Notes under the pieces: generated by a model | Database searches by the model: none | Told to the model about the DNA's origin: nothing | Seen by the model: the letters and a program-made list of their open reading frames with translations, nothing else | Assembly (NCBI GenBank): GCA_903915655.1 | Contig: CAIWTU010000077.1 | Location: 1-64,000, forward strand | Source of the DNA: an uncultured Geobacter sp. | GTDB taxonomy: Bacteria > Desulfobacterota > Desulfuromonadia > Geobacterales > Geobacteraceae | DNA: 64,000 nucleotides | Reading direction: 5' to 3' | Translations under genes and position numbers: made by a program | Shown: positions 1-64,000 of the stretch, in pieces | How positions within the stretch are numbered: position 1 is the first letter of the stretch | Layout of the letters: the number at the start of each line of letters is the position of its first letter

Positions 1-73
1 TCTCACCCAGAATTTCTTCGGGGGTTTTGTAATGTTTGAGTAGTTCGTCGATTACGTCGGTGTTAATGGTCAT
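1..73 (-). CDS. IS256-family (mutator) transposase, N-terminal 24 residues only
   Basis: The visible N-terminus (MTINTDVIDELLKHY, then KTPEEILGE) matches the usual opening of IS256-family transposases, whose first residues run M-T-I-x-x-x-V-I-D-E-L-L and then P-E-x-x-L-G-E. The gene continues off the left edge, so the DDE catalytic core is not visible. A terminal-repeat-like sequence lies just upstream of the start. Whether the element is intact cannot be judged. Family assignment rests on this short segment plus the repeat. Confidence 0.75.
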   Translation of the reverse strand, partial: MTINTDVIDELLKHYKTPEEILGE

Positions 74-109
74 GTAAACTCCTTAGGGTGACTTGGTGTA
101 CCCACTAAT

Positions 110-139
110 GGCCATTTACACAAACCTTTTTACACCCTC
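110..139 (-). repeat. Probable IS256-type terminal inverted repeat
   Basis: Read on the minus strand this segment is a G+A/T-rich sequence containing GGGTGTAAAAAGG and TTTGTGTAAA. The latter is typical of IS256-family ends. It lies about 40 bases upstream of the transposase start, where the element's end is expected. The other end and the target duplication are outside the window or not identifiable. Confidence 0.55.
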
Positions 140-227
140 TCCAGAAAAGATAACTTCTTCATGAGTCCTTGCATTGTTGTACGTCCTCCTTGTGGAATGT
201 TGTGGTTAAGGTGAACATGCCTGAATT

Positions 228-638
228 TCATTTCATAAAATAGCCTGACAAGGCATCTTTGATCTCATCCCTTACCCTGCGGAAAGCTTCCATGATTTCT
301 TCTTCAGTGCCGGATGCCTTTGCCGGGTCGGCAAAACCGATGTGCAGACGTTTGCCGCCGCCTGAATAAAGCGGACAGTTGTCCCTGGCATCTCCGCATA
401 GTGTAATAGTGTAATCAAACTGTTCCCCGACAAACTCGTCGACATTTTTCGACCGGTGGCCGGATATATCGATACCTATCTCCTGCAACAAAGCAATTGC
501 CCTTGGATTGACGAACGAGGCTTCGGTCCCTGCGGAAAAGGGTTCGATACGATCGCCAAAAAAATGGTTGGCTATTCCTTCCGCCATCTGGGAACGGCAC
601 GAATTTGCGGTGCAAAGGAACAGGACTTTTTCTCTCAT
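228..638 (-). CDS. arsC: Arsenate reductase, thioredoxin-coupled low-molecular-weight phosphatase type
   Basis: 136 residues with the LMW tyrosine-phosphatase P-loop CTANSCRSQMAEG at residues 9-21 (C-x5-R, nucleophile Cys9). A second redox pair sits in LCGDARDNCP near residues 80-87. This places it in the pI258 ArsC class, in which arsenate is reduced by a cascade of cysteines recycled by thioredoxin. Start: an ATG 24 bases upstream is also in frame, but the ATG used here has a GGGGG-type ribosome site about 7 bases before it. It lies downstream of a zinc-ribbon gene, probably under the ArsR encoded at 1022-1360. The IS256 element begins about 90 bases after its stop. The family is clear; the substrate (arsenate versus a protein phosphotyrosine) is inferred from the neighbours. 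Confidence 0.85.
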   Translation of the reverse strand: MREKVLFLCTANSCRSQMAEGIANHFFGDRIEPFSAGTEASFVNPRAIALLQEIGIDISGHRSKNVDEFVGEQFDYTITLCGDARDNCPLYSGGGKRLHIGFADPAKASGTEEEIMEAFRRVRDEIKDALSGYFMK

Positions 639-685
639 GCATATACCCCCGGAACTAATCATTGATCTACTCAGGCCAGCTATTC

Positions 686-922
686 TTACTTCCAGGCAAT
701 CTTTTCCCTGGATACAAGCCCATTACATTTATTGCAGAAAAACCCCTGACTACATTTGGAACAGTATTGGAGTTTTTCGCCGCAGTCGGGGCAGTAGGGC
801 TCCATATCAAATTCGTCGTACAGGGTATAGCTGTCACAGCTCTTACAGAAAAACTTGACTCCTTCCGAGGTAAGTTCCTTTGTCATTTCAGAACCGCATT
901 TACGGCACATTCTTCTTATCAT
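686..922 (-). CDS. Small zinc-ribbon protein of unknown function
   Basis: 78 residues with four CxxC knuckles (CRKC, CKSC, CPDC, CSKC) and a fifth, CNKC, near the C-terminus, consistent with two to three zinc ribbons. There is no catalytic domain and no signal peptide. Start: ATG with GGGAG six to seven bases upstream. It is placed between an ArsR gene and arsC, with an ArsR-like palindrome (987-1004) just upstream, suggesting co-expression with arsC. The role is not known; a metal-sensing or protein-binding role is only a guess. Confidence 0.7.
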   Translation of the reverse strand: MIRRMCRKCGSEMTKELTSEGVKFFCKSCDSYTLYDEFDMEPYCPDCGEKLQYCSKCSQGFFCNKCNGLVSREKIAWK

Positions 923-986
923 GATAGTCTCCCGTAGATATGAGCCCTGTTACCAGACACACATCATGAAAATCTTTCTCTCCTTC

Positions 987-1004
987 TATCCGCATGAGCG
1001 GATA
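987..1004. promoter_or_regulatory. Palindrome TATCCGC-ATGA-GCGGATA, candidate ArsR operator
   Basis: A perfect 7-bp inverted repeat with a 4-base spacer. It lies 65 bases upstream of the zinc-ribbon gene, immediately downstream of a -10-like TATAGAAT on the minus strand. The same half-site TATCCGC occurs twice in the 50-base gap upstream of the arsR gene at 1022-1360. Shared half-sites suggest that this ArsR binds both places. Confidence 0.5.
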
Positions 1005-1021
1005 ACATTCTATAAAAAAAT

Positions 1022-1360
1022 CTATGCACAACGGTTGTGCTGGCTGAAGCCGCAAAGTCGTTCGCGGTCAGCAACAGCCATCTCCAGACCGGATAGGTTT
1101 TCCCGAAGGGATTCAAGCAGACTCTTTTGCAGACTGTTTCCGCTATCGACAATCGAATAGTACATCCAGACCCCGCACCTGCGATCGTCCAGCCAACCGG
1201 CATTCTTCAGGTAGGCAAGATGGCGGGAGACAGTTGATTGAGGAAGTTGCAAGACCGCCATGATGTCACAGACGCAGAGCTCTTCGTACAGCAAAAGGGA
1301 GAGGATGCGCAGTCGGGTTTCATCGGAAAGAGCTTTGAATAATCGTGCTATAGTTTTCAT
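1022..1360 (-). CDS. arsR: ArsR-family metalloregulatory repressor (second copy)
   Basis: 112 residues forming a winged helix-turn-helix. LSDETRLRILSLLL opens helix 1, and ELCVCDI (residues 27-33) carries the Cys-x-Cys pair that binds As(III)/Sb(III) at the alpha-3 site in ArsR. LPQSTVSRHLAYLKNAG is the recognition helix region. Proteins of this family release DNA when metal binds. It sits 51 bases downstream of the ccdA-like gene and 100 bases upstream of the zinc-ribbon/arsC pair. The short gap in front of it holds its own operator-like repeats, so it may be both the last gene of the upstream operon and self-regulated. The tail (RLCGFSQHNRC) holds two further cysteines. Confidence 0.88.
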   Translation of the reverse strand: MKTIARLFKALSDETRLRILSLLLYEELCVCDIMAVLQLPQSTVSRHLAYLKNAGWLDDRRCGVWMYYSIVDSGNSLQKSLLESLRENLSGLEMAVADRERLCGFSQHNRCA

Positions 1361-1369
1361 ATGAATAAT

Positions 1370-1388
1370 ATATCCGCATATCCGCTTA
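1370..1388. promoter_or_regulatory. Tandem TATCCGC half-sites upstream of arsR
   Basis: TATCCGCATATCCGC is a direct repeat in the 51-base ccdA-arsR gap, and ATATCCGCATAT is also an imperfect palindrome (10 of 12). It overlaps a -10-like TATATT on the minus strand just before the arsR ATG, so a bound repressor would block transcription. The half-site is the same as in the perfect palindrome at 987-1004. Confidence 0.45.
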
Positions 1389-1411
1389 TAATCAAGCGAA
1401 ATTATGAAAAT

Positions 1412-2098
1412 TCAGAAAGCCTGCCAGAGCAGATACGCGCCCACGAGCAAAATGATAGTTCCGCCCCCCTTTTTCGTCCATGCGGAAAAGTTGGAAACAC
1501 CTTTAGTCTTGGCAAAGGCCTCGATAAATCCGGTAAAGGTTCCGGCGAGGAGCATGAGCAGGCAGTGGCCGAGTGCATAGGTGAAAAGGAGCGCCGTGCC
1601 GTAGATGACTTTCTGTTGACTCGCCACAAAGGTGAGGATGACCACGAGAACTGGCGTGGCACAAGGTGATGACACTACCCCGAAGAAGAGGCCGAGCAGA
1701 AACGAACCGACTATTCCACCCTGCCTAGGGCGAAAATCGCGCTTAATCGGGAGCCTTATTTCATATAGCCCTATCATCTGCCCCCCCATGACCAGCGCCA
1801 CTACTGCGGCCATAATATGCCAAGGGCCACCGAGGGTGCCGAACATGGTGCCAAGGAGTCCCGCAGCAGCTCCGAACGCAGTGAAGGTGAGCGAAAGCCC
1901 CAGAATAAAGGCAAGCGAGTAGAGGAAGGCTTTTTTTCGATCACCGTCACTGTATCCCCCCACGAAGCCAACTACCAGCGGGATGGTAGCCAGCACGCAT
2001 GGCGAGGCCGAAGAAAGAACCCCCGCAAGAAAGACAGCGCCAAAGGCAAGCAGGGGATAGAGTGTGATAACCTGCTCGATATTATCAAGAATATTCAT
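1412..2098 (-). CDS. CcdA/DsbD-type thiol-disulfide transmembrane protein
   Basis: 228 residues with about six hydrophobic helices. The two conserved cysteine signatures of the CcdA/DsbD-beta family are SASPCVLATIP near residue 30 and SSPCATPVL near residue 143. Such proteins carry electrons from cytoplasmic thioredoxin across the membrane to periplasmic thioredoxin-like partners. Its start overlaps the stop of the exported thioredoxin gene by 4 bases (ATGA), so the two are translationally coupled and probably partners. It is more like the short DsbD-beta family seen in metal-resistance clusters than the cytochrome c maturation CcdA, but the two cannot be separated here. Confidence 0.85.
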   Translation of the reverse strand: MNILDNIEQVITLYPLLAFGAVFLAGVLSSASPCVLATIPLVVGFVGGYSDGDRKKAFLYSLAFILGLSLTFTAFGAAAGLLGTMFGTLGGPWHIMAAVVALVMGGQMIGLYEIRLPIKRDFRPRQGGIVGSFLLGLFFGVVSSPCATPVLVVILTFVASQQKVIYGTALLFTYALGHCLLMLLAGTFTGFIEAFAKTKGVSNFSAWTKKGGGTIILLVGAYLLWQAF

Positions 2099-2484
2099 TT
2101 CAATCCGATGGCTTTCAGTTCTTTCAGGATATCAGATTTATCCATAAACCCCATGTGTCGCTTTACTTCCTTTCCCTTGGCATCGAAAAAAATCTGGGCC
2201 GGAATCATCTGGATACGATACTGCTGCGCAAGATCCCGGTCCTCACGGACATCGACAAAAAAGACATTCCACTTCCCCTTGAGCTCACGCTCTAGGTCGG
2301 CCAGAATCGGCGCCATCTTTTTGCAGGGGATACAGGATCGTGCGCCGAAATCGGCTACCGTCGGCCTGCCGGAGACGAGTGCCGCACGGATATCCGCATC
2401 CGTTGCCGAGGGTAGCTCGGCGCCACTGGAGAGGGCCGGCTGCATCAGGATCAATGATACAATTGAGATAAACAGTAACCTCAC
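2095..2484 (-). CDS. Exported thioredoxin-fold protein
   Basis: 129 residues. An N-terminal signal peptide (RLLFISIVSLILMQPALSSG) is followed by a thioredoxin domain whose active site is CIPC within ARSCIPCKKMAPI near residues 48-60. The cis-proline lies in MIPAQIFF. It most likely acts in the periplasm as the partner of the downstream CcdA-like protein, with which it overlaps by 4 bases. Sequence around the active site (CxPC, then KKMAPILADLE) resembles the thioredoxins found with DsbD-beta proteins. A dedicated substrate is unknown; location in the arsenic cluster suggests thiol supply for metalloid handling. Confidence 0.82.
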   Translation of the reverse strand: MRLLFISIVSLILMQPALSSGAELPSATDADIRAALVSGRPTVADFGARSCIPCKKMAPILADLERELKGKWNVFFVDVREDRDLAQQYRIQMIPAQIFFDAKGKEVKRHMGFMDKSDILKELKAIGLK

Positions 2485-2532
2485 AATATTCCTCCATTTC
2501 AGTATTCTCGCTCCCGGCGTGACCGGCGAAGA

Positions 2533-2760
2533 TTACAGCATTCCGATGATCTCTTCAGGGGAAAGGAGTTTCCCTGAGGTTTTCACCACGCCGTCCACCA
2601 CCAGGGCGGGGGTGGACATAACTCCATAGGAGACAATCTTCCGTATCTCTTCCACCTTTACGACCTCGGCTTCCTTGCCACTCTGCTTCACCGCATCCAG
2701 GGCGTTTTCATAAAGCTTCCTGCATTTGGCGCATCCGGTTCCCAAAATTTCGATCTTCAT
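2533..2760 (-). CDS. Small redox-active thioredoxin-like protein (MTH895/TM0996 family)
   Basis: 75 residues beginning MKIEILGTGCAKCRKL, with the CAKC active site at residues 10-13 and the cis-proline loop STPALVVDG. This is the short glutaredoxin-like fold commonly encoded next to DUF318/ArsP permeases. It has no signal peptide, so it acts in the cytoplasm. The start was chosen because of the AAGGGGAG ribosome site; a longer in-frame extension exists but overlaps the permease gene. It lies between the permease and exported thioredoxin genes, within one probable operon. It could reduce a cysteine relay in the permease, or supply electrons to arsenate reductase; neither is proven. Confidence 0.82.
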   Translation of the reverse strand: MKIEILGTGCAKCRKLYENALDAVKQSGKEAEVVKVEEIRKIVSYGVMSTPALVVDGVVKTSGKLLSPEEIIGML

Positions 2761-2788
2761 CATCTCCCCTTCTTTTTTCAGGTTTTTA

Positions 2789-3736
2789 TCACAGGATCGC
2801 ATTGAAAAGATATCCGACCATAATAATAGCTATGGCAACCGTGCCGAAAAAAACGGCCAGCAGGCGGTTCTTCATGACGTTTTTCAGTATCACTGCCTCA
2901 GGAAACGACAAGGCTGTAACTGCCATCATGAATGCAAGGACAGTCCCGACAGCCATGCCTTTCTCCATAAGTGCATGGACAATAGGAATGATGCCAGCGG
3001 CATTACTGTAGAGAGGAACACCGACAACTACTGCAAGAGGTACGGCAAAGGGATTGTCTTTACCTGCATATTTCGCCAGGAAATCTTCCGGGGCATAGCC
3101 GTGGATAAAAGCGCCAACACCGACCCCAATAAGGACATAAGGCCAGATCTTTTTCAAAAGCCCCAGCGTGTAATCCTTGGCATAATAAAGGGTTTCCCGA
3201 AAGCTCGGTTCTTTAACTTCACTCTTTCCAACCTGCATCTCCCATACGTAATCCTCCACATACTTTTCCATGCGGAGTCTGCCGATGATAATACCTGAAA
3301 TTATGGCAACAAGGAGCCCCGTGCCAACATAGATAAGGGCGATTTTCCAGCCGAAGAGGCCCCAAAGTAAAACCAGCGCCACCTCGTTAACCATGGGGGA
3401 TGAAATGAGAAAGGACAAGGTGACTCCGAGAGGTACACCTGATTCCAGGAATCCGATGAAGAGCGGGACGGCGGAGCAGGAGCAGAAAGGCGTTACTATT
3501 CCCAGCAGCGCAGCCATAACGTTGCCGACATATTCACGTTTATGGGAAAGGATCTTTCGGGTTTTCTCCGGCGGGAACCTGGAGCGTATGATGGCGACAA
3601 GATAGATAATGAGTGTAAGGAGCAGAAATATCTTGATTGTATCGTAAATGAAAAAATCGAGCGCTTCCCCGAGATGGCTCCCCGGTTTGAGGGAAAAAAG
3701 GTTAAAGACGATATAGTCTGCAAAATTCTTGAGCAT
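2789..3736 (-). CDS. ArsP/DUF318-type permease
   Basis: About 315 residues with eight or more hydrophobic helices. The family hallmarks are TPFCSCSAVPLFIGF near residue 82, LISSPMVNEVA in the first repeat, and GVPLYSNAAGIIPI in the second. Known ArsP members export trivalent organoarsenicals such as methylarsenite, using the cysteine cluster; other DUF318 members have unknown substrates. The start is the ATG preceded by GGAG six bases upstream; a TTG 12 bases earlier is less likely. It is the second gene after an ArsR gene and is followed by two thioredoxins, so thiol chemistry linked to transport is likely. Confidence 0.82.
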   Translation of the reverse strand: MLKNFADYIVFNLFSLKPGSHLGEALDFFIYDTIKIFLLLTLIIYLVAIIRSRFPPEKTRKILSHKREYVGNVMAALLGIVTPFCSCSAVPLFIGFLESGVPLGVTLSFLISSPMVNEVALVLLWGLFGWKIALIYVGTGLLVAIISGIIIGRLRMEKYVEDYVWEMQVGKSEVKEPSFRETLYYAKDYTLGLLKKIWPYVLIGVGVGAFIHGYAPEDFLAKYAGKDNPFAVPLAVVVGVPLYSNAAGIIPIVHALMEKGMAVGTVLAFMMAVTALSFPEAVILKNVMKNRLLAVFFGTVAIAIIMVGYLFNAIL

Positions 3737-3772
3737 GCAATACTCCAATCCAGGTACATTTCGGTAAATAAA

Positions 3773-4087
3773 CTACACAGCCTCCAGTAACAGCTGGCGG
3801 CCAATTATCTCATGTCTCACTATACGGCCCGCAAGTTCAGCCATTTCGAGCACTTCCTGATACTTGATGGAATAGAAAATCTTTACCCCCTCTTTGCGCC
3901 GGGCAAGGATGCCGCTTGCCAGCATCAGGTTCAGGTGGCGGGAAGTATTGGACTGTTCTTCGGCTATGGCCGGAAAAATCTCACAGACACACTTTTCTCC
4001 GTTGCGAAGGAAATCAATAATTTTCAGGCGGGTAGGCTGTGCAAGCGCCTTCAAAATATCGGCTTTATAAGTTGTTGTATCGTTCAT
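3773..4087 (-). CDS. arsR: ArsR-family metalloregulatory repressor (first copy)
   Basis: 104 residues. The winged-helix core is ALAQPTRLKIIDFLRNGE, EKCVCEIFPAI (Cys-x-Cys metal site near residues 33-35) and QSNTSRHLNLMLASGIL (recognition helix). It is the first gene of the minus-strand unit arsR-permease-thioredoxin-thioredoxin-ccdA and lies just downstream of an imperfect palindrome that can serve as its operator. It is only moderately similar to the ArsR at 1022-1360, so this is not a recent duplication. Confidence 0.88.
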   Translation of the reverse strand: MNDTTTYKADILKALAQPTRLKIIDFLRNGEKCVCEIFPAIAEEQSNTSRHLNLMLASGILARRKEGVKIFYSIKYQEVLEMAELAGRIVRHEIIGRQLLLEAV

Positions 4088-4106
4088 AGAGAGATCTCCT
4101 CAATAG

Positions 4107-4124
4107 TATGACTATATACTCATA
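4107..4124. promoter_or_regulatory. Imperfect palindrome upstream of arsR, candidate operator
   Basis: TATGACTATATACTCATA matches its own reverse complement at 16 of 18 positions. It lies 20 bases before the arsR start and overlaps AT-rich -10-like sequence. The position and symmetry fit an autoregulatory ArsR site. Its half-site differs from the TATCCGC sites of the second ArsR. Confidence 0.5.
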
Positions 4125-4203
4125 TAGTGCATGATACTTTTTTGCAACAAAATAAATCTCTTTTCTCTGTCGGGGAGCTGCTGTCAGATTATATTTTTTA
4201 CAC

Positions 4204-4240
4204 AAAAAAAGCCGCATCGTTTTAGCGACGCGGCTTTTTT
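4204..4240 (-). terminator. Intrinsic terminator after rpoD
   Basis: A GC-rich stem (GCCGC.TCG against CGA.GCGGC, loop TTTTAG) is flanked by A and T runs on both sides. On the minus strand it ends in TTTTTTT, 18 bases after the rpoD stop codon. The symmetric flanks would also allow it to work for plus-strand transcripts. Confidence 0.85.
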
Positions 4241-4258
4241 CCGTGATAAACCGGCGGA

Positions 4259-6016
4259 TTATTCAACAAAGCTCTTCAGTTTTTTACTGCGGCTCGGATG
4301 CCGCAACTTCCGTAAAGCCTTGGCCTCGATCTGGCGGATACGTTCCCTGGTAACTTCAAAGTTCTGGCCGACTTCTTCAAGGGTGTGATCGCTTCGCTCA
4401 CCGATTCCGAAACGCATTCTCAAGACCTTTTCTTCACGAGGGGTCAGGCTGGCAAGAACCCTTGCGGTCTGTTCGGAGAGGTTAGCCTTTATTACCGCCT
4501 CCAGAGGGGAAACTACACCCTTGTCTTCGATGAAATCGCCTAGGTGGGAATCTTCTTCCTCACCGATAGGGGTTTCAAGGGAGATCGGCTCCTTGGCGAT
4601 CTTGAGTACCTTTCTCACCTTGTCCAGAGGGAGATTCATTCGTTCGGCAATCTCCTCCGGTGAAGGTTCTCTTCCTATCTCCTGAACAAGCTGCCGACTG
4701 GTCCTGATAAGTTTGTTGATGGTCTCGATCATATGTACCGGGATGCGGATCGTTCTGGCCTGGTCCGCAATCGCCCGGGTAATGGCCTGGCGAATCCACC
4801 AAGTGGCATAGGTGGAAAATTTGTAACCACGCTGATACTCAAATTTATCTACAGCCTTCATAAGGCCGATATTCCCCTCTTGGATAAGGTCAAGGAACTG
4901 CAGACCACGGTTTGTATATTTTTTTGCTATCGACACAACCAGTCGCAGATTGGCTTCAACAAGTTCGGATTTCGCCTCTTTGGCTTTCCTCTCCCCCTCC
5001 ACTATCGCTCTTATTTCCGTGGAGAGCCCGCCTGCCTTGAAACCCGATTCATGTTCAATTTTTTCGAGCTTTTTCCTGGCAGTCCTCAACCTTTTCTCCA
5101 TTTTTTGAGCGTCTTCAAGAGAGACATCAAGCTTTTCCAGCACATTCTTTTCTTCTTCCGCACTTTCATGCATTCTGGCAAAGAGCGCCAACAAATCATC
5201 GAAGGGGAGTTTCGACTCGCTTATCAAGTCTGTCAACTCTCCCTTAACCTTGTTTACCTTTGCGGAAAGCTCCTTCAGCCGCTGGGCTATTCTCTCAATA
5301 TGGCGGTCTTTCACCTTCAGGGAGCGGAGAAGATCGCTCATTTTCGCCTTCAGCTCTTGTATCTCTTTCTGCAATTGCAGTCTCTTCTCGGGCAAAGCTT
5401 CCTCTTCGAACTCGGACTGCAAAGATTCCACTTGCACGTTGTAACTCCTTATTTCATCTATAACTGCAAGGAGCCGGTTTTTCTGGACATCTTCCTCACC
5501 CTCTTCGAGCTCTTCCTCTTCAACCTCTTTGCTTATTTCCGCGGCGGTAACCATTGATTTAGCAAGCATATCTCCAAGAGATATTACCTCTTTAACCGTT
5601 ATCGGGGTATTATATATAACCCTCGCCACATCACGGTCCCCTTCTTCAATTCGCTTGGCGATCTCCACCTCTCCTTCCCGCGTCAGAAGAGAGACTGAAC
5701 CCATTTCACGAAGATACATCCGTACTGGATCGGTAGTCCGCCCAAGCGCCCCGGGTTCAAATTCCACCTCTTCCTGCTCACCCTCGTGGTCTTCATCTTC
5801 TTCCAGGTCAAGCTTGACCTTCGGGATCTTGACTTTCTGTGCAGAATCGACAACCTCTATATCCATCTCTCCAAACATGCTCATGACATCGTCTATCTGT
5901 TCAGAAGAGACAATATCGGGAGGGAGAAGATCATTTACCTCATCATAGGTAAGAAAGCCTTTTTCTTTACCCATATCAATCAGCTGTTTAACTTCATCGA
6001 TGCTTTTTTTAGCCAT
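4259..6016 (-). CDS. rpoD: Primary sigma factor RpoD (sigma-70)
   Basis: 585 residues. Region 1.1 is N-terminal ([20 protein letters not shown]), followed by an acidic linker. Region 1.2 is [21 protein letters not shown], and a long non-conserved segment spans about residues 160-330. Region 2 contains [20 protein letters not shown] and [14 protein letters not shown]. Regions 3 and 4 end with [20 protein letters not shown]. All housekeeping sigma signatures are intact, and the length is usual for this phylum. It is the last gene of the rpsU-yqeY-cvpA-dnaG-rpoD block, an arrangement related to the macromolecular-synthesis operon of other bacteria, and an intrinsic terminator follows. The start ATG has a GAGGTG ribosome site. 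Confidence 0.97.
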
Positions 6017-6055
6017 TTAATTTCACCTCATTACATGACGCCCATATGCATTGAA

Positions 6056-7819
6056 CTAATTCAAGCGGGACTTACGATTTCTCAGGGATTCAATTTTTCT
6101 CAATAATTCCCGATAGGACTCGCTCCCAGGTTCCGCAACCGCCAACGCCCGGGCCAGATCTTTCATCCCTTTGAGAGCAATGCGCTCAAGGGCTTGACGA
6201 CACTGGTCGAAGGCCTTTCTCGCATCGATATCTTCTAGATGGCTATCATCCACGAACAGCGCAGCGAGACGGTCACGTTCCCCTACAGAACTAACTTTAT
6301 CGAGTATCCGCGGCCAGTCAATCAAATTACTTGTCGATATGTGGGAAAGGAGATCTTCCGCTACAGAGAGGCACCCCTCCCCAAAAAGATTTTCAACGCC
6401 GAATTCCCGGACCTTATCGGCTACTTCCGGGTATTTCCCCATCAGCAAAAGAAGCATTTCCTCCGGGCCGACTGCACTTTTTTTCGAATCTTTGACAGGC
6501 TTCAGCTCCGCCCGTGCAAATGGAACTCTTGTGCGACCAAGCCTTGCTTGCAGAAGCTTTTCCTCTACACCGAGAAAACGTGATATCTCCTTCACGTAAA
6601 GATCCTGCTCAAACAAATTGGCCATTTTCAAAAGCCTTGGCGCAAGCTCCTCCAGGACTTTCACTTTCCCCTCAACATTTCCGGTATCCGTCTGCTGGCA
6701 TAGATCGCGGAAAAAATAGTCGAAAAGAGGGATAGAGTTGCCGATTTTTTCGTCAAAAGCAGCAACTCCGCAAGTACGGACAAAACTGTCCGGGTCTTCT
6801 CCGGGAGGGAGCAGGACAACGCGTGCGGGAATTCCCTCCTCAAGAAAAATTTCCATGGCACGAAAGGTAGCTTTTTTGCCGGCATTGTCTGCGTCAAACA
6901 GGGTAAAGACCTTATCGGCATGACGCTTCAGAAGCCTTACTTGACTGGCAGTCACCGCTGTACCGCAGGTGGCGACCACGTTTTTTACTCCCGCCTGGTA
7001 AAGAGCAATGTGATCGAAATATCCTTCAACCAGAAAAACCGTACCCTTTTCGCGAATAGAGTGCTTGGCAAGGTCGAGACCGTAAAGCACCTCACTTTTA
7101 TGGTACAGGTCTGATTCGGGAGAGTTCAGATACTTGGGTAGTGAATCATCAATCACTCTACCGCCAAAACCTATGCAATGCCCCTGGGGATCGGTTATCG
7201 TAAAGAGCAGTCTGTTTCTGAAGCTATCGTAGAAACCGCCACTCTCTCTCCGCCGAAGAAGCCCCAGCTTTTCTGCCGCTTCCAGCGGAAGTCGCTTTTG
7301 TTCAAGATGGCTTGTCAGGGAGTCCCATCGATCCGGGGCAAATCCGAGACGACAAAAGCCGGCAACTTCAAGTCCGATGCTTCGACGCTCAAGATAAAGC
7401 CGCCCCGGTTCGCCTTCCTTCTGCTTCATCAGCACGGCGGCAAAATAGTGTGCGGCCGTTTCCAGTATCTCCTTCAAGGTCTCCCGTTCAGTTGCCCTCC
7501 GCTTTGCCTCGGCAGACGGGGGGAGCTCTTCGATAACCACGCCTACCCGTTTGGCCAGCAGCTTTACCGACTCGGGAAAAGTAAGGGCCTCCATTCTCAT
7601 AATGAAAGAAAACACATCGCCGCCGGCGCCGCAGCCAAAACAGTGGAAAATCTCCTTTACCGGGTTAACACTGAAAGAAGGGGTTTTTTCTCCGTGAAGC
7701 GGACAGAGTCCAAGATAGTTGGTTCCTGATTTTTTGAGACTGACATACTCTGAAACTACCTCCAGGATTGTTGCCCTCGCACGCACTTCCCGGACCTTCT
7801 CATCAGGAATCATTGTCAT
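6056..7819 (-). CDS. dnaG: DNA primase DnaG
   Basis: 587 residues. The CHC2 zinc finger is near residues 41-65 (CPLHGEKTPSF and HCFGCGAGGD). The catalytic core follows, with the TOPRIM motifs EGYFDHIAL and TLFDADNAGKKA between about residues 265 and 325. A C-terminal region is the probable DnaB-interacting domain. It makes the RNA primers for replication. It is 39 bases upstream of rpoD and probably co-transcribed with it. The start is ATG with AGGTG upstream; a second ATG two codons later is possible. Confidence 0.97.
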   Translation of the reverse strand: MTMIPDEKVREVRARATILEVVSEYVSLKKSGTNYLGLCPLHGEKTPSFSVNPVKEIFHCFGCGAGGDVFSFIMRMEALTFPESVKLLAKRVGVVIEELPPSAEAKRRATERETLKEILETAAHYFAAVLMKQKEGEPGRLYLERRSIGLEVAGFCRLGFAPDRWDSLTSHLEQKRLPLEAAEKLGLLRRRESGGFYDSFRNRLLFTITDPQGHCIGFGGRVIDDSLPKYLNSPESDLYHKSEVLYGLDLAKHSIREKGTVFLVEGYFDHIALYQAGVKNVVATCGTAVTASQVRLLKRHADKVFTLFDADNAGKKATFRAMEIFLEEGIPARVVLLPPGEDPDSFVRTCGVAAFDEKIGNSIPLFDYFFRDLCQQTDTGNVEGKVKVLEELAPRLLKMANLFEQDLYVKEISRFLGVEEKLLQARLGRTRVPFARAELKPVKDSKKSAVGPEEMLLLLMGKYPEVADKVREFGVENLFGEGCLSVAEDLLSHISTSNLIDWPRILDKVSSVGERDRLAALFVDDSHLEDIDARKAFDQCRQALERIALKGMKDLARALAVAEPGSESYRELLRKIESLRNRKSRLN

Positions 7820-7958
7820 GCTGCACCTGTTAGTAAGTCAGCAGTTCTGTTCCGAGTTTTTTGGGTAGAAAATAACTTTGTTAACGCACCTATCCCGTTT
7901 CTCGGGGTCAGACTCAAGGGTTGAACCGGCAACAATATCAGAGCTCGCAGAAAAAATT

Positions 7959-8471
7959 TCACCTCTTCAGACCAGGAGTCACGGCTGTTTTTTTTGTTTC
8001 GCCGTCCCATCCCGAAATAATTTCTTTCCCGCAATAGATAAATGGTTGGGCCACCTTTGAGCCTTCCAGTCCAGCCTTGAATTTTGCCGGCATCGGCTTG
8101 GAAGTTCCGAGATAGAGAAGGAGGCTGAGAACCAGGGCACCTTGTAAAAACCCGAATATCACTCCACCAACACGGTTTAAACTGCCCAATAGAATAATCT
8201 TTAACATTGCGGTCAACAAATGGCCCAGAAAGAAGAAGAGGAGACCGAGAGTCGCGAAAATTATCATAAATGAAATAACGGACGACACGTAATGGGGAAG
8301 GTGAATATACGGTCTTATGACTGCCGAAAGAAACTGGTAATAGGTGAAGGCTGCCCAACTCCCCATTACCAGGCCCAAAAGAGAACAGACCTCCTTGATC
8401 AAACCCTTCATAAATCCCTTGACCGTGAAAAACAGTAAAATGGCCCAGATGAGGATATTAAGAAAGTTCAT
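7959..8471 (-). CDS. CvpA family inner-membrane protein
   Basis: 170 residues with four hydrophobic segments (about residues 3-20, 28-48, 65-88, 100-122) and the typical CvpA opening in which FFTVKGFMKGLIKEVCSLLG separates the first helices. CvpA proteins are envelope proteins linked to colicin V production and bile or stress tolerance; the molecular role is not settled. It lies between yqeY and dnaG in the housekeeping block. About 140 bases of non-coding sequence separate it from dnaG. Confidence 0.8.
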   Translation of the reverse strand: MNFLNILIWAILLFFTVKGFMKGLIKEVCSLLGLVMGSWAAFTYYQFLSAVIRPYIHLPHYVSSVISFMIIFATLGLLFFFLGHLLTAMLKIILLGSLNRVGGVIFGFLQGALVLSLLLYLGTSKPMPAKFKAGLEGSKVAQPFIYCGKEIISGWDGETKKTAVTPGLKR

Positions 8472-8804
8472 TCGTCACTCTCGGGTGGAGTTGCCCTGAA
8501 ACATTTATAGCGTAACCCCTTTGCCAAATATCCCTGCAGTCAACGCTACTGCCAGATACAACCTCGTGAAATCGGATCGATAGTCAAAAAATATTATGCC
8601 TGCGCAACCGGAAAAGCTGGCGGCAATCAAGCCTATAAAGTAAAAGTAGGGGCAATCATCTGATCGCCCCCACAGTTTATCCTAAAATTATCATCAAGCA
8701 AGGAGAGGGTCAACTCCTCCTTCTGCCTAACCCCGATAAACGGGACGAGTAAGTTTACGAAGTTATTTTCTGCCCGTAAATCGGAGGAAATAACTTCTGA
8801 CTTA
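8472..8804. other. Intergenic region between yqeY and cvpA
   Basis: No convincing gene. The main structure is a stem-loop at 8649-8670 (GGGGCAATCA against TGATCGCCCC, 9 of 10 pairs). On the minus strand it is followed by a moderately T-rich TACTTTTACTT, so it may end or attenuate transcripts leaving yqeY. Minus-strand promoter-like hexamers occur near 8550-8600 but with poor spacing. Confidence 0.4.
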
Positions 8805-9251
8805 CTAAGAGAGCTTCTGCCTGACAATCTCATTCACCACCTTGCCATCTGCTCGACCCGAAACATGAGGCATGATGATCTTCATGATCTTACCCATATC
8901 CTTTACGCCCTGAGCGCCGCAGTCAGTAACAGCCTTGGCTACGATTTCATAAATTTCATGGCGTTCAAGCTGCTTTGGGAGAAAGTCCAGCAGAAAAGCA
9001 AGCTCGGTCTCTTCCTTGAGGACCAGCTCATTTCTGCCTGCTTCCTGAAAAAGCCTTATGGATTCTCTGCGCTGCTTAACCAGAGTGGTAACGATTTCAG
9101 TTATTTCCTGATCATCCAGCTCTTTCTTCAGTTCAATTTCCCTGTTTTTTACAGCTGATCGGACCATGCGGATTACGGAAAGCTTCAGAACTTCCTTAGT
9201 TTTCATGGCCGACTTCATCTCTTCGACCAATCTTTCCCGCAGAGTCATCAT
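8805..9251 (-). CDS. GatB/YqeY domain protein
   Basis: 148 residues matching the stand-alone YqeY family. LRERLVEEMKSAMKTKEVLKL opens the protein, IRMVRSAVKNREIE follows, and FLPKQLERHEI precedes the C-terminal helical half with GVKDMGKIMKIIMPHVSGRADG. This domain is the tail of GatB and binds tRNA there; the free-standing protein has no proven role. It follows rpsU by 9 bases, as in many bacteria, and is surely co-transcribed. The start is one of two adjacent ATG codons. Confidence 0.88.
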   Translation of the reverse strand: MMTLRERLVEEMKSAMKTKEVLKLSVIRMVRSAVKNREIELKKELDDQEITEIVTTLVKQRRESIRLFQEAGRNELVLKEETELAFLLDFLPKQLERHEIYEIVAKAVTDCGAQGVKDMGKIMKIIMPHVSGRADGKVVNEIVRQKLS

Positions 9252-9260
9252 AACCTCGTA

Positions 9261-9458
9261 TTACTCTATTATTTTACGTTGTTTTTTCAGCGCTCTTTTA
9301 CGAGCAGCAATCGCTTTTTTCTTCTTTTTGATGCTGGGCTTCTCAAAATGTTCCCTTTTGCGAACTTCAGACAGAACCCCGGCCTTCTCACACTGTTTTT
9401 TAAACTTTTTCAGTGCAAGCTCAAAAGAATCAGTTTCCTTCAACCTTACTCCTGGCAT
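9261..9458 (-). CDS. rpsU: 30S ribosomal protein S21
   Basis: 65 residues, full length for bS21. It opens [20 protein letters not shown] and ends in a very basic tail ([19 protein letters not shown]). It is the first gene of the rpsU-yqeY unit, with a consensus-like promoter about 75 bases upstream. The ribosome site is a GA-rich GGGGAGGGG stretch. Confidence 0.96.
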
Positions 9459-9535
9459 CCATATTCCCCTCCCCCCTATAAGTTAATTTGTTTTATATAG
9501 AACTAGGTAGGCCAGTTTAAGATTACAAAAGTTAT

Positions 9536-9564
9536 ACAGTACCCTTTTGTCAGCAATTGTCAAG
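9536..9564 (-). promoter_or_regulatory. Sigma-70 promoter of rpsU
   Basis: On the minus strand a perfect -35 TTGACA (9564-9559) is followed after 17 bases by TACTGT (9541-9536), which keeps the key T, A and final T of the -10 box. The position, 75-105 bases upstream of rpsU and beyond the hisE stop, suits a promoter for the housekeeping block. Confidence 0.6.
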
Positions 9565-9626
9565 AACTTTTTCCGGACTATCTCCACCCGGTGGCTCCGG
9601 ATCTGAACCCGTAGAGTTTCGGATAG

Positions 9627-9962
9627 TCAGAGGTCACGACCGCGCAATTTCTTTTCCACTATCCCCGATGTACCAAAACGACGGCGCAATTCACCATATA
9701 TCTTTTCCGGTTCAATATCGTAATAAGCCAGTAATACCAGGGTATGAAAGAAAAGGTCAGCTGTTTCATAAATGATTTCCTCCCGTTTTCCCCCTTTTCC
9801 TGCAATTACGGCTTCTACGGCCTCTTCGCCCAGCTTGCCCAGAATCTTGTCGATTCCCTTCCGGAAAAGGGAGGAGGTGTACGACTCTTCGCCCGGAGCT
9901 CTCTTCCTTGCCTGGATAACCTGGTAAATTGCTTCCAGTATCTCCTCATTATCACGACTCAT
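9627..9962 (-). CDS. hisE: Phosphoribosyl-ATP pyrophosphohydrolase
   Basis: 111 residues with the HisE MazG-like fold: SYTSSLFRKGIDKILGKLGEEAVEAVIAG and the metal-binding EEIIYETADLFFHTLVLL. It hydrolyses phosphoribosyl-ATP to phosphoribosyl-AMP in step 2 of histidine synthesis. It is a stand-alone HisE; no hisI cyclohydrolase gene is present in the window. It is the last gene of the his operon, 52 bases after hisF. Confidence 0.93.
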   Translation of the reverse strand: MSRDNEEILEAIYQVIQARKRAPGEESYTSSLFRKGIDKILGKLGEEAVEAVIAGKGGKREEIIYETADLFFHTLVLLAYYDIEPEKIYGELRRRFGTSGIVEKKLRGRDL

Positions 9963-10014
9963 AATCTTTCCTTATCGTCTGCCCTGAATGGGCCACCAGA
10001 CATGGCAGAGCTAC

Positions 10015-10776
10015 TCAAATCCGGACAGCAACGTCCCTATCCCTGAGATATTCCTTTGCCTCACCGATAGTATATTCACGGTAATGAAAAATCGAGGCCG
10101 CGAGGCAAGCGCTTGCGCCGCCGTCAGTAAAACCGTCATAGAGATGCTCGAGTGTGCCAACCCCGCCGGAAGCTATTACCGGGACGGAAACCGCGTCGAC
10201 AACGCTGCGGGTCAGCTCCAGGTCATAGCCATCTTTTGTCCCGTCACAGTCCATGCTGGTAAGAAGGATCTCGCCGGCGCCATACGCCTCCATCCGCTCT
10301 GCCCATTCGACGGCATCAATACCGGTGGCGTTCCTTCCTCCGTGGGTATAGACCTCCCAGCGTCCTTGACCGGGCACCCGCCTTGCATCAATTGCCACTA
10401 CGGTACACTGGGATCCGAACCGCTCAGCGGACTCCTTTACGAATTCCGGACGTTGGACCGCAGCAGTATTTATGGAAACCTTGTCGGCGCCTGCATTCAA
10501 GAGGCGGCGGATATCCTCAACAACCCTGACACCGCCTCCGACGGTCAAAGGCATAAAGACACGCTCGGCGGTCCGGCGAACCACATCAATTATGATCTCC
10601 CGCTGGTCGGATGAGGCCGTAATATCCAGAAAGGTCAGTTCATCAGCCCCCTGCTTATCATACATCTCGGCAATTTCTACCGGATCGCCGGCGTCACGCA
10701 GCTCCAGAAATTTGACCCCTTTAACAACCCGGCCACCTGCAACATCCAGGCAGGGGATAATACGCTTTGTAAGCAT
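10015..10776 (-). CDS. hisF: Imidazole glycerol phosphate synthase, cyclase subunit
   Basis: 253 residues forming a (beta/alpha)8 barrel. The catalytic Asp11 lies in [15 protein letters not shown], and the second aspartate in [17 protein letters not shown]. Phosphate-binding loops are GGGVR and [10 protein letters not shown]. It works with HisH to form imidazole glycerol phosphate and AICAR. A gap of about 100 bases separates it from hisA; the other his genes are tightly packed. Confidence 0.96.
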
Positions 10777-10880
10777 CCAATTTCTCCATTATGGTTCAAA
10801 ACGGATAATCGTAGATCTCCACGAATAAAACCGATCGGAGAGATGAGCGGGGTCAACAAAAACCAGTTTCTTCGGATTTT

Positions 10881-11615
10881 TCAGGGCTTGATCTTCTTTG
10901 TCATAGCCAGAGCTTCCGCCAGCTTGATCGCGCCAGTATAGATCGCTTTCCCGGTAATTACCCCGACTACCCCGTGCGCTTCGATCCTCATCAGATCCTC
11001 GATATCACGGAGCGAGGAAACTCCTCCGGAGGCAATTACCGGGATGCTGATCGAATCCGCCAACTCACGAGTGGCAGATATATTGGGACCGCCCAACATT
11101 CCGTCCCGCGCAATATCGGTGTAGATTATTGCCGTCACGCCATACCCCTCGAATTTTTTCGCCAGGTCGACGGCGCTTATGCCGGTTACCTCCGCCCACC
11201 CCTGCACCGCTACCATCCCGTCCTTCGCATCGATACCAACTACGATCCGCCCGGGGAAAAGCCGGCAGGCTTCCAGAACCAGTTCCGGGTTTTTCTGGGC
11301 AATGGTCCCAAGTATGACCCGGGTGATCCCCAACTCCAGGTAAGCAGAAATAGTCACCAGATCCCGGATCCCTCCCCCCAGCTGGGTAGGTATGGTAACA
11401 CCTTTGACGATCTCTTTGACAGATTCCAGGTTTTTCGGCACACCAGCAAAAGCTCCGTTAAGATCTACAATGTGCAACAACTCCGCTCCCTGCCGTTGCC
11501 ATTCAAGCGCCTGTTCGGCCGGATCGTGACAAAAAACGGTATCCCGTTCCATAAGCCCCTGTTCCAACCGGACGCAGCACCCATCTTTCAGGTCAATTGC
11601 CGGGATAACAATCAT
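10881..11615 (-). CDS. hisA: ProFAR isomerase (HisA)
   Basis: 244 residues forming a (beta/alpha)8 barrel with the catalytic aspartates in [10 protein letters not shown] (Asp8) and YTDIARDGM. Phosphate loops are GGGIRD and [10 protein letters not shown]. It isomerises the aminoaldose ProFAR in step 4 of histidine synthesis. The start is the ATG overlapping the hisH stop by 4 bases; a longer open frame upstream runs through hisH and is not the protein. Confidence 0.95.
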
Positions 11616-12235
11616 TTCATCGCTCCGAAGTTTTTTAGTATGGTAAGCCCTTTTTGCTGAGACTTCTCCGGGTGAAACTGAGTTGCAACGATATTGTCCT
11701 TCCATATGGAAGAGCAGAATTCTATGCCATAATCTGTTGTGGTAGCTACAACCGAGGCATCTTCTGGCTGCACGTAAAACGAATGGACAAAATAAAAGTT
11801 CGCCCCGTCCTCTATTCCCGCCAGAACAGGTGGTCGACGTTTTACGGAAAGCTGGTTCCACCCCATGTGAGGGACTTTCAACTCCTCGCCAAACTCCTCC
11901 ATTCCCTCCGGAAAACGGACCACCCTGCCGGGAATAACGTTCAAACCTTTATGTATACCGAATTCCTCGCTTTCAGAGAAGAGAAGCTGCAGCCCGAGGC
12001 AAATGCCGAGGAAAGGTCGTCCATCCTGCAGCACTTTCAGGAGTGGCTCCACAAACCCTCCCTGCTCCAGGTTTTTCATGCAATCGGGGAATGCTCCGAC
12101 ACCTGGCAAAACGATCCTGTCTGCCTCCAGCACGACCCGCGGGTCTGCAGTTACGACCGCTTCAAAACCGACCCTTTCGAACCCCTTCTGCACCGAGCGA
12201 AGATTACCCATGCCGTAATCGATTATTGCAATCAT
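11612..12235 (-). CDS. hisH: Imidazole glycerol phosphate synthase, glutaminase subunit
   Basis: 207 residues of a class I glutamine amidotransferase. The nucleophile is Cys79 in [12 protein letters not shown], and the catalytic His/Glu pair lies in TQFHPEKSQ near residue 188. It supplies ammonia to HisF. It lies 20 bases after hisB and overlaps hisA by 4 bases. Confidence 0.95.
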
Positions 12236-12255
12236 ATAATGAGCCTTTTCGTTTC

Positions 12256-12843
12256 CTACAACGTTCCCTTGGTTGTCAGCAGACCATCGATTCTCGAATC
12301 CAGCCGCGTCGCCCCGTCCATGGCGCGGGCGAACGCCTTGAAACAGGCTTCGACGATATGGTGGGTGTTATCGCCGTAAAGCAGGTTCAGATGAAGATTG
12401 GCCGCAGAATTGGCAGCAAAGGCCGAAAAAAACTCCCGGACCAGTTCCAGATCGAACTCTCCGATCTTGATCTTTGGCAACAGAACCTGGTAGACAAGAT
12501 AAGACCTTCCGGAAAGATCCACGGTTGCGCTCACCAGGGTTTCATCCATCGGCACGACAGCGTGGCCATAGCGGCTTATGCCCCGCTTCTCCCCCAATGC
12601 CTGCCTGAAAGCGTCCCCGAGGACTATCCCGATATCCTCCACCGTGTGGTGAAAATCGATATCGATATCACCCGTTGCCTCTATTTGAAGATCAAACAGA
12701 CCATGGCGGGCAAAAAGGTTGAGCATGTGATCCAGAAAAGGGACAGAAGTAGATATCTTCGCATCACCAGTACCATCGATGTCAAGGACGACTCTGATCC
12801 GGGTTTCCTTTGTTACCCTCTCTACTGAAACTGTTCTAGGCAT
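12256..12843 (-). CDS. hisB: Imidazoleglycerol-phosphate dehydratase
   Basis: 195 residues, the monofunctional form without a phosphatase domain. Metal-binding histidine motifs are [35 protein letters not shown] and [13 protein letters not shown]. It dehydrates imidazole glycerol phosphate to imidazole acetol phosphate. Histidinol-phosphate phosphatase must be encoded elsewhere. Confidence 0.95.
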
Positions 12844-12888
12844 GCAAACCTCCTGAAATGCAGTTATTAACTGCGCAGCCGCTGTTCA

Positions 12889-13953
12889 TCAACCATTCAA
12901 CCGGCGCTCTAGCGCATCAATAAAAAAGCTGTTTTCATCGTCAGTCCCGACACAGACCCGGAGGCAGTTGTAGAGGCGCCCAGGCCTGCTCAAGTTGCGG
13001 ATCAGGACATCATCCTCGATAAGCTGCCGAAAAAGTTTATCGCCGGAACAGGGGACCCGGAAAAGGATAATATTTGCTTCCGACGGATAAACATGGAGCC
13101 CCTTGATCCCATTCATCTTTTTCAGAAGCCACTCCCGCCCGACCTTGATTTTCTCAATCTGGGCAAGTAGTTCCTCATCATGGGTCAAAATAAAGGCCGC
13201 TCCCTTTTGGGAGAGTGAATTCAAGTTGTAGGGGAGACGTGCCTTGTTTACTTCGTAGACAAGATCCCGCCCCGCGAACATCATGCCGACGCGCAACCCG
13301 GCCAGGCCGATTTTGGAGAGGGTTCGCAACACAACGAGATTGTCGTATTTTTCAAGTTTCGGCAGAAAATCCTGATTCGAAAACGCCGCATACGCCTCAT
13401 CAACGACAACCACCGCATCGGTCTGCTCTATAAGTTCGACAATTCTTTCTTCGGAAAAACAGTTTCCTGTAGGGTTGTTGGGGGAAGCCAGAAAAATGAG
13501 CTGCACTGCTTCCCTCCTTGCCAGAGAAATCATCTCATCCGTGCAAAGATCAAAATTATCGTCCAGCGATACCTCGAGCAGCTCATAACCGACCAGTTTT
13601 CCGAGAATGCCGTACATACTGAAGGTCGGAACCGGCATCATCATCTTTGCCCCTTCAGACCAGAAAGTCATCATAAGCGCCTGCAAAATCTCATCAGAAC
13701 CGTTACCAAGAAGGATTTGATCCCTCGACAGTTGCAGCTTGCGGGCAATGATATCTCTCAATTCAACCGTCTCGGAATCCGGGTACCTGTTGAGGGGAAC
13801 TGCTGCCAGCTCAGCAAAGAGCTCCTTCAGAAGAGCATCGGAAAAGTGGTATGGGTTTTCATTAGCGTCCAGCTTTACCTTGACCGGAACAACATCGGCC
13901 TGGTAAGCAGCCATCTCCCGTATTTCGGGCCTTATCAGATTCTGAAAGCTCAT
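12889..13953 (-). CDS. hisC: Histidinol-phosphate aminotransferase
   Basis: 354 residues of a fold-type I PLP aminotransferase. The PLP lysine is Lys214 in RTLSKIGLAGLRVG. Other conserved parts are LDANENPY, LLGNGSDEIL, SPNNPTGN and VVVDEAYAAF. It converts imidazole acetol phosphate to histidinol phosphate. It is between hisD and hisB in the operon. Confidence 0.95.
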   Translation of the reverse strand: MSFQNLIRPEIREMAAYQADVVPVKVKLDANENPYHFSDALLKELFAELAAVPLNRYPDSETVELRDIIARKLQLSRDQILLGNGSDEILQALMMTFWSEGAKMMMPVPTFSMYGILGKLVGYELLEVSLDDNFDLCTDEMISLARREAVQLIFLASPNNPTGNCFSEERIVELIEQTDAVVVVDEAYAAFSNQDFLPKLEKYDNLVVLRTLSKIGLAGLRVGMMFAGRDLVYEVNKARLPYNLNSLSQKGAAFILTHDEELLAQIEKIKVGREWLLKKMNGIKGLHVYPSEANIILFRVPCSGDKLFRQLIEDDVLIRNLSRPGRLYNCLRVCVGTDDENSFFIDALERRLNG

Positions 13954-13974
13954 CGTATATCCTCTAACAGATTT

Positions 13975-15261
13975 TTATCCCAGCCGGAGCTGAACCGAAC
14001 GACCATGCGCATCCAAACCTTCCAGTTCTGAAATCCGGATTATATCCCGACCAAGCCTCTTCAGCCCATCTTCGGAGAAGTAGATAAGGGAGGACTTCTT
14101 CACGAAGTCGTCAACCGAGAGGGGTGAAAAAAAGCGCGCAGTTCCACCGGTCGGCAAGGTATGGTTCGGTCCTGCCAGATAGTCTCCAGCCGCCTCCGGA
14201 GTGAAATGTCCAAGAAAAACGGCCCCGGCGTTTTTGATCTTCGGCAGGATCTCGAAGGGGTTTACCACTGCAAGTTCCAGGTGCTCCGGAGCAATCCTGT
14301 TGGAAAAGTCTGTCGCCTCATCCAGGTCCCGGGCAATGATGACAGCACCATACTTTTCCCACGATTTCCTGGCGATGCTTTCCCTGGAGAGCTGCCCAAG
14401 CTGCCGCTCCACCTCCAGGCCTACCCTCTCGCCAAAGTCCAGATCGGTAGTTATCAGTATGGCGGACGCCAGCTCATCATGCTCTGCCTGGGAGAGGAGA
14501 TCTGCCGCAATGTGGGCGGGATTACCGCTCCCATCGTTGATCACCAGTATCTCGCTCGGCCCCGCAATCATGTCGATTCCGACCTGGCCAAAAACCAGTT
14601 TCTTCGCAGTAGCCACGTAAATATTCCCGGGACCGGTTATTTTGTCTACCTTCGGAACGGTTGCCGTCCCATAGGCAAGTGCCGCGACTGCCTGAGCGCC
14701 GCCAATACGGAATATCCTGCTGACCCCCGAAAGCCTTGCGGCAACCAGGACATATGGATTAATCCCACCATCGAGAGTTGGAACCACCATGATGATCTCG
14801 CCTACCCCCGCCTCTCTGGCAGGAACCGCGTTCATGATAACGGTGCTGGGGTAGCTCGCCTTGCCGCCGGGAACGTAAATTCCTACTCGCTCCAACGGGC
14901 GGACCATCTGGCCAAGCATCAGGTCCGGCTCTTCGGTAGAGAACCAGGATTCCCGTTTCTGTTTCGCGTGAAATCTGGCTACCCGTTCCACCGCCAATCT
15001 GAGTGCAGCCACCGACTCCTCGTCGGCCATGGTAAAGGCATGGTCGATTTCGTCCCCGGTGACCTGCAACCGTGAAGCATCTAATTCTAGTTGGTCAAAA
15101 CGGAGCGTGTATTCAAGAAGCGCGGCATCTCCGCGAGCTCTCACATCGGCAATAATACCGAGGACGACCGCTTCGACCGCTTTTCCCGTTTCCTCACCCC
15201 GTGCAAGGATAGCGGCAAATTGTGATTCGAAGTCTGTATCCTGTATATGGAGAAATTTCAT
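13975..15261 (-). CDS. hisD: Histidinol dehydrogenase
   Basis: 428 residues, the usual length. It contains the HisD signature around DMIAGPSEILVINDGSGNP and DLLSQAEHDELASAIL, and the zinc and base residues in AGPNHTLPTGGTARFFSPL. It carries out the two-step NAD-linked oxidation of histidinol to histidine. It lies 33 bases after hisG and 21 bases before hisC. Confidence 0.96.
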   Translation of the reverse strand: MKFLHIQDTDFESQFAAILARGEETGKAVEAVVLGIIADVRARGDAALLEYTLRFDQLELDASRLQVTGDEIDHAFTMADEESVAALRLAVERVARFHAKQKRESWFSTEEPDLMLGQMVRPLERVGIYVPGGKASYPSTVIMNAVPAREAGVGEIIMVVPTLDGGINPYVLVAARLSGVSRIFRIGGAQAVAALAYGTATVPKVDKITGPGNIYVATAKKLVFGQVGIDMIAGPSEILVINDGSGNPAHIAADLLSQAEHDELASAILITTDLDFGERVGLEVERQLGQLSRESIARKSWEKYGAVIIARDLDEATDFSNRIAPEHLELAVVNPFEILPKIKNAGAVFLGHFTPEAAGDYLAGPNHTLPTGGTARFFSPLSVDDFVKKSSLIYFSEDGLKRLGRDIIRISELEGLDAHGRSVQLRLG

Positions 15262-15294
15262 ATTAATACCAATGGAGTCCCACTTCGGCCAGCT

Positions 15295-15933
15295 TTAGAA
15301 ATGTTTCTCCAGCCCCCCGATGATTTCACTGATCCGCTTCTGTCTAGTCTTCAGGCTGGCACGGTTGACAATCAGCCGGCAGGTTATCTCGGCAATGGTA
15401 TCAACTTCGACGAGTCCGTTCTGTTTCAAGGTTTCACCTGTCGAAACAAGGTCAACTATCCGTTCCGAAAGGCCTACCAGCGGAGCAAGCTCAATGGAAC
15501 CGTACAGTTTTATTATCTCCACCTGCACCCCTTTTCCGGCAAAGTACTTCTCGGTGATATTGGGATACTTGGTGGCAATCCGGATATTTGACCAGCTCGA
15601 CGGATCATCGGTACAGGAGAGCTCGGCAGGTTCGGCCACCACCAGGCGGCAATAGCCGAATTTAAGATCAAGCGGTTCGTAGAGGTCCTTATCCTGCTCC
15701 ATGAGAGTATCCTTGCCAACAATACCCAGATCAGCACAGCCGTATTCAACATAGGTCGGAACATCGGTGGCCCGTACTATCATGTAGCGCATCTTCTGCT
15801 CTGAATTTTCAAAGACGAGCTTTCTGGTATCGGAAAGGAGTTCCTCGCAATCGATGCCGATCTTCTTGAAGAGGGCGACTGACTCCTGCAGAATGCGCCC
15901 CTTGGGGATTGCTATGGTTATAAAGTCAGTCAT
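15295..15933 (-). CDS. hisG: ATP phosphoribosyltransferase, short form
   Basis: 212 residues: the two periplasmic-binding-like lobes only (IAIPKGRILQESVALFKKIG, GCADLGIVGKDTL, LVSTGETLKQNGLVEVDTI). The C-terminal ACT-like regulatory domain of long HisG is absent. Short HisG enzymes need the HisRS-like subunit HisZ for activity and feedback control; no hisZ is in the window. It is the first his gene, 38 bases after murA, with no visible attenuator leader. Confidence 0.93.
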   Translation of the reverse strand: MTDFITIAIPKGRILQESVALFKKIGIDCEELLSDTRKLVFENSEQKMRYMIVRATDVPTYVEYGCADLGIVGKDTLMEQDKDLYEPLDLKFGYCRLVVAEPAELSCTDDPSSWSNIRIATKYPNITEKYFAGKGVQVEIIKLYGSIELAPLVGLSERIVDLVSTGETLKQNGLVEVDTIAEITCRLIVNRASLKTRQKRISEIIGGLEKHF

Positions 15934-15971
15934 TATAAAACCCCTGATCCTGGATGATACCCAAACCTTCT

Positions 15972-17228
15972 TTAGCCTTCTTTCACTCTTTTTATATCGG
16001 CGCCCAGTCCTGCCAGCTTCTTCTCTATCGCTTCATAGCCACGATCAAGGTGGTAGATACGCGACACCTCGGAGATGTTGTCAGCGGCGAGTCCGGCCAG
16101 AATCAGCGAAGCGGAAGCACGCAGGTCGGTTGCCATAACCGGTGCTCCGGAGAGTTTTTTTACCCCCTTCACCGTTGCGGTGTTCCCTTCGGTAATAATA
16201 TCGGCACCAAAGCGTATCAGTTCTGAAACATGCATGAAGCGGTTCTCGAAAATATTCTCGCTGATGACGCTCGCCCCGTCGGCAACCGTCATCAGCGCCA
16301 TCATTTGGGCCTGCATGTCGGTCGGGAAACCTGGATATGGCCGGGTCTTTATGTTGACACTTTTAATTTTACGCGACCCCCTGACCCTGACTACATTATC
16401 CTTGTTGGTTATCTCAACCCCTGCATCCTGAAGTTTGAAAACCAGGGCATCCAGATGATCCAGCCGCATATTATGAATTCTAATGTCTCCACCGGTGATT
16501 GCCGCAGCCACCATGAAGGTTCCAGCCTCGATCCGGTCAGGCATTACCGAGTGAGTAAAAGGGTGTAAATCGCTCACCCCGGAGATTCGTATCGTATCGG
16601 TTCCGGCGCCTTCAATCCTTGCCCCCATTTTATTGAGGACCTCTGCAAGGTCCATAATTTCCGGTTCACGGGCTGCATTTTCCAGGATGGTTTCACCCTT
16701 GGCAGTTGCAGCTGCCAGCATCAAATGCTCGGTCCCCCCCACCGTAGAGGTATCAAAGTTTATCCGCGCCCCCTTCAACCGGCGCGCTTTGGCTTCCACG
16801 TATCCGTGCGTCAAATGTATCTCCGCGCCCATCGCTTCGAGGCCCTTGAGATGCAGGTTAATGGGACGTGCTCCTATAGCGCAGCCACCAGGGAGGGAAA
16901 CCCTTGCCTTCCCCAGCCGGGCAAGCAGCGGACCCATTACCAGCACCGAAGCACGCATGGTCTTTACCAGTTCATAGGTGGCCTCATGGTTGTTAATCCC
17001 GGTGGTGTCAATTTTTACTATATTGCCGTTGCCTTCCACCCTCGCGCCAAGGGTCTCCAATACCTTGATGGTGGTATTGATGTCTCGCAGAAAGGGGACA
17101 TTATGTATTTCATGAATGCCAGGGGCAAGAAGGGAAGAAATAAATATCGGCAGGGCGGCGTTTTTCGAACCGCTGACAGTTACGTCCCCGGAAAGCCTCT
17201 TCCCCCCCTTTATTACAAGTTTATCCAA
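15972..17228 (-). CDS. murA: UDP-N-acetylglucosamine 1-carboxyvinyltransferase
   Basis: 418 residues. The catalytic Cys116 in [13 protein letters not shown] is the residue attacked by fosfomycin; it is Cys, so the enzyme should be sensitive. Conserved segments include GSKNAALPI and [12 protein letters not shown]. It transfers enolpyruvate to UDP-GlcNAc in the first committed step of peptidoglycan synthesis. It lies between prmC and hisG on one strand. Confidence 0.96.
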
Positions 17229-17287
17229 TGTAGTACCTCAACTTTCCCGGTACAGGCGCAGTCCAATCCGCCCGTACTGCTTATCGC

Positions 17288-18172
17288 TTATTTAAGGGGG
17301 GTCGAATCCCGCCCCCGCTTCACTTTTCCACCAACAACCCGCTCAATTCCTCCCGTATCCCTGGCGGTAAAGAGCTCACTGTAACATGCCGAATCCTCAA
17401 ACATTCTCAACACCTGCGGGGCCTGGCCTATTCCTATCTCAAACATCAGCCAGCCGTCGGCATCAAGGTACCCGGGCGCAGCCGGAATGATGATACGGTA
17501 GAAATCGAGACCATCCACCCCACCATCCAGCGCTTCCAGCGGCTCAAAATCCCGCACCTCGGGCTGGAGGCTGCCTATATCCCCGGAGGGGATATAGGGT
17601 GGATTGGAGACTATCAGGTCGAACGTCAGCTCCTTCAACGGTTCAAAGAGCGAGCCTTCGAACAGTCTGACTGCAGTCCCGTTTCGTTTCGCATTCTTAG
17701 CGGCAAGTTCCAGGGCTTCCCTCGATTTCTCGACGCCAAACAGTTCGGCCCCGGAAAGCGCGTCTGCAAGGGCAATGGCAATACAGCCACTGCCGACACC
17801 GATATCCAGAATCCGTTTAGCGCCGGGACAGCGCTTGACGGCCTCTTCAACCAGAATCGCGGTATCATACCTTGGGATAAGTACCGATGACGAAACCTCG
17901 AAATCAATTCCCATGAATTCCTGACTGCCAAGGATGTACTGAAGCGGTTCACGCCGGGCGCGTCTCGCCACCACCGCCCGAACCGAGGCCAATTCGGCTG
18001 GAGATAATGGTTTGTCAAAATGGAGATAGAGTCCGACGCGGTCCATATCAAGGGCCCTGCAGAGAAGCCATTCGGCCTCCAGTCGGGCGTTTTCTACACC
18101 CTTTTCCGCCAGATACCCCCTGGTCCAGTTGAGGACTTCCAGTACGGTCCATCTCTCCTGTTGTTTTTTCAT
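17288..18172 (-). CDS. prmC: Release-factor glutamine N5-methyltransferase
   Basis: 294 residues. The helical N-terminal domain precedes a Rossmann methyltransferase with the SAM loop ILDIGVGSGCIAIALA and the catalytic motif SNPPYIPSGD. It methylates the glutamine of the GGQ motif in RF1/RF2. It directly follows prfA, its substrate gene, with a 40-base gap. Confidence 0.94.
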   Translation of the reverse strand: MKKQQERWTVLEVLNWTRGYLAEKGVENARLEAEWLLCRALDMDRVGLYLHFDKPLSPAELASVRAVVARRARREPLQYILGSQEFMGIDFEVSSSVLIPRYDTAILVEEAVKRCPGAKRILDIGVGSGCIAIALADALSGAELFGVEKSREALELAAKNAKRNGTAVRLFEGSLFEPLKELTFDLIVSNPPYIPSGDIGSLQPEVRDFEPLEALDGGVDGLDFYRIIIPAAPGYLDADGWLMFEIGIGQAPQVLRMFEDSACYSELFTARDTGGIERVVGGKVKRGRDSTPLK

Positions 18173-18212
18173 ATATGTAATCGGGCAAAAAGCTGGCGGC
18201 CTGCCAAAGGCA

Positions 18213-19286
18213 TTAACCCGCTTCGCTCTGGGCCTTCAAGGCCTCCATCTGGTAATGGGTGCGCAAGGCATCAGCGATCTCGCCGATATCCCCGGCCATG
18301 ATCGAATCAAGGCGATAGAGGGTCAAACCAATGCGGTGGTCGGTCATTCGACCCTGCGGATAATTATAGGTGCGAATCCGTTCGCTCCGGTCACCACTCC
18401 CCACCTGCTGCTTCCGGTCGGCGGCCAGTCTCGCGTTCTGCTCGCTATGCATCACAGCGAGCATTCTCGACTTCAAAACCTTCATCGCTTTGGCGCGGTT
18501 TTTTATCTGGCTCCGCTCCTCCTGACAGCCAACCACGATGCCGGTTGGAAGATGGGTAATGCGGACGGCCGAATCGGTCGTGTTGACATGCTGGCCACCG
18601 GCACCGGAGGAACGGTAGACATCGATCTTCAGGTCCGACGGATTGATATCCACATCGATATCCTCAGCTTCAGGCAATACGGCCACGGTGCATGCGCTGG
18701 TATGGATCCGCCCCTGTGCCTCGGTGTCCGGTACCCGCTGCACCCGGTGCGTTCCCGACTCGTACTTGAGCTTGGCATAGACCCCCTGACCTTCCACGAG
18801 TGCTACTATTTCCTTATATCCCCCCAGACCCGATTCGGAAGAGGAGATAATCTCGACTTTCCAGCGGTTTGTTTCGGCAAAACGGTTATACATCCTGAAG
18901 AGGTCCGCGGCAAAAAGCGCTGCCTCATCGCCGCCGGTACCGGCCCTGATCTCCAGAACCACATTTCTGTCGTCATTCGGGTCTTTTGGAAGGAGCAAAA
19001 GCTTGATTGTTTCTCTGATCTCTTCTTTTCTGGTTTCCAGCTCTTCTATCTCCACCTCGGCCATCTCACGAATCCCGGGATCGGATTCGGAAAGAAGCCC
19101 CCTGTTATCTCCAATTTCGGCGACTACCTTCCTGTAATCGCGATAGGCAGCGACCAGTTCTTTCAGATCGGAATGCTCCTTGTTGAACTTCCGGAACTCC
19201 GCCTGGTTTGCCAGGATAGAAGGGTCGGAGAGAAGCGCCTCCAATTCATCGTATCTTCTTGTCAGTTCTTCAATTTTATCAAACAT
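18213..19286 (-). CDS. prfA: Peptide chain release factor 1
   Basis: 357 residues. The GGQ catalytic loop is [18 protein letters not shown]. The codon-recognition tripeptide reads P-D-T in [14 protein letters not shown], where E. coli RF1 has P-A-T; the P-x-T pattern that defines RF1 is kept. It releases peptides at UAA and UAG. The RF2-specific SPF is absent. Confidence 0.95.
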
Positions 19287-19361
19287 CCGAGTTCCTGTAG
19301 CCTGCCCCGATAAACGGGAAAGTGCGTCAACAATGTTGTTCTCCAGCCGAAAACCGGGGGA

Positions 19362-20270
19362 TCAGATCACCAGTCGGTCATCCTTGTACCCTTCATTAGC
19401 ATCAAGGGCCTCCTGCATGGAACGTATGGCAACCTCAAGCTGGGCCTCGTCCGGTTCACGGGTCGTAAGCCTTTGCAAGGCAAGGCCGGGTGAAGTGAGA
19501 AATCTGACCAGTCGGGAGGCGCTGTGTTTTGCGCTCAACTTCAAAAATTCGTAGGAGATTCCCGCAATCAGAGGGAGGAGTACAACCCTCGATCCGGCTT
19601 TCAGATAGAACGGCCATAGTTTGGGAATCAAAGAGAAGACGATAATACTGACCAGCATGACAATGAGGAGGAAACTGGTCCCGCAACGCGGATGGAGGCG
19701 ACTGTATCTGCCAACATTCTCTACGGTCAACTGATCGCCGGCTTCAAAAGCGAAAATGGATTTGTGTTCAGCGCCGTGGTATTGAAAGACCCGTTGAATA
19801 TCCTTCATCCTGGAGATGGTACAGATGTATCCGAGGAATACAGCTACCCTTATGACACCATCAACAAGGTTAAAGAGTATGTTCGACGCACCGATCAGCG
19901 GAACCAGGAGCTTGGTCATATAAAGGGGAAATATGAAAAAGAGGAGTATGCCGAAGATCAGGGCAGCCGCCATGGTGCCCCACATAACCATCCGACTCAT
20001 CTCCTCCGGCTCCGCTCCTTCTTCCACAAGTGCTTCATTGGCCGAAAAATTAAGCGCCTTCAGACCTATCACCAGAGAGGAGAAAAGGGCAACCGCCCCG
20101 CGGAGGATAGGAAGCTTTACCACGGGAAAGCGTTCCGAAAGAGGTATAACCATATCCGTTTTGACGATGATCTCTCCGGAAGGGCGTCTCACGGCAATAG
20201 CCATGGACCTGGGAGCACGCATCATTACACCTTCTATCACCGCCTGCCCGCCAATATTTATTTGCGCCAT
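19362..20270 (-). CDS. DUF1385 family membrane protein
   Basis: 302 residues. The family opening INIGGQAVIEGVMMRAP is followed by about five membrane helices (residues 60-80, 100-130, 135-160, 205-225, 230-250) and a conserved YHGAEHKSIFAFE. Homologous genes are widely found beside prfA and rpmE in this phylum and in Firmicutes, but the function is unknown. It is upstream of prfA on the same strand with a 75-base gap. Confidence 0.85.
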   Translation of the reverse strand: MAQINIGGQAVIEGVMMRAPRSMAIAVRRPSGEIIVKTDMVIPLSERFPVVKLPILRGAVALFSSLVIGLKALNFSANEALVEEGAEPEEMSRMVMWGTMAAALIFGILLFFIFPLYMTKLLVPLIGASNILFNLVDGVIRVAVFLGYICTISRMKDIQRVFQYHGAEHKSIFAFEAGDQLTVENVGRYSRLHPRCGTSFLLIVMLVSIIVFSLIPKLWPFYLKAGSRVVLLPLIAGISYEFLKLSAKHSASRLVRFLTSPGLALQRLTTREPDEAQLEVAIRSMQEALDANEGYKDDRLVI

Positions 20271-20343
20271 TTAACCCTCTTGTTCAGCTCTCTCTTATCG
20301 GAGCGTTATCGAGAGCTGTAACCCTGTACAAAGTCTTCAAGGA

Positions 20344-21033
20344 CTACAATGCTCTGAAAAATTCCAGTACCTCTTTGATTTTTCCGCAGGTCATCCGTCC
20401 TTCCGGACAGCTACCGCCAAGACACCCGGGACCGGAATCCCTGAAGATTGTCGGGGCGACCCTCTTCATCAGTTTAAGCATCTCCAGTGACATGGTCCGG
20501 ATCTCCCATTGCGCACGTTTGCAACAGCGCAATCGAAAAAAATGGAGCATCTCCCGGGCATTCATGGTTACCATAATCTTGGTCTCGGTCGCATTAGGCA
20601 GGATATATCTGGCATCCTCAGCGGGAATACCGGCTTCCACCATATCGGCATAAAACGTGTGTAGTGATTGCAGCTGCTCCGCAAACCGCTCTTTCATCTC
20701 GGGATAATCCTGAATCGTGGGGGGAATCACGGCCGAGAACTGTTCCTTATGGGAAACGTACCGCTGGGACTGCTGGGAAAAAGAGGCTATTCTGTGCCGC
20801 ACCAGTTGGTGAGTGGTAACCCTGGAGACCCCCTCGATACCAAACGTGAACGAGGCATGCTCCAGTACCGATTGATGCCCCAGGGACATTATCTTTTCCA
20901 GAAAGCCCTTTATATCGCCCCCCGAGAGCTTCTCCTGCAAGGCTTCAATGGAGACGGGAGAGTAACAGAGTCGTGCGGCAAGCGCAATCGCACCCTCAGG
21001 ATCGGGAGTATAATGGAGAAGCTTAACCAGCAT
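20344..21033 (-). CDS. thyX: Flavin-dependent thymidylate synthase ThyX
   Basis: 229 residues with the ThyX signature RHRIASFSQQSQRY (R-H-R-x7-S near residues 79-92). N-terminal KLLHYTPDPE and C-terminal ALRHFFRLR-like helices (MLHFFRLRCCKRAQWEIR) are also present. It makes dTMP from dUMP with FAD, NADPH and methylene-tetrahydrofolate. The start is the ATG with AAGGA upstream; an extension of 19 codons is open but lacks family similarity. A structured stretch and an intrinsic terminator separate it from rpmE. Confidence 0.93.
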   Translation of the reverse strand: MLVKLLHYTPDPEGAIALAARLCYSPVSIEALQEKLSGGDIKGFLEKIMSLGHQSVLEHASFTFGIEGVSRVTTHQLVRHRIASFSQQSQRYVSHKEQFSAVIPPTIQDYPEMKERFAEQLQSLHTFYADMVEAGIPAEDARYILPNATETKIMVTMNAREMLHFFRLRCCKRAQWEIRTMSLEMLKLMKRVAPTIFRDSGPGCLGGSCPEGRMTCGKIKEVLEFFRAL

Positions 21034-21100
21034 GGCTATCCTTGTAGACGGTACGATGCTTTGACAAACGATAATTTCCGCCGGCTGCAATCCTGCATGA

Positions 21101-21157
21101 GGGGTCTGTCGAAAGGGGGACGCAAGAGATCATATCTTGCGAATGACCTCAGACCCC
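21101..21157 (-). other. Structured leader upstream of thyX
   Basis: Two nested stems are visible: an outer GGGGTCTG against CAGACCCC, and an inner CGCAAGA against TCTTGCG with a 7-base loop. It lies 68 bases before the thyX start, between that gene and the rpmE terminator. It does not fit a riboswitch consensus I can confirm. It could control thyX expression or stabilise the mRNA. Confidence 0.4.
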
Positions 21158-21173
21158 CGGAATTTACCCCGCC

Positions 21174-21215
21174 ATAAAACAGATAAGGGGATTTCGCCAT
21201 GGACAAAATCCCCTT
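21174..21215 (-). terminator. Intrinsic terminator after rpmE
   Basis: A perfect 10-bp stem AAGGGGATTT against AAATCCCCTT with an 11-base loop. On the minus strand it is followed by ATCTGTTTTATG. It begins 26 bases after the rpmE stop codon. Confidence 0.6.
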
Positions 21216-21240
21216 CCTTCGAACCAGCAAGAGCGTAGCC

Positions 21241-21441
21241 TTACTGCATGCCGTATCTTTTCTTGAATCTTTCTACACGGCCAGCGGTATCCATAATCTT
21301 TTGTTTGCCGGTAAAGAAAGGGTGGCAGGCAGAGCAAATCTCCGTCGTTATCTCGGCTTTGGTGGAACGAGTCAGGAAGGTGTTGCCGCACAAACACTTG
21401 ACCGTAATTTCATTATACTTGGGATGGATTCCCTCTTTCAT
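21241..21441 (-). CDS. rpmE: 50S ribosomal protein L31, zinc-binding type
   Basis: 66 residues beginning [20 protein letters not shown]. Four cysteines (two in CLCG, two in [14 protein letters not shown]) mark the C+ zinc-binding form of bL31. The start has AAGGAGG-like sequence upstream (AAGGAAAGTC). It follows rho by about 100 bases and ends at an intrinsic terminator. Confidence 0.95.
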
Positions 21442-21539
21442 GACTTTCCTCCTTAAAAAACGCGTGCTTCTCTTCTCGTGTAATTCATTACCCAAAGTTT
21501 GTAAGCTAGCACTTTTGTCTTATTTTATCAAGAGATTTT

Positions 21540-22787
21540 TCAACGGCTCATCGAATCAAGAAAAGCCTGGTTGGCCTTGGTTTCGGCAAGCTTCCCTATA
21601 AGGAATTCCATGCTGTCCACAACATTCATCGGATGGAGAACTTTACGCAGAATCCAGATGCGATTGAGCGAAGCCTTATCGATGAGAAGCTCCTCTTTTC
21701 TGGTTCCCGACTTGTTCATGTCGATAGCCGGGAAAACCCGCTTCTCAACGAGCTTTCGATCGAGGTGAAGCTCCATATTGCCGGTGCCTTTGAACTCTTC
21801 GAAAATAACCTCATCCATCTTGCTCCCCGTATCAACAAGGGCAGTTGCGATGATGGTGAGGGAGCCCCCCTCCTCGATGTTGCGCGCCGCGCCGAAAAAA
21901 CGCTTCGGTTTGTGGAGGGCATTAGAGTCGACTCCGCCCGAGAGAACCTTCCCTGATGGAGGTATGACGGTGTTATAGGCCCGAGCCAGACGAGTAATCG
22001 AATCGAGCAGAATAACAACATCTCGTTTATGTTCGACAAGGCGCTTGGCCTTTTCTATTACCATTTCAGCAACCTGGATATGTCTTGCCGCAGGCTCGTC
22101 AAAGGTCGAGGAGACAACCTCTCCCTTAACGGAACGTTGCATGTCGGTCACTTCTTCCGGACGCTCGTCTATCAGGAGGACAATGAGAAAGACCTCCGGG
22201 TGGTTTGTCGCAATCGAGTTTGCAATGTTCTGAATGAGCATGGTCTTGCCGGTACGGGGCGGGGCGACAATAAGTCCGCGCTGTCCCTTGCCTATGGGCG
22301 CAATAAGCTCCATGACCCTCATCGACATATTGTCCGGGGCAGTCTCCAGTTTCAATTTTTCCATTGGGTAGAGGGGTGTCAGGTTGTCGAAAAGCACCTT
22401 GTCCCGGATTACATCAAGGGGTTCATAGTTGACGGTTTCCACCTTCAACAGGGCAAAATAGCGCTCGCCCTCTTTGGGAGGCCTTATCTGACCGGCAACG
22501 GTGTCCCCGGTCTGCAGATTGAAGCGGCGGATCTGACTGGGCGAAACATAGATATCATCCGGCCCCGGCAGATAATTATAATCCGGCGCGCGTAAAAAAC
22601 CGAATCCGTCCGGGAGAGTTTCGAGCACCCCCTCCCCGAAAATCATACCGTTTTTTTCGGTCTGGGCATTCAGAATGGCAAAGATCAGGTCCTGCTTGCG
22701 CAGATGAGAAGAGCCCTCAATGTGAAGCTCTTTGGCGATGGATGCCAACTCATTAATCTTCTTGCTTTTCAATTCTTGTAAATTCAT
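21540..22787 (-). CDS. rho: Transcription termination factor Rho
   Basis: 415 residues. The N-terminal Rho domain is [20 protein letters not shown], and the RNA-binding cold-shock-like domain is [18 protein letters not shown]. The ATPase has Walker [16 protein letters not shown] and Walker [18 protein letters not shown]. The Q-loop and R-loop regions are intact. It is a hexameric RNA translocase that ends transcription. A 5' region of about 500 bases without genes precedes it. Confidence 0.97.
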
Positions 22788-23284
22788 CTAGTCTCCTGCG
22801 ATAAGCGGGGATATTGTTTGGACAGGCGGTCAGAGGTCCACTGCCTGAAAATATAAAGCGTGCTAATACACTAGGGAGGGGAGTTGTCCCGGGTCCCAGC
22901 AATAAGTATTTTACATGCTACGCGAACAACACTAATTTTTTTCCGTATAATGGGTAGACAATCAGCCGACAGGTATTTTTGGTGATGTTGGTTTTTATTA
23001 GCCGCCGAGTTGATTGAGGTTTAAATTTAGGGATTGAACAATAGGGAAAAATTGGCCTAATCGAGGATATGTTAAAGATATAAACCGCAAATATTCTCTT
23101 GTCAATAATAAATTTGCTTTTTAATTACATGGAGATTTGTACAGAATTCTTTTACCTCTCAAAATACCGGCCAATTTCAGCAAGATAACAGCAAATCCTG
23201 GAAATTATCACCCTGCATGGACAGGAGGGGCGTCTCAAGGCTATTTCTTTGCCAAGGGCAGGGATGAAGGGAATAGAGACTTTT
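22788..23284. other. Non-coding region upstream of rho
   Basis: 497 bases, AT-rich over 22920-23160, with no open frame that looks coding. The part next to rho probably contains its promoter and an untranslated leader; minus-strand -10-like TTATAC (about 22945) and TGTAAAATAC (about 22910) are seen without a good -35. No tRNA, repeat array or strong terminator was seen. Confidence 0.4.
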
Positions 23285-23929
23285 CTATTTTGCCCGGTTC
23301 GCCCTGCCAAGCACGACATCAAAAGTCTGCTTTTCAAAAGAAAAACGGACCCGGTCCTGAAAAATTTCTTCAACTCGGGCGCCCTCGACCATCACCCCTT
23401 CGGTAACCGAGATGCCGTTAACCACCGCTACCCTGTCACTGCTATCCTTTTGCCAGGCAATTCCAGTCAGGTGAAGAAGGGGGATGGGAAGGTCCGTGGA
23501 AGGTTTGGATAACTGGACGGGGCCAATTTCATCTGCAGGAGGGGTCACATAAACCGGCTTCCCCCCGGTAAAGCCGCGCTGCAAAGCGACATCCGCCGGG
23601 CGGTCGACTTTTCCTGGCGACACTCCGCTCCCAGCTGCGGGGGAGAGTGACCGCCCAGGCGCCTTGACAACCGATGGCCTCGACTCTTCATGCTGTCCGG
23701 TCGCAGAGGCAGGCTTAAGGGGTTCAGGCGGAAAAAAGGAGATCAAAGTAAAGGTAGCAAGGGAGGCGGCAACGGCAGCGGATGCCACAGCCAGAGGAAT
23801 AACACAGCGCGGCTTCGCACTGCTCCGAGGGAGATCCCTTGATATCCCCCGGGCGATATCAAAGCTTCCTCTGCCGCGGAGCTCTTTTTCCTGCTCCAGC
23901 TTTTTCAGCGCCTTCAGTATGGAGCTCAT
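23285..23929 (-). CDS. GspB-like general secretion pathway protein
   Basis: 214 residues. It begins MSSILKALKKLEQEKE, the usual opening of GspB/PulB-type proteins. One membrane helix (about residues 45-68) follows, then a proline-rich periplasmic linker and a C-terminal domain with LTGIAWQKDSSDRVAVVNG and VEGARVEEI, which resembles the type II secretion GspB/C periplasmic fold. It overlaps the ExeA-like gene by 4 bases (ATGA). GspA and GspB assemble the secretin in some type II secretion systems. No other gsp gene is nearby, so the partner system lies elsewhere. Confidence 0.75.
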   Translation of the reverse strand: MSSILKALKKLEQEKELRGRGSFDIARGISRDLPRSSAKPRCVIPLAVASAAVAASLATFTLISFFPPEPLKPASATGQHEESRPSVVKAPGRSLSPAAGSGVSPGKVDRPADVALQRGFTGGKPVYVTPPADEIGPVQLSKPSTDLPIPLLHLTGIAWQKDSSDRVAVVNGISVTEGVMVEGARVEEIFQDRVRFSFEKQTFDVVLGRANRAK

Positions 23930-25572
23930 CCCTGATTGCCACCTTCCTTTCGTATGAGTCGAGGGAGAGGAAACCGGTCGTCTTCCCGATAAAGCAATAG
24001 CAAGGTCAGCCCCCCCAGCCTGCTGTCGGCGCTTATCCCCTTTGCGACCTGAAAAGCCGTCAGAGCTTTAACAGTTGCCCTATCCAGGATCCCGGTTTCC
24101 TTCCCTTTATAAAATCCTTTCAACCCGAGCAGTCGCTGGAGATCATTGATCTTAGGGCCTTTTGCTGCAGGGTTGATCATAACGGGGATCCCCTGAAAAT
24201 TCTTCCATAACAGATAGGCGCTGCCGGACCAGAGGCTCTCCAGCTCCACGGCAGTAAAAGAATTACGTCCCAAAAGGGAAGGCTCAATAAGCCAGCAATT
24301 GCCGGAGGTCCCGGTCAAGGCAAAAAAACGGCTTTCGCCGGCAACGGGTGTCCTGAATTCGAGCAGCGCCGGTGTATCAAGATGGAGCAGCAGCTTGAGA
24401 TTTCCTCGAATTTTGAGCAAGCGCAGACCCTTCTGTCGGGCCAGCTGCTTGAGTGAAGGTACGACCGGGCCCTTTGTCAAGGAAGTTGCAGGCTCGACAT
24501 TCCATAGCCGCGCCAGGACATTAAACGCCAACCTGGCGCTCTCCGCTTCCGTTAAGCCCGCCAGCTCCCCCCGTACGGCATCGGCAAAGGGGGGGGACAC
24601 CGGTTTTACCGATTTAGCCAGGGGATTGTTGACCAAGTGGGCCGCCGGCCTGAGAGTTAATGGCCGCAGGCCGTTCCTGGCTGCGTAGAGGCAGCCGGCA
24701 ATTATAACCAGGATCGCGCATAACCCCGCCGACAAACGGAGCTTTCGAGAGCGGAAAGAAGTTCCGTCCCGCCCGATCTCACTTATTGCGCTTTTTATCA
24801 GGCGGCCGGTAATCTCACGGCGTTCTTCGACGTACCCGATCAATAGCGCCCTGTCGCAGAGGACATTGATCAGTCGGGGAACCCCTGCTGAATAGCGGAA
24901 TATTCGTTTCAGCGCTGCAGTGGTGAAACAGACGGCGCGTCCAGATCCAGCTACCGTCATTCGGTGGCGGATATAATCATGCAGATCTTCAAAATCCATC
25001 GACCCGAGATGATAGCGTACTGTAATCCTCTGCGCAAGCTGACGCAGTTCAGGGCGTTCGAGAAGACGTGCGAGTTCCGGCTGCCCCGCCAGAACAATCT
25101 GAATCAGCTTATCGGTCTCGGTTTCCAGGTTGGAAATCAGGCGGACCTGCTCCAGGAGCGCCGGCTCAAGGTTTTGCGCCTCGTCGATGACCAGCAGCAC
25201 CGTATGCCCTGCACTGTTCTCCCTGAGCAGAAAGAGGTTAAGCTCCTGCAGCAGCTCGGCATTGCTCAATCCTTCGGATGGGATCCCGTATTCATTGTTG
25301 ATACTGCGTAACAATTCGATTGCAGAAAGACAGGGATTAAAGATGAGCGCCGTCCGGTAGCGGCCCTCATCCAACCTGCCAAGGAGAGTACGCAGCACGG
25401 TTGTCTTCCCTGTCCCTACCTCCCCGGTAAGTTCAATAAAACCGGCGTGATTATCAATCCCGTACAACAGATGGGCGAACGCTTCCTGGTGATTTTTGCT
25501 AAGGAAAATAAAGCGGGGATTGGGAGTTATTGTGAAAGGTTTTTCTCTGAAATCGTAATATTCGCAGTACAT
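23926..25572 (-). CDS. GspA/ExeA-like AAA ATPase with peptidoglycan-binding domain
   Basis: 548 residues. An N-terminal ExeA-type AAA ATPase has YYDFREKPFTITPNPRF, Walker A TGEVGTGKTTVLR and Walker B LLVIDEAQNLEP, with an arginine-rich sensor region (RLINVLCDRALLIGY). A membrane helix lies near residues 272-290. The periplasmic part ends in a peptidoglycan-binding domain (LQRLLGLKGFYKGKETGILD, then TVKALTAFQVAKGI). Between them is a peptidase-C39-like or unknown segment. In Aeromonas, ExeA with ExeB opens the peptidoglycan for secretin assembly. It is coupled to the GspB-like gene. Confidence 0.82.
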   Translation of the reverse strand: MYCEYYDFREKPFTITPNPRFIFLSKNHQEAFAHLLYGIDNHAGFIELTGEVGTGKTTVLRTLLGRLDEGRYRTALIFNPCLSAIELLRSINNEYGIPSEGLSNAELLQELNLFLLRENSAGHTVLLVIDEAQNLEPALLEQVRLISNLETETDKLIQIVLAGQPELARLLERPELRQLAQRITVRYHLGSMDFEDLHDYIRHRMTVAGSGRAVCFTTAALKRIFRYSAGVPRLINVLCDRALLIGYVEERREITGRLIKSAISEIGRDGTSFRSRKLRLSAGLCAILVIIAGCLYAARNGLRPLTLRPAAHLVNNPLAKSVKPVSPPFADAVRGELAGLTEAESARLAFNVLARLWNVEPATSLTKGPVVPSLKQLARQKGLRLLKIRGNLKLLLHLDTPALLEFRTPVAGESRFFALTGTSGNCWLIEPSLLGRNSFTAVELESLWSGSAYLLWKNFQGIPVMINPAAKGPKINDLQRLLGLKGFYKGKETGILDRATVKALTAFQVAKGISADSRLGGLTLLLLYREDDRFPLPRLIRKEGGNQG

Positions 25573-25751
25573 GGATCAGACTCGCAACGGTCTGCAACGG
25601 GCATTGCTCAAGAGGTATCCCTTTCCGGCAATAGCTGGATAGATCGAAAAAAATAGCCGAGTTCGCAAAAAACCTCATTTCCGGGAATGAATACAGGCGG
25701 ATCAGTCAGGAGCCAAAGAGACGCTCCGGATAAACTATTCCACAAAAACAT

Positions 25752-25779
25752 TTGATTTTCAAGGATAAATTGCTAAACT
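25752..25779 (+). promoter_or_regulatory. Possible sigma-70 promoter of the SGNH hydrolase gene
   Basis: TTGATT, a 16-base gap, then TAAACT on the plus strand, 50 bases upstream of the hydrolase start. It lies in the intergenic gap between this plus-strand unit and the divergent gspA gene. Match quality is moderate. Confidence 0.35.
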
Positions 25780-25829
25780 TGCCGGTCAGATACCAGAAGA
25801 AGTTCAGATCCTCACTTCACGGAGGCAAT

Positions 25830-26486
25830 ATGTCCGGAACCGGAATCCTTATTGCGTGCCTGGCCTTGACCATAGCAGGGAGTGCGCCCCCCCTCCCTGC
25901 GCTTCAACCGCTTCAGAAAAATGCCGTAGTGCTGGCCTTTGGCGACAGCCTGACCTATGGCACAGGCGCGCCTCCGGCGCAAAGCTACCCCTCCATACTG
26001 GAGAAGATTATAGCCCGCAAGGTCATCAACGCCGGCATCCCCGGCGAAGATACCAGACATGCCCTTGCACGGCTGCCACGGTTGCTGGAGAGGTATCACC
26101 CTTCCTTGCTGATCCTCTGTCACGGCGCTAATGACCTGCTCCAGAATTTCAGCGAGTTGCAGGCGGCCGAAAACATCCGGGGAATGATCCGGATGGCCGT
26201 GGGGCGCGGCATTCAGGTGGTTTTGATCGGCGTTCCCTATCCCGGCCACCTTGTTTCCCAGCCGTCATTCTATGCCAGTATAGCAAAAGAGCTGGCGATC
26301 CCCTTTACCCGTGACGCCCTGGCAAAAATTCTTGTCGAACCACCCCTCAGGTCGGATTCCATCCACCCGAACGCCCGTGGTTACCGGCTGTTGGCGGAGG
26401 CTATCGCTGATTTTCTCCAGAAATGCGGGGCAATAAGCAAACAAACCCCGGATCAAAGGCAGGGCGAACCCTTGACACCGACATGA
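25830..26486 (+). CDS. SGNH/GDSL-family hydrolase (TesA-like arylesterase), exported
   Basis: 218 residues. A hydrophobic N-terminus (GILIACLALTIAGSAPPLPA) acts as a signal peptide or anchor. Block I is AFGDSLTYGTG with the catalytic Ser, block II holds the glycine of NAGIPGEDT, block III is CHGANDLL, and block V is SDSIHPNARGY with the Asp-x-x-His pair. All four SGNH residues are present. It is similar in size to TesA-type lysophospholipase/arylesterases. The start has a GGAGG site. Its stop overlaps the next start by 4 bases, so the two proteins may act on one lipid or acyl substrate. Confidence 0.85.
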   Translation: MSGTGILIACLALTIAGSAPPLPALQPLQKNAVVLAFGDSLTYGTGAPPAQSYPSILEKIIARKVINAGIPGEDTRHALARLPRLLERYHPSLLILCHGANDLLQNFSELQAAENIRGMIRMAVGRGIQVVLIGVPYPGHLVSQPSFYASIAKELAIPFTRDALAKILVEPPLRSDSIHPNARGYRLLAEAIADFLQKCGAISKQTPDQRQGEPLTPT

Positions 26487-27544
26487 CAAACCTCCCCCTC
26501 CGCTATGAAGCGGATATTTCAACTGCAACCATCGAGAAAAATATTTCCCGATTACTTCACCCTGGAGAGATTCAGAACCGCCCCCTGTACAATATCACTG
26601 CCCGACTCGCCGAAAAATCCGGTATATACGCAACTACCTATCCTCACGGCCTCTGGGCTCCGGGGCTGGCCATAACCAATGAAATGCGCGCTGTCACCGA
26701 ACTCTACCTGCCGATGGCTGAGATACGGAAGGCCTTCGACCATCTCTTTCCCCTGGGGCTGAACTATTCCCCTACCAGACAATTTTCCATCATTCACACC
26801 GCACCGACCTGGCTGGATGCCTTGCAGAGACTGCAGCCCTGCGTCAGCAGTTTCGACCCCGCCGCGCTGCTTTACCGTCTCATGAAAGACGAAAGCTTCC
26901 GAACTCGCTTTTTCTTTGCGCTGTTCCTGCCAAGGCGGCATGGAGGAAATTTTAATCGCTATTCCGGGCAATCATTATTTATTCGAAAATGGCTTGCACT
27001 CCATCAACACCATATCAAGAAAGGGCTTCGCTGCCTGGATGCTGCCTGCGGCACCGGCGAAACCACCTATGAGCTCGCCCTGCTCCTTCTGGAAAATGGC
27101 TTCCCCGCCGAAAGATTCGAGGTTCACGGCTCAACCATCGAACCGCTGGAGCTGTTCGCCGCAGCCCACAACTACTTCCCCCACAATCAGAGGAAAGAGC
27201 AGGCCTATCGGGGGATCACAGCACCGCTATTCACCAGAGGAAGATGTGACAGGATCCTTTTCTATCAGGAAGACATAACCCGACCGGCCCTGAAAAGCGG
27301 GGAAGGATACGATCTCATCCTCTGCAATGGGCTGCTGGGTGGTCCTTTTGTCCATACTCCCCAAAATCTGGCAACCACGGCAGCGGCACTTGCCGGCAAA
27401 CTCAATCCCGGCGGAGTTCTCCTGGCAGCGGACAGTTTTCACAGCGGCTGGAAGAAAATTGTCCCCCCGTCAATGCTGAGAGTGATACTGAGGGAATGCG
27501 GCTTGAGGGTGGATGATATCGCAGAGGGATTAGTTGCCGAGTAA
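26483..27544 (+). CDS. SAM-dependent methyltransferase of unknown substrate
   Basis: 353 residues. The N-terminal 180 residues are not recognised. The C-terminal half is a Rossmann methyltransferase with the SAM loop LDAACGTGETTYELALLL (about residues 194-211), a post-II acidic residue in EVHGSTIEPLELFAA, and motif IV YDLILCNGLLGG. The layout is reminiscent of CheR-type enzymes, but no chemotaxis gene is near. The start ATG overlaps the SGNH hydrolase stop. Real substrate unknown. Confidence 0.7.
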   Translation: MTNLPLRYEADISTATIEKNISRLLHPGEIQNRPLYNITARLAEKSGIYATTYPHGLWAPGLAITNEMRAVTELYLPMAEIRKAFDHLFPLGLNYSPTRQFSIIHTAPTWLDALQRLQPCVSSFDPAALLYRLMKDESFRTRFFFALFLPRRHGGNFNRYSGQSLFIRKWLALHQHHIKKGLRCLDAACGTGETTYELALLLLENGFPAERFEVHGSTIEPLELFAAAHNYFPHNQRKEQAYRGITAPLFTRGRCDRILFYQEDITRPALKSGEGYDLILCNGLLGGPFVHTPQNLATTAAALAGKLNPGGVLLAADSFHSGWKKIVPPSMLRVILRECGLRVDDIAEGLVAE

Positions 27545-27611
27545 TCGCGGGCCGTTGGACCAGATGACAATTATCACCGGTCACCATGTCCAATCATCTA
27601 TGGAGGACAAA

Positions 27612-27821
27612 ATGCCGCAATCCCTTTCGCGTATCCTGGTACATCTGCTCTTCAGCACAAAAAACCGTGAACCGTATCTGACGCAGGAAATCCGTAGCGA
27701 ACTGCACCCGTATCTGGCTGTTGTATTACGGGAAAACGGCTGTTTTTCATTACAGGTCGGTGGCGTTGAAGAGCATGATCGCTGTCAGAGTGGATATGAT
27801 GAAAACTACGTGTGGGATTGA
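27612..27821 (+). pseudogene. IS200-type (Y1/HUH) transposase relic
   Basis: The first 55 or so residues (MPQSLSRILVHLLFSTKNRE, then LTQEIRSELHPYLAVVLREN) match the N-terminus of IS200/IS605-type transposases. The expected HxH metal site after VGGVEEH is lost: the frame runs into unrelated residues and stops at 69 residues, and the catalytic tyrosine is missing. It keeps a good ribosome site (GGAGGACAAA). Downstream, to about 27952, another short frame (TIARAKELGSRQYKHLMDQ onward) ends at a stop; it looks like a tail from a different gene fused by deletion. Confidence 0.7.
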
Positions 27822-27974
27822 AAAAACCCAACGGGCCATAATACCATAGCCCGGGCCAAAGAGTTGGGGAGCCGGCAATACAAACATTTAATGGACCAAT
27901 TCAAGGCTATTGGTTATATTTATTTGTATAAACCGGTCCCGGCCCGTCAATAACTGATGACGAAACATGTCTTT

Positions 27975-28598
27975 TCAGGCGGTAACCGGCAACCACAATT
28001 CCAGCATTCCGGCGAAACGCTCAGCAACCCGACGCGCAACTTCCTGGAGTGGTACCTGACAACCATGCAGCGCCTCCATCGAGGTTATGGGACATGAGGA
28101 AATGCCGCATGGATTTATGCGGCTGAACGCAGCGAGGTCATTGTTTACGTTCAAGGCAAAACCATGCATGGTGACCCAGTGCCTTACCCCGACGCCTATG
28201 GACGCCAGTTTTCCAGAATCGGTCCACACGCCAGTGCGTGCCACGACTCGATAGGCAGGTACCCCGAAATCTGCTACAGTCAGAATAAGGAGTTCCTCCA
28301 GGAAGCGTAGATAGCGACGCAAATCCTTTCCCCGGAGCCCCAAGTTGATGATCGGGTAGCCAACCAGTTGGCCTGGAGCGTGACAGGTTATATCCCCCCC
28401 TCGATTAATGTGAATCACCTCAACCGAAGGATCGAGGATATTACCATCAGAACCGCTCCTGCCAATAGTATATACCAGGGGATGTTCCAGCAACAGTAGC
28501 GTTTCCCGATCGAAGTTCGCCCGCACTTGGGCCGCTATATCCTTCTGGAGAGCAAAGGCTTCACCGTAGCCGACAGTTCCCAATTCTTCCACCAGCAT
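27975..28598 (-). CDS. lipB: Lipoyl(octanoyl) transferase
   Basis: 207 residues. Catalytic residues are Lys in SGKLASIGVGVRHW and Cys in RINPCGISSCPITS; EHPLVYTIGRSG and THAPGQLVGYPI-like (ITCHAPGQLVGYPI) sequences are also conserved. It moves octanoyl from acyl carrier protein to E2/GcvH lysines. The start with CGGGAG seven bases upstream is preferred to an upstream ATG. It lies 82 bases after the E3 gene, so lipoyl supply is linked to the acetoin enzyme. Confidence 0.93.
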   Translation of the reverse strand: MLVEELGTVGYGEAFALQKDIAAQVRANFDRETLLLLEHPLVYTIGRSGSDGNILDPSVEVIHINRGGDITCHAPGQLVGYPIINLGLRGKDLRRYLRFLEELLILTVADFGVPAYRVVARTGVWTDSGKLASIGVGVRHWVTMHGFALNVNNDLAAFSRINPCGISSCPITSMEALHGCQVPLQEVARRVAERFAGMLELWLPVTA

Positions 28599-28680
28599 GG
28601 TCCGTCTCCCGTTTGCTATATGCGCTTTTCGCATTCCCAAGCACGATGTTCATGCGCCAGGGGATGCGAAAGGTTTCTTG

Positions 28681-30096
28681 TCAGGCATGTATAACCGCCT
28701 TGTGCACTGCAAGCGCCGCCTCTTTGACCGCTTCGGCAAGGGTCGGATGTGCATGGAACATGGCACCTATTTCCTGAGCCGTACCACCGTAGCTCATGAC
28801 CGCAACACCTTCGACAATCATGTCCGAGGCTCGGGGACCGACGATATGAACACCGAGCACCTTATCGGTTTCCTTATGGGCCAAAATTTTGACGAATCCT
28901 TCCGTCTCGTCCATGCAGCGTGCTCGGCCATTGGCGATGAAGCTGAATTTGCCCACCACGTACGGGACGTTATCCTCCTTGAGAGACTGTTCGGTCTTGC
29001 CAACTGACGCCGCTTCAGGCCAGGTATAGGCGATACTAGGGACGGTTTCGTAGTTCACTTCGGCATCTATGCCCGCAAGCCGCTCGGCAAAGACGACGCC
29101 CTCTTCGGAAGCCTTGTGGGCAAGTAACGGACCGGGAATAATGTCACCAATGGCGTAAATACCCGAAACAGAGGTTTCATAGTTGTCGTTGACGGCAATC
29201 CTGCCGTTGCCATTAGTGGAAACGCCGGCAGCTTCCAGGCCGAGTCCGGTCAGCACCGGCTTCCTCCCGACAGCCACGAGAATTTTATCGCACTGCATCT
29301 CTTCGGTTTTGTCTCCAGCCTTCAACTGCAACATGGCCTTGCCGTTCTTTTTCTCCACCCCGGTTACCTGGGTGCCCATACGGAATGCTATGCCCTGTTT
29401 CTTTAGGATCTTCATCAGCGCGTCCGTTACCTCGACGTCAGTAAAGGGAAGCATCTGCGGCATCATCTCGACAACCGTCACCTTTGCGCCGAGTCTCCTC
29501 CAAACGGAACCCAGCTCCAGCCCGATATAGCCGGCGCCGACGATGACCAGGTGCTCGGGTATCGCTGAAAAGCACAAGGCCTCCTTCGAACTTACTATGG
29601 TTTCACCGTCAAAAGGGAGACTGGGCACTTCGACCGGGATACCGCCGGTAGCAAGGAGAACACGTTTACCTGTGACGCTTTTTGTCGAATCAGCCTGGCA
29701 AACCTCGACCAGGTGTACACCGTCTCCTCGCGAGGCAGTCAGCTTGCCGCTACCCTTGAGGACCTGCACCTTGTTTTTCTTAAAAAGATAGGCAATCCCG
29801 TCGGTAAGTTTTTTTACTATGTCGTCTTTGCGTGCCAGCATCCGTGGAACATTCATAGTCGGCGTATTTATGTCAATGCCATGCCCGGCAAACTTGTCCC
29901 GTGCCAGGGCAAAATGTTCACTGGAATCCAGCAGGGCCTTGCTGGGAATACACCCCTCATTGAGACAGACCCCGCCCATCGTGCCCCGCGGTTCCACAAG
30001 CAGGACTTTCATTCCCAGTTGTGAAGCACGGATTGCTGCCACATAGCCACCCGGGCCCGCGCCTAGTACGATCAGATCAAAGATTTCTTCACTCAT
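28681..30096 (-). CDS. acoL: Dihydrolipoamide dehydrogenase (E3) of the acetoin complex
   Basis: 471 residues. FAD-binding LIVLGAGPGGYVAAIRA and the redox disulfide CLNEGCIPSK (Cys44/Cys49) are followed by the NAD-binding VIVGAGYIGLELGSVW. The C-terminal His-Glu dyad lies in FHAHPTLAEAVKEAALA. There is no N-terminal lipoyl domain, unlike some E3s of acetoin complexes. The start ATG has GAGGTG upstream; an in-frame GTG nine bases earlier is less likely. It lies downstream of lipA. Generic lpdA would be an equally valid name. Confidence 0.9.
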   Translation of the reverse strand: MSEEIFDLIVLGAGPGGYVAAIRASQLGMKVLLVEPRGTMGGVCLNEGCIPSKALLDSSEHFALARDKFAGHGIDINTPTMNVPRMLARKDDIVKKLTDGIAYLFKKNKVQVLKGSGKLTASRGDGVHLVEVCQADSTKSVTGKRVLLATGGIPVEVPSLPFDGETIVSSKEALCFSAIPEHLVIVGAGYIGLELGSVWRRLGAKVTVVEMMPQMLPFTDVEVTDALMKILKKQGIAFRMGTQVTGVEKKNGKAMLQLKAGDKTEEMQCDKILVAVGRKPVLTGLGLEAAGVSTNGNGRIAVNDNYETSVSGIYAIGDIIPGPLLAHKASEEGVVFAERLAGIDAEVNYETVPSIAYTWPEAASVGKTEQSLKEDNVPYVVGKFSFIANGRARCMDETEGFVKILAHKETDKVLGVHIVGPRASDMIVEGVAVMSYGGTAQEIGAMFHAHPTLAEAVKEAALAVHKAVIHA

Positions 30097-30214
30097 CTGC
30101 TTCACCTCTTCTGTTGTGATTTGATACCGTTGTTTTTTGTCAGTATTCGAGCAGGCGGACTCCTGTGTTATCCGGGGCGGATCGTGATTCGGGACCTACT
30201 TTCCGGTAGTTATC

Positions 30215-31153
30215 TCAGTTGACTGCCAGTTGCGCCTGTTCAGCTGCGTGGTAGGAAGATCTGACCAGCGGCCCTGCCTCGACATGGGTAAATCCCATCC
30301 GGAGGCCAACCTCGCGATAGCTGCGAAACTCTTCCGGTGGTACATATCGCGCAACCGGGAGATGCCGACTGCTTGGGCGCAGGTACTGGCCAAGGGTAAG
30401 CATATAGCAGTGGTTGTTCCTAAGGTCCTGCATTGCGCCATAGACCTCTTCTTGCGTTTCGCCGAAGCCGAGCATGATGCCGGATTTGGTGAGCAGCGAA
30501 GGACTCATCTCCTTGTAGCGTCTCAGCAGTGCCAGTGAGGCCGCATAATTGGCATCGGGACGGACCGTAGGATAAAGCCTGCTGACGGTTTCCAGGTTAT
30601 GATTGAAAACGTCTGGGGGCTCGATAGAAAACATCTTTAGTGCCCGTACCTCCCTCCCCCTGAAATCAGGGACCAAAATTTCTATTTGAATTGTGGGATC
30701 CTGGCTCCGGATTGCCGCAATAGTCTCTGCATACTGTCCGGATCCGCCGTCAGGGAGATCATCCCTAGTGACCGAGGTTATCACGACGTACCGCAGGCCC
30801 ATGGCAGCCACTGCCCGGGCGAGGTTTTTCGGTTCGTTCACGTCCGGTGCCACGGGGAGCCCGTGAGTCACGTTGCAAAACGGGCAGTTCCTGGTACAGG
30901 TGTCGCCGAGGATAAGAAACGTTGCGGTTCCTTGCTTGAAGCACTCACCGATGTTCGGACACGTGGCCTCCTCGCATACGGTATGGAGCTTGTGGCTCCG
31001 AAGTATCTGCCTGATCTGGTCTACTTCGGGGCAACACGAGTAACGTGCCTTGAGCCATTCCGGCTTGGATGTTTTTTCAGGGCTCGGCGCACTTTCCGCC
31101 CCAGTAGGTCTGTTCGTTTCTTTCAAGCTTGCATGTTGCTTCTGGCGGTGCAT
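30215..31153 (-). CDS. lipA: Lipoyl synthase
   Basis: 312 residues, close to E. coli LipA (321). The auxiliary cluster motif [13 protein letters not shown] and the radical-SAM motif CTRNCPFC are both present, as is the C-terminal VRSSYHA. It inserts two sulfurs into octanoyl groups. Start: ATG with ACGGAG eight bases upstream, which removes 16 residues of an upstream extension. In the acetoin cluster of Pelobacter carbinolicus a LipA-like gene is called acoS, so this arrangement is known. Confidence 0.93.
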
Positions 31154-31484
31154 CTTTAACTCCGTAACATCCTGAGCACAGGGAGTGGGAGACAGATACA
31201 TCTCCCACCGACCATGAGTACCTACAGGATGGACCTTACTGCTTCTTCGATTTTTGCGGGATTAGGGTTTATCGCTCTTGCATCTGAAACTAAGGGACAC
31301 TGACTAAGGTTCCGTTTTAGCTCATGAAAGGACGGTAAAAAGACGCAGTGGAATTGCCGGAGGAGGTATCAGCAACCCCACTGCAGGTGGAACAGTTCCA
31401 GATTGTTACTGAATGCGATGCTGCTCCTTTAGGCAAGTAAACCTACCGCAAACCATGTATCAGCTCTCCTCTTGAGAGCAGTTT
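31154..31484. other. Intergenic region between acoC and lipA
   Basis: 331 bases that contain a dead acoB 3' end at 31222-31272 (listed separately) and otherwise nothing that looks coding. No clear terminator or promoter was recognised. Confidence 0.5.
31222..31272 (-). pseudogene. Fragment of an acoB-like E1-beta gene (last ~15 codons)
   Basis: Read on the minus strand it encodes [15 protein letters not shown] followed by a stop. The functional acoB ends IPNAAKIEAAVRSIL and a stop, and the DNA is alike over about 50 bases. Upstream similarity disappears at once, so only the 3' tip survives. It looks like the scar of an older E1-beta copy, or of a tandem duplication, removed by deletion. It lies right before lipA. 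Confidence 0.7.
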
Positions 31485-32882
31485 TCAGGACTGTAGTGAT
31501 TCCGGCTGTTCGAGAATCTCCCGCAACTTTCCGAGAAACTTTGCGGCATAGGCACCATCGTGGACACGGTGGTCTGCTGAAATTGTCACCCTCATCATAC
31601 GTGCAACCTCTATTTTACCTTCCTTCACCACCGGTTCGTCCTTAACCATACCGATGGCTAGGATGGCCGAAAGGGTCGGAGGCACTATGGCAACAAAGCT
31701 CTCTACCCCAAGCATTCCCATATTCGAAATAGCAAAGGTACCGCCGGCCATTTCTTCCTTGCCCAGTTTGCCTTCTTTTGCCAAGGACACCAACTCGCGG
31801 CTCTTGGCACCAATCTCCTGGAGGGAAAGCACCTGGCAATTTTTGATTACCGGCATAACAACGCCTTCGGCGAGGCCGATTGCCACTGATATATTGGCAT
31901 CACGGTGCATGATGATATTTTTGCCGGCAAATGAAGCGTTCATGAGTGGAAATTCCTGCAGTGCTACTGCCAACGCTTTGATGATCATGTCGTTGATTGA
32001 AACCTTGTTGCCCGCTTCCTTCAATGTTTGGGAGAGGGCAACAGCTTTTTCCATATCTATGGCAATGGTTACCATATAGTGGGGTATGTTTGACCAAGAG
32101 GTGCTGACCGTCTTGGCGATGGCTGCTCTCATCCCAGCTACCGGAACCGTCTCCTCGGCTGGAGCTTCTGCCGGGGCCACAGGCTCAGCAGTTCCTTCTT
32201 CCGCCGCACCAGAGCAGAAACATTCCTCTGCCTGGCAGGCACCTCCCCCGGCGATAAAGGCATCGATCGCTTCATCGGCAATGCCTTCCGCAGCGATAAT
32301 GCCAAGCAGTGCGCCCACCGGGAGGACATCACCTTCCTCAGCCACAACGCGGCGCAGTACCCCTGCATGGAGATTCTCAAGAACATTGACAATCTTGTCT
32401 GTCTCAATCTCAGCCAACTCTAGGCCAGGCTCAACCGTTGCGCCCACTTCGACCATCCATTTCACCAGAGTGCCTTCTTCCATGGTGAGACCCCATTTGG
32501 GCATAGTAATTTCAAAGATACCGGCCGGAACCGATACTACAGGGGGAGGTGGAGCTACTTCACACTCGTCTGATGCCGCAGTAACCTCCGCATCAAAACC
32601 GACAATAAATTCGTCAATATCAGCGTCTGTGGCTGAGCCGTCACCGATTACGCCAAGCAGAGCCCCTACCGGCAATACCTCACTTTCTTCTGCCACCTTT
32701 CTCTGCAGCACACCGAAATGAGTTGCCTCCATGACATTGACGATCTTGTCAGTTTCCACCTCGGCAAGTTCCATGCCAGGATTGATCGCATCGCCGACAT
32801 CCACCATCCACTTCACCAAGGTACCTTCTTCCATGGTAAGTCCCCACTTGGGCATGGTAAGTTCCTGTAATTTCATACTCAT
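31485..32882 (-). CDS. acoC: Acetoin dehydrogenase E2, dihydrolipoamide acetyltransferase
   Basis: 465 residues. Two tandem lipoyl domains each carry MPKWGLTMEEGTLVKWM and the lipoylated lysine in ETDKIVN (Lys46 and Lys163). A Glu/Ala/Pro linker leads to the catalytic domain from about residue 245 (GMRAAIAKTVSTSW) with the active site HRVHDG (His438, Asp442). I see no E3/E1-binding domain in the usual place between the second lipoyl domain and the catalytic domain. It transfers the acetyl group from E1 to CoA. It is separated from acoB by 325 non-coding bases. Confidence 0.92.
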   Translation of the reverse strand: MSMKLQELTMPKWGLTMEEGTLVKWMVDVGDAINPGMELAEVETDKIVNVMEATHFGVLQRKVAEESEVLPVGALLGVIGDGSATDADIDEFIVGFDAEVTAASDECEVAPPPPVVSVPAGIFEITMPKWGLTMEEGTLVKWMVEVGATVEPGLELAEIETDKIVNVLENLHAGVLRRVVAEEGDVLPVGALLGIIAAEGIADEAIDAFIAGGGACQAEECFCSGAAEEGTAEPVAPAEAPAEETVPVAGMRAAIAKTVSTSWSNIPHYMVTIAIDMEKAVALSQTLKEAGNKVSINDMIIKALAVALQEFPLMNASFAGKNIIMHRDANISVAIGLAEGVVMPVIKNCQVLSLQEIGAKSRELVSLAKEGKLGKEEMAGGTFAISNMGMLGVESFVAIVPPTLSAILAIGMVKDEPVVKEGKIEVARMMRVTISADHRVHDGAYAAKFLGKLREILEQPESLQS

Positions 32883-33207
32883 CGTGAGCCCTCTTTTATG
32901 TTTAGTATTGGTAAAATCCCGCGTAGAATTATCAGCACGTCACATCATCTCCTTTACATCGCCCAACAGAGCCGCACCAGATTCTCATATCGAAAACGAT
33001 GCATTGACAAGAGCAGCACCGTACAATTTCCGATTTTATGTATAAGTAACAATTCCGTATGGAATTAAAAATGCTGGCATTTTGTTTGGGGACGGCGCCC
33101 ATATCCGGTTACGAGAAAGGGCACCGTCTTGTTTATCAATCCATGGTGCATATTCAGGGTATAAACTTCACAACCGTAGCGATGCTATCCGTACCAGTCG
33201 GAACCTC
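32883..33207. other. Intergenic region between acoB and acoC
   Basis: 325 bases with no gene. A stem-loop (GACGGCGCCC against GGGCACCGTC, 9 of 10 pairs, long loop) lies near 33090-33130. No T-run follows it on the minus strand, so it is more likely an mRNA-processing or stabilising structure than a terminator. No -24/-12 promoter was found here. Confidence 0.45.
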
Positions 33208-34209
33208 TCAGAGGATAGACCTGACAGCCGCTTCGATTTTTGCAGCATTAGGGATATACAGGTCTTCCAGCACATCAGAAAAAGGCGGCGGCGTATGCGG
33301 TGCCGTCACCATCTTGATCGGTGCGGTCAGTGCCTTGAATGCTTCCTGCACTACTTTTGCTGAGATGTCGGTCGCCATGCTGCAGCGCGGATTAGCTTCG
33401 TCTACCACCACCAGCTTGCCGGTCTTCTCCACGCTCTTCAGAATTGTCGCCCAGTCGATAGGTGATATGGTCCGCGGATCGATGACCTCCACCTCTACAC
33501 CTGTTTTGGCCAAGCTTGCTGCTGCCTGGCTCGCCATATGCACCATCCGCCCAAGGGCCACGATGGTCAGGTCTTTCCCTTCTCGGACGATGTTCGCCTG
33601 GCCGAACGGAATGGTGTAGCTCTCTTCAGGCACTTCACCCTTCATGCCATACAGAGCCTTGTGCTCAAGGAAAATTACCGGGTCGTTATCTCGGATGCAC
33701 TCAATCAGAAGGCCCTTCGCATCATACGGCGTGGACGGCACTACTACCTTCAGACCAGGTATGTGAGCCAAAATGCTGTACAGTACCTGGGAGTGCTGCG
33801 CTGCGGCGCGGAAACCGCCGCCGTACATGGTACGCATGACAACCGGGGTTACCGACTTGCCGCCAAACATGTAGCGAAATTTTGCTGCCTGGTTCATCAT
33901 CTGGTCGAAACAGACACCCAGAAAGTCGACAAACATCATCTCAACCACCGGCCGCATACCGCAGGCTGCTGCGCCTACTGCCGAACCGATGTATGCTGCC
34001 TCGGAAATGGGAGTGTCCATGACCCGGTCTCCGTATTTTCCGTACAGTCCTTTGGTTACACCAAGAACTCCACCCCAGGCATCCTTTTCTCCTTCGGTGC
34101 CGCGACCACCGGCGTTGTCCAGACCCATTACGATGACGGATTTATCCCGCTCCATCTCTTGGGAGAGCGCTTCGTTAATTGCGTCTTTATAAGAAATTTT
34201 TCTCGACAT
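33208..34209 (-). CDS. acoB: Acetoin dehydrogenase E1 component, beta subunit
   Basis: 333 residues of the transketolase-like E1-beta family. It includes SYKDAINEALSQEM, VMGLDNAGGRGTEGEKDAWGG, DTPISEAAYIGSAVGAA and the C-terminal ADISAKVVQEAFKAL region. With AcoA it binds thiamine diphosphate and cleaves acetoin. It lies 15 bases after acoA. The gene's last 15 codons are echoed in a dead fragment at 31222-31272. Confidence 0.93.
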   Translation of the reverse strand: MSRKISYKDAINEALSQEMERDKSVIVMGLDNAGGRGTEGEKDAWGGVLGVTKGLYGKYGDRVMDTPISEAAYIGSAVGAAACGMRPVVEMMFVDFLGVCFDQMMNQAAKFRYMFGGKSVTPVVMRTMYGGGFRAAAQHSQVLYSILAHIPGLKVVVPSTPYDAKGLLIECIRDNDPVIFLEHKALYGMKGEVPEESYTIPFGQANIVREGKDLTIVALGRMVHMASQAAASLAKTGVEVEVIDPRTISPIDWATILKSVEKTGKLVVVDEANPRCSMATDISAKVVQEAFKALTAPIKMVTAPHTPPPFSDVLEDLYIPNAAKIEAAVRSIL

Positions 34210-34224
34210 TGATCAGCTCCTTTT

Positions 34225-35196
34225 TCAGTACGATACGTAGACGTCAGTCAGAAGATCAGCCTCGGTCGGCTTCGGTGCCGCCACAGCCTTCGCTACTGCT
34301 TCGTTTATCAGGGCGGCAACTTCCTTATCGATTGCTTCCAGCTCCGCTGCCGTTACCAGACCCGCCGAGATCACCTTGGCCGAAAATATTTTCAGACAGT
34401 CATTCTCTTCGCGCTGTCTCTTCACTTCGCCAGGAGCTTTATAGGTCATGGCATCACCCTCGAAGTGACCAAAGAAACGGTTCGTCTTGCATTCAAGAAG
34501 AGTCGGACCGCCGCCTTCACGGGCACGGCGGATCGCTACACCAGCCGCCTCATACACTGCAAAGAAGTCATTGCCGTCTACCGTTACACCTGGCATGCCA
34601 AAGCCCGCGGCACGATCGGCAATGTTAGGCGTCGGGACGTTGTACTTTACCCCGGTGGATTCCGCATAGCCGTTGTTCTCTGCAAGAAATATCACCGGCA
34701 GGTTCCAGACATTGGCCAGGTTCATGCTCTCCAGTACAGTCCCCTGGTTCGATGCGCCATCACCGAAAAACGCCACCCCGACGCCATCGGTCCCTTTGAA
34801 CTTGGAGGCCAATGCTGCCCCGCAGACAAGGGGAGGTCCGGCCCCGACAATACCGTTCGCTCCCAACATCCCCTTCTCCAGGTCGGCTATATGCATAGAT
34901 CCGCCCTTGCCGCAACAGGTGCCGGTCTTCTTACCGTAAATCTCCGCCATCATGCCGATGATGTCCACACCCTTGGCGATGCAGTGTCCGTGACCACGGT
35001 GCGTGCTCGATATCCGATCCTGATCCGTAAGGTGCATGCAGACACCCGTCGCTACCGCTTCCTCGCCCGCATACAGATGCACAAACCCGGGAATCTTCCC
35101 CGTCGCAAACTCCACATGTAGTCGCTCTTCAAACTCTCGAATCTCTTTCATGATCCGATACGCCTTCAGAAGATCCTCTTTCTTCAGCTCACTCAT
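34225..35196 (-). CDS. acoA: Acetoin dehydrogenase E1 component, alpha subunit
   Basis: 323 residues. The thiamine-diphosphate motif runs from FFGDGASNQGTVLESMNLA to the closing FLAENN (about residues 165-200). HRGHGHCIAKG and YGKKTGTCCGKGGSMHIAD are conserved in E1-alpha. It catalyses oxidative cleavage of acetoin to acetaldehyde and an acetyl-lipoyl group. It is 44 bases after acoX and 15 before acoB. Assignment to acetoin rather than pyruvate rests on acoX, acoR and the butanediol genes nearby. Confidence 0.92.
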   Translation of the reverse strand: MSELKKEDLLKAYRIMKEIREFEERLHVEFATGKIPGFVHLYAGEEAVATGVCMHLTDQDRISSTHRGHGHCIAKGVDIIGMMAEIYGKKTGTCCGKGGSMHIADLEKGMLGANGIVGAGPPLVCGAALASKFKGTDGVGVAFFGDGASNQGTVLESMNLANVWNLPVIFLAENNGYAESTGVKYNVPTPNIADRAAGFGMPGVTVDGNDFFAVYEAAGVAIRRAREGGGPTLLECKTNRFFGHFEGDAMTYKAPGEVKRQREENDCLKIFSAKVISAGLVTAAELEAIDKEVAALINEAVAKAVAAPKPTEADLLTDVYVSY

Positions 35197-35240
35197 CTCG
35201 TTTCCTCCTTTTTATCTCGTCCTACTCTCACGTCTTTCAT

Positions 35241-36362
35241 TCAGTTGCTCCTCCCTCCATCTATAGAGTGAGCCGATTCCTTCCCATTTCCGAGGTCGAA
35301 ACAGTGTTCCTGCATCTGGAACTCCACAAATACCCGATTCTTGACCGCCTGATCCAGCGCTTTTGAAATATTCACGATGACCGGCCCGTTTGTTTCCAGC
35401 CATACCTTCAGTCTATCGTTTTCACCGAACTCGATCTCGCGCTCCCCATCAAGCGCAATGGTCCCGGAAGTTGACTCGATTGTCTGTACCTCCATGCGAC
35501 GAATTTCTTTCATGCTGGCAATCCCGACAGGAGCCATCAACCCCGGGGCAATAGGCGCAGTTACCGTCATCATCCCCTCTCCCGGCGGCACAAGTTTTAA
35601 ACGCAGACCATAGGGAGAGCATCGGCTCACCGGGCGGACAAGTCCGGCAATTGATGAAAGCCCAACCGCATCCGACTCGGCAAAGGTAACAAAGAGTTCC
35701 TTGAGGCATTCAACTTGCCAAATGGCTTTCGTCCCAACCCAACAGACAGAAGTGAGACAGATATCAACCAACGCAACATCTTTAATTACCCCGTTTTTGT
35801 CCAGATGGAGGATCTTGTTTCTCAAGCAGACATCACTAAGCGCAACCTTTTCCATCGCCACCAGTCCGGCTGCCAATCCGGCAACGGTTGCTTCCCTGAT
35901 CTCGGGAAACGCATTGTTGGTTCCGGTGGAAAGAGTAACAAGCGGAACTGCTCCGCTTTTTTTTGCTACGAGGCGATGGGTTCCATCCCCGCCCATCACG
36001 ACGATGACACTGACCCCCCGGCTCACCATAAGTTCGATGGCCCTTAGGGTGTCAACCGGAGAATCCTCAATGGGCATCTCCAGAAAATGCACGGCAGGCA
36101 TTAAGTCGGGGTTTCCATGGCGTCCGTGTTGAAGCGAGTGCCTGATATGACAAGCCACCCCGGCCACATCAGGCATCATGAAGACCTCTCCTACACCCAT
36201 AACACCAAGGGCACCCAGAAGGCGATAGACCATGTTGCATTTCTCGGTATTCTGGAATACCGATGCCTTGGCAACAAGGCGTCTCAGATCCCGCCCTGAC
36301 GCCGGATTAACAAGAATGCCTACTGAAGGTTTTGTCTGTCGCATGGATTTCATATTCGCCAT
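35241..36362 (-). CDS. acoX: AcoX, NAD kinase-like protein of the acetoin operon
   Basis: About 373 residues. It carries the ATP-NAD kinase fold: ILVNPASGRDLRRLV, VVMGGDGTHRLVAKKSGAVP and TLSTGTNNAFPE. AcoX is found with acetoin dehydrogenase genes in many bacteria, but its activity is not established. It is the first gene after a candidate sigma-54 promoter. Three ATG codons (36362, 36353, 36344) are possible starts and none has a good ribosome site; the first is used here. A weak start may tune its level relative to acoA. Confidence 0.85.
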   Translation of the reverse strand: MANMKSMRQTKPSVGILVNPASGRDLRRLVAKASVFQNTEKCNMVYRLLGALGVMGVGEVFMMPDVAGVACHIRHSLQHGRHGNPDLMPAVHFLEMPIEDSPVDTLRAIELMVSRGVSVIVVMGGDGTHRLVAKKSGAVPLVTLSTGTNNAFPEIREATVAGLAAGLVAMEKVALSDVCLRNKILHLDKNGVIKDVALVDICLTSVCWVGTKAIWQVECLKELFVTFAESDAVGLSSIAGLVRPVSRCSPYGLRLKLVPPGEGMMTVTAPIAPGLMAPVGIASMKEIRRMEVQTIESTSGTIALDGEREIEFGENDRLKVWLETNGPVIVNISKALDQAVKNRVFVEFQMQEHCFDLGNGKESAHSIDGGRSN

Positions 36363-36398
36363 AAAAACTATAGACTTGTTCTTCTTGACTACAATCAA

Positions 36399-36415
36399 AG
36401 CACAACGCATGCCAC
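36399..36415 (-). promoter_or_regulatory. Sigma-54 (-24/-12) promoter of the acoXABC operon
   Basis: On the minus strand GTGGCATGCGTTGTGCT matches the consensus TTGGCACGNNNNTTGCW at 10 of 13 defined positions, including the key GG and GC 12 bases apart. Transcription would start near 36388, about 25 bases before acoX. It agrees with an AcoR-type activator encoded at 43835-45838. Confidence 0.7.
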
Positions 36416-36844
36416 TGAACGGTTCAATAAAAGCTTTGTCAAGAGGCAAAAGGACCAAACAGCTAAAACCATTTTTATTTCAATATGTTACTGTTTATTC
36501 ATTTTCTGATAATCTTCTTTCCTGGAAGGTAACGACATGCATCAGAACTCATAAACCGGTAAAATCAGGCTGACAGGAGGATTGTCGCAGCGGGAAATGT
36601 TACAGATGTTCTTTGAAACGATGAGACACTTGTCGCAGGGAAAATCGGGGTGGAAACAGACGTACGCTCAAGTTCCCTTGAGTGCCGTACAGCAAAAAAA
36701 ATCGGGTCGACACACCTTTAGGAATACCCTAAAATGTGGCGACCCCACATGCGAGTATCGTTCTCGAACGGGAATACACATTTCTCTCATTTTAATTATC
36801 TTAAAACGGTAAGGAGGTCTCGATCATCCAGCATAGTTTACCGC
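36416..36844. other. Control region upstream of acoX
   Basis: No gene. It holds the activator palindrome at 36622-36637, a second TGTCGCA half-site at 36583-36589 (part of GCTGACA...TGTCGCAGC), and a stem-loop at 36661-36690 (GTACG.CTCAAG against CTTGAG.TGC.CGTAC). A short hairpin ATGTGG/CCACAT near 36734-36750 is followed on the minus strand by TTTTAGG and may end transcripts from the Lin0512 gene. Confidence 0.5.
36622..36637. promoter_or_regulatory. Upstream activator palindrome, candidate AcoR site
   Basis: TGAGACACTTGTCGCA is an inverted repeat (TGAGACA against TGTCGCA, 6 of 7). Its reverse complement TGCGACAAGTGTCTCA differs by one base from TGCGACAGGTGTCTCA at 52041, upstream of the acetoin reductase operon. 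It lies about 235-250 bases upstream of the predicted transcription start, a usual distance for a sigma-54 enhancer. Confidence 0.7.
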
Positions 36845-37207
36845 TTACTCCACGGGAACAGAAACAGTGAGAGCGGCAACGGCCACGAAAATGTTGTCCC
36901 CGCTTCCCAATTCCGGGACTTCCAGCCCCCGAGTTATCATACCCCCTGAAACAATCTCAAGTTCTTTCGTGCCGAACGGAACAGTGGCAAGAACTTGCTC
37001 TCCGTCAACTTCTTCAGGTTTGGGACAGGCAATTTTCACCTCGACATGCATCGAATTGGGGTCCTTGAGACCGAGGATTTCAAAAAGACCACAGAGGCAG
37101 CACCGGGAAACAGCATCTTTCACCGCCCGGCAGGCAGCCTTGGTCGAGCTCCCTCCATGCAGGTCGGTTCCATACCCGAGTTCAACAACAAATCTTTTCA
37201 ATGCCAT
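36845..37207 (-). CDS. Lin0512 family protein, unknown function
   Basis: 120 residues beginning MALKRFVVELGYGTDLHGG, the conserved opening of the Lin0512 family. It also has AACRAVKDAVSRCCLCGLFEI with a Cys-Cys-x-Cys group and an HVEVKIACPKPEEVDGEQVL segment. No enzymatic role is known to me. It lies upstream of acoX on the same strand but is separated by 480 bases of control region. The start has GGAGG upstream. Confidence 0.75.
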   Translation of the reverse strand: MALKRFVVELGYGTDLHGGSSTKAACRAVKDAVSRCCLCGLFEILGLKDPNSMHVEVKIACPKPEEVDGEQVLATVPFGTKELEIVSGGMITRGLEVPELGSGDNIFVAVAALTVSVPVE

Positions 37208-37493
37208 GGCGTTCTCCTCCTTCGTCAAATATAGGTATTGGGGTATTCTGCTTTATTGCCCAAAATCTCTGTACCATCATTTACTTTAACCACAACAAGT
37301 TTGTCCACATATTCAAGGGGGGGGTGGGTGACCTGACGCTCCTTTCTCTCCCCAAAGCGGAGCCTGGTAAGGTAAATTATTGAAACAGTCGAGTACCTTG
37401 TAACTCTTATTCTTTCGCAGAAAGGAGCGCACGGCTGGACTACACTTCTCTCCTATCTCAAGTGTGACCCATATATTTTCTTCTGATTCATAA

Positions 37494-38129
37494 TCAGCGG
37501 ATAAAGTTCATAAAGCGCTTCTCCTCCCTCTCCGGCGGCACGACTTTGCCTTTCCCGTTTTCAACCAGCTTCATCAACCACGCCATGTTCCGGCCCAGCA
37601 GACGCATGATCTGAACCCCCTCTTCGTCCCTGAGCGCTTCACCTGGCATAAGTCCATGGATCACGTTCCAATAGTTTGACGTTGGTATCAGCATCTCGGA
37701 ATAGCAGAGATAATTGTTCAACTGTTCAAATGCCGGCAGACCGCCGGAACGCCTCACCGCGACCACCGATGCGCCGACCTTGTGCCGAAGCATGCCGTTG
37801 TTGATGCTGGTCACAAAAAAAGCCCGGTCGAGGAACGATTTCATTGTCCCTCCCATGGCTGCGTAATGAACTGGAGAGCCGAGGATGATTCCATCCGCCT
37901 GCTTCATCTCCCGGAGCCACTCGTTGACCTCGTCACTGGGGAGAACGCACTGCTCATTTTTGTTTTTAATGCACTCGTAGCAGGCAATACACCCTCTGAT
38001 CACCTTGTTCCCCACATGAATTATTTCTGTTTCTATCCCCTCTTTTTCCAGTTCCGCGGCAACTATTTTTATTGCATGGTACGTATTCCCTTCCTTGTTG
38101 GGACTCCCATTGATCGCCAGCGCTTTCAT
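37494..38129 (-). CDS. NADPH-dependent FMN reductase / flavodoxin-like protein
   Basis: 211 residues. Flavodoxin fold with the FMN loop INGSPNKEGNTYHAI at the N-terminus, a four-cysteine-like motif CIACYECIKNKNEQCVLPSDE and the FMN-contact ILGSPVHYAAMGGTMKSFLDR. It is of the iron-sulfur flavoprotein/multimeric reductase family often seen in anaerobes. The substrate is unknown. The start has AAGGAGGGG upstream. About 265 non-coding bases separate it from the Lin0512 gene. Confidence 0.83.
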   Translation of the reverse strand: MKALAINGSPNKEGNTYHAIKIVAAELEKEGIETEIIHVGNKVIRGCIACYECIKNKNEQCVLPSDEVNEWLREMKQADGIILGSPVHYAAMGGTMKSFLDRAFFVTSINNGMLRHKVGASVVAVRRSGGLPAFEQLNNYLCYSEMLIPTSNYWNVIHGLMPGEALRDEEGVQIMRLLGRNMAWLMKLVENGKGKVVPPEREEKRFMNFIR

Positions 38130-38188
38130 TCGTTACCCCTCCTTCTTTCAGAAAATAGGTTTGGGCTTCTTTTCTCGGAACATCTGCG

Positions 38189-38522
38189 CTATATTGTAGC
38201 ATAATTGTTCTTCAAGCCGGTCCGATAATCGGCCCATTCCATGGACAGGACTGCATCTATCAAAGAACCGCCGATGGCCACAAGGTTGCCAAGGTGAGCA
38301 TATTCGGCGTGGATCACACCAGCAGCTTCCTTGACGAGATGCGCAAATACTTCGCCAAGCTGTTCCAAGCCACGATTGTTGATCGTCGAAAGTCATTTGC
38401 AACGGGCGGTGTCCTCTGAATTTAACGATGTTGCCAGGCTTGAATCTCTCAAAAATAGGGGCAAGCAGCATCTTGAAAGCACGTGATTTCCGTCGTTGTT
38501 TCAGTCGTCTGATAGGGCGCAT
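38189..38522 (-). pseudogene. IS4-family transposase relic, frameshifted
   Basis: The first frame gives FKPGNIVKFRGHRPLQMTFDDQ-like sequence with a basic start. The frame then shifts, and the next frame reads EYAHLGNLVAIGGSLIDAVLS followed by MEWADYR and a stop. The phrase I-x-G-S-L-I-D-A-V is the first DDE motif region of IS4-type transposases, which normally begins with D-G-S. Here the position is G-G-S, so even the first catalytic Asp may be lost. It is truncated to about a third of the usual length. Confidence 0.7.
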
Positions 38523-38717
38523 GTCGTAACTCCTTTAACATTGAGTAGTTACGAAAATTCGCACCCGGATTTTTGCCAGAAAGTCAAGCAAAAATGCGAT
38601 ATCATGCTGATTTTACAACTTTTATATTCTCAAAGAACCATGCAGGACCTGAATGGTTCATGCATGAAAATCTATCGCCGTTTCGACCTTCTCGGCGCGT
38701 GAAATACAGAAATATTT

Positions 38718-39677
38718 TTAGAGATTGCTGACTTGTCGGGTATCAGCAGTCAATCTGCATCCCTGCCAGCTGCCTCTCCTACCAAGTTCATTGACGATCG
38801 AATACCACATCTGATTATTTTTCAAACCCCACTTGGGCGCAACCAGCAGGTCAAGCGGTGCGGAACCATACAACCTCTGGATTGTGATAGTAGCGGGGAT
38901 GCGCTCCAGGAAATCACAGACAGTTGACGTATACTCCTCCCTGGAAATAGGGATGTACAGTCCGGTATCATACAACTCAGCCAACTTGGTACCCCGTACA
39001 GCATGGAGCTGGTGGATCTTCAGGGAATCTATAGGAAGACGGGAAATAAGGTTGGCAGTTTTCTGGAAAGAGGAACGGGTTTCTCCGGGGAAACCGTAAA
39101 TGAGATGTGTACAGATATCGATCCCGCGTCTTGCCACTCGCTCAACAGCTTTCAAATATTCAGCCAGGTTGTGCCCCCTGTTCATCCATGCGAGGATGTT
39201 GTCGTCCATGGACTGCAAACCCAATTCGACACATACATAATGGTTGCGAGCCAACTCCGCAAGCAGGGACAGTGCATCATCTCCCAGAGCATCCGGCCTC
39301 GTTCCAACAGAAATGCCGATCACGTCGGGATGGGCAAGCGCACGGGAATACATGTCGCGCAGCCTGCCCACCGGCGCATAAGTGTTGGTAAATTTCTGAA
39401 AATAAATGATGAATTTCTCGCTCTGCAAACGACGACGATGGTAGGCCATACCTTCAGCCATCTGTTTTTCCTGTGAAATTTCCGCCTGCGTCCCACCAGG
39501 AGAAAAAGAAGCATTGTCACAATAGACACAGCCACCGGTTCCCTTGGTTCCGTCACGGTTCGGGCAGGTGAAGCCCGCGTCGACATTTACTTTGCTGACG
39601 CGACAACCAAAACGGCGACGCAGGTAGGAACCGTATGAATTGATATGGAGTTCCTTGTGGATATAGCCGATTGACAT
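38718..39677 (-). CDS. Radical SAM protein of the YhcC/TIGR01212 family
   Basis: 319 residues. The N-terminus HINSYGSYLRRRFGCRVSKV precedes the unusual iron-sulfur motif CPNRDGTKGTGGCVYCDN, with a C-x12-C-x2-C spacing typical of the YhcC family. IYFQKFTNTYAP and HLIYGFPGETRSSFQKTA are conserved too. The function is unknown; it is close in fold to Elp3-like enzymes. It lies 49 bases after thiG in the same direction, probably co-transcribed with the thi genes. Confidence 0.85.
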   Translation of the reverse strand: MSIGYIHKELHINSYGSYLRRRFGCRVSKVNVDAGFTCPNRDGTKGTGGCVYCDNASFSPGGTQAEISQEKQMAEGMAYHRRRLQSEKFIIYFQKFTNTYAPVGRLRDMYSRALAHPDVIGISVGTRPDALGDDALSLLAELARNHYVCVELGLQSMDDNILAWMNRGHNLAEYLKAVERVARRGIDICTHLIYGFPGETRSSFQKTANLISRLPIDSLKIHQLHAVRGTKLAELYDTGLYIPISREEYTSTVCDFLERIPATITIQRLYGSAPLDLLVAPKWGLKNNQMWYSIVNELGRRGSWQGCRLTADTRQVSNL

Positions 39678-39726
39678 CATTACTCCAAAGCACGTTCCTG
39701 TTCGATTGGTGATCGGCGTGGCCCAA

Positions 39727-40509
39727 CTATTCTATGACCCCTTCCAGGGGGCTCGATGCCGTTGCATACAACTTGCGAGGAATTCGCCCGGACAAATAAG
39801 CAAGACGTCCCGCCCGAACAGCAAGGTTCATAGCCTCCGCCATGGCAATAGGGTTCTGGGCACCGGCAATGGCACTGTTCATAAGCACGCCGTCACAGCC
39901 AAGCTCCATGGCAATTGCCGCATCAGAGGCTGTACCAACACCGGCATCAACTATCACCGGAACACTCACAGTCTCCATGATAATCCTGAGGTTATACGGA
40001 TTCCGTATCCCCAGGCCGCTACCGATAGGAGCACCAAGCGGCATGACCGCGGCGCACCCAAGATCTTCCAGCTTCTTGCAAACAATCGGGTCGTCCGAGG
40101 TGTACGGAAGGACGGTAAATCCCTCCGTGACTAGTATTTTAGCTGCCTTCAGGAGCTCCTCGTTGTTGGGGAAAAGGGTCTTCTCGTCCCCGAGTACTTC
40201 CAGCTTTACAAAATCGGAGAGCCCCGCCTCCCGGGCAAGCCGGCAGGTACGCACCGCTTCATCCGCCGAATAACACCCAGCCGTGTTGGGCAGAAGGGTA
40301 TATTTTTTTAGATCGAGATGGTCGAGAAGCGATTCCTTGTTCCTGTCGGAAATGTTTACCCGTCTGACCGCGACAGTTACGATATCAGCTCCCGAGGCCT
40401 CGATCGCCTTGGCCATCTGTGAGAAATCCGCATATTTTCCGGTTCCTACCATGAGTCGTGAGCGGAACTCCCGTCCCGCAATTTTCAAGCTGTCATTCTG
40501 AAGTATCAT
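39727..40509 (-). CDS. thiG: Thiazole synthase
   Basis: 260 residues forming a TIM barrel. The conserved [39 protein letters not shown] and the C-terminal [17 protein letters not shown] are present. It condenses deoxyxylulose phosphate, dehydroglycine and the sulfur on ThiS to form the thiamine thiazole. It is 13 bases after thiS. The start has AGGAG seven bases before it. Confidence 0.94.
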
Positions 40510-40522
40510 GCATGATCTCCTT

Positions 40523-40720
40523 TTATCCTCCCCCAACGAACCAGACAATTTCCAGTTGGTCTCCTTCCAAGAGAAAGGTTGTTCGATAATCCTTTTTTGC
40601 CAGAATCGAACGGTTCAATTCGACGGCGATCGGTCTCGGATCGCAATCTATCGTCAGCAAAAAATCGTAGACACTCATCGATGATGTAATTTTTTCTTCA
40701 CCATTTACCTGTATCTTCAT
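40523..40720 (-). CDS. thiS: Sulfur carrier protein ThiS
   Basis: 65 residues with a ubiquitin-like fold. It begins [20 protein letters not shown] and ends in V-G-G-G, the Gly-Gly tail that is thiocarboxylated. A slightly longer GTG start is possible. It lies between thiC and thiG. Confidence 0.92.
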
Positions 40721-40769
40721 GAATATTCTCACTATTCCGCTATGCTACTCTGGCCGCGTCAAAAGATTT

Positions 40770-42734
<1,965 letters not shown>

Positions 42735-43001
42735 TCACGAGTTGGCAAACTGTGTTAGTTCGTCCTGCAACCGGAACTGATAAATATCATTGACAATCGC
42801 ATCAAATATTGTGCGGGAGGAGTGCTGAGACTCGCCAGTGTCATAGGCATTGAGACAGATCAGGATTCGGTCAAGCAACGATTCCAGTTCTTCTACCCTG
42901 CTCTCAAATCCCCTTATCTCCCACTGCAAATCGGCTACCATGTCTATCAACTCGGGAGAACCTTTCCTGCTTTCTTCGAAATCCAGAACTTTACGTGACA
43001 T
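42735..43001 (-). CDS. Small coiled-coil protein, unknown
   Basis: 88 residues starting MSRKVLDFEESRKGSPELID. The middle (residues 20-50) is a probable coiled coil (VADLQWEIRGFESRVEELES), and the rest is acidic. There is no similarity I can name. The start has AAGGAG 8 bases upstream. It lies 150 bases upstream of thiC in the same direction. Confidence 0.55.
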   Translation of the reverse strand: MSRKVLDFEESRKGSPELIDMVADLQWEIRGFESRVEELESLLDRILICLNAYDTGESQHSSRTIFDAIVNDIYQFRLQDELTQFANS

Positions 43002-43834
43002 CACCTTGCTCCTTCGAGCACCGCAAAAACTACTGCGTTCAACCCTTTTTCCACCATGCCCATAAGGAAAAGCAAAAAGAGCACCACCTGACACCGCGAA
43101 GAGCAAATCATTCAGAAATATATAGCTTTTTTTACAATACCCTGCGTTTTCCGCTCTTTAAATATCAAACGTGCCCTGTCATCACTCGGGCGGTTCGACA
43201 AAACTTGACACAGCTGACACGGCAGCCTGAAACAGATGTATCATCCATCCACCCGTCACTGTTACACCTGCCCGTTGTCAATTTCTCCGTTCCGTGCATA
43301 ATGGCCTGACATCCACTAATGGATTGCAGGCAGTGCAGGAACAGACTCCAGGGAAAGCAGTATCCGAAACGAGCGGTGCAGATATCTTTTGTCATTTCAG
43401 AATGTTCTTCCCTTTTGAGCGATTTTAACGCTGCCTGGCAGCTTGTTTGACTACCTTGAGGGAGTGTATTTCGAACTCTCTTTTTGCGGTCCGTTCAGGC
43501 TTGGCAGGAAAGCACTTGCAGTCAATCTTTCCGATATTGCGGCTATGGGAGGAAGACCATGTTCTTTTCTCCTCTCCCCTGAAGGAGAGACGGTCCATGG
43601 CAAGGAGCTTCTAACCGCGGCCATCATACATGCGCGTCCTATGGGTTCGGGGCACGGCCCGCTTAACCACTCTCAGGCAGCGCAGGAATTTCATAGGAGC
43701 AGGGGGGCAATTTTCTCAGATTGACATCTTTTCCCGGGTGAAAGGATGAATCAATGCATGGCCCATGGAATCAGGAATCTGGATGTTTGGAGACTGCAGG
43801 AAGAGGGGTTTGCAAAGTAAAACGACTGAATCGC
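43002..43834. other. Gene-poor region between the coiled-coil gene and acoR
   Basis: 833 bases. The only recognised content is the dead thiL fragment at 43437-43575 on the plus strand. The remainder holds short unconvincing frames and no clear terminator, repeat array or promoter. Confidence 0.5.
43437..43575 (+). pseudogene. thiL: Fragment of thiamine-monophosphate kinase (thiL)
   Basis: One frame reads LFDYLEGVYFELSFCG then LGRKALAVNLSDIAAMGGRP and FLLS. This matches the ThiL segment in which D-M-L-V-E-G-V-H-F is followed by L-G-x-K-A-L-A-V-N-L-S-D-L-A-A-M-G. The ATP-binding start, glycine-rich loops and C-terminus are missing, and the frame degenerates after FLLS. A working thiL must be elsewhere if thiamine is made. 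Confidence 0.72.
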
Positions 43835-45838
43835 TTACATTTCATTGGGAGGAATCATGTTATATTTTTTCATTTTTCGGTAGAGCGTCGCACGGCTGAT
43901 GCCCAGATCTGTCGAAGCAACCGTAATATTCCATTTCTTTTTCTTCAAAATGTTCAAAATCACCATTCGCTCGGCATACTGCATGGAGTCAGACGGAACC
44001 TGCTCCGGACAAGGTTCGATCGCTTGGACAATGGTTTCCATCGGCAAGTAAGACAACTGCAGAATTTCCGGCGGCAGGTCTACAAGCTTGATAGTTTCGC
44101 CTTCGCACACCGCCAGGGCATACCGTAAAACATTACGAAGCTGACGAACATTGCCCGGCCAAGATACACTCAGGAGTATTTCGAAGACATCCGGAGCTAT
44201 ATCCTTTGGCCGCCCGCCATTTTCCAGAGACATGATATTTTCGATGAGCAGCGCCTTGTCCGTTCGTTCCCGAAGGGGGGGCAAGGTGATCGTTACACCG
44301 TTCATTCGATAATAGAGATCCTCCCTGAACTCACCCTTCTGAACAAGTTCCTCCAGGTTGCGCAGAGTTGCGCAGATAACATGCAGGTCAACCCTGATAG
44401 GAGTTTCACTTCCAAGGGGAAGAATCTCCTTCTCTGCAAGCACTCGAAGCAGCCGGGTTTGAAGGTTCAAGGGCATGTCGCCGATCTCATCCAGAAAGAG
44501 TGTTCCTCCGTCTGACTGGAGTATCTTGCCACGCATTCCCTTGCTTTTTGCCCCGGTAAACGCCCCCTGCTTGTAGCCAAACAGCTCGCTCTCGATGAGC
44601 GATTCCGGTATCGACGCGCAATTCAGCGCAACAAAGGGGTACATTGAGCGACAGCTGGCTTCGTGGATCGCACGGGCACAAACCTCTTTCCCTGTACCCG
44701 TCTCACCGATCAGGAGTATGGAGATGTCCTTATTCATGACTCTCCGGGCACAATTCACATTGAAGAGCATCTTGGAATCGGTTCCGGCAAGATATTCAAG
44801 TGTCATGAAGGAGGAAGAGCCTTTTTCTCCACCCTGCAGTGGGCTCAGCGTAGCAGAACTGTTCTGAGCCTTGACATTAGTAACCTCAGGCACCCGGAAA
44901 GTGGCAAAATACTGCCTGCCAGTCCGAACAGTCCTCAGGGGCAAGATCGTGGTTGTCTTGTGCAGGGCATGACTCATCAATTCATCGAAGCGCAGATCGA
45001 AAACATCGCTGATATAACGGGAAACAGGACTTATCCCGTCACGCAGAGTAATTTCCTTCTCGGCACTGGTGTTTCCGGCAGTAATAAAACCATCGGCATC
45101 CACGGCAAGAATATTTTCGGTAACGACCTCAACAAAGGCCTGCATGGCATTGAAGCGAATAATCCAACTGTCCTTGAATAATCTCAGGAAATAGGCATTT
45201 TCGACTAACCGGGCATAGTAATTGACCACCTGCAGGGCAAGCAACTGAGACTCTTTTTCAGGAGGTGAGCGCAGCAGGGAGATATCCAGCGTTCCCAGCA
45301 CTTTGCCATCAGGGAAAAAGATCGGGGTTGTTGAACAGCTAAGAGAGATGTGGCGGCTACGGAAATGCTCATCTCGATGGATAGTCAAGGACCTTCTCTC
45401 TTCAATACAAGTACCGACACCACAGGTTCCTTCTATCGACTCGGCCCAGACCGAACCAAGGTACAGTCCCGCCTCCCTGTGTTCGCGTTCTTTATCCGGA
45501 TTGCCGAGATACTCAATAGTAACTCCGTTCGAATCTCCCAGCAGGATTACATAGCCAGGGTCGGAAACCCTTTCGTAGAGACTCTGCATCCCTGAGCGGG
45601 CGATAAAAAGGAACTCTTCAAGAGGCTCGACATAATTTTTCAAAGCTCTGCCGGTCAAAATTCTTGGCTTAATGTTCGTCGAAGGATCAATGTTATATTG
45701 ATTAAGACAGCGCTTCCAAGATCCTTGTATGTGTGCGTTACTGACTGTCGCCGCATTGGTCCTAGCAATTAATTCACAGCCCTCTCTCACACGGGTTTCG
45801 ACACGTTCCACATGTTTGGACAAGTCTTTTTCATCCAC
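43835..45838 (-). CDS. acoR: AcoR-type sigma-54-dependent activator
   Basis: 667 residues. A GAF-like sensor (about residues 55-220) contains VWAESIEGTCGVGTCIEERR, and a PAS-like segment lies near 225-330. The AAA+ domain has Walker A GETGTGKE (about 378), GAFTGA (about 425), which contacts sigma-54, and Walker B GGTLFLDEIGDM. The C-terminal Fis-type helix-turn-helix is ISRATLYRKMKKY. The best start is a GTG with GGAGG seven bases upstream; an upstream TTG is less likely. Known AcoR proteins activate acetoin genes in response to acetoin. It shares strand with the operons it should control. Confidence 0.9.
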   Translation of the reverse strand: MDEKDLSKHVERVETRVREGCELIARTNAATVSNAHIQGSWKRCLNQYNIDPSTNIKPRILTGRALKNYVEPLEEFLFIARSGMQSLYERVSDPGYVILLGDSNGVTIEYLGNPDKEREHREAGLYLGSVWAESIEGTCGVGTCIEERRSLTIHRDEHFRSRHISLSCSTTPIFFPDGKVLGTLDISLLRSPPEKESQLLALQVVNYYARLVENAYFLRLFKDSWIIRFNAMQAFVEVVTENILAVDADGFITAGNTSAEKEITLRDGISPVSRYISDVFDLRFDELMSHALHKTTTILPLRTVRTGRQYFATFRVPEVTNVKAQNSSATLSPLQGGEKGSSSFMTLEYLAGTDSKMLFNVNCARRVMNKDISILLIGETGTGKEVCARAIHEASCRSMYPFVALNCASIPESLIESELFGYKQGAFTGAKSKGMRGKILQSDGGTLFLDEIGDMPLNLQTRLLRVLAEKEILPLGSETPIRVDLHVICATLRNLEELVQKGEFREDLYYRMNGVTITLPPLRERTDKALLIENIMSLENGGRPKDIAPDVFEILLSVSWPGNVRQLRNVLRYALAVCEGETIKLVDLPPEILQLSYLPMETIVQAIEPCPEQVPSDSMQYAERMVILNILKKKKWNITVASTDLGISRATLYRKMKKYNMIPPNEM

Positions 45839-45914
45839 GACAGTTCCTCCAATGAAAAACAATCTGGGCAACTATCTGTCTACTATCCAGTCACCTGCAT
45901 GAACTTTCCAAATG

Positions 45915-45956
45915 GTAAACTGGTTTACTAACTTACCATGACACGTAACCAGTTTA
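45915..45956. repeat. Inverted repeat upstream of acoR
   Basis: TAAACTGGTT (45916-45925) and AACCAGTTTA (45947-45956) are perfect inverted repeats. The left arm itself is part of a palindrome GTAAACTGGTTTAC (45915-45928). It lies 75-120 bases before acoR, in the right place for an operator. It does not resemble the TGCGACA sites. Confidence 0.45.
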
Positions 45957-46009
45957 AAAGGCAATTATTGTTACAACTGCCTAAGACTGCCGCAATCACA
46001 ATTTGAAAT

Positions 46010-46052
46010 AAAGCAATCCAGATAAGGCAATCTAGGCCTTCCGGATGCTTTA
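46010..46052 (-). terminator. Probable terminator after the DUF6506 gene
   Basis: On the minus strand AAAGCATCCGGAAGGC pairs, with a bulge, to GCCTTATCTGGATTGCTTT, followed by ATTTC. It begins 30 bases after the DUF6506 stop. The T-run is short, so the function is uncertain. Confidence 0.4.
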
Positions 46053-46081
46053 TTAAAAGCTAGTGTATTGTGCACTAAAGT

Positions 46082-46387
46082 CTATGAAAAAATTTCATCA
46101 CCGCTCTTGAATTCAAGTCCCGGATGATTATCGAACCGTACGGCTCCAACGGCAGCACTGTTGCCTACGGCCTTCTTCACTATAGCGACACCTTCGTGAC
46201 CGAAGCCCGCACACAGCTCAATGACCACACTACCCTGATCCACGAGCGTCTTGGCTACTTCTGCGGCCTCTGCATAATTACTGACACCCACTACGGTCAA
46301 TTCAACAGCCGGAGTTTTTACCACTGAGCGATGTTTTTTTGCATCGGATTCGGGTGCGACAAACATAAATACTGCTTTCAGTGCCAT
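46082..46387 (-). CDS. DUF6506 family protein
   Basis: 101 residues. It begins MALKAVFMFVAPESDAKKHR, with VELTVVGVSNYAEAAEVAK and VVIELCAGFGHEGVAIVKKA. The pattern is that of the DUF6506 family, whose role is unknown. It lies 20 bases after the VOC protein gene and is surely co-expressed with it. No membrane helix or signal. Confidence 0.7.
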   Translation of the reverse strand: MALKAVFMFVAPESDAKKHRSVVKTPAVELTVVGVSNYAEAAEVAKTLVDQGSVVIELCAGFGHEGVAIVKKAVGNSAAVGAVRFDNHPGLEFKSGDEIFS

Positions 46388-46406
46388 TTCTCCATCTCCT
46401 TTACGA

Positions 46407-46901
46407 TTATTTTACCGGATATACAGAATCAGGCTCAGGCCATTTGAAACCAGGAACCAGCTTGTAGATCTCCGCTATCACTCCAAGGTCCTTACGGGAA
46501 TCCAGGTAGGTATATGTCAGTCCTTCCCAGGTTCCCCCCTGAAGAACAGGGCGACCTTTCTCTTTGTAGAATTCAACCGTTTTTTCGTAGTTTTCCGTTC
46601 CAAATGCCACGTGGTGCAGACCTTCTCCATGCTCCTTGAGAAAACTGGCATAAATACTTTTGTCATCCTTGGGCTCGATAATTTCCCACTGAACACCGCC
46701 GATGTCGGCCAAAGCCAGACGCATGGCATACTGCACCGGCTTCCCTTCAATGATCATGTCACTGACGGTGTCCGGATTGAATTCATAGATGGACCATGGG
46801 CCAATGCCGTAATCATCCGCATACTTCTTCACGGATGCGTCACAGTCCTTCACCACTACAGCTATTTGGAGAATATTGGTAAAAACTGGTTTTTCCGACA
46901 T
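46407..46901 (-). CDS. VOC-superfamily protein (glyoxalase/epimerase-like)
   Basis: 164 residues with two VOC half-folds: ILQIAVVVKDCDASVKKY near the start, and HHVAFGTENYEKTVEFYKE in the second half. GPWSIYEF and WEIIEPKDDKS are typical of the methylmalonyl-CoA epimerase-like branch. A metal-binding His and Glu are present (HHVAFG, VIAEIYKL). The substrate is unknown; it may process a keto or acetoin-related compound, but this is a guess from position. It lies 50 bases after the usp gene. Confidence 0.75.
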   Translation of the reverse strand: MSEKPVFTNILQIAVVVKDCDASVKKYADDYGIGPWSIYEFNPDTVSDMIIEGKPVQYAMRLALADIGGVQWEIIEPKDDKSIYASFLKEHGEGLHHVAFGTENYEKTVEFYKEKGRPVLQGGTWEGLTYTYLDSRKDLGVIAEIYKLVPGFKWPEPDSVYPVK

Positions 46902-46951
46902 CGTACTCCTCCTGAATTCTCAGATTAACTATGCAACAGCTTCCATGGTAT

Positions 46952-47398
46952 CTAACACGGTCGAACCGTCATTACCGGACAACAGCAGGCGTTTCTTACA
47001 ATCTTTTCAGCTGTGCTGCCAACGATAACATGCTGTAGACCGGTTCGTCCGTGGGTTCCTATGACAATTAAAGAAACATCATTACTTTCTGCTTTTTTGA
47101 TTATTTTTTTAAAGGGAATACCCGTTTCAATAACGCACTCGAAGTTTTCAAAGTCCTTTAAATTCCTGTCGCAATACTCCTTCATCATTCTGTCGGCTGC
47201 CGTAGCCATTTCCTTTTTATGATCCTCGACATAGTGGTCTGGAAAAATGCCGTGGATTGGAAATTCAAGTTCGTTTATGACATGAAAAACCAAAAGCTTC
47301 GCATTAAACTGCTTCGCCTGAAGAATTGCGTACTGGCATGCCAGGTCAGAGGCTTCCGAGAAATCGGTAGCAAAAAGAATTTTATCTATGCTTTTCAT
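46952..47398 (-). CDS. Universal stress protein (UspA family)
   Basis: 148 residues. DKILFATDFSEASDLACQYA opens the protein, and the nucleotide-binding loop reads IGTHGRTGLQHVIVGSTAEKI, matching the ATP-binding G-x2-G-x9-G-S/T form. The substrate and role are unknown. It comes after the terminator of the membrane-protein gene and may have its own promoter or depend on readthrough. Confidence 0.88.
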   Translation of the reverse strand: MKSIDKILFATDFSEASDLACQYAILQAKQFNAKLLVFHVINELEFPIHGIFPDHYVEDHKKEMATAADRMMKEYCDRNLKDFENFECVIETGIPFKKIIKKAESNDVSLIVIGTHGRTGLQHVIVGSTAEKIVRNACCCPVMTVRPC

Positions 47399-47433
47399 AA
47401 TGTCTCCTTTAATACATTTAGACTGGCTGGCGT

Positions 47434-47462
47434 GAAAAAAGCGCCACGTGAACGTGGCGCTT
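47434..47462 (-). terminator. Intrinsic terminator after the ten-helix membrane-protein gene
   Basis: A perfect 10-bp stem AAGCGCCACG against CGTGGCGCTT with a 4-base loop. On the minus strand it runs into TTTTTT. It begins 6 bases after the membrane-protein stop and lies 36 bases before the usp start. Confidence 0.85.
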
Positions 47463-47467
47463 GGAAT

Positions 47468-48613
47468 TTATGCTTTTTTCCTAATACCGTAACATCCGAA
47501 ATAGCATATAAAGATCAGCAAGATAAGGTTCAGAAGGTCGACCCAGGTCAAGGGATCGCCGCCGAATCCGGGAACAATTGCAGCCTCGTGCAGAACTTTA
47601 ACCGCAAACCATTTCATGTAGACGACAAATGCGCCAATCCCTAAGGCATAGGTAATGATTAACCGTGCGATCCGGTTCATTGTCGGGCTCAGGGAAGTAG
47701 GTGCATTGCCGCAGCAGAGTGCCCAGAAAAGCAGGATATTGACGATCCAGACCCCGAGTTGAGCGGGCCAAAGGTTGATAGCAGGACCGATTTTTTCCAG
47801 TGCGTCGGCAGGGATCAGAACATTCTTTAGCAAAGCCAGCAGGATGAAGTAGAGACCAGTGCCAAGAATGAAGTTACCGAAGAACGCGGCCATGGCCCTT
47901 CCGGCACGGGTTTTGAAAGTACTGTACGGCCAGAGGTCCAGAACCAGGACGGTGGTGAGCCAGACGGTAATGACTGAATAAAACCAGCCGATTGCTGTGG
48001 GAAGGGCCATGAGTACCCTATCAGGAGCAGTCCAGCTTGCCAGGCATGGGTAGATCAAGGCCAAATAGCCGACAACCGTCAGAAAGAAACCGACAAATAT
48101 CTGGGCAAAGCCGACCATAGGCTGCTTCATTCCCGCATCGGTCCAGGGCCAGCCGTCCATACTGTTTGCCAAAACGCCGAAACCGTAAAAACCGATCAGA
48201 ACTATGAGACCGGCAGCACCGTGACCGGCATACTTAGTTGCACTGAATGCAGGGTCCAGCTGGCCGTAACCGAAGATCAGCAGCATCGGGATGGCAAAAC
48301 CCAGGGCCAGTGTGACAGCAGTGGTGACGATGCCTCCCATCGGCTGGCTCCTCTCGCTGAAACCATGCATGCCGAGGTTAAAACCGATAAAAACGATTAC
48401 CAAAATGGCCCAGAACAAATATGCGCCGAACGGTTGTGGATAGAATTTCCAGACCCCCACTTGCGGGTCGACGAACAACCTCCAGACACCATAGCTGATG
48501 CCATGAATAACAATGAAACTTGCGATGGCAAAACCGACCGCACCCAGTTCCAGGCCGAATGGTTTTGGGCTGGCAGCGGTGTTAGCACTTGTTGCTTCTG
48601 CTGACTGTGACAT
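47468..48613 (-). CDS. Polytopic membrane protein of unknown function, linked to butanediol dehydrogenase
   Basis: 381 residues with about ten hydrophobic helices, among them GAVGFAIASFIVIHGISYGV, LFWAILVIVFIGFNLGM and LLNLILLIFICYFGCYGI at the C-terminus. A hydrophilic N-terminus (SAEATSANTAASPKP) precedes them. Aromatic and glycine-rich helices with few charges are typical of transporters or channels. I do not recognise the family. It lies 128 bases downstream of the alcohol dehydrogenase gene, with a strong stem-loop between. An uptake role for butanediol or acetoin is an inference only. Confidence 0.75.
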   Translation of the reverse strand: MSQSAEATSANTAASPKPFGLELGAVGFAIASFIVIHGISYGVWRLFVDPQVGVWKFYPQPFGAYLFWAILVIVFIGFNLGMHGFSERSQPMGGIVTTAVTLALGFAIPMLLIFGYGQLDPAFSATKYAGHGAAGLIVLIGFYGFGVLANSMDGWPWTDAGMKQPMVGFAQIFVGFFLTVVGYLALIYPCLASWTAPDRVLMALPTAIGWFYSVITVWLTTVLVLDLWPYSTFKTRAGRAMAAFFGNFILGTGLYFILLALLKNVLIPADALEKIGPAINLWPAQLGVWIVNILLFWALCCGNAPTSLSPTMNRIARLIITYALGIGAFVVYMKWFAVKVLHEAAIVPGFGGDPLTWVDLLNLILLIFICYFGCYGIRKKA

Positions 48614-48692
48614 AATTACTCCTTTCCAGAGAAAGTAAACCTTCCAAAATAAACTTGCTTCACCCTGACGCCAAGTACTTTCAATATTTCAC

Positions 48693-48720
48693 CTTCGGGG
48701 AGGGAGACCCCTCCCCGAAG
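48693..48720 (-). other. Strong stem-loop between dehydrogenase and membrane-protein genes
   Basis: CTTCGGGGAGGG and CCCTCCCCGAAG form a perfect 12-bp stem with a 4-base loop. It starts 22 bases after the dehydrogenase stop. On the minus strand it is followed by GTGAAATATT, not a T-run, so it may be an mRNA-stabilising or partial-termination structure. Confidence 0.6.
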
Positions 48721-48741
48721 CTCGCAACTGTCTAACAGGAC

Positions 48742-49794
48742 CTAGGTAGGACTTACAATGATTTTAATGTTTGCATCCTTGTTGTTGACCAGCTCTTCGA
48801 AACCTTTCTCGATGATGTCGTCAAGCTTGATTCTGCCGGTGATGAGCGGCGCGGTTTTCAACTGGCCGCTTGCCAGCAGATTGGCAACACCCTGGAAGTC
48901 ATCAACGGTGTAGGCCAGGGTTCCGATAACAACCTTGTCGGTGGCACTGAGGTTGAAGAAGTTGAAGGAGCTGGGTTCCTCGAAGATGCCAACGATAACT
49001 GCCTTGCCATTGTTACGGATTGCCTCGATCGCTAGGGGAGCGGTGAGCTTGTTGCCGATGCACTCGAAGGAAACGTCGGCACCGACCTTGGTCAGTTTCT
49101 TGATTTCAACGATTACGTCGCACTCTTTCGGGTCAAGGATGACGTCAGCGCCGCATTCCTTGGCCAGTTTCTTGCGGGCAGCCGACATTTCAACAGCGAT
49201 AACGTAAGCACCCGCTGCCTTGGCGCACATGAGAGTGCCAAGGCCGATGGTCCCAGTGCCAAAGACCACAGCTGTCTTACCTAACAAGGAACCAGCAAGA
49301 CGGACGGCCTTGAAGCCGGTGGCGAGAGGCTCGATGAGAGCAGCTGCCTCTAGATCGAAGTTGGGCGGCAACACATAGCAGACTTCCGCCGGAACATTGA
49401 CATATTCCGCAAAAGCACCGTCAGCCATCAGGCCGGTAAAGGCGAGCTTCTGGCAGACATTGTAGCGGCCTTCGCGGCAGTTAATACAGACGCCGCAGTG
49501 CTGGCAGGCATCGGGAGCGACCAGATCGCCGACATTTACAGTGGTCACGCCTTCCCCTACTTCCACAACGGTGCCGGAGAACTCATGACCGAGAATGAGG
49601 GGAGCCTGTGACCCGGTCAGGGGATGGGGCGAGGTCGGAATGAAGATCGGGCCGGCAAGATATTCATGCAAGTCCGAACCGCAGATACCACACCAAGTAA
49701 CCTTTATCTTCACCTCACCCGGTTTCGGTGCAGACGGTTCGGGAACATTTTCAACACGGATGTCTTTTTTTGCGTACCATTTTGCTGCTTTCAT
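48742..49794 (-). CDS. Zinc-dependent 2,3-butanediol dehydrogenase-like alcohol dehydrogenase
   Basis: 350 residues of the medium-chain dehydrogenase family. Zinc ligands lie in VTWCGICGSDLHEY (catalytic Cys) and GHEFSG. Four structural-zinc cysteines sit in the CQHCGVCINCREGRYNVC segment. The NAD loop is FGTGTIGLGTLM. The sequence HEYLAGPIFIP after the catalytic Cys is typical of (R,R)-butanediol dehydrogenases. It oxidises 2,3-butanediol to acetoin or reverses that. It is downstream of the outer-membrane gene, and the start has AAAGGAG. Confidence 0.85.
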   Translation of the reverse strand: MKAAKWYAKKDIRVENVPEPSAPKPGEVKIKVTWCGICGSDLHEYLAGPIFIPTSPHPLTGSQAPLILGHEFSGTVVEVGEGVTTVNVGDLVAPDACQHCGVCINCREGRYNVCQKLAFTGLMADGAFAEYVNVPAEVCYVLPPNFDLEAAALIEPLATGFKAVRLAGSLLGKTAVVFGTGTIGLGTLMCAKAAGAYVIAVEMSAARKKLAKECGADVILDPKECDVIVEIKKLTKVGADVSFECIGNKLTAPLAIEAIRNNGKAVIVGIFEEPSSFNFFNLSATDKVVIGTLAYTVDDFQGVANLLASGQLKTAPLITGRIKLDDIIEKGFEELVNNKDANIKIIVSPT

Positions 49795-49939
49795 ACCTGA
49801 ATCTCCTTTATTGGTTATTTTGTAGCTCGCTGAGTAGAAGCACAACCTGTGTTAGCCTGCCGCAATCCGCTTCGCGAACCGTTAGGCAGTAGTGTGGGCA
49901 CGGCATGCGTTACAAAAGACATGCCCTGCTGTCATCCGA

Positions 49940-50818
49940 CTAGAACGTCCAGATAAATCTTGCGTAGCCTGCGTTCGTCTTGGTGGTATTTCTGCCCGTG
50001 ACACCTGCTTCATACCAGAGGGCGAGGCTTGCTCTATCGCTTACCTTGAACTGGTTGCCAATACCCAATGCAACTTCTGACTGGCCCGGGGTATTTATTC
50101 CGCTCGTTCGATTTTTTCCACTTTCCGTCGTCTGGTAGTCAACCTTGAAGAATGGCTCAAGCTGACTCATGAGTTTGTAAGTAAAGACCGCATTTGCAAA
50201 GAATACATTACCCTGCGCGGAGTCAACGTCCCCGTTCTTGGCGTCGCCCATTAACTTGTAGCCGAAGTCGCCATCAAAGGCGAAATTGCCAAGGACATAG
50301 TTGGTCATGTAGGCAAGACTATGATTCCAGGAATGCCCAGAAAGGTTATCGCTGCCGATTGGCAGATACAGCCAGTACTCCAGAACATTAGTCCAGCTTT
50401 TGGTCGGCTTCCACCAAGCCACAAGTCCAGTCTGGCCATCGATCATACCGGTATCGCTAGAGTTGCTTTTCATTTGAAGGCTTCCGAAACCTAACACCCC
50501 TTCCCACAGGAAACCGAAATTATCCAGCCCCTCAATATTGAAAATGTGAACGAACTTGTTAATGTTCAAAAAAAGGCTCCGCGCATCGCTCTGGCCATTC
50601 CACGCACTTCCTTCGTCCCTATATGTGTTATAGGAAAGCAAAAGATTAAGGCCGTCCTTCGGTATTTCTTTTCCCACCGGCAACTGGTATTCATGAGGCC
50701 CAATAACACTGTAGGGAATAGTACCCGCATCCGCTTTGCTTGAAACACCCGCCAGGAATACACCTGCCAAAGCCGCAACGATAACGGCAAAGGACACTCT
50801 CTTCTGTATGAAACTCAT
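49940..50818 (-). CDS. Outer-membrane beta-barrel protein (MetA-degradation/SphA-type channel)
   Basis: 292 residues. A signal peptide (AVIVAALAGVFLAGVSSKADA) is followed by repeated amphipathic strands with aromatic ends (NVLEYWLYLPIG, FFKVDYQTTES) and a C-terminal Phe, the usual outer-membrane signature. The opening GPHEYQLPVGKEIPKDG resembles the phenol_MetA_deg family, which often accompanies catabolic genes. It may admit butanediol, acetoin or an alcohol; the substrate is inferred from the operon only. It lies 49 bases after the SDR gene. Confidence 0.72.
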   Translation of the reverse strand: MSFIQKRVSFAVIVAALAGVFLAGVSSKADAGTIPYSVIGPHEYQLPVGKEIPKDGLNLLLSYNTYRDEGSAWNGQSDARSLFLNINKFVHIFNIEGLDNFGFLWEGVLGFGSLQMKSNSSDTGMIDGQTGLVAWWKPTKSWTNVLEYWLYLPIGSDNLSGHSWNHSLAYMTNYVLGNFAFDGDFGYKLMGDAKNGDVDSAQGNVFFANAVFTYKLMSQLEPFFKVDYQTTESGKNRTSGINTPGQSEVALGIGNQFKVSDRASLALWYEAGVTGRNTTKTNAGYARFIWTF

Positions 50819-50867
50819 AAACCCCCCCTGTTCAATTAATTTGTTTTTGCGCCTTTCAGCCCAATGC

Positions 50868-51665
50868 TTAATTCATTACAATACCACCATCGATCATTAC
50901 CGACTGACCAGTCATGTAGTCGGCATCACTGGAAGCCAGGTACGATACGAAGCAGGCCACTTCTTCCGGCACCCCTACGGTTCCCGCTGTGATGAGCTTG
51001 GTGTACTCTTTCAAGACTTCGCCTTTTCCCATGCCGAGGTACGGGCCCATTTTCTCATCGATGAGCGTCCACATATCGGTACCGACGATTCCCGGACAGT
51101 AAGCGTTGACATTGATTTTGTGAGGTCCGAGCTCTTTGGCCAGTGCCTGTGTGAAACCCCTGACGGCAAATTTGGAAGCGCTGTAGGCGGCAAGAATGGC
51201 GAAACCGGAGTGCGCCGCAATACTGGCACAATTGATGATTTTACCGCCAGAACCCATTGTCCCGTTGTGTCCCTGCTTGATCATTTGCCTGGCAGCCGCT
51301 GTGTCACAGAGGAATACGCCCGTGGTATTCACCTCCATTATCTTGTTCCACTCTTCGGCGGTCATCTCAATGCTCATCTTGATATTGGCAATTCCAGCGT
51401 TTGCCACCATGATATCCAGTTTGCCGAATTTCGCTACCGTTTTGTCGACCAGTTCATTCACTTGGTCAGTTTTGGTAACATCGGTTTGAATGGCCATCGA
51501 TTTGCCGCCCATGGCTTCTATCTCCGCCGCAACCTTCTGAGCATTCTCAATATTGATGTCACTCACCACGACAGCAGCCCCATCCTGAGCCAATCTCATG
51601 GCGAGTCCCCTGCCGATTCCGCGACCAGATCCTGTTACAACAGCAACTTTCCCATTCAACTTCAT
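50868..51665 (-). CDS. Acetoin(diacetyl) reductase-like short-chain dehydrogenase
   Basis: 265 residues. The NAD loop TGSGRGIGRG is near residue 12, NAGIA follows, and the catalytic Ser and Tyr-x3-Lys are in NCASIAAHSGFA and AAYSASKFAVRG. It matches the BudC-type reductases in length and in the PGIVGTDMWTLIDEKM segment. It interconverts acetoin and butanediol, or diacetyl and acetoin. The start has AAAGGAG. It is the first coding gene after the activator palindrome and a candidate -24/-12 promoter. Confidence 0.83.
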   Translation of the reverse strand: MKLNGKVAVVTGSGRGIGRGLAMRLAQDGAAVVVSDINIENAQKVAAEIEAMGGKSMAIQTDVTKTDQVNELVDKTVAKFGKLDIMVANAGIANIKMSIEMTAEEWNKIMEVNTTGVFLCDTAAARQMIKQGHNGTMGSGGKIINCASIAAHSGFAILAAYSASKFAVRGFTQALAKELGPHKINVNAYCPGIVGTDMWTLIDEKMGPYLGMGKGEVLKEYTKLITAGTVGVPEEVACFVSYLASSDADYMTGQSVMIDGGIVMN

Positions 51666-51753
51666 AACTCACACTCCTTTTGTTGATAGTATTCCCATCT
51701 CAATGATGATGGCCTGTTCAGAATTACGTCCTGATTTGCATCCGGTGCTTGAT

Positions 51754-51793
51754 GAAAAAAATGGGTGGTGAAAGAGGGAGGTTTTCACCACCC
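51754..51793 (-). terminator. Intrinsic terminator in the leader of the acetoin reductase operon
   Basis: On the minus strand GGGTGGTGAAA and TTTCACCACCC form a perfect 11-bp stem with a 9-base loop, then ATTTTTTT. It lies 90-130 bases before the SDR start and downstream of the candidate -24/-12 promoter, so it is inside the leader of the operon it should block. This suggests attenuation or a short RNA made upstream. Confidence 0.75.
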
Positions 51794-51883
51794 CAACACC
51801 ATGATGTGGTGGAATAAGATGGCCCCTATATGTTTCTCGCAACTGTTTAAAATTTAATAGAACACCTTTTTATTTATTACTAA

Positions 51884-51900
51884 TACAACTCTCGTTCCAA
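51884..51900 (-). promoter_or_regulatory. Sigma-54 (-24/-12) promoter candidate of the acetoin reductase operon
   Basis: TTGGAACGAGAGTTGTA on the minus strand agrees with TTGGCACGNNNNTTGCW at all defined positions but two (C5 to A, and the -12 C to T). The changed -12 C weakens it. Transcription would start near 51873, giving a leader of about 208 bases containing the terminator hairpin. Confidence 0.55.
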
Positions 51901-51911
51901 GTGATTCTTGG

Positions 51912-51928
51912 AGTTTCATTTTGAAACT
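51912..51928. repeat. Perfect inverted repeat next to the -24 element
   Basis: AGTTTCATTTTGAAACT has 7-bp arms and a 3-base centre. It sits 12 bases upstream of the -24 element, so a bound protein could block or help sigma-54 polymerase. No match to other motifs in the window. Confidence 0.4.
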
Positions 51929-52040
51929 TAACCTTACGTAACTACAGATCTTTTTTGGCATGCAGATGAACCAAGTCTCTTATTTTCTCTATTCAACTTT
52001 TAGAAACTGTTTAATAATCACTCAAACACGCCACAAGGCA

Positions 52041-52067
52041 TGCGACAGGTGTCTCATGAGTGTCTCA
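52041..52067. promoter_or_regulatory. Upstream activator palindrome of the acetoin reductase operon
   Basis: TGCGACAGGTGTCTCA (52041-52056) is nearly identical to the reverse complement of the aco site at 36622-36637. A third half-site TGTCTCA follows at 52061-52067. It lies about 170-190 bases upstream of the predicted start of transcription. Confidence 0.7.
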
Positions 52068-52419
52068 TCTCTAGACGACTGCTTTATTGCTAAACTTTGG
52101 TTTTGATGACATTAAATTGATCAGTAAAAAGGGGTGTGTAACCGAAAATTGATCACCTTGAGTAATCGGCGGATAGAGTGGAATCATGTGGGAATACATT
52201 AAAAGGGGACATTGTGATTAGCATTGGCATTGAAGATTTCGATATTTTGATCGTTTTATGTTGGGAATAGACAGCCCCTCCGTATTAAACGGAACCCCCT
52301 TTTTTACGAAAAGAACGGTTCTCGTTCTATCTGCAGTTTTTTACGTGAGCCACCGGATCAACATCGCTCTGAAGGTCGTACATTTTTGCGGAAAAACGAA
52401 GAAGAGAGCTGAAGAAGCT
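52068..52419. other. Intergenic region between the activator sites and the end of nuoN
   Basis: No gene recognised. A small stem-loop (TCCGT/ACGGA, then ACCCCCTTTTTT) near 52277-52302 could end plus-strand transcripts, but no plus-strand gene precedes it. Confidence 0.4.
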
Positions 52420-52424
52420 TCAGC
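52396..52424 (-). terminator. Possible terminator overlapping the nuoN stop
   Basis: GCTGAAG and CTTCAGC form a perfect 7-bp stem with a 3-base loop (52408-52424) that includes the nuoN stop. On the minus strand it is followed by TCTCTTCTTCGTTTTTCC. It fits the end of the nuo operon. Confidence 0.5.
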
Positions 52425-53832
52425 GGAGGATCGAGTCGATCAGCTCCAATAGCGGGCCGGGATAAACCCCTAGGAGGAGGATAACGGCCGAGGTGGCGCA
52501 GAGGGCGATCATTTCGCTAACGGTTGCCTGATTGGAGAGTTTCTCCCCATCAGCTGGTTGCATATAAAGGAGAGCCACCACCCTCAGGTAGTAATAGACC
52601 GAAATCAGCGCGGTGATGATTCCGATTACGGCAAGGGGAAGCTCATTCCCCTTGAGCGCGGCCGCAAAAATGGCAAACTTCCCGATGAACCCCGCTGTCG
52701 GAGGAATACCGGCAAGGGCGAACATGGAGAGGGCAAGGACTCCCCCTTGAAGGGGGCGGCTAAAACCAACCCCCCGAAAATCCTCAACATCCTCCAACCG
52801 GTTTTCCCCGGTCAGCGAGGAGATTGCGCCGAAGGCGGAGAGGTTCATCGCCGTATAGATAACGACATAGAGAATAACTGCCGCAAAACCTTCCCGGATG
52901 CCCGTCAGTAAGGCCAGCGTCAGATACCCCATCTGGGCTATGGAAGAATATGCCAGCATCCGCTTCAAATTCTGTTGCCGCAGCGCTGCCAGGTTACCGA
53001 GGACCATGGAAAAGAGAGAGAGGCAGCAGAGCGGGGTATGCAGCATGGAAATGCCCGACCCCATCGCAGGGAGGAGGAGTAGCAGTGCCGCAAAACCTGC
53101 CGCCTTGGAGCCGGTGGAAAGGAATGCGACAACCGGTGTCGGGGCCCCCTGATAGACATCGGGCGTCCAAAGGTGCGCCGGGACGAGCGAGACCTTGAAG
53201 GCAAGCCCCATCAGGAGGAAGCCCCACCCCGCATAGGCAACAGGAACAGTTTTGCCTCCGGAGGCTACACTCTTCATTGCAGCGTTGATCTCCAGCGTAC
53301 CGACTCCGGCGTAGAGCAGAGCAATACCGAAGGCTATCAAGGCGGCGCTTACCGCCCCCTGCAGGAGATATTTCAGTCCGGCCTCGGTGGAATCCGGGCT
53401 GTTCCGGTCAATGGCGGTAAGTATGTAAAAGGCAAAGGTGAGCCCTTCCAGCCCGAGGAAAAGATTCAACAGGTTGGCGGATGTGGCAAGCACTACCATG
53501 CCGAAGGTTGCAAAGAGCACCGTTGCCGGATACTCCTCACCATGGATACCCCGACGCTTGTTATAGTCATGGGAAAGGAGGAGTGTGATCAGAGCAGTCA
53601 GTGAAAAGAGGAGAATGAAAAACCTGGCAAAAGGGGTGAATGCGATTCCCAAAAGCGGCGCTACCGGTAGCGGAGGGGTCCGCAGCGTCCAGAGGGCGGA
53701 AGCGAGGAGGAGAATCACGCCGGTAATTGTGCCATGTCGACCGGGGACGAAAGCACCGAGCAGCAATACGAAAATGATCCCCGCTGCAATGATGATAAGC
53801 GGCATGGAAGCCCAGATATCAGCCGAAATCAT
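52420..53832 (-). CDS. nuoN: NADH-quinone oxidoreductase subunit N
   Basis: 470 residues with about 14 membrane helices. LKYLLQGAVSAALIAFGIAL and VSLVPAHLWTPDVYQGAPTP hold the lysines of the proton channel, and MLAYSSIAQMGYL is the Mrp-antiporter signature. It is one of three antiporter-like proton-pumping subunits. It overlaps nuoM by 4 bases and is the last gene of the operon. Confidence 0.94.
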   Translation of the reverse strand: MISADIWASMPLIIIAAGIIFVLLLGAFVPGRHGTITGVILLLASALWTLRTPPLPVAPLLGIAFTPFARFFILLFSLTALITLLLSHDYNKRRGIHGEEYPATVLFATFGMVVLATSANLLNLFLGLEGLTFAFYILTAIDRNSPDSTEAGLKYLLQGAVSAALIAFGIALLYAGVGTLEINAAMKSVASGGKTVPVAYAGWGFLLMGLAFKVSLVPAHLWTPDVYQGAPTPVVAFLSTGSKAAGFAALLLLLPAMGSGISMLHTPLCCLSLFSMVLGNLAALRQQNLKRMLAYSSIAQMGYLTLALLTGIREGFAAVILYVVIYTAMNLSAFGAISSLTGENRLEDVEDFRGVGFSRPLQGGVLALSMFALAGIPPTAGFIGKFAIFAAALKGNELPLAVIGIITALISVYYYLRVVALLYMQPADGEKLSNQATVSEMIALCATSAVILLLGVYPGPLLELIDSILR

Positions 53833-55322
53833 GGCATTCCTCCCACAAGAAGCTGGACGGGAACTCTGATCAGGTCGAGCAGCGGCGCCGGGTAAACCCC
53901 CAGGAAAACAATGATTATGGCAAATAAAGACAATGTGAACCCTTCACGCAGGGATATATCTCTCATTTCCTCGGCTCTCCCTCCCTGCTCAAAAAGCACC
54001 TTCTGTACCATCCGGAGTGTATAGACCAGGATCGGCACGACTCCAGAGAAAGCAAGGGTTGCCATCCAGGGGGAGACCCTGTAAACACCGATCAGAATCA
54101 GTAATTCTCCGACAAAATTATTCAGTCCAGGCAAGCCAAGGGACGCAAGAGAAACCAGCAGAAAAAAGACAGAGAAGTATGGCGCCCTCCCCCAGATCCC
54201 ACCGAAGGCGTCAACGTCAGTGCTCTGCATTCTTTCTTCCAGCATCCCCACCAGAACAAACAGGCACCCTGTCGTGATGCCATGATTCACCATCTGCAGG
54301 ACCGAACCGGAGAGGGAGAGAGGTGTCCAGGCCGCAATTCCGAGGACGATAAAACCCATATGCCCGAAGCTGGAATAGGCGACCACCCTTTTCAGATCCC
54401 CCTGGGAATAAGCAATCCAGGAAGCGTAAATTATACCGGCAACTGCAAGGGCTAGCAGCAGAGGGGTAAACAAAGGGAGAGCAGAAGGAAAGAGGGGATA
54501 GGCAAAGCGTATCAGTCCGTAGGCGCCTGTCTTGGCCAGCAGCGCCGCCAGAATCAGACTCCCTGCAACCGGCGCATCGGCATAGGTATCAGGAAGCCAG
54601 ATATGAACCGGGAAAATCGGAATCTTTATGGCAAAGGCAAGCAGGAATGCTCCGAACAGCCAGGCTGCCGCTGCGGGTTCCAGTGCGGTATGGAGCAGCT
54701 CGACAAGGGCAAAGGTATAGCGCCCGGTCTGGTCGCCATGTATCAGGTAGAGGGCGATTATCGCCAGAAGCATAAGGAGTGAACCTGCCAGGGTAAAGAT
54801 GAAAAACTTCAGAGCGGAATAAACCGGCCGCCCTCTCCCCCAGAGAGAGATGAGAAAGAAGATGGGAATTAGCATCACTTCCCAGAAAAGGTAAAAGAGA
54901 AAGAGATCAAGGGAGAGGAATACGCCCATGATCCCGGTTTCAATAAGAAGAATAAGCGCATAATAGAAAGCGAGATGTTTTGCGACCGGCTGGCGGGAAA
55001 CCAGCACGGCAATAAAGATGATGAATGCGGTGAGCAGCACCAGGAGCATGCTTATTCCATCCAGACCCAGAGTGTAGCGGATGCCGAACTGCTCTATCCA
55101 GGGAAGATCCTGGTAGATAAAGAAACCTGGCCGGAATGAATTACCTGCTGGATCGATGGGCGCCATCGCACAGAGCCATCCCGTCAGCCCGAGCTCAAGG
55201 CCCGAAACTGCCAGCCCCAACATTCTGCACCAGTGGTCCCTGTTCCGTAAGAGCAGCATAACCGCACTGCCCAGCAGTGGCAGAAAGAGCAAAATTGTAA
55301 GTATCGGAGAGTTATTTAACAC
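53829..55322 (-). CDS. nuoM: NADH-quinone oxidoreductase subunit M
   Basis: 497 residues, about 14 helices. YFLFWEVMLIPIFFLI-type helix 5 carries the key glutamate (FYLFWEVMLIP). The channel motif FPVHIWLPDTYADAPV and VVAYSSFGHMGFIVLG are intact. A proton-pumping antiporter-like subunit, it overlaps nuoN by 4 bases and follows nuoL by 73 bases. Confidence 0.94.
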   Translation of the reverse strand: MLNNSPILTILLFLPLLGSAVMLLLRNRDHWCRMLGLAVSGLELGLTGWLCAMAPIDPAGNSFRPGFFIYQDLPWIEQFGIRYTLGLDGISMLLVLLTAFIIFIAVLVSRQPVAKHLAFYYALILLIETGIMGVFLSLDLFLFYLFWEVMLIPIFFLISLWGRGRPVYSALKFFIFTLAGSLLMLLAIIALYLIHGDQTGRYTFALVELLHTALEPAAAAWLFGAFLLAFAIKIPIFPVHIWLPDTYADAPVAGSLILAALLAKTGAYGLIRFAYPLFPSALPLFTPLLLALAVAGIIYASWIAYSQGDLKRVVAYSSFGHMGFIVLGIAAWTPLSLSGSVLQMVNHGITTGCLFVLVGMLEERMQSTDVDAFGGIWGRAPYFSVFFLLVSLASLGLPGLNNFVGELLILIGVYRVSPWMATLAFSGVVPILVYTLRMVQKVLFEQGGRAEEMRDISLREGFTLSLFAIIIVFLGVYPAPLLDLIRVPVQLLVGGMP

Positions 55323-55395
55323 TCTATCACCTGTTTCGAGATGCGAGCCGGGTTGGATTTTCGGCTCATTGAACTACCAATATTTGAATCGGGTT

Positions 55396-57270
55396 CTATG
55401 AAATAATCTCCCAGGCAAAATAAACGAGCAGCAACACCGCACCGCCTATGAAGCTGGCAAGATAGATCGAAATCCTGCCGTTGCTCCATCTTCCGAGGCT
55501 CTCTCCAGCAACCCCGCAAATATTCCCGAGGGAATCGACGAATTTACCGAATATTCCCTCGTCAACCCCGGTCCAGAGGAAAGTGGAAACGGCATTATAG
55601 GGTCTGACAAAGAGATACCGGTATAGTCGGTCGAAATACCATCCTTCAAGAAAAAATGCTGTGATCTTCCTCTCCAGTAAACTCTGCTGCCGCGCCTGCC
55701 ACCTTCCGCCGGAATAACGGGTGTGGGCTATAACCAGACCGGCCAGGGCAATAAAAGCGGCAATAATTTGCAGGATTATCTCCAGACCAGCACCCTGTCT
55801 TATCTCTGGAATTCCCATAAAGGGAGAGAGATAATTACCAAGCCATCCGGGCCAGCTAAAGTATTCCGGAAGATTCAGGAGTCCACCGAAGAGGGCCGTT
55901 ACGGCAAGCGGTATCAGGGTAATTTCCATTGAACGCGGTACAACAGTCTGTACATCCCGCTCTTCACCGCCAAAGACGAGATAAACCATCCTGAATGTGT
56001 AGATAGCTGTGAGTAGCGCCGTGCACTCAGCCAGTACAAACAGTATTGGATAAAGCAGACCCCCTTTCGCATATACCGCCACAAGAATAGCGTCCTTGCT
56101 GAAGAATCCGCCGGTGAGCGGCAGACCCGCAAGAGAGGCCGCACCGACCAGAAAGGGCCAGAAGGTCCGCGGCAGCTTCCTGCGCAATCCCCCCATCTTG
56201 AAGATATCCTGCTCATGCCCCGTCGCCATGATGATACAGCCGGCCCCCATGAAGAGTAGGGCCTTGAAGAATGCATGCACCAGGAGGTGAAACGTGGCGG
56301 CGGTGATCGCACCGCTTCCGACTCCAAGCATCATTAAACCGATCTGGCTCATGGTTGAATAGGCGAGAATCCTTTTCAGGTCACGTTGGGCCAGGGCGGA
56401 GCTGGCGGCGTACAGTGCCGTAGCCGCGCCAATAGAGGCAATAACGGCCGGGACGAGAGGCGATATCCCTATGAAGGGGAAGAATCTGCACAGCAGGTAG
56501 ATCCCGGCAATTACCATGGTGGCGGCATGGATCAGGGCGGAAACCGGAGTCGGCCCGGCCATGGCATCGGGCAGCCAGACCATGAGCGGCATCTGTGCCG
56601 ACTTGCCGATGGCGCCGCCGAGGAGGAGGAGCCCCAGTAAGGTAACGGTAGAGACCGGTATCAGGTGCCCCATCTGATTGATTTCACTGATAGAGACCGT
56701 TCCAAAAAGAGTGAACATCCAGAAGATGGCAACTCCGAAAGCAACATCCCCGATCCGGGTAACGATGAAGGCCTTGCGTCCTGCCGTGGCATTTGCCTCC
56801 TCGCGGTACCAGAAACCGATCAAGGCATAGGAGCAGAAACCAACCCCTTCCCACCCAAGAAACAGAAGCGGGAGAGTGTCCGCCAGAAGGAGGAGCAGCA
56901 TTGCAAAGAGAAAGAGATTCAGGAGGGTGAAGAAACGGAGATAATCCTTATCTTCCCTCATGTAAGCGATCGAATAGAGATGGATCATCCCTGCCACGAA
57001 GGTAACCATCAGGCAGATGATAGCGGAGAGGCTGTCGAAACGGAGGGCAGCAGGCGCATGGAAATCGAAGGCGGAGATCCATCGGAAGAGCTCTGTCTTC
57101 ACCGGACCCTGCAGCAAGAAGAACCCTGCGGCGGAGCAGCCAAAAGAGGCCCAGACGGAGCCGCAGGCGATAGTCTGGCAGAGCCGACGGGGGAGCCGCA
57201 TGCCTGCCAGAGAGTTTATTATCGCTCCCATCAGTGGGAAAAGGAGTATGAGGAGAAGGCAGCTTTTCAT
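55396..57270 (-). CDS. nuoL: NADH-quinone oxidoreductase subunit L
   Basis: 624 residues with 15 or more helices and the long lateral C-terminal helix that spans the membrane arm. FLGWEGVGFCSYALIGFWY carries the proton-channel Glu. SAQMPLMVWLPDAMAGPTPVSAL and ILAYSTMSQIGLM are conserved. It is the distal antiporter-like subunit. It lies 2 bases after nuoK. Confidence 0.95.
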   Translation of the reverse strand: MKSCLLLILLFPLMGAIINSLAGMRLPRRLCQTIACGSVWASFGCSAAGFFLLQGPVKTELFRWISAFDFHAPAALRFDSLSAIICLMVTFVAGMIHLYSIAYMREDKDYLRFFTLLNLFLFAMLLLLLADTLPLLFLGWEGVGFCSYALIGFWYREEANATAGRKAFIVTRIGDVAFGVAIFWMFTLFGTVSISEINQMGHLIPVSTVTLLGLLLLGGAIGKSAQMPLMVWLPDAMAGPTPVSALIHAATMVIAGIYLLCRFFPFIGISPLVPAVIASIGAATALYAASSALAQRDLKRILAYSTMSQIGLMMLGVGSGAITAATFHLLVHAFFKALLFMGAGCIIMATGHEQDIFKMGGLRRKLPRTFWPFLVGAASLAGLPLTGGFFSKDAILVAVYAKGGLLYPILFVLAECTALLTAIYTFRMVYLVFGGEERDVQTVVPRSMEITLIPLAVTALFGGLLNLPEYFSWPGWLGNYLSPFMGIPEIRQGAGLEIILQIIAAFIALAGLVIAHTRYSGGRWQARQQSLLERKITAFFLEGWYFDRLYRYLFVRPYNAVSTFLWTGVDEGIFGKFVDSLGNICGVAGESLGRWSNGRISIYLASFIGGAVLLLVYFAWEIIS

Positions 57271-57272
57271 GA

Positions 57273-57581
57273 TTATTCCCGCAACGTGCTGAAGTCGTCG
57301 GAATCGACCGATTTTTTACGGCGATGGAGGTAGACTACCAGCGCCAGGGCCAGCGAGACCTCCGCCGAGGTCATGGCGATGATGAAAAGGGCGAAAACCT
57401 GGCCGTCTGCACTCCCCCAGTAGGCCGCCCCACCCACAAAAGCCAGGATTACGGCATTGAGCATGATCTCGATGCCGATCAGCATCATGATGATATTCTT
57501 CCGCCAGGCGATCAGGCAGAAGATTCCCATGGTGAAAATCAGGGTGGAAAGAATAAGGAGATGGGTCAGAGGTACGATCAT
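57273..57581 (-). CDS. nuoK: NADH-quinone oxidoreductase subunit K
   Basis: 102 residues, three membrane helices. The membrane glutamates needed for proton pumping are in IEIMLNAVILAF and SAEVSLALALVV. It overlaps nuoJ by 4 bases. Confidence 0.93.
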   Translation of the reverse strand: MIVPLTHLLILSTLIFTMGIFCLIAWRKNIIMMLIGIEIMLNAVILAFVGGAAYWGSADGQVFALFIIAMTSAEVSLALALVVYLHRRKKSVDSDDFSTLRE

Positions 57582-58066
57582 TTGCGCCTCCCCAGGTAGA
57601 GCGCCCCTACCAGCGCAAACAAAAGCTGCATGGAGACAATCTCCACGGCAACCCCGTATTTTCTGAAGAGTACCGTTGCGAAATCACGAATTTTCACCGG
57701 GTTTGCAGGAAGTGCGGGTGGGGGGTGATGCAAGACCAGCAAGATAAATGCGGCCAGTGTCACCACCCCGAGGAGCAGCGCCGGCGCCCAGTCACGCACC
57801 CCGGGCAGAAGGATCTTTTCCGGGTGCCCGAGCTCTAGCATCATGATAACAAAGAGGAACAAAACCATGATCGCACCAGCATAGATGATGACTTCAAAGA
57901 CCGCTACCAGCGGCGCGTTCAAGAGATAAAAGATTACGGCAAGGGCAAAGAACGAGGTGGCCAGATAGATAATGGCATGGACCGCATGCTTCTCCGTTAT
58001 GGAAAAAAGTGTCGCAATCAAAACCACCGCAGCCAGTATATAAAAAACAACCTGTTCCATGATCAC
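57578..58066 (-). CDS. nuoJ: NADH-quinone oxidoreductase subunit J
   Basis: 162 residues, five helices. AVFEVIIYAGAIMVLFLFVIMM is the conserved third helix with its pi-bulge region. The start is one of two close ATG codons. It follows nuoI by 47 bases. Confidence 0.92.
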   Translation of the reverse strand: MIMEQVVFYILAAVVLIATLFSITEKHAVHAIIYLATSFFALAVIFYLLNAPLVAVFEVIIYAGAIMVLFLFVIMMLELGHPEKILLPGVRDWAPALLLGVVTLAAFILLVLHHPPPALPANPVKIRDFATVLFRKYGVAVEIVSMQLLFALVGALYLGRRK

Positions 58067-58113
58067 CCTGCCAATTTAAGTCAGACTACCCTCTTCCCTG
58101 CCCTCTCCCCTCT

Positions 58114-58644
58114 CTAAGGGACCAGCCTTCTCACATCAACCGGCGGCTCTTCGTCTACATTGCCGCCACGGGGGTTTACGATACCGATCCCGCTATGGCG
58201 GTAAAAATTATACTCCGGCTCCTTGCCGCAACCGTCGATAAGGAGCTCTTCCTTTTCATACACCAGCTCCATGATTTTACGGTTGCAGATTTCGTAATCC
58301 GGGGTCATCTGTATGGCCATGGTCGGACAGGCCTCGGCACAAAAGCCGCAGAAGATGCACCGGGAAAAATTTATGCGGAACCAGGCGGCGTAGCGGCGGC
58401 CATCCGCCTGCCCGGCCGCCTGCATCGATATGCAGCCAGCCGGGCAGACGGCAGAACAGAGGTAACAGGCAACGCACCGTTCGCCCCCGTCCGGGTCCCT
58501 TGTTAATACTATGCGCGCCCGGTAGCGGGGAAAAGGAGTGCGCTTCTGCTCAGGGTACTCGATGGTGAGCGGCCGGAGGAAAATATGCTTTCCGGTTGTC
58601 CAGAATCCGAGCAGCAACGCTTTTATATCTTTGAATAATGACAT
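58114..58644 (-). CDS. nuoI: NADH-quinone oxidoreductase subunit I (2[4Fe-4S])
   Basis: 176 residues. Two ferredoxin motifs [16 protein letters not shown] and [16 protein letters not shown] bind clusters N6a and N6b, which pass electrons toward the quinone. The start with GGGAG upstream removes 63 residues of unrelated upstream frame. It follows the ankyrin gene by 41 bases. Confidence 0.94.
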
Positions 58645-58685
58645 CTTGCTCCCATCTCCGGAGGCCCGCAGGCAACGACAACATG

Positions 58686-59108
58686 CTATAATGCCTGCCT
58701 GGCCCTTTGTGCCTTCCTCAACAATTCGAGGGTATCGGGATGCGAATTGGTTTCGGCGTATACCAGCGCACTGTTGCCGCTCAAGGTTCTGGCATTGATA
58801 TCGGCGCCAGACTCGAGCAGCTGCGACAGACATTCGTTACAGCCGTAATTTGCCGCCAGCATCAAGGGGGTATGGCCGTTGCGATCACGCGCATCCACAA
58901 CTCCCCCCTGCTGCAGAAGTATTTTAATCACCTCCGCATGGCCGTTGGCTGCCGCATAATGGAGCGCAGTCTTCCCCTTGTTGCTACGCGACTCCAAGTC
59001 AGCGCCTCTGTGAAGCAGGTCTTTGACTGCCTCCTCATTACCTTCCCTTGCCGCAATAATAAGCGGCGTGTGCCCATCCCTGTCTGCTGTGTTAACATTT
59101 TCTGTCAT
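58686..59108 (-). CDS. Ankyrin-repeat protein within the nuo operon
   Basis: 140 residues with four ankyrin repeats in a row: [60 protein letters not shown] and [20 protein letters not shown]. No signal peptide, no enzyme domain. Ankyrin repeats bind proteins. It has a good AAGGAG ribosome site, is 47 bases after nuoH and 41 before nuoI, and is in the same direction. It may help assemble or regulate the complex; this is not known. Confidence 0.85.
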
Positions 59109-59155
59109 AACAGTTCTCCTTTCGGCTAGAGTGCCCCGCAAATTGAGTAACAACC

Positions 59156-60148
59156 TCATTTATTCAGTATTAACCACCATCCTGTCACCACGATATTAAG
59201 CAGAGCCAGGGGAGTGAGAACCTTCCAGCCGAAATGCATCAGCTGGTCATATCTGAGACGGGGGAGTGTCCCGCGTATCCAGATAAAAACAAAGGCAAAC
59301 GCCAGCACTTTCACGGCAAACCAGACCGGCGGCGGTAAGAGCGGACCATGCCACCCCCCAAGGAAAAAGGTTGTTGCCAGGCCGCCAAGAACAATTATGT
59401 TTATATATTCACCGACGAAGAAAAGACCGAAACGCATTCCGGAATATTCGGTGTGAAACCCGGCAACCAGTTCCCCTTCCGCCTCCGGCAGATCAAACGG
59501 CACCCGCTTGCATTCGGCAACTATGCTGATGAAAAAAATGGCAAAGGCGAGCGGCTGAAAGACGATAAACGGGAGATCGGCCTGGGCATTGACGATTTCG
59601 CTGAGACGGAAAGAACGGGAAAGCATCACGACCGGAACAAGGGAAAGCCCCATGGATAATTCGTAGGAGATGAGCTGGGCCAATCCGCGGATACTTCCGA
59701 GCAACGCATATTTCGAGTTGGATGCCCATCCGCCCAGGGCCACACCGTAAACTGCAATGGAGGAAAGCGCCATGAAAAAAAGCATCCCGATATTCAGATC
59801 GGAAACCTGCATGGTAACGGTCTGCCCGAACAGGGTAAACGGCGCACCGAACGGAATGACGGCAAAGGTCATAATGGCCGGGATCGATGCCATGGCCGGC
59901 GCTAGCAGGTAGAGCCATTTATCCGCAGCGACAGGGAGGAGATCTTCTTTGGTAAGCATCTTGATCAGATCAGCCAGCGGCTGCAGAAGACCGAAGGGGC
60001 CAACCCGGTTAGGTCCTTTCCTGTCCTGCATCCAGGCCAGGATCTTCCTCTCGGCAAAGACCAGGTAGGCAGCCCCGGTCAGAACCACGGCATAGATAAG
60101 GAGGAGTTTTACCAGAAGCAGAAGTATGTCGATCGTAGTAAACCTCAT
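59156..60148 (-). CDS. nuoH: NADH-quinone oxidoreductase subunit H
   Basis: 330 residues, eight helices. [20 protein letters not shown] is the family signature at the quinone site, and [20 protein letters not shown] is the second. The ATG with TTGGAGAG upstream replaces a longer open frame. It couples quinone reduction to the proton channels. Confidence 0.95.
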
Positions 60149-60235
60149 TTCTCTCCAACCTGCTTGATCTACTGCATAACCGCATGGATAACCATACATG
60201 GCAACCCGGACTTTTTTTCTGGGAGGGGGTAAGAA

Positions 60236-62122
60236 TCAGCTGATTCTGGTCCCTTCCCCTTCCGGATCCAGATTTCTCAGCGCCGCCCATTTTCCGTCAA
60301 GCGGTTCGGCCACTCTCTCTCCGCCGAATCTTTCTATGAGTGAGGCAATAACCTGCCAGGAGGGTCTGACATCGCCACCCTGCGGGGTCTTACCATGCAC
60401 TCTGGGTGGGTGCAGGAGAGGATCAAGCCCCTTGATCGGTAGCCCGGGGTTCATGACCTTTTTGAATCTCTGCGCCCTCCCCTCATTATTGATGAAGGTA
60501 CCGTCCATCTCCAGATGGGACGTAACGGGTAAAAATATCCCGGCCTTTCGCCCGACATCGGTCGGCATCCAGTCGGCAACCGCCAGCAGCTCGACTCCCA
60601 CGGGAAGATCCGCAGGGATGTCGGCTTCGAAGGCAATGACAGCTTTTATTTTCCCTCCGGCCAGGGCCTCTGAAACCGCCGGCGATTGGCTCTCGACGGC
60701 CAGCATGGCGGCGGCGAAAGAGTTCGGGGCGTTAAAAAGAAAGGTAACTCCGGCAGGCGCCCCAGCCGCCTTCCGGACGGCGGAGATATCGGCTGAGGCT
60801 GTACCGCAGATGATCACCGGGCTTTTGCATCCGGCGAAAGGAACTTCATCGATAAGATCAACTGCCGAGAATTCAAATGGAAGTTTTTTTAGCTCAGGGG
60901 ATGAGACGCCGACCAGGAATATTTTCGCCCCGTTACGCCAGGCCTGGCGGACTGCCAGCGCCATCATCGGCCCCTCTTCCAGAAGGTCGCAGTTAAAGAG
61001 GGCTATACAGTCGGCTTCCCGGACCTCCGCCATCGAACGCGACTTTTCCCCGACAAGGAGCGACGCAGCCATGGAAGCTTCTCCCTCTGCCGCCCCGATA
61101 AAATAGGAAAGGAGACCGGCTTTCACGCACGCAGCAAGCTGTCCAAGAAGGAGATTCCCTTCCAGTGACATTCGGGGTGAGCCAACCAGGGCAATGCTCT
61201 CCGTTCCATACTGTCGCGTCACCTCTCCGACACGCCGGACCAGCGCCTCCAGCGCCTCGTCCCAGCCGACCCTCTCTCCATCGATCAACGGGTAACGCGG
61301 TCGCTCCGGGCTGTTTACCCGGTCGTTACCGAACCGCCCTTTATCGCAGATAAACCAGCCGTTCACTTTATCGTTGAAGCGCGCAGTGGTCTTGAGCAAC
61401 TCCCTGTAGCGGGCCATCGGGACGGTGTTGCAGCCGAGGGAACAGTGGGGGCAGACCGAGGGGGCCATATCGTAGTCCCAATAACGGGCCCGGAAGCGGG
61501 CCGGCTTGTCGGTAAAAACCCCTGTGGGACAGATATCCACCAGGTTGCCTGAAAATGGGGATTCCAGCACCCCGGAATCCTTCCTGCCGAAATAGATCAG
61601 ATTTGCCCGGCCCATAACGCCAAAGTCGTCCCCGCCGGCAAAATCCTGGTAAAAGCGGACACAGCGGTAACAGTGGATGCAGCGGTTCATCTCGTGTCGA
61701 ATATTTTCACCCAGGTACTGGTTGTTATGGGTCCGTTTTTTCCCCTTGTAGCGACGGATAGCATGCCCGCCTGCCACGGTGTAATCCTGCAGCTGACATT
61801 CCCCCCCCTCGTCGCATACCGGACAGTCGTGCGGATGGTTCAGCATCACCCATTCGATCACCAGACTGCGCATTTGCACGGCTTCGCTGTCGGTTGTCGA
61901 AACCACCATTCCATCCTGGGCAGGGATCATGCAGGACATCTGGATCCCCTTGACCGGTCCTTCCAGGAACTTCATGGCGCAGAGGCGGCAGGCGCCGGCG
62001 CTCCCCAGGGCAGGATGGTAGCAGAAGTGGGGGATAACGATTCCCGCCTTCCGCGCCGCCTCGATCACCTTGGTTTCGGACGGGACTTCAACTTCGATGT
62101 TGTCGATAATTAGCTTGGGCAG
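60236..62122 (-). CDS. nuoG: NADH-quinone oxidoreductase subunit G, probably started at CTG
   Basis: 628 residues from the CTG; 610 if a downstream GTG were used. The conserved N-terminus LPKLIIDNIEVEVPSETKVI is in frame before that GTG, and only CTG, placed 6 bases after AAAGGA, can begin it: a stop lies just upstream, inside the nuoF end. Cluster motifs: [2Fe-2S] FCYHPALGSAGACRLC, N5 HPHDCPVCDEGGEC, N4 CIHCYRCVRF with CPTG, and N7 CPHCSLGC with a further Cys 27 residues later. It carries electrons from NuoF toward NuoI. It follows nuoF by 3 bases. Confidence 0.9.
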   Translation of the reverse strand: MPKLIIDNIEVEVPSETKVIEAARKAGIVIPHFCYHPALGSAGACRLCAMKFLEGPVKGIQMSCMIPAQDGMVVSTTDSEAVQMRSLVIEWVMLNHPHDCPVCDEGGECQLQDYTVAGGHAIRRYKGKKRTHNNQYLGENIRHEMNRCIHCYRCVRFYQDFAGGDDFGVMGRANLIYFGRKDSGVLESPFSGNLVDICPTGVFTDKPARFRARYWDYDMAPSVCPHCSLGCNTVPMARYRELLKTTARFNDKVNGWFICDKGRFGNDRVNSPERPRYPLIDGERVGWDEALEALVRRVGEVTRQYGTESIALVGSPRMSLEGNLLLGQLAACVKAGLLSYFIGAAEGEASMAASLLVGEKSRSMAEVREADCIALFNCDLLEEGPMMALAVRQAWRNGAKIFLVGVSSPELKKLPFEFSAVDLIDEVPFAGCKSPVIICGTASADISAVRKAAGAPAGVTFLFNAPNSFAAAMLAVESQSPAVSEALAGGKIKAVIAFEADIPADLPVGVELLAVADWMPTDVGRKAGIFLPVTSHLEMDGTFINNEGRAQRFKKVMNPGLPIKGLDPLLHPPRVHGKTPQGGDVRPSWQVIASLIERFGGERVAEPLDGKWAALRNLDPEGEGTRIS

Positions 62123-62125
62123 ATT

Positions 62126-63391
62126 TTATCCTTTAAACGGGCATCGCTTCTTCACGATATGGTCCTTGATCTCGTCCTCGAAATATTGCAAAAGAGCAGT
62201 AACCGGCCCCATGGCTCCCGGGGCCAGGGGACAGAAGGAGTAATTCAGGTATTTCACATGCTCACGGAGGATTCCGATATCAGCCAATTCTCCCAGACCG
62301 GTTTCGATCCGTTCCAGAATATTCTGCACAAAAGGGAGTCCTTCCCGGCAGGGAGTACACCAGCCGCAAGATTCGCGGGCATAGAAACGGATCAGGTTAA
62401 GGGTTACCCCGACCATGCAGGTCTGCTGGTCGAAAACGACAATGCCGCCTGTCCCGAGGCGCGAACCGGCCTTGGCCACCGTATCGAAATCCATCGGCAC
62501 ATCAAAATGGGACGGAGTAAAAAACGGTGTTGACGCGCCTCCGGGAATACAAGCCTTGAATTTCTTTCCCGGAAGCATCCCCCCACAGGGGCCATCGATA
62601 ATTTCCCCCAGGGTTGTGCCGAGTGGCAGTTCGACGCAGACCCTGTTGCGCACATGGCCGCTGGTACAGAACAGCTTGTTCCCGGCGGATTCAGGAATTT
62701 TTGCCAATCCCTTGAACCACTCTGGACCGTTCCGTATGATTGACGGGATGTTCGACAGGGTCTCCACGTTATTGACCACCGTCGGCCCGCCCCATAACCC
62801 CTTGATTGCCGGGAATGGCGGTTTGCTGCGCGGATTGGCGCGCCTCCCTTCCAGTGCATTCATCAGGGCGGTCTCTTCACCGCAGATATACCGGCCAGCC
62901 GAGACGTGGAGATCAACCTCCAGAGAAAATCCGCTCTTCAAAATATTTTCACCCAGATAACCGGCCGCTCTGGCTTCCGCGAGTGCCCTGCGGAGGTTTT
63001 TCACAGGGATTTCATACCCTCGCCGGATAAAGATGAAGGCTCGTTTAACCTCCAACACATAAGCTGCCAGAATCAGCCCCTCGACCAGAAGGTAGGGGTT
63101 GTTTTCGAGAAGGACCCGGTCCTTGTAGGTTCCCGGTTCCATCTCGTCAGAGTTGCAGATGAGGTAGCGCGGTCCCGGCAGGTTGCGCGGAACGAACGAC
63201 CATTTCTTGCCGGTCGGGAAACCGGCCCCCCCTCTCCCCCGCAGTCCCGAGTCGATGACCGTCTGCTGGAGATCATTGGGGGAGAGGCCGGAGAGGGCCT
63301 TCCGCAACGCCTCGAATCCACCCGTAGCCAGGTATTCGGCAAAACTCACCGGAGCATCAGGTTTATTATCTCTGAACAGGACAAGTTCCAT
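62126..63391 (-). CDS. nuoF: NADH-quinone oxidoreductase subunit F
   Basis: 421 residues. NADH/FMN site: GLRGRGGAGFPTGKKW and CNSDEMEPGTYKDR. The N3 cluster ligands lie in SCGWCTPCREG plus a Cys in NYSFCPLAPGA. It oxidises NADH and passes electrons to the cluster chain. A cytochrome gene separates it from nuoE. Confidence 0.95.
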   Translation of the reverse strand: MELVLFRDNKPDAPVSFAEYLATGGFEALRKALSGLSPNDLQQTVIDSGLRGRGGAGFPTGKKWSFVPRNLPGPRYLICNSDEMEPGTYKDRVLLENNPYLLVEGLILAAYVLEVKRAFIFIRRGYEIPVKNLRRALAEARAAGYLGENILKSGFSLEVDLHVSAGRYICGEETALMNALEGRRANPRSKPPFPAIKGLWGGPTVVNNVETLSNIPSIIRNGPEWFKGLAKIPESAGNKLFCTSGHVRNRVCVELPLGTTLGEIIDGPCGGMLPGKKFKACIPGGASTPFFTPSHFDVPMDFDTVAKAGSRLGTGGIVVFDQQTCMVGVTLNLIRFYARESCGWCTPCREGLPFVQNILERIETGLGELADIGILREHVKYLNYSFCPLAPGAMGPVTALLQYFEDEIKDHIVKKRCPFKG

Positions 63392-63468
63392 GGTTATCCG
63401 GAAAAACTTTGATTAATGCACCGGTTCGCACCCCGTGTCGGCAAAGATAGGGGTAGCGAAACAAAGGT

Positions 63469-63789
63469 TTAAAATGTCTTCAAAATATACTCGGCTATCT
63501 CCGTTGCTTCCTTGTCGGAGATCGCCTCCTTGTCAAATCTGGTCATACCCGGGCCAGGATTCCGAATTTTGGCTACAATCCCCTGCACCGTCTTTATATC
63601 ACCCCCCTCGAGGGATTTCTTCCCCAGGGGTTTTTTCGGGTTGCGCCTATTGCCCCCATTGGGGTGACATCCGGCACAGTACTCTTTGAATTCCAGCTCT
63701 CCGATTGGACCCTTACCCTCAAGAGAACCAGCCGCGGAGATCGAAGTTGCGGCAAACAGTAGCACCAATGCAGTCAATACATTCTTCAT
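63469..63789 (-). CDS. Exported monoheme c-type cytochrome
   Basis: 106 residues. A signal peptide (MKNVLTALVLLFAATSISAA) is followed by one heme site CAGCH (about residues 38-42) and a distal Met in GPGMTRF. The size and fold resemble class I cytochromes c. It is in the periplasm. It sits between nuoE and nuoF in the same direction, an unusual place for a cytochrome gene. The start has GGGGGAG. Confidence 0.9.
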   Translation of the reverse strand: MKNVLTALVLLFAATSISAAGSLEGKGPIGELEFKEYCAGCHPNGGNRRNPKKPLGKKSLEGGDIKTVQGIVAKIRNPGPGMTRFDKEAISDKEATEIAEYILKTF

Positions 63790-63893
63790 GATTTCTCCCC
63801 CTACCGATACCTCTGCTACAGAGAGGAATTTTTTGTGGTATTTAAGTAATTATCTCCCCATATTCCCCGCTGCGCCATCAAAAACTGCAATAT

Positions 63894-64000
63894 TTAATTA
63901 TCCAGGCAACGCACGCCTTCCCGTTCCTCCTCCAGAATCTGATCCAGACGTTCCGGTGTGAGGCTGCCGTACAGGGTCTCCCCTATCAGCATTGTCGGCC
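63894..64000 (-). CDS. nuoE: NADH-quinone oxidoreductase subunit E, C-terminal end only
   Basis: The visible 35 residues (PTMLIGETLYGSLTPERLDQ, then ILEEEREGVRCLDN and a stop) match the C-terminus of NuoE, where V-M-I-G-E-x-x-Y-G-x-L-T-P-E follows the [2Fe-2S] cysteines. The cluster part is outside the window. It would be the first of the subunits seen here, with nuoA-D further upstream. Confidence 0.78.
   Translation of the reverse strand, partial: PTMLIGETLYGSLTPERLDQILEEEREGVRCLDN

Follow-up and report, generated by a model that had tools for sequence, protein, structure and literature searches.

An ankyrin-repeat gene, here called ank, separates nuoH from nuoI in an uncultured Geobacter sp., and its position raises the question of whether the protein works for the complex I that its neighbors encode. 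The gene was located in the window, which is the 64,000-nucleotide stretch of contig CAIWTU010000077.1 that was analyzed, and its orthologs were followed through the class and phylum.

The ank gene and its operon

The ank gene occupies positions 58686 to 59108 on the minus strand and encodes a 140-residue protein. The ATG start codon is at 59108-59106, and the reading frame is open back to 59159. A Shine-Dalgarno-like AGGAG read from the sequence (59116 to 59120, minus strand) is located 7 bases 5' of the ATG, and spacers of 47 bases from the nuoH stop and 41 bases to the nuoI ATG (58644) flank the gene. The Pfam Ank_2 profile matches the protein with E = 2.9e-37 and 127.5 bits, compared to a curated cut-off of 27.3. 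The AlphaFold2 model has a mean pLDDT of 95.8 and shows four helix pairs corresponding to four repeats. The open reading frame, the profile, and the model thus bear out what the sequence-only reading had described, namely four ankyrin repeats, an own ribosome site, and gaps of 47 and 41 bases. A genome-wide profile search found ank to be the sole Ank_2 match in the genome of the window. A scan of positions 57200-60300 returned one promoter match against a shuffle mean of 2.3 and seven terminators against a shuffle mean of 4.2.

The minus-strand nuo operon extends beyond the end of the window into the 5.7 kb of contig that follow (L111). The gene order is nuoA, a fused nuoBCD (NCBIfam NF009808 above its cut-off), nuoE, a small c-type cytochrome gene, nuoF, nuoG, nuoH, ank, nuoI, and nuoJ-nuoN, and the operon encodes 12 Nuo proteins. 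All of the following genes are on the minus strand. The upstream neighbor of ank is nuoH (59156 to 60151; PF00146, E = 1.1e-126), the true start of which is perhaps a few codons off, and the downstream neighbor is nuoI (58114 to 58644; NCBIfam NF004536 above its cut-off). Beyond nuoI lie nuoJ (57578 to 58066), identified by its open reading frame and a profile, and nuoK (57273 to 57581), which was named without a profile by position and similarity among relatives. They are followed by nuoL (55396 to 57270), nuoM (53829 to 55322), and nuoN (52420 to 53832), each assigned from its open reading frame and NCBIfam. Upstream of nuoH are nuoG (60236 to 62068; open reading frame, Pfam, and NCBIfam) and nuoF (62126 to 63391; open reading frame and Pfam). 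A second non-Nuo gene and candidate passenger of the operon, the one for the small c-type cytochrome, is at 63469 to 63789, and nuoE, nuoBCD, and nuoA lie upstream of it on L111. It has the same place between nuoE and nuoF in several relatives (L113, L114, L281).

Excerpts of PMC2825233 describe a 12-subunit complex I in Geobacter besides a 14-subunit enzyme, and the make-up of the window operon, with 12 Nuo proteins, fits the former. Excerpts of PMC5585712 identify GSU3429-GSU3445 as a type E complex I cluster that is not needed for growth on fumarate. The window operon is probably a cluster of this type, equated with it by make-up and not by sequence comparison. G. lovleyi is reported to be without the 12-subunit enzyme. 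This fits genus g18, in which 14/15 genomes have no 12-subunit operon, and g18 is presumably the G. lovleyi group. When partial matches are counted, a second NuoH with 44-55% identity to the window NuoH is present in 51/58 relatives, and the second NuoI of relatives has 31-46% identity to the window NuoI. The genome of the window is among the 7/58 without a second NuoH of the 44-55% type and shows just a 38% match, and it may have no complex I besides the 12-subunit enzyme.

Distribution of ank and its position relative to the nuo genes

A search of 277 genomes of the class (E ≤ 1e-25) found the ank ortholog in 131/141 genomes of the window's order, with one match each and no second copy, and in 0/136 of the remaining genomes. 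The latter count takes 126 genomes absent from the kinship-ordered match list as outside the order. A phylum-wide even draw of 395 genomes yielded nine with the ortholog, all within the order. At a looser threshold the weakest ortholog (6.0e-44) was well apart from the best other ankyrin (4.7e-20). The orthologs in the 130 other genomes have 52-78% identity to the window protein. Close named matches were Geobacteraceae, Geobacter, Desulfuromonadales, and Deltaproteobacteria bins, and the order that carries ank is apparently Geobacterales. Matches in G035, G228, and G229 were flagged with one internal stop; the local matches end 1-2 residues earlier. Fusion of ank to nuoH or nuoI was considered for relatives with long open frames and rejected after a check of G012, where the three matches are in different frames.

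Absence is weak evidence in this set because many of the relatives' assemblies are fragmented. True loss of ank was considered for the ten order genomes without a match, and no clean loss was found among them. In G213, ank at the engB site is split over two reading frames, which points to gene decay or to a misassembly. The contig stops in engB or folE2 in G237 and G242 and in nuoI in G053. FolE2 went unmatched in G212, G246, and G214, so the ank site may be absent from these assemblies. The rest of the ten are G023, G057, and G194.

In 80/131 genomes, nuoH and nuoI flank the gene and share its strand, and both gaps are ≤300 bases in 77 of these 80. Inside-operon loci make up 46/47 in f1 (the window's family), 2/4 in f2, 2/10 in f3, and 30/70 in f4. 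No ank match was detected between nuoH and nuoI in 14 outgroup operons from other orders. The view that ank is built into the nuo operon therefore holds across all four families of the order.

The other 51/131 genomes carry ank outside the nuo operon. Judged by threshold matches, 32 order genomes have ank and neither NuoH nor NuoI of the 12-subunit type, and 25 of these 32 are at least 90% complete. Among near-complete genomes (≥90%) without the 12-subunit type, ank is intact in 25/28; the other three are G213, whose copy at the engB site is frame-broken, and G212 and G246, which lack the FolE2 match marking the site. A further 19 order genomes have NuoH and/or NuoI of the 12-subunit type and ank elsewhere. 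The check on conservation in related nuo operons that the sequence-only reading had proposed gave the outcome that this reading had itself named as speaking against a complex-I partner, as relatives have 12-subunit-type NuoH/NuoI with ank at another place.

A tree of NuoH and NuoI was used to place the operons without ank. It was built by a quick method without a mixture model and left out 11/19 g13 rows, 2/80 inside-operon rows (length filter), G051, G053, and G194. The 19 usable ank-less operons of the order cluster together with a support of 90 (not starred), f3 and f4 are mixed in this cluster, and G042 of f3 is placed inside an f4 group. The mixed cluster and the placement of G042 are read as one compact ank-less operon that would have passed between families f3 and f4. 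G260 has two 12-subunit-type nuo operons, on C28 and C77, one with ank and one without.

ank at the old operon site

The neighborhoods of ank were compared between relatives with and without the surrounding nuo genes. The gene names engB, panC, bcp, and queF rest on Pfam, and folE2, mqnB, panB, panD, efp, priA, and dinG were named by us from the sequence. In f4 genomes with the ank-bearing operon, which starts at nuoH there, the order is engB< nuoH> ank> nuoI>, with engB beside nuoH in 27/30 inside loci. In f4 genomes without it, the order is engB< ank>, with engB beside ank in 30/40 outside loci. The pan genes (panD< panC<) follow engB< ank> in 18/22 outside loci of genus g17, and the engB-nuoH-ank-nuoI series of G229 and G232 runs on to nuoL and then to panD, panC, and panB. 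The remaining 10/40 f4 outside loci are g18 loci at which only the ank-efp side was recognized, so the old-site position is shown for 30/40 f4 outside loci. In f3, priA-bcp-nuoA in G036 and G045 corresponds to priA-bcp-ank in G039 and G051. A DinG-like gene adjoins ank downstream in G039, and its counterpart is ~6 kb past nuoN in G036. In f2, nuoA-nuoBCD-queF-nuoE-cytochrome-nuoF-G-H-ank in G044 compares to queF-cytochrome-ank in G035. In f1, bcp-nuoA..F-V4R-GGDEF-nuoG-nuoH-ank in G029 compares to bcp-V4R-GGDEF-ank in G033, and G011 has the same layout as G029 by similarity. Each of the four families has examined members in which ank stands where the operon used to be and the nuo genes are missing.

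The ank-bearing operon beside engB in G229 and G232 (L273, L274) holds only nuoH, ank, nuoI, nuoJ, nuoK, and nuoL. The 12-subunit operon is taken to be split in these genomes because NuoM- and NuoG-type matches are on other contigs.

Traces of the lost genes were detected in front of free-standing ank. The engB-ank stretch of G222 corresponds to the region before nuoH of its sister G232 with an alignment score of 210. A stretch like the last nuoH codons and the nuoH-ank spacer follows with a score of 63, and downstream the likeness to G232 resumes at panD. Remnants were called by a criterion of our own choice, namely an alignment score that beat the highest of 5 or 10 shuffles by more than 10. 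On this criterion, 17/51 outside loci (G033, G035, G038, G039, G051, and 12 of g17) have a trace of the nuoH end or the spacer before ank, and none passed the shuffle criterion in g18, g19, g22, g23, g26, or g28. The region that precedes nuoH was matched before ank in 27/51 outside loci, including 22/22 of g17. The five matches outside g17 are in G051, G195, G047, G055, and G263. Four of these five are not read as a promoter because they belong to f3, where other genes of the operon precede nuoH. In three of the loci (L136, L119, and L124 of G195, G047, and G055), the sequence before free-standing ank resembles the pre-nuoH region of G036.

Because of these remnants, the direction of change is shown to be loss of nuo genes around ank in G033 (f1), G035 and G038 (f2), G039 and G051 (f3), and genus g17. 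The same direction is probable for the remaining outside loci. The reverse course, insertion of nuo genes around a pre-existing ank, was considered and rejected. Under it, nuo genes would have had to enter separately to either side of ank and also between queF, the cytochrome gene, and ank, and the nuoH-end remnants before free-standing ank would have no explanation.

A tree of the genes flanking ank in f4 shows the inside/outside state changing at least five times on well supported branches. Parsimony gives 11 changes, with a 5-95% range of 9-12 over a set of bootstrap trees that had yet to settle. This tree used 54/70 genomes, with 16 left out, and carries a long-branch warning for G048. The preserved before-and-after sites make ank a clear case in which to study operons that gain passenger genes and are outlived by them.

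Selection, partner face, and function of Ank

Median omega of ank ranged from 0.063 to 0.174 over the seven genus sets tested, with the start codons of the orthologs chosen by a script. In g17, the median was 0.073 for the 14 genomes with ank inside the operon and 0.068 for the 22 with ank outside. The unchanged value in g17 is not proof of life without the complex because 11 of these 22 outside genomes still own an ank-less 12-subunit-type operon. That point is shown by g18, where median omega is 0.063 over 15 genomes, all outside, 14 of which have no 12-subunit complex. The other genus sets, all inside the operon, gave medians of 0.066 to 0.174. Selection on ank is equally strong in the two positions. 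Loss of the complex with ank retained under selection in its former middle amounts to a natural deletion test repeated several times over.

Across the inside and outside states, 31 residues are ≥97% conserved in both. Eleven residues are signatures of the family (H13, R34, S42, K44, K46, A54, H79, Y88, C90, E119, and K132) by a cut-off of our choice, ≥93% in orthologs and <25% in 68 other ankyrins. The model of Ank is a plain ankyrin stack, and its nearest folds among the best 50 were mostly DARPins, with 41-46% identity and an rmsd of 0.6-1.5. DARPins share the fold and the usual way of binding with Ank, but they are engineered binders, and the likeness shows neither descent nor function. Positions 3, 5, 13, and 14 of the ankyrin repeat are, in the numbering that we assume, the binding positions of designed ankyrins. 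When the repeat count starts at residue 9, these positions hold six of the 11 signature residues (H13, K44, K46, A54, H79, and Y88). The chance tail for six of 11 is 0.007 in a simple binomial, where the 11 residues depend on our cut-off. K21 (92%) and R74 (94%) add to the basic face. The signature residues on the binding face therefore suggest that it holds one conserved partner, probably an acidic one. They are not relaxed outside the operon, which argues that the partner is the same there and that the 12-subunit complex I is not its sole source. Retention of ank in cells without that complex likewise argues that the partner is not encoded only by the nuo operon.

The reading that we consider likely is that Ank is an order-specific cytosolic adaptor with an order-wide partner of its own, and that the nuo operon is the host in which ank travels as a passenger. 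The job of Ank is probably not tied to the 12-subunit complex I because relatives without the operon kept ank at the same spot. On this reading, ank would have entered the 12-subunit operon, between nuoH and nuoI, ahead of the divergence of the order's families, and it would have been carried inside as a passenger ever since. The nuo genes would then have been lost in several lineages, leaving ank at the old site. The protein would bind one conserved, probably acidic protein or ligand through its basic face, and we would guess at a cytosolic redox or signaling protein common to the order. Several observations weigh against the passenger reading. The second NuoH of 51/58 relatives and the strong NuoJ match in 10 of 15 genomes without the 12-subunit type would suit a general complex-I role. 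Retention of ank in the operon in 80/131 genomes, and in 46/47 of the window's family, would also be given by co-expression with complex I. Survival at the old site is not specific to ank, since the cytochrome, V4R/GGDEF, and queF genes survived too in some lineages.

A general complex-I assembly or regulatory factor, which would serve any complex I and be kept after loss of the 12-subunit type, is an unlikely role. It would account for the ancestral place inside the operon. A NuoJ-type match (PF00499) was found in 12/15 genomes without the 12-subunit operon, with E ≤ 1e-37, the level of the 14-subunit type, in 10 of these 12, and the second NuoH is present in 51/58 relatives. However, three of 12 ank-keeping genomes tested, all of them devoid of the 12-subunit operon, have no NuoJ match at all, these being the fragmented assemblies of G033 (94% complete), G254 (95%), and G196 (81%). 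The second set is also only 44-55% (NuoH) and 31-46% (NuoI) identical to the 12-subunit proteins, and no second ank copy accompanies the second operon at E ≤ 1e-25.

It is very unlikely that Ank is a cofactor or heme carrier of the kind found beside catalases. Excerpts of PMC11442138 and PMC7567364 describe small stand-alone bacterial ankyrins in Cj1386 of Campylobacter jejuni, AnkB of Pseudomonas aeruginosa, and the Leptospira ank-katE pair. They resemble Ank as bacterial ankyrins beside a redox enzyme that are thought to bind a partner, but they adjoin or assist catalases, and Cj1386 is a heme binder, whereas Ank is in a nuo operon with no link to heme or catalase seen. The Ank family also persists when the nuo enzyme is lost. 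A small ankyrin beside a redox gene, the conserved Y88, H79, H123, and C90, and a thiol peroxidase gene (bcp) adjoining ank in some relatives would all suit a heme carrier. The peroxidase neighbor is accounted for by the old nuo site, and no catalase was recognized among the neighbor clusters (≥4 genomes) listed for the 51 outside loci, which were named without a catalase profile. To our knowledge, complex I contains no heme.

The sequence-only reading had held a complex-I assembly or regulatory partner to be possible. The comparisons do not support this for the 12-subunit complex, and a dedicated partner of that enzyme is, if anything, less probable than a heme carrier. The place between nuoH and nuoI in 80/131 genomes of four families is what such a partner would show. 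Against it, 32 genomes keep ank without NuoH or NuoI of the 12-subunit type, 19 combine a whole or partial complex with ank at another place, and selection is as strong in g18, 14/15 genomes of which do not have the complex. The GSU3429-GSU3445 cluster of the model species is, moreover, reported to be dispensable for growth on fumarate (PMC5585712). Operon position is widely used to assign function, and ank is a warning against such a reading. A neutral insertion not yet decayed, for which there is the frame-broken copy in G213 and beyond that only the lack of a known partner, is barely credible given median omega values of 0.063-0.174 and 31 residues that are ≥97% conserved whether ank is inside or outside the operon.

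The fold and the class of small bacterial ankyrin adaptors are known, and the Ank family has no curated name. NCBIfam gave none, as all 11 matches were below their cut-offs and the best reached 98.8 bits compared to 800 (MzaA); Ank is below the cut-off for the Dot/Icm effector and MzaA types of NCBIfam ankyrin families. A literature search on ankyrin with Geobacter, the nuo operon, and complex I assembly found no paper on the ank gene. The word ankyrin is absent from the main text of PMC2825233, and PMC5585712 is not among the Geobacter papers with ankyrin in the text. The only Geobacter ankyrin gene met in the literature was GSU2896, in excerpts of PMC11934962, and no link from it to the Ank family is drawn. 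Ank is a nearly order-wide protein, and the group that carries it is studied for its extracellular electron transfer.

Other genes share the nuo operon in relatives. A V4R-domain gene is located between nuoF and nuoG (L275:2814-4249, also L261, L126, L129, L278-L280, and L293), and in L275 the gene after it encodes a HAMP-GGDEF protein (diguanylate cyclase). V4R and GGDEF survive beside ank in G033 (L112), where the nuo genes are gone, and in two f2 genomes the cytochrome gene stays upstream of ank after nuo loss. The queF gene is inside the G044 nuo operon between nuoBCD and nuoE (L281:5656-6075). It is a possible but doubtful extension that the nuo operon is a host site for redox and signaling genes (ank, the c-type cytochrome, the V4R sensor, and the diguanylate cyclase) with Ank as an order-defining hub. 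If true, these genes would work together apart from complex I and stay in order and in place as the nuo genes vanish. Two further loci were unusual. G262, a three-contig genome without the 12-subunit operon, has three equal NuoJ-type matches on C3, each at 1.0e-29. In G020, short tandem repeats with an RVQGSGF-type frame (L261:6872-7216) are located between nuoJ and nuoK.
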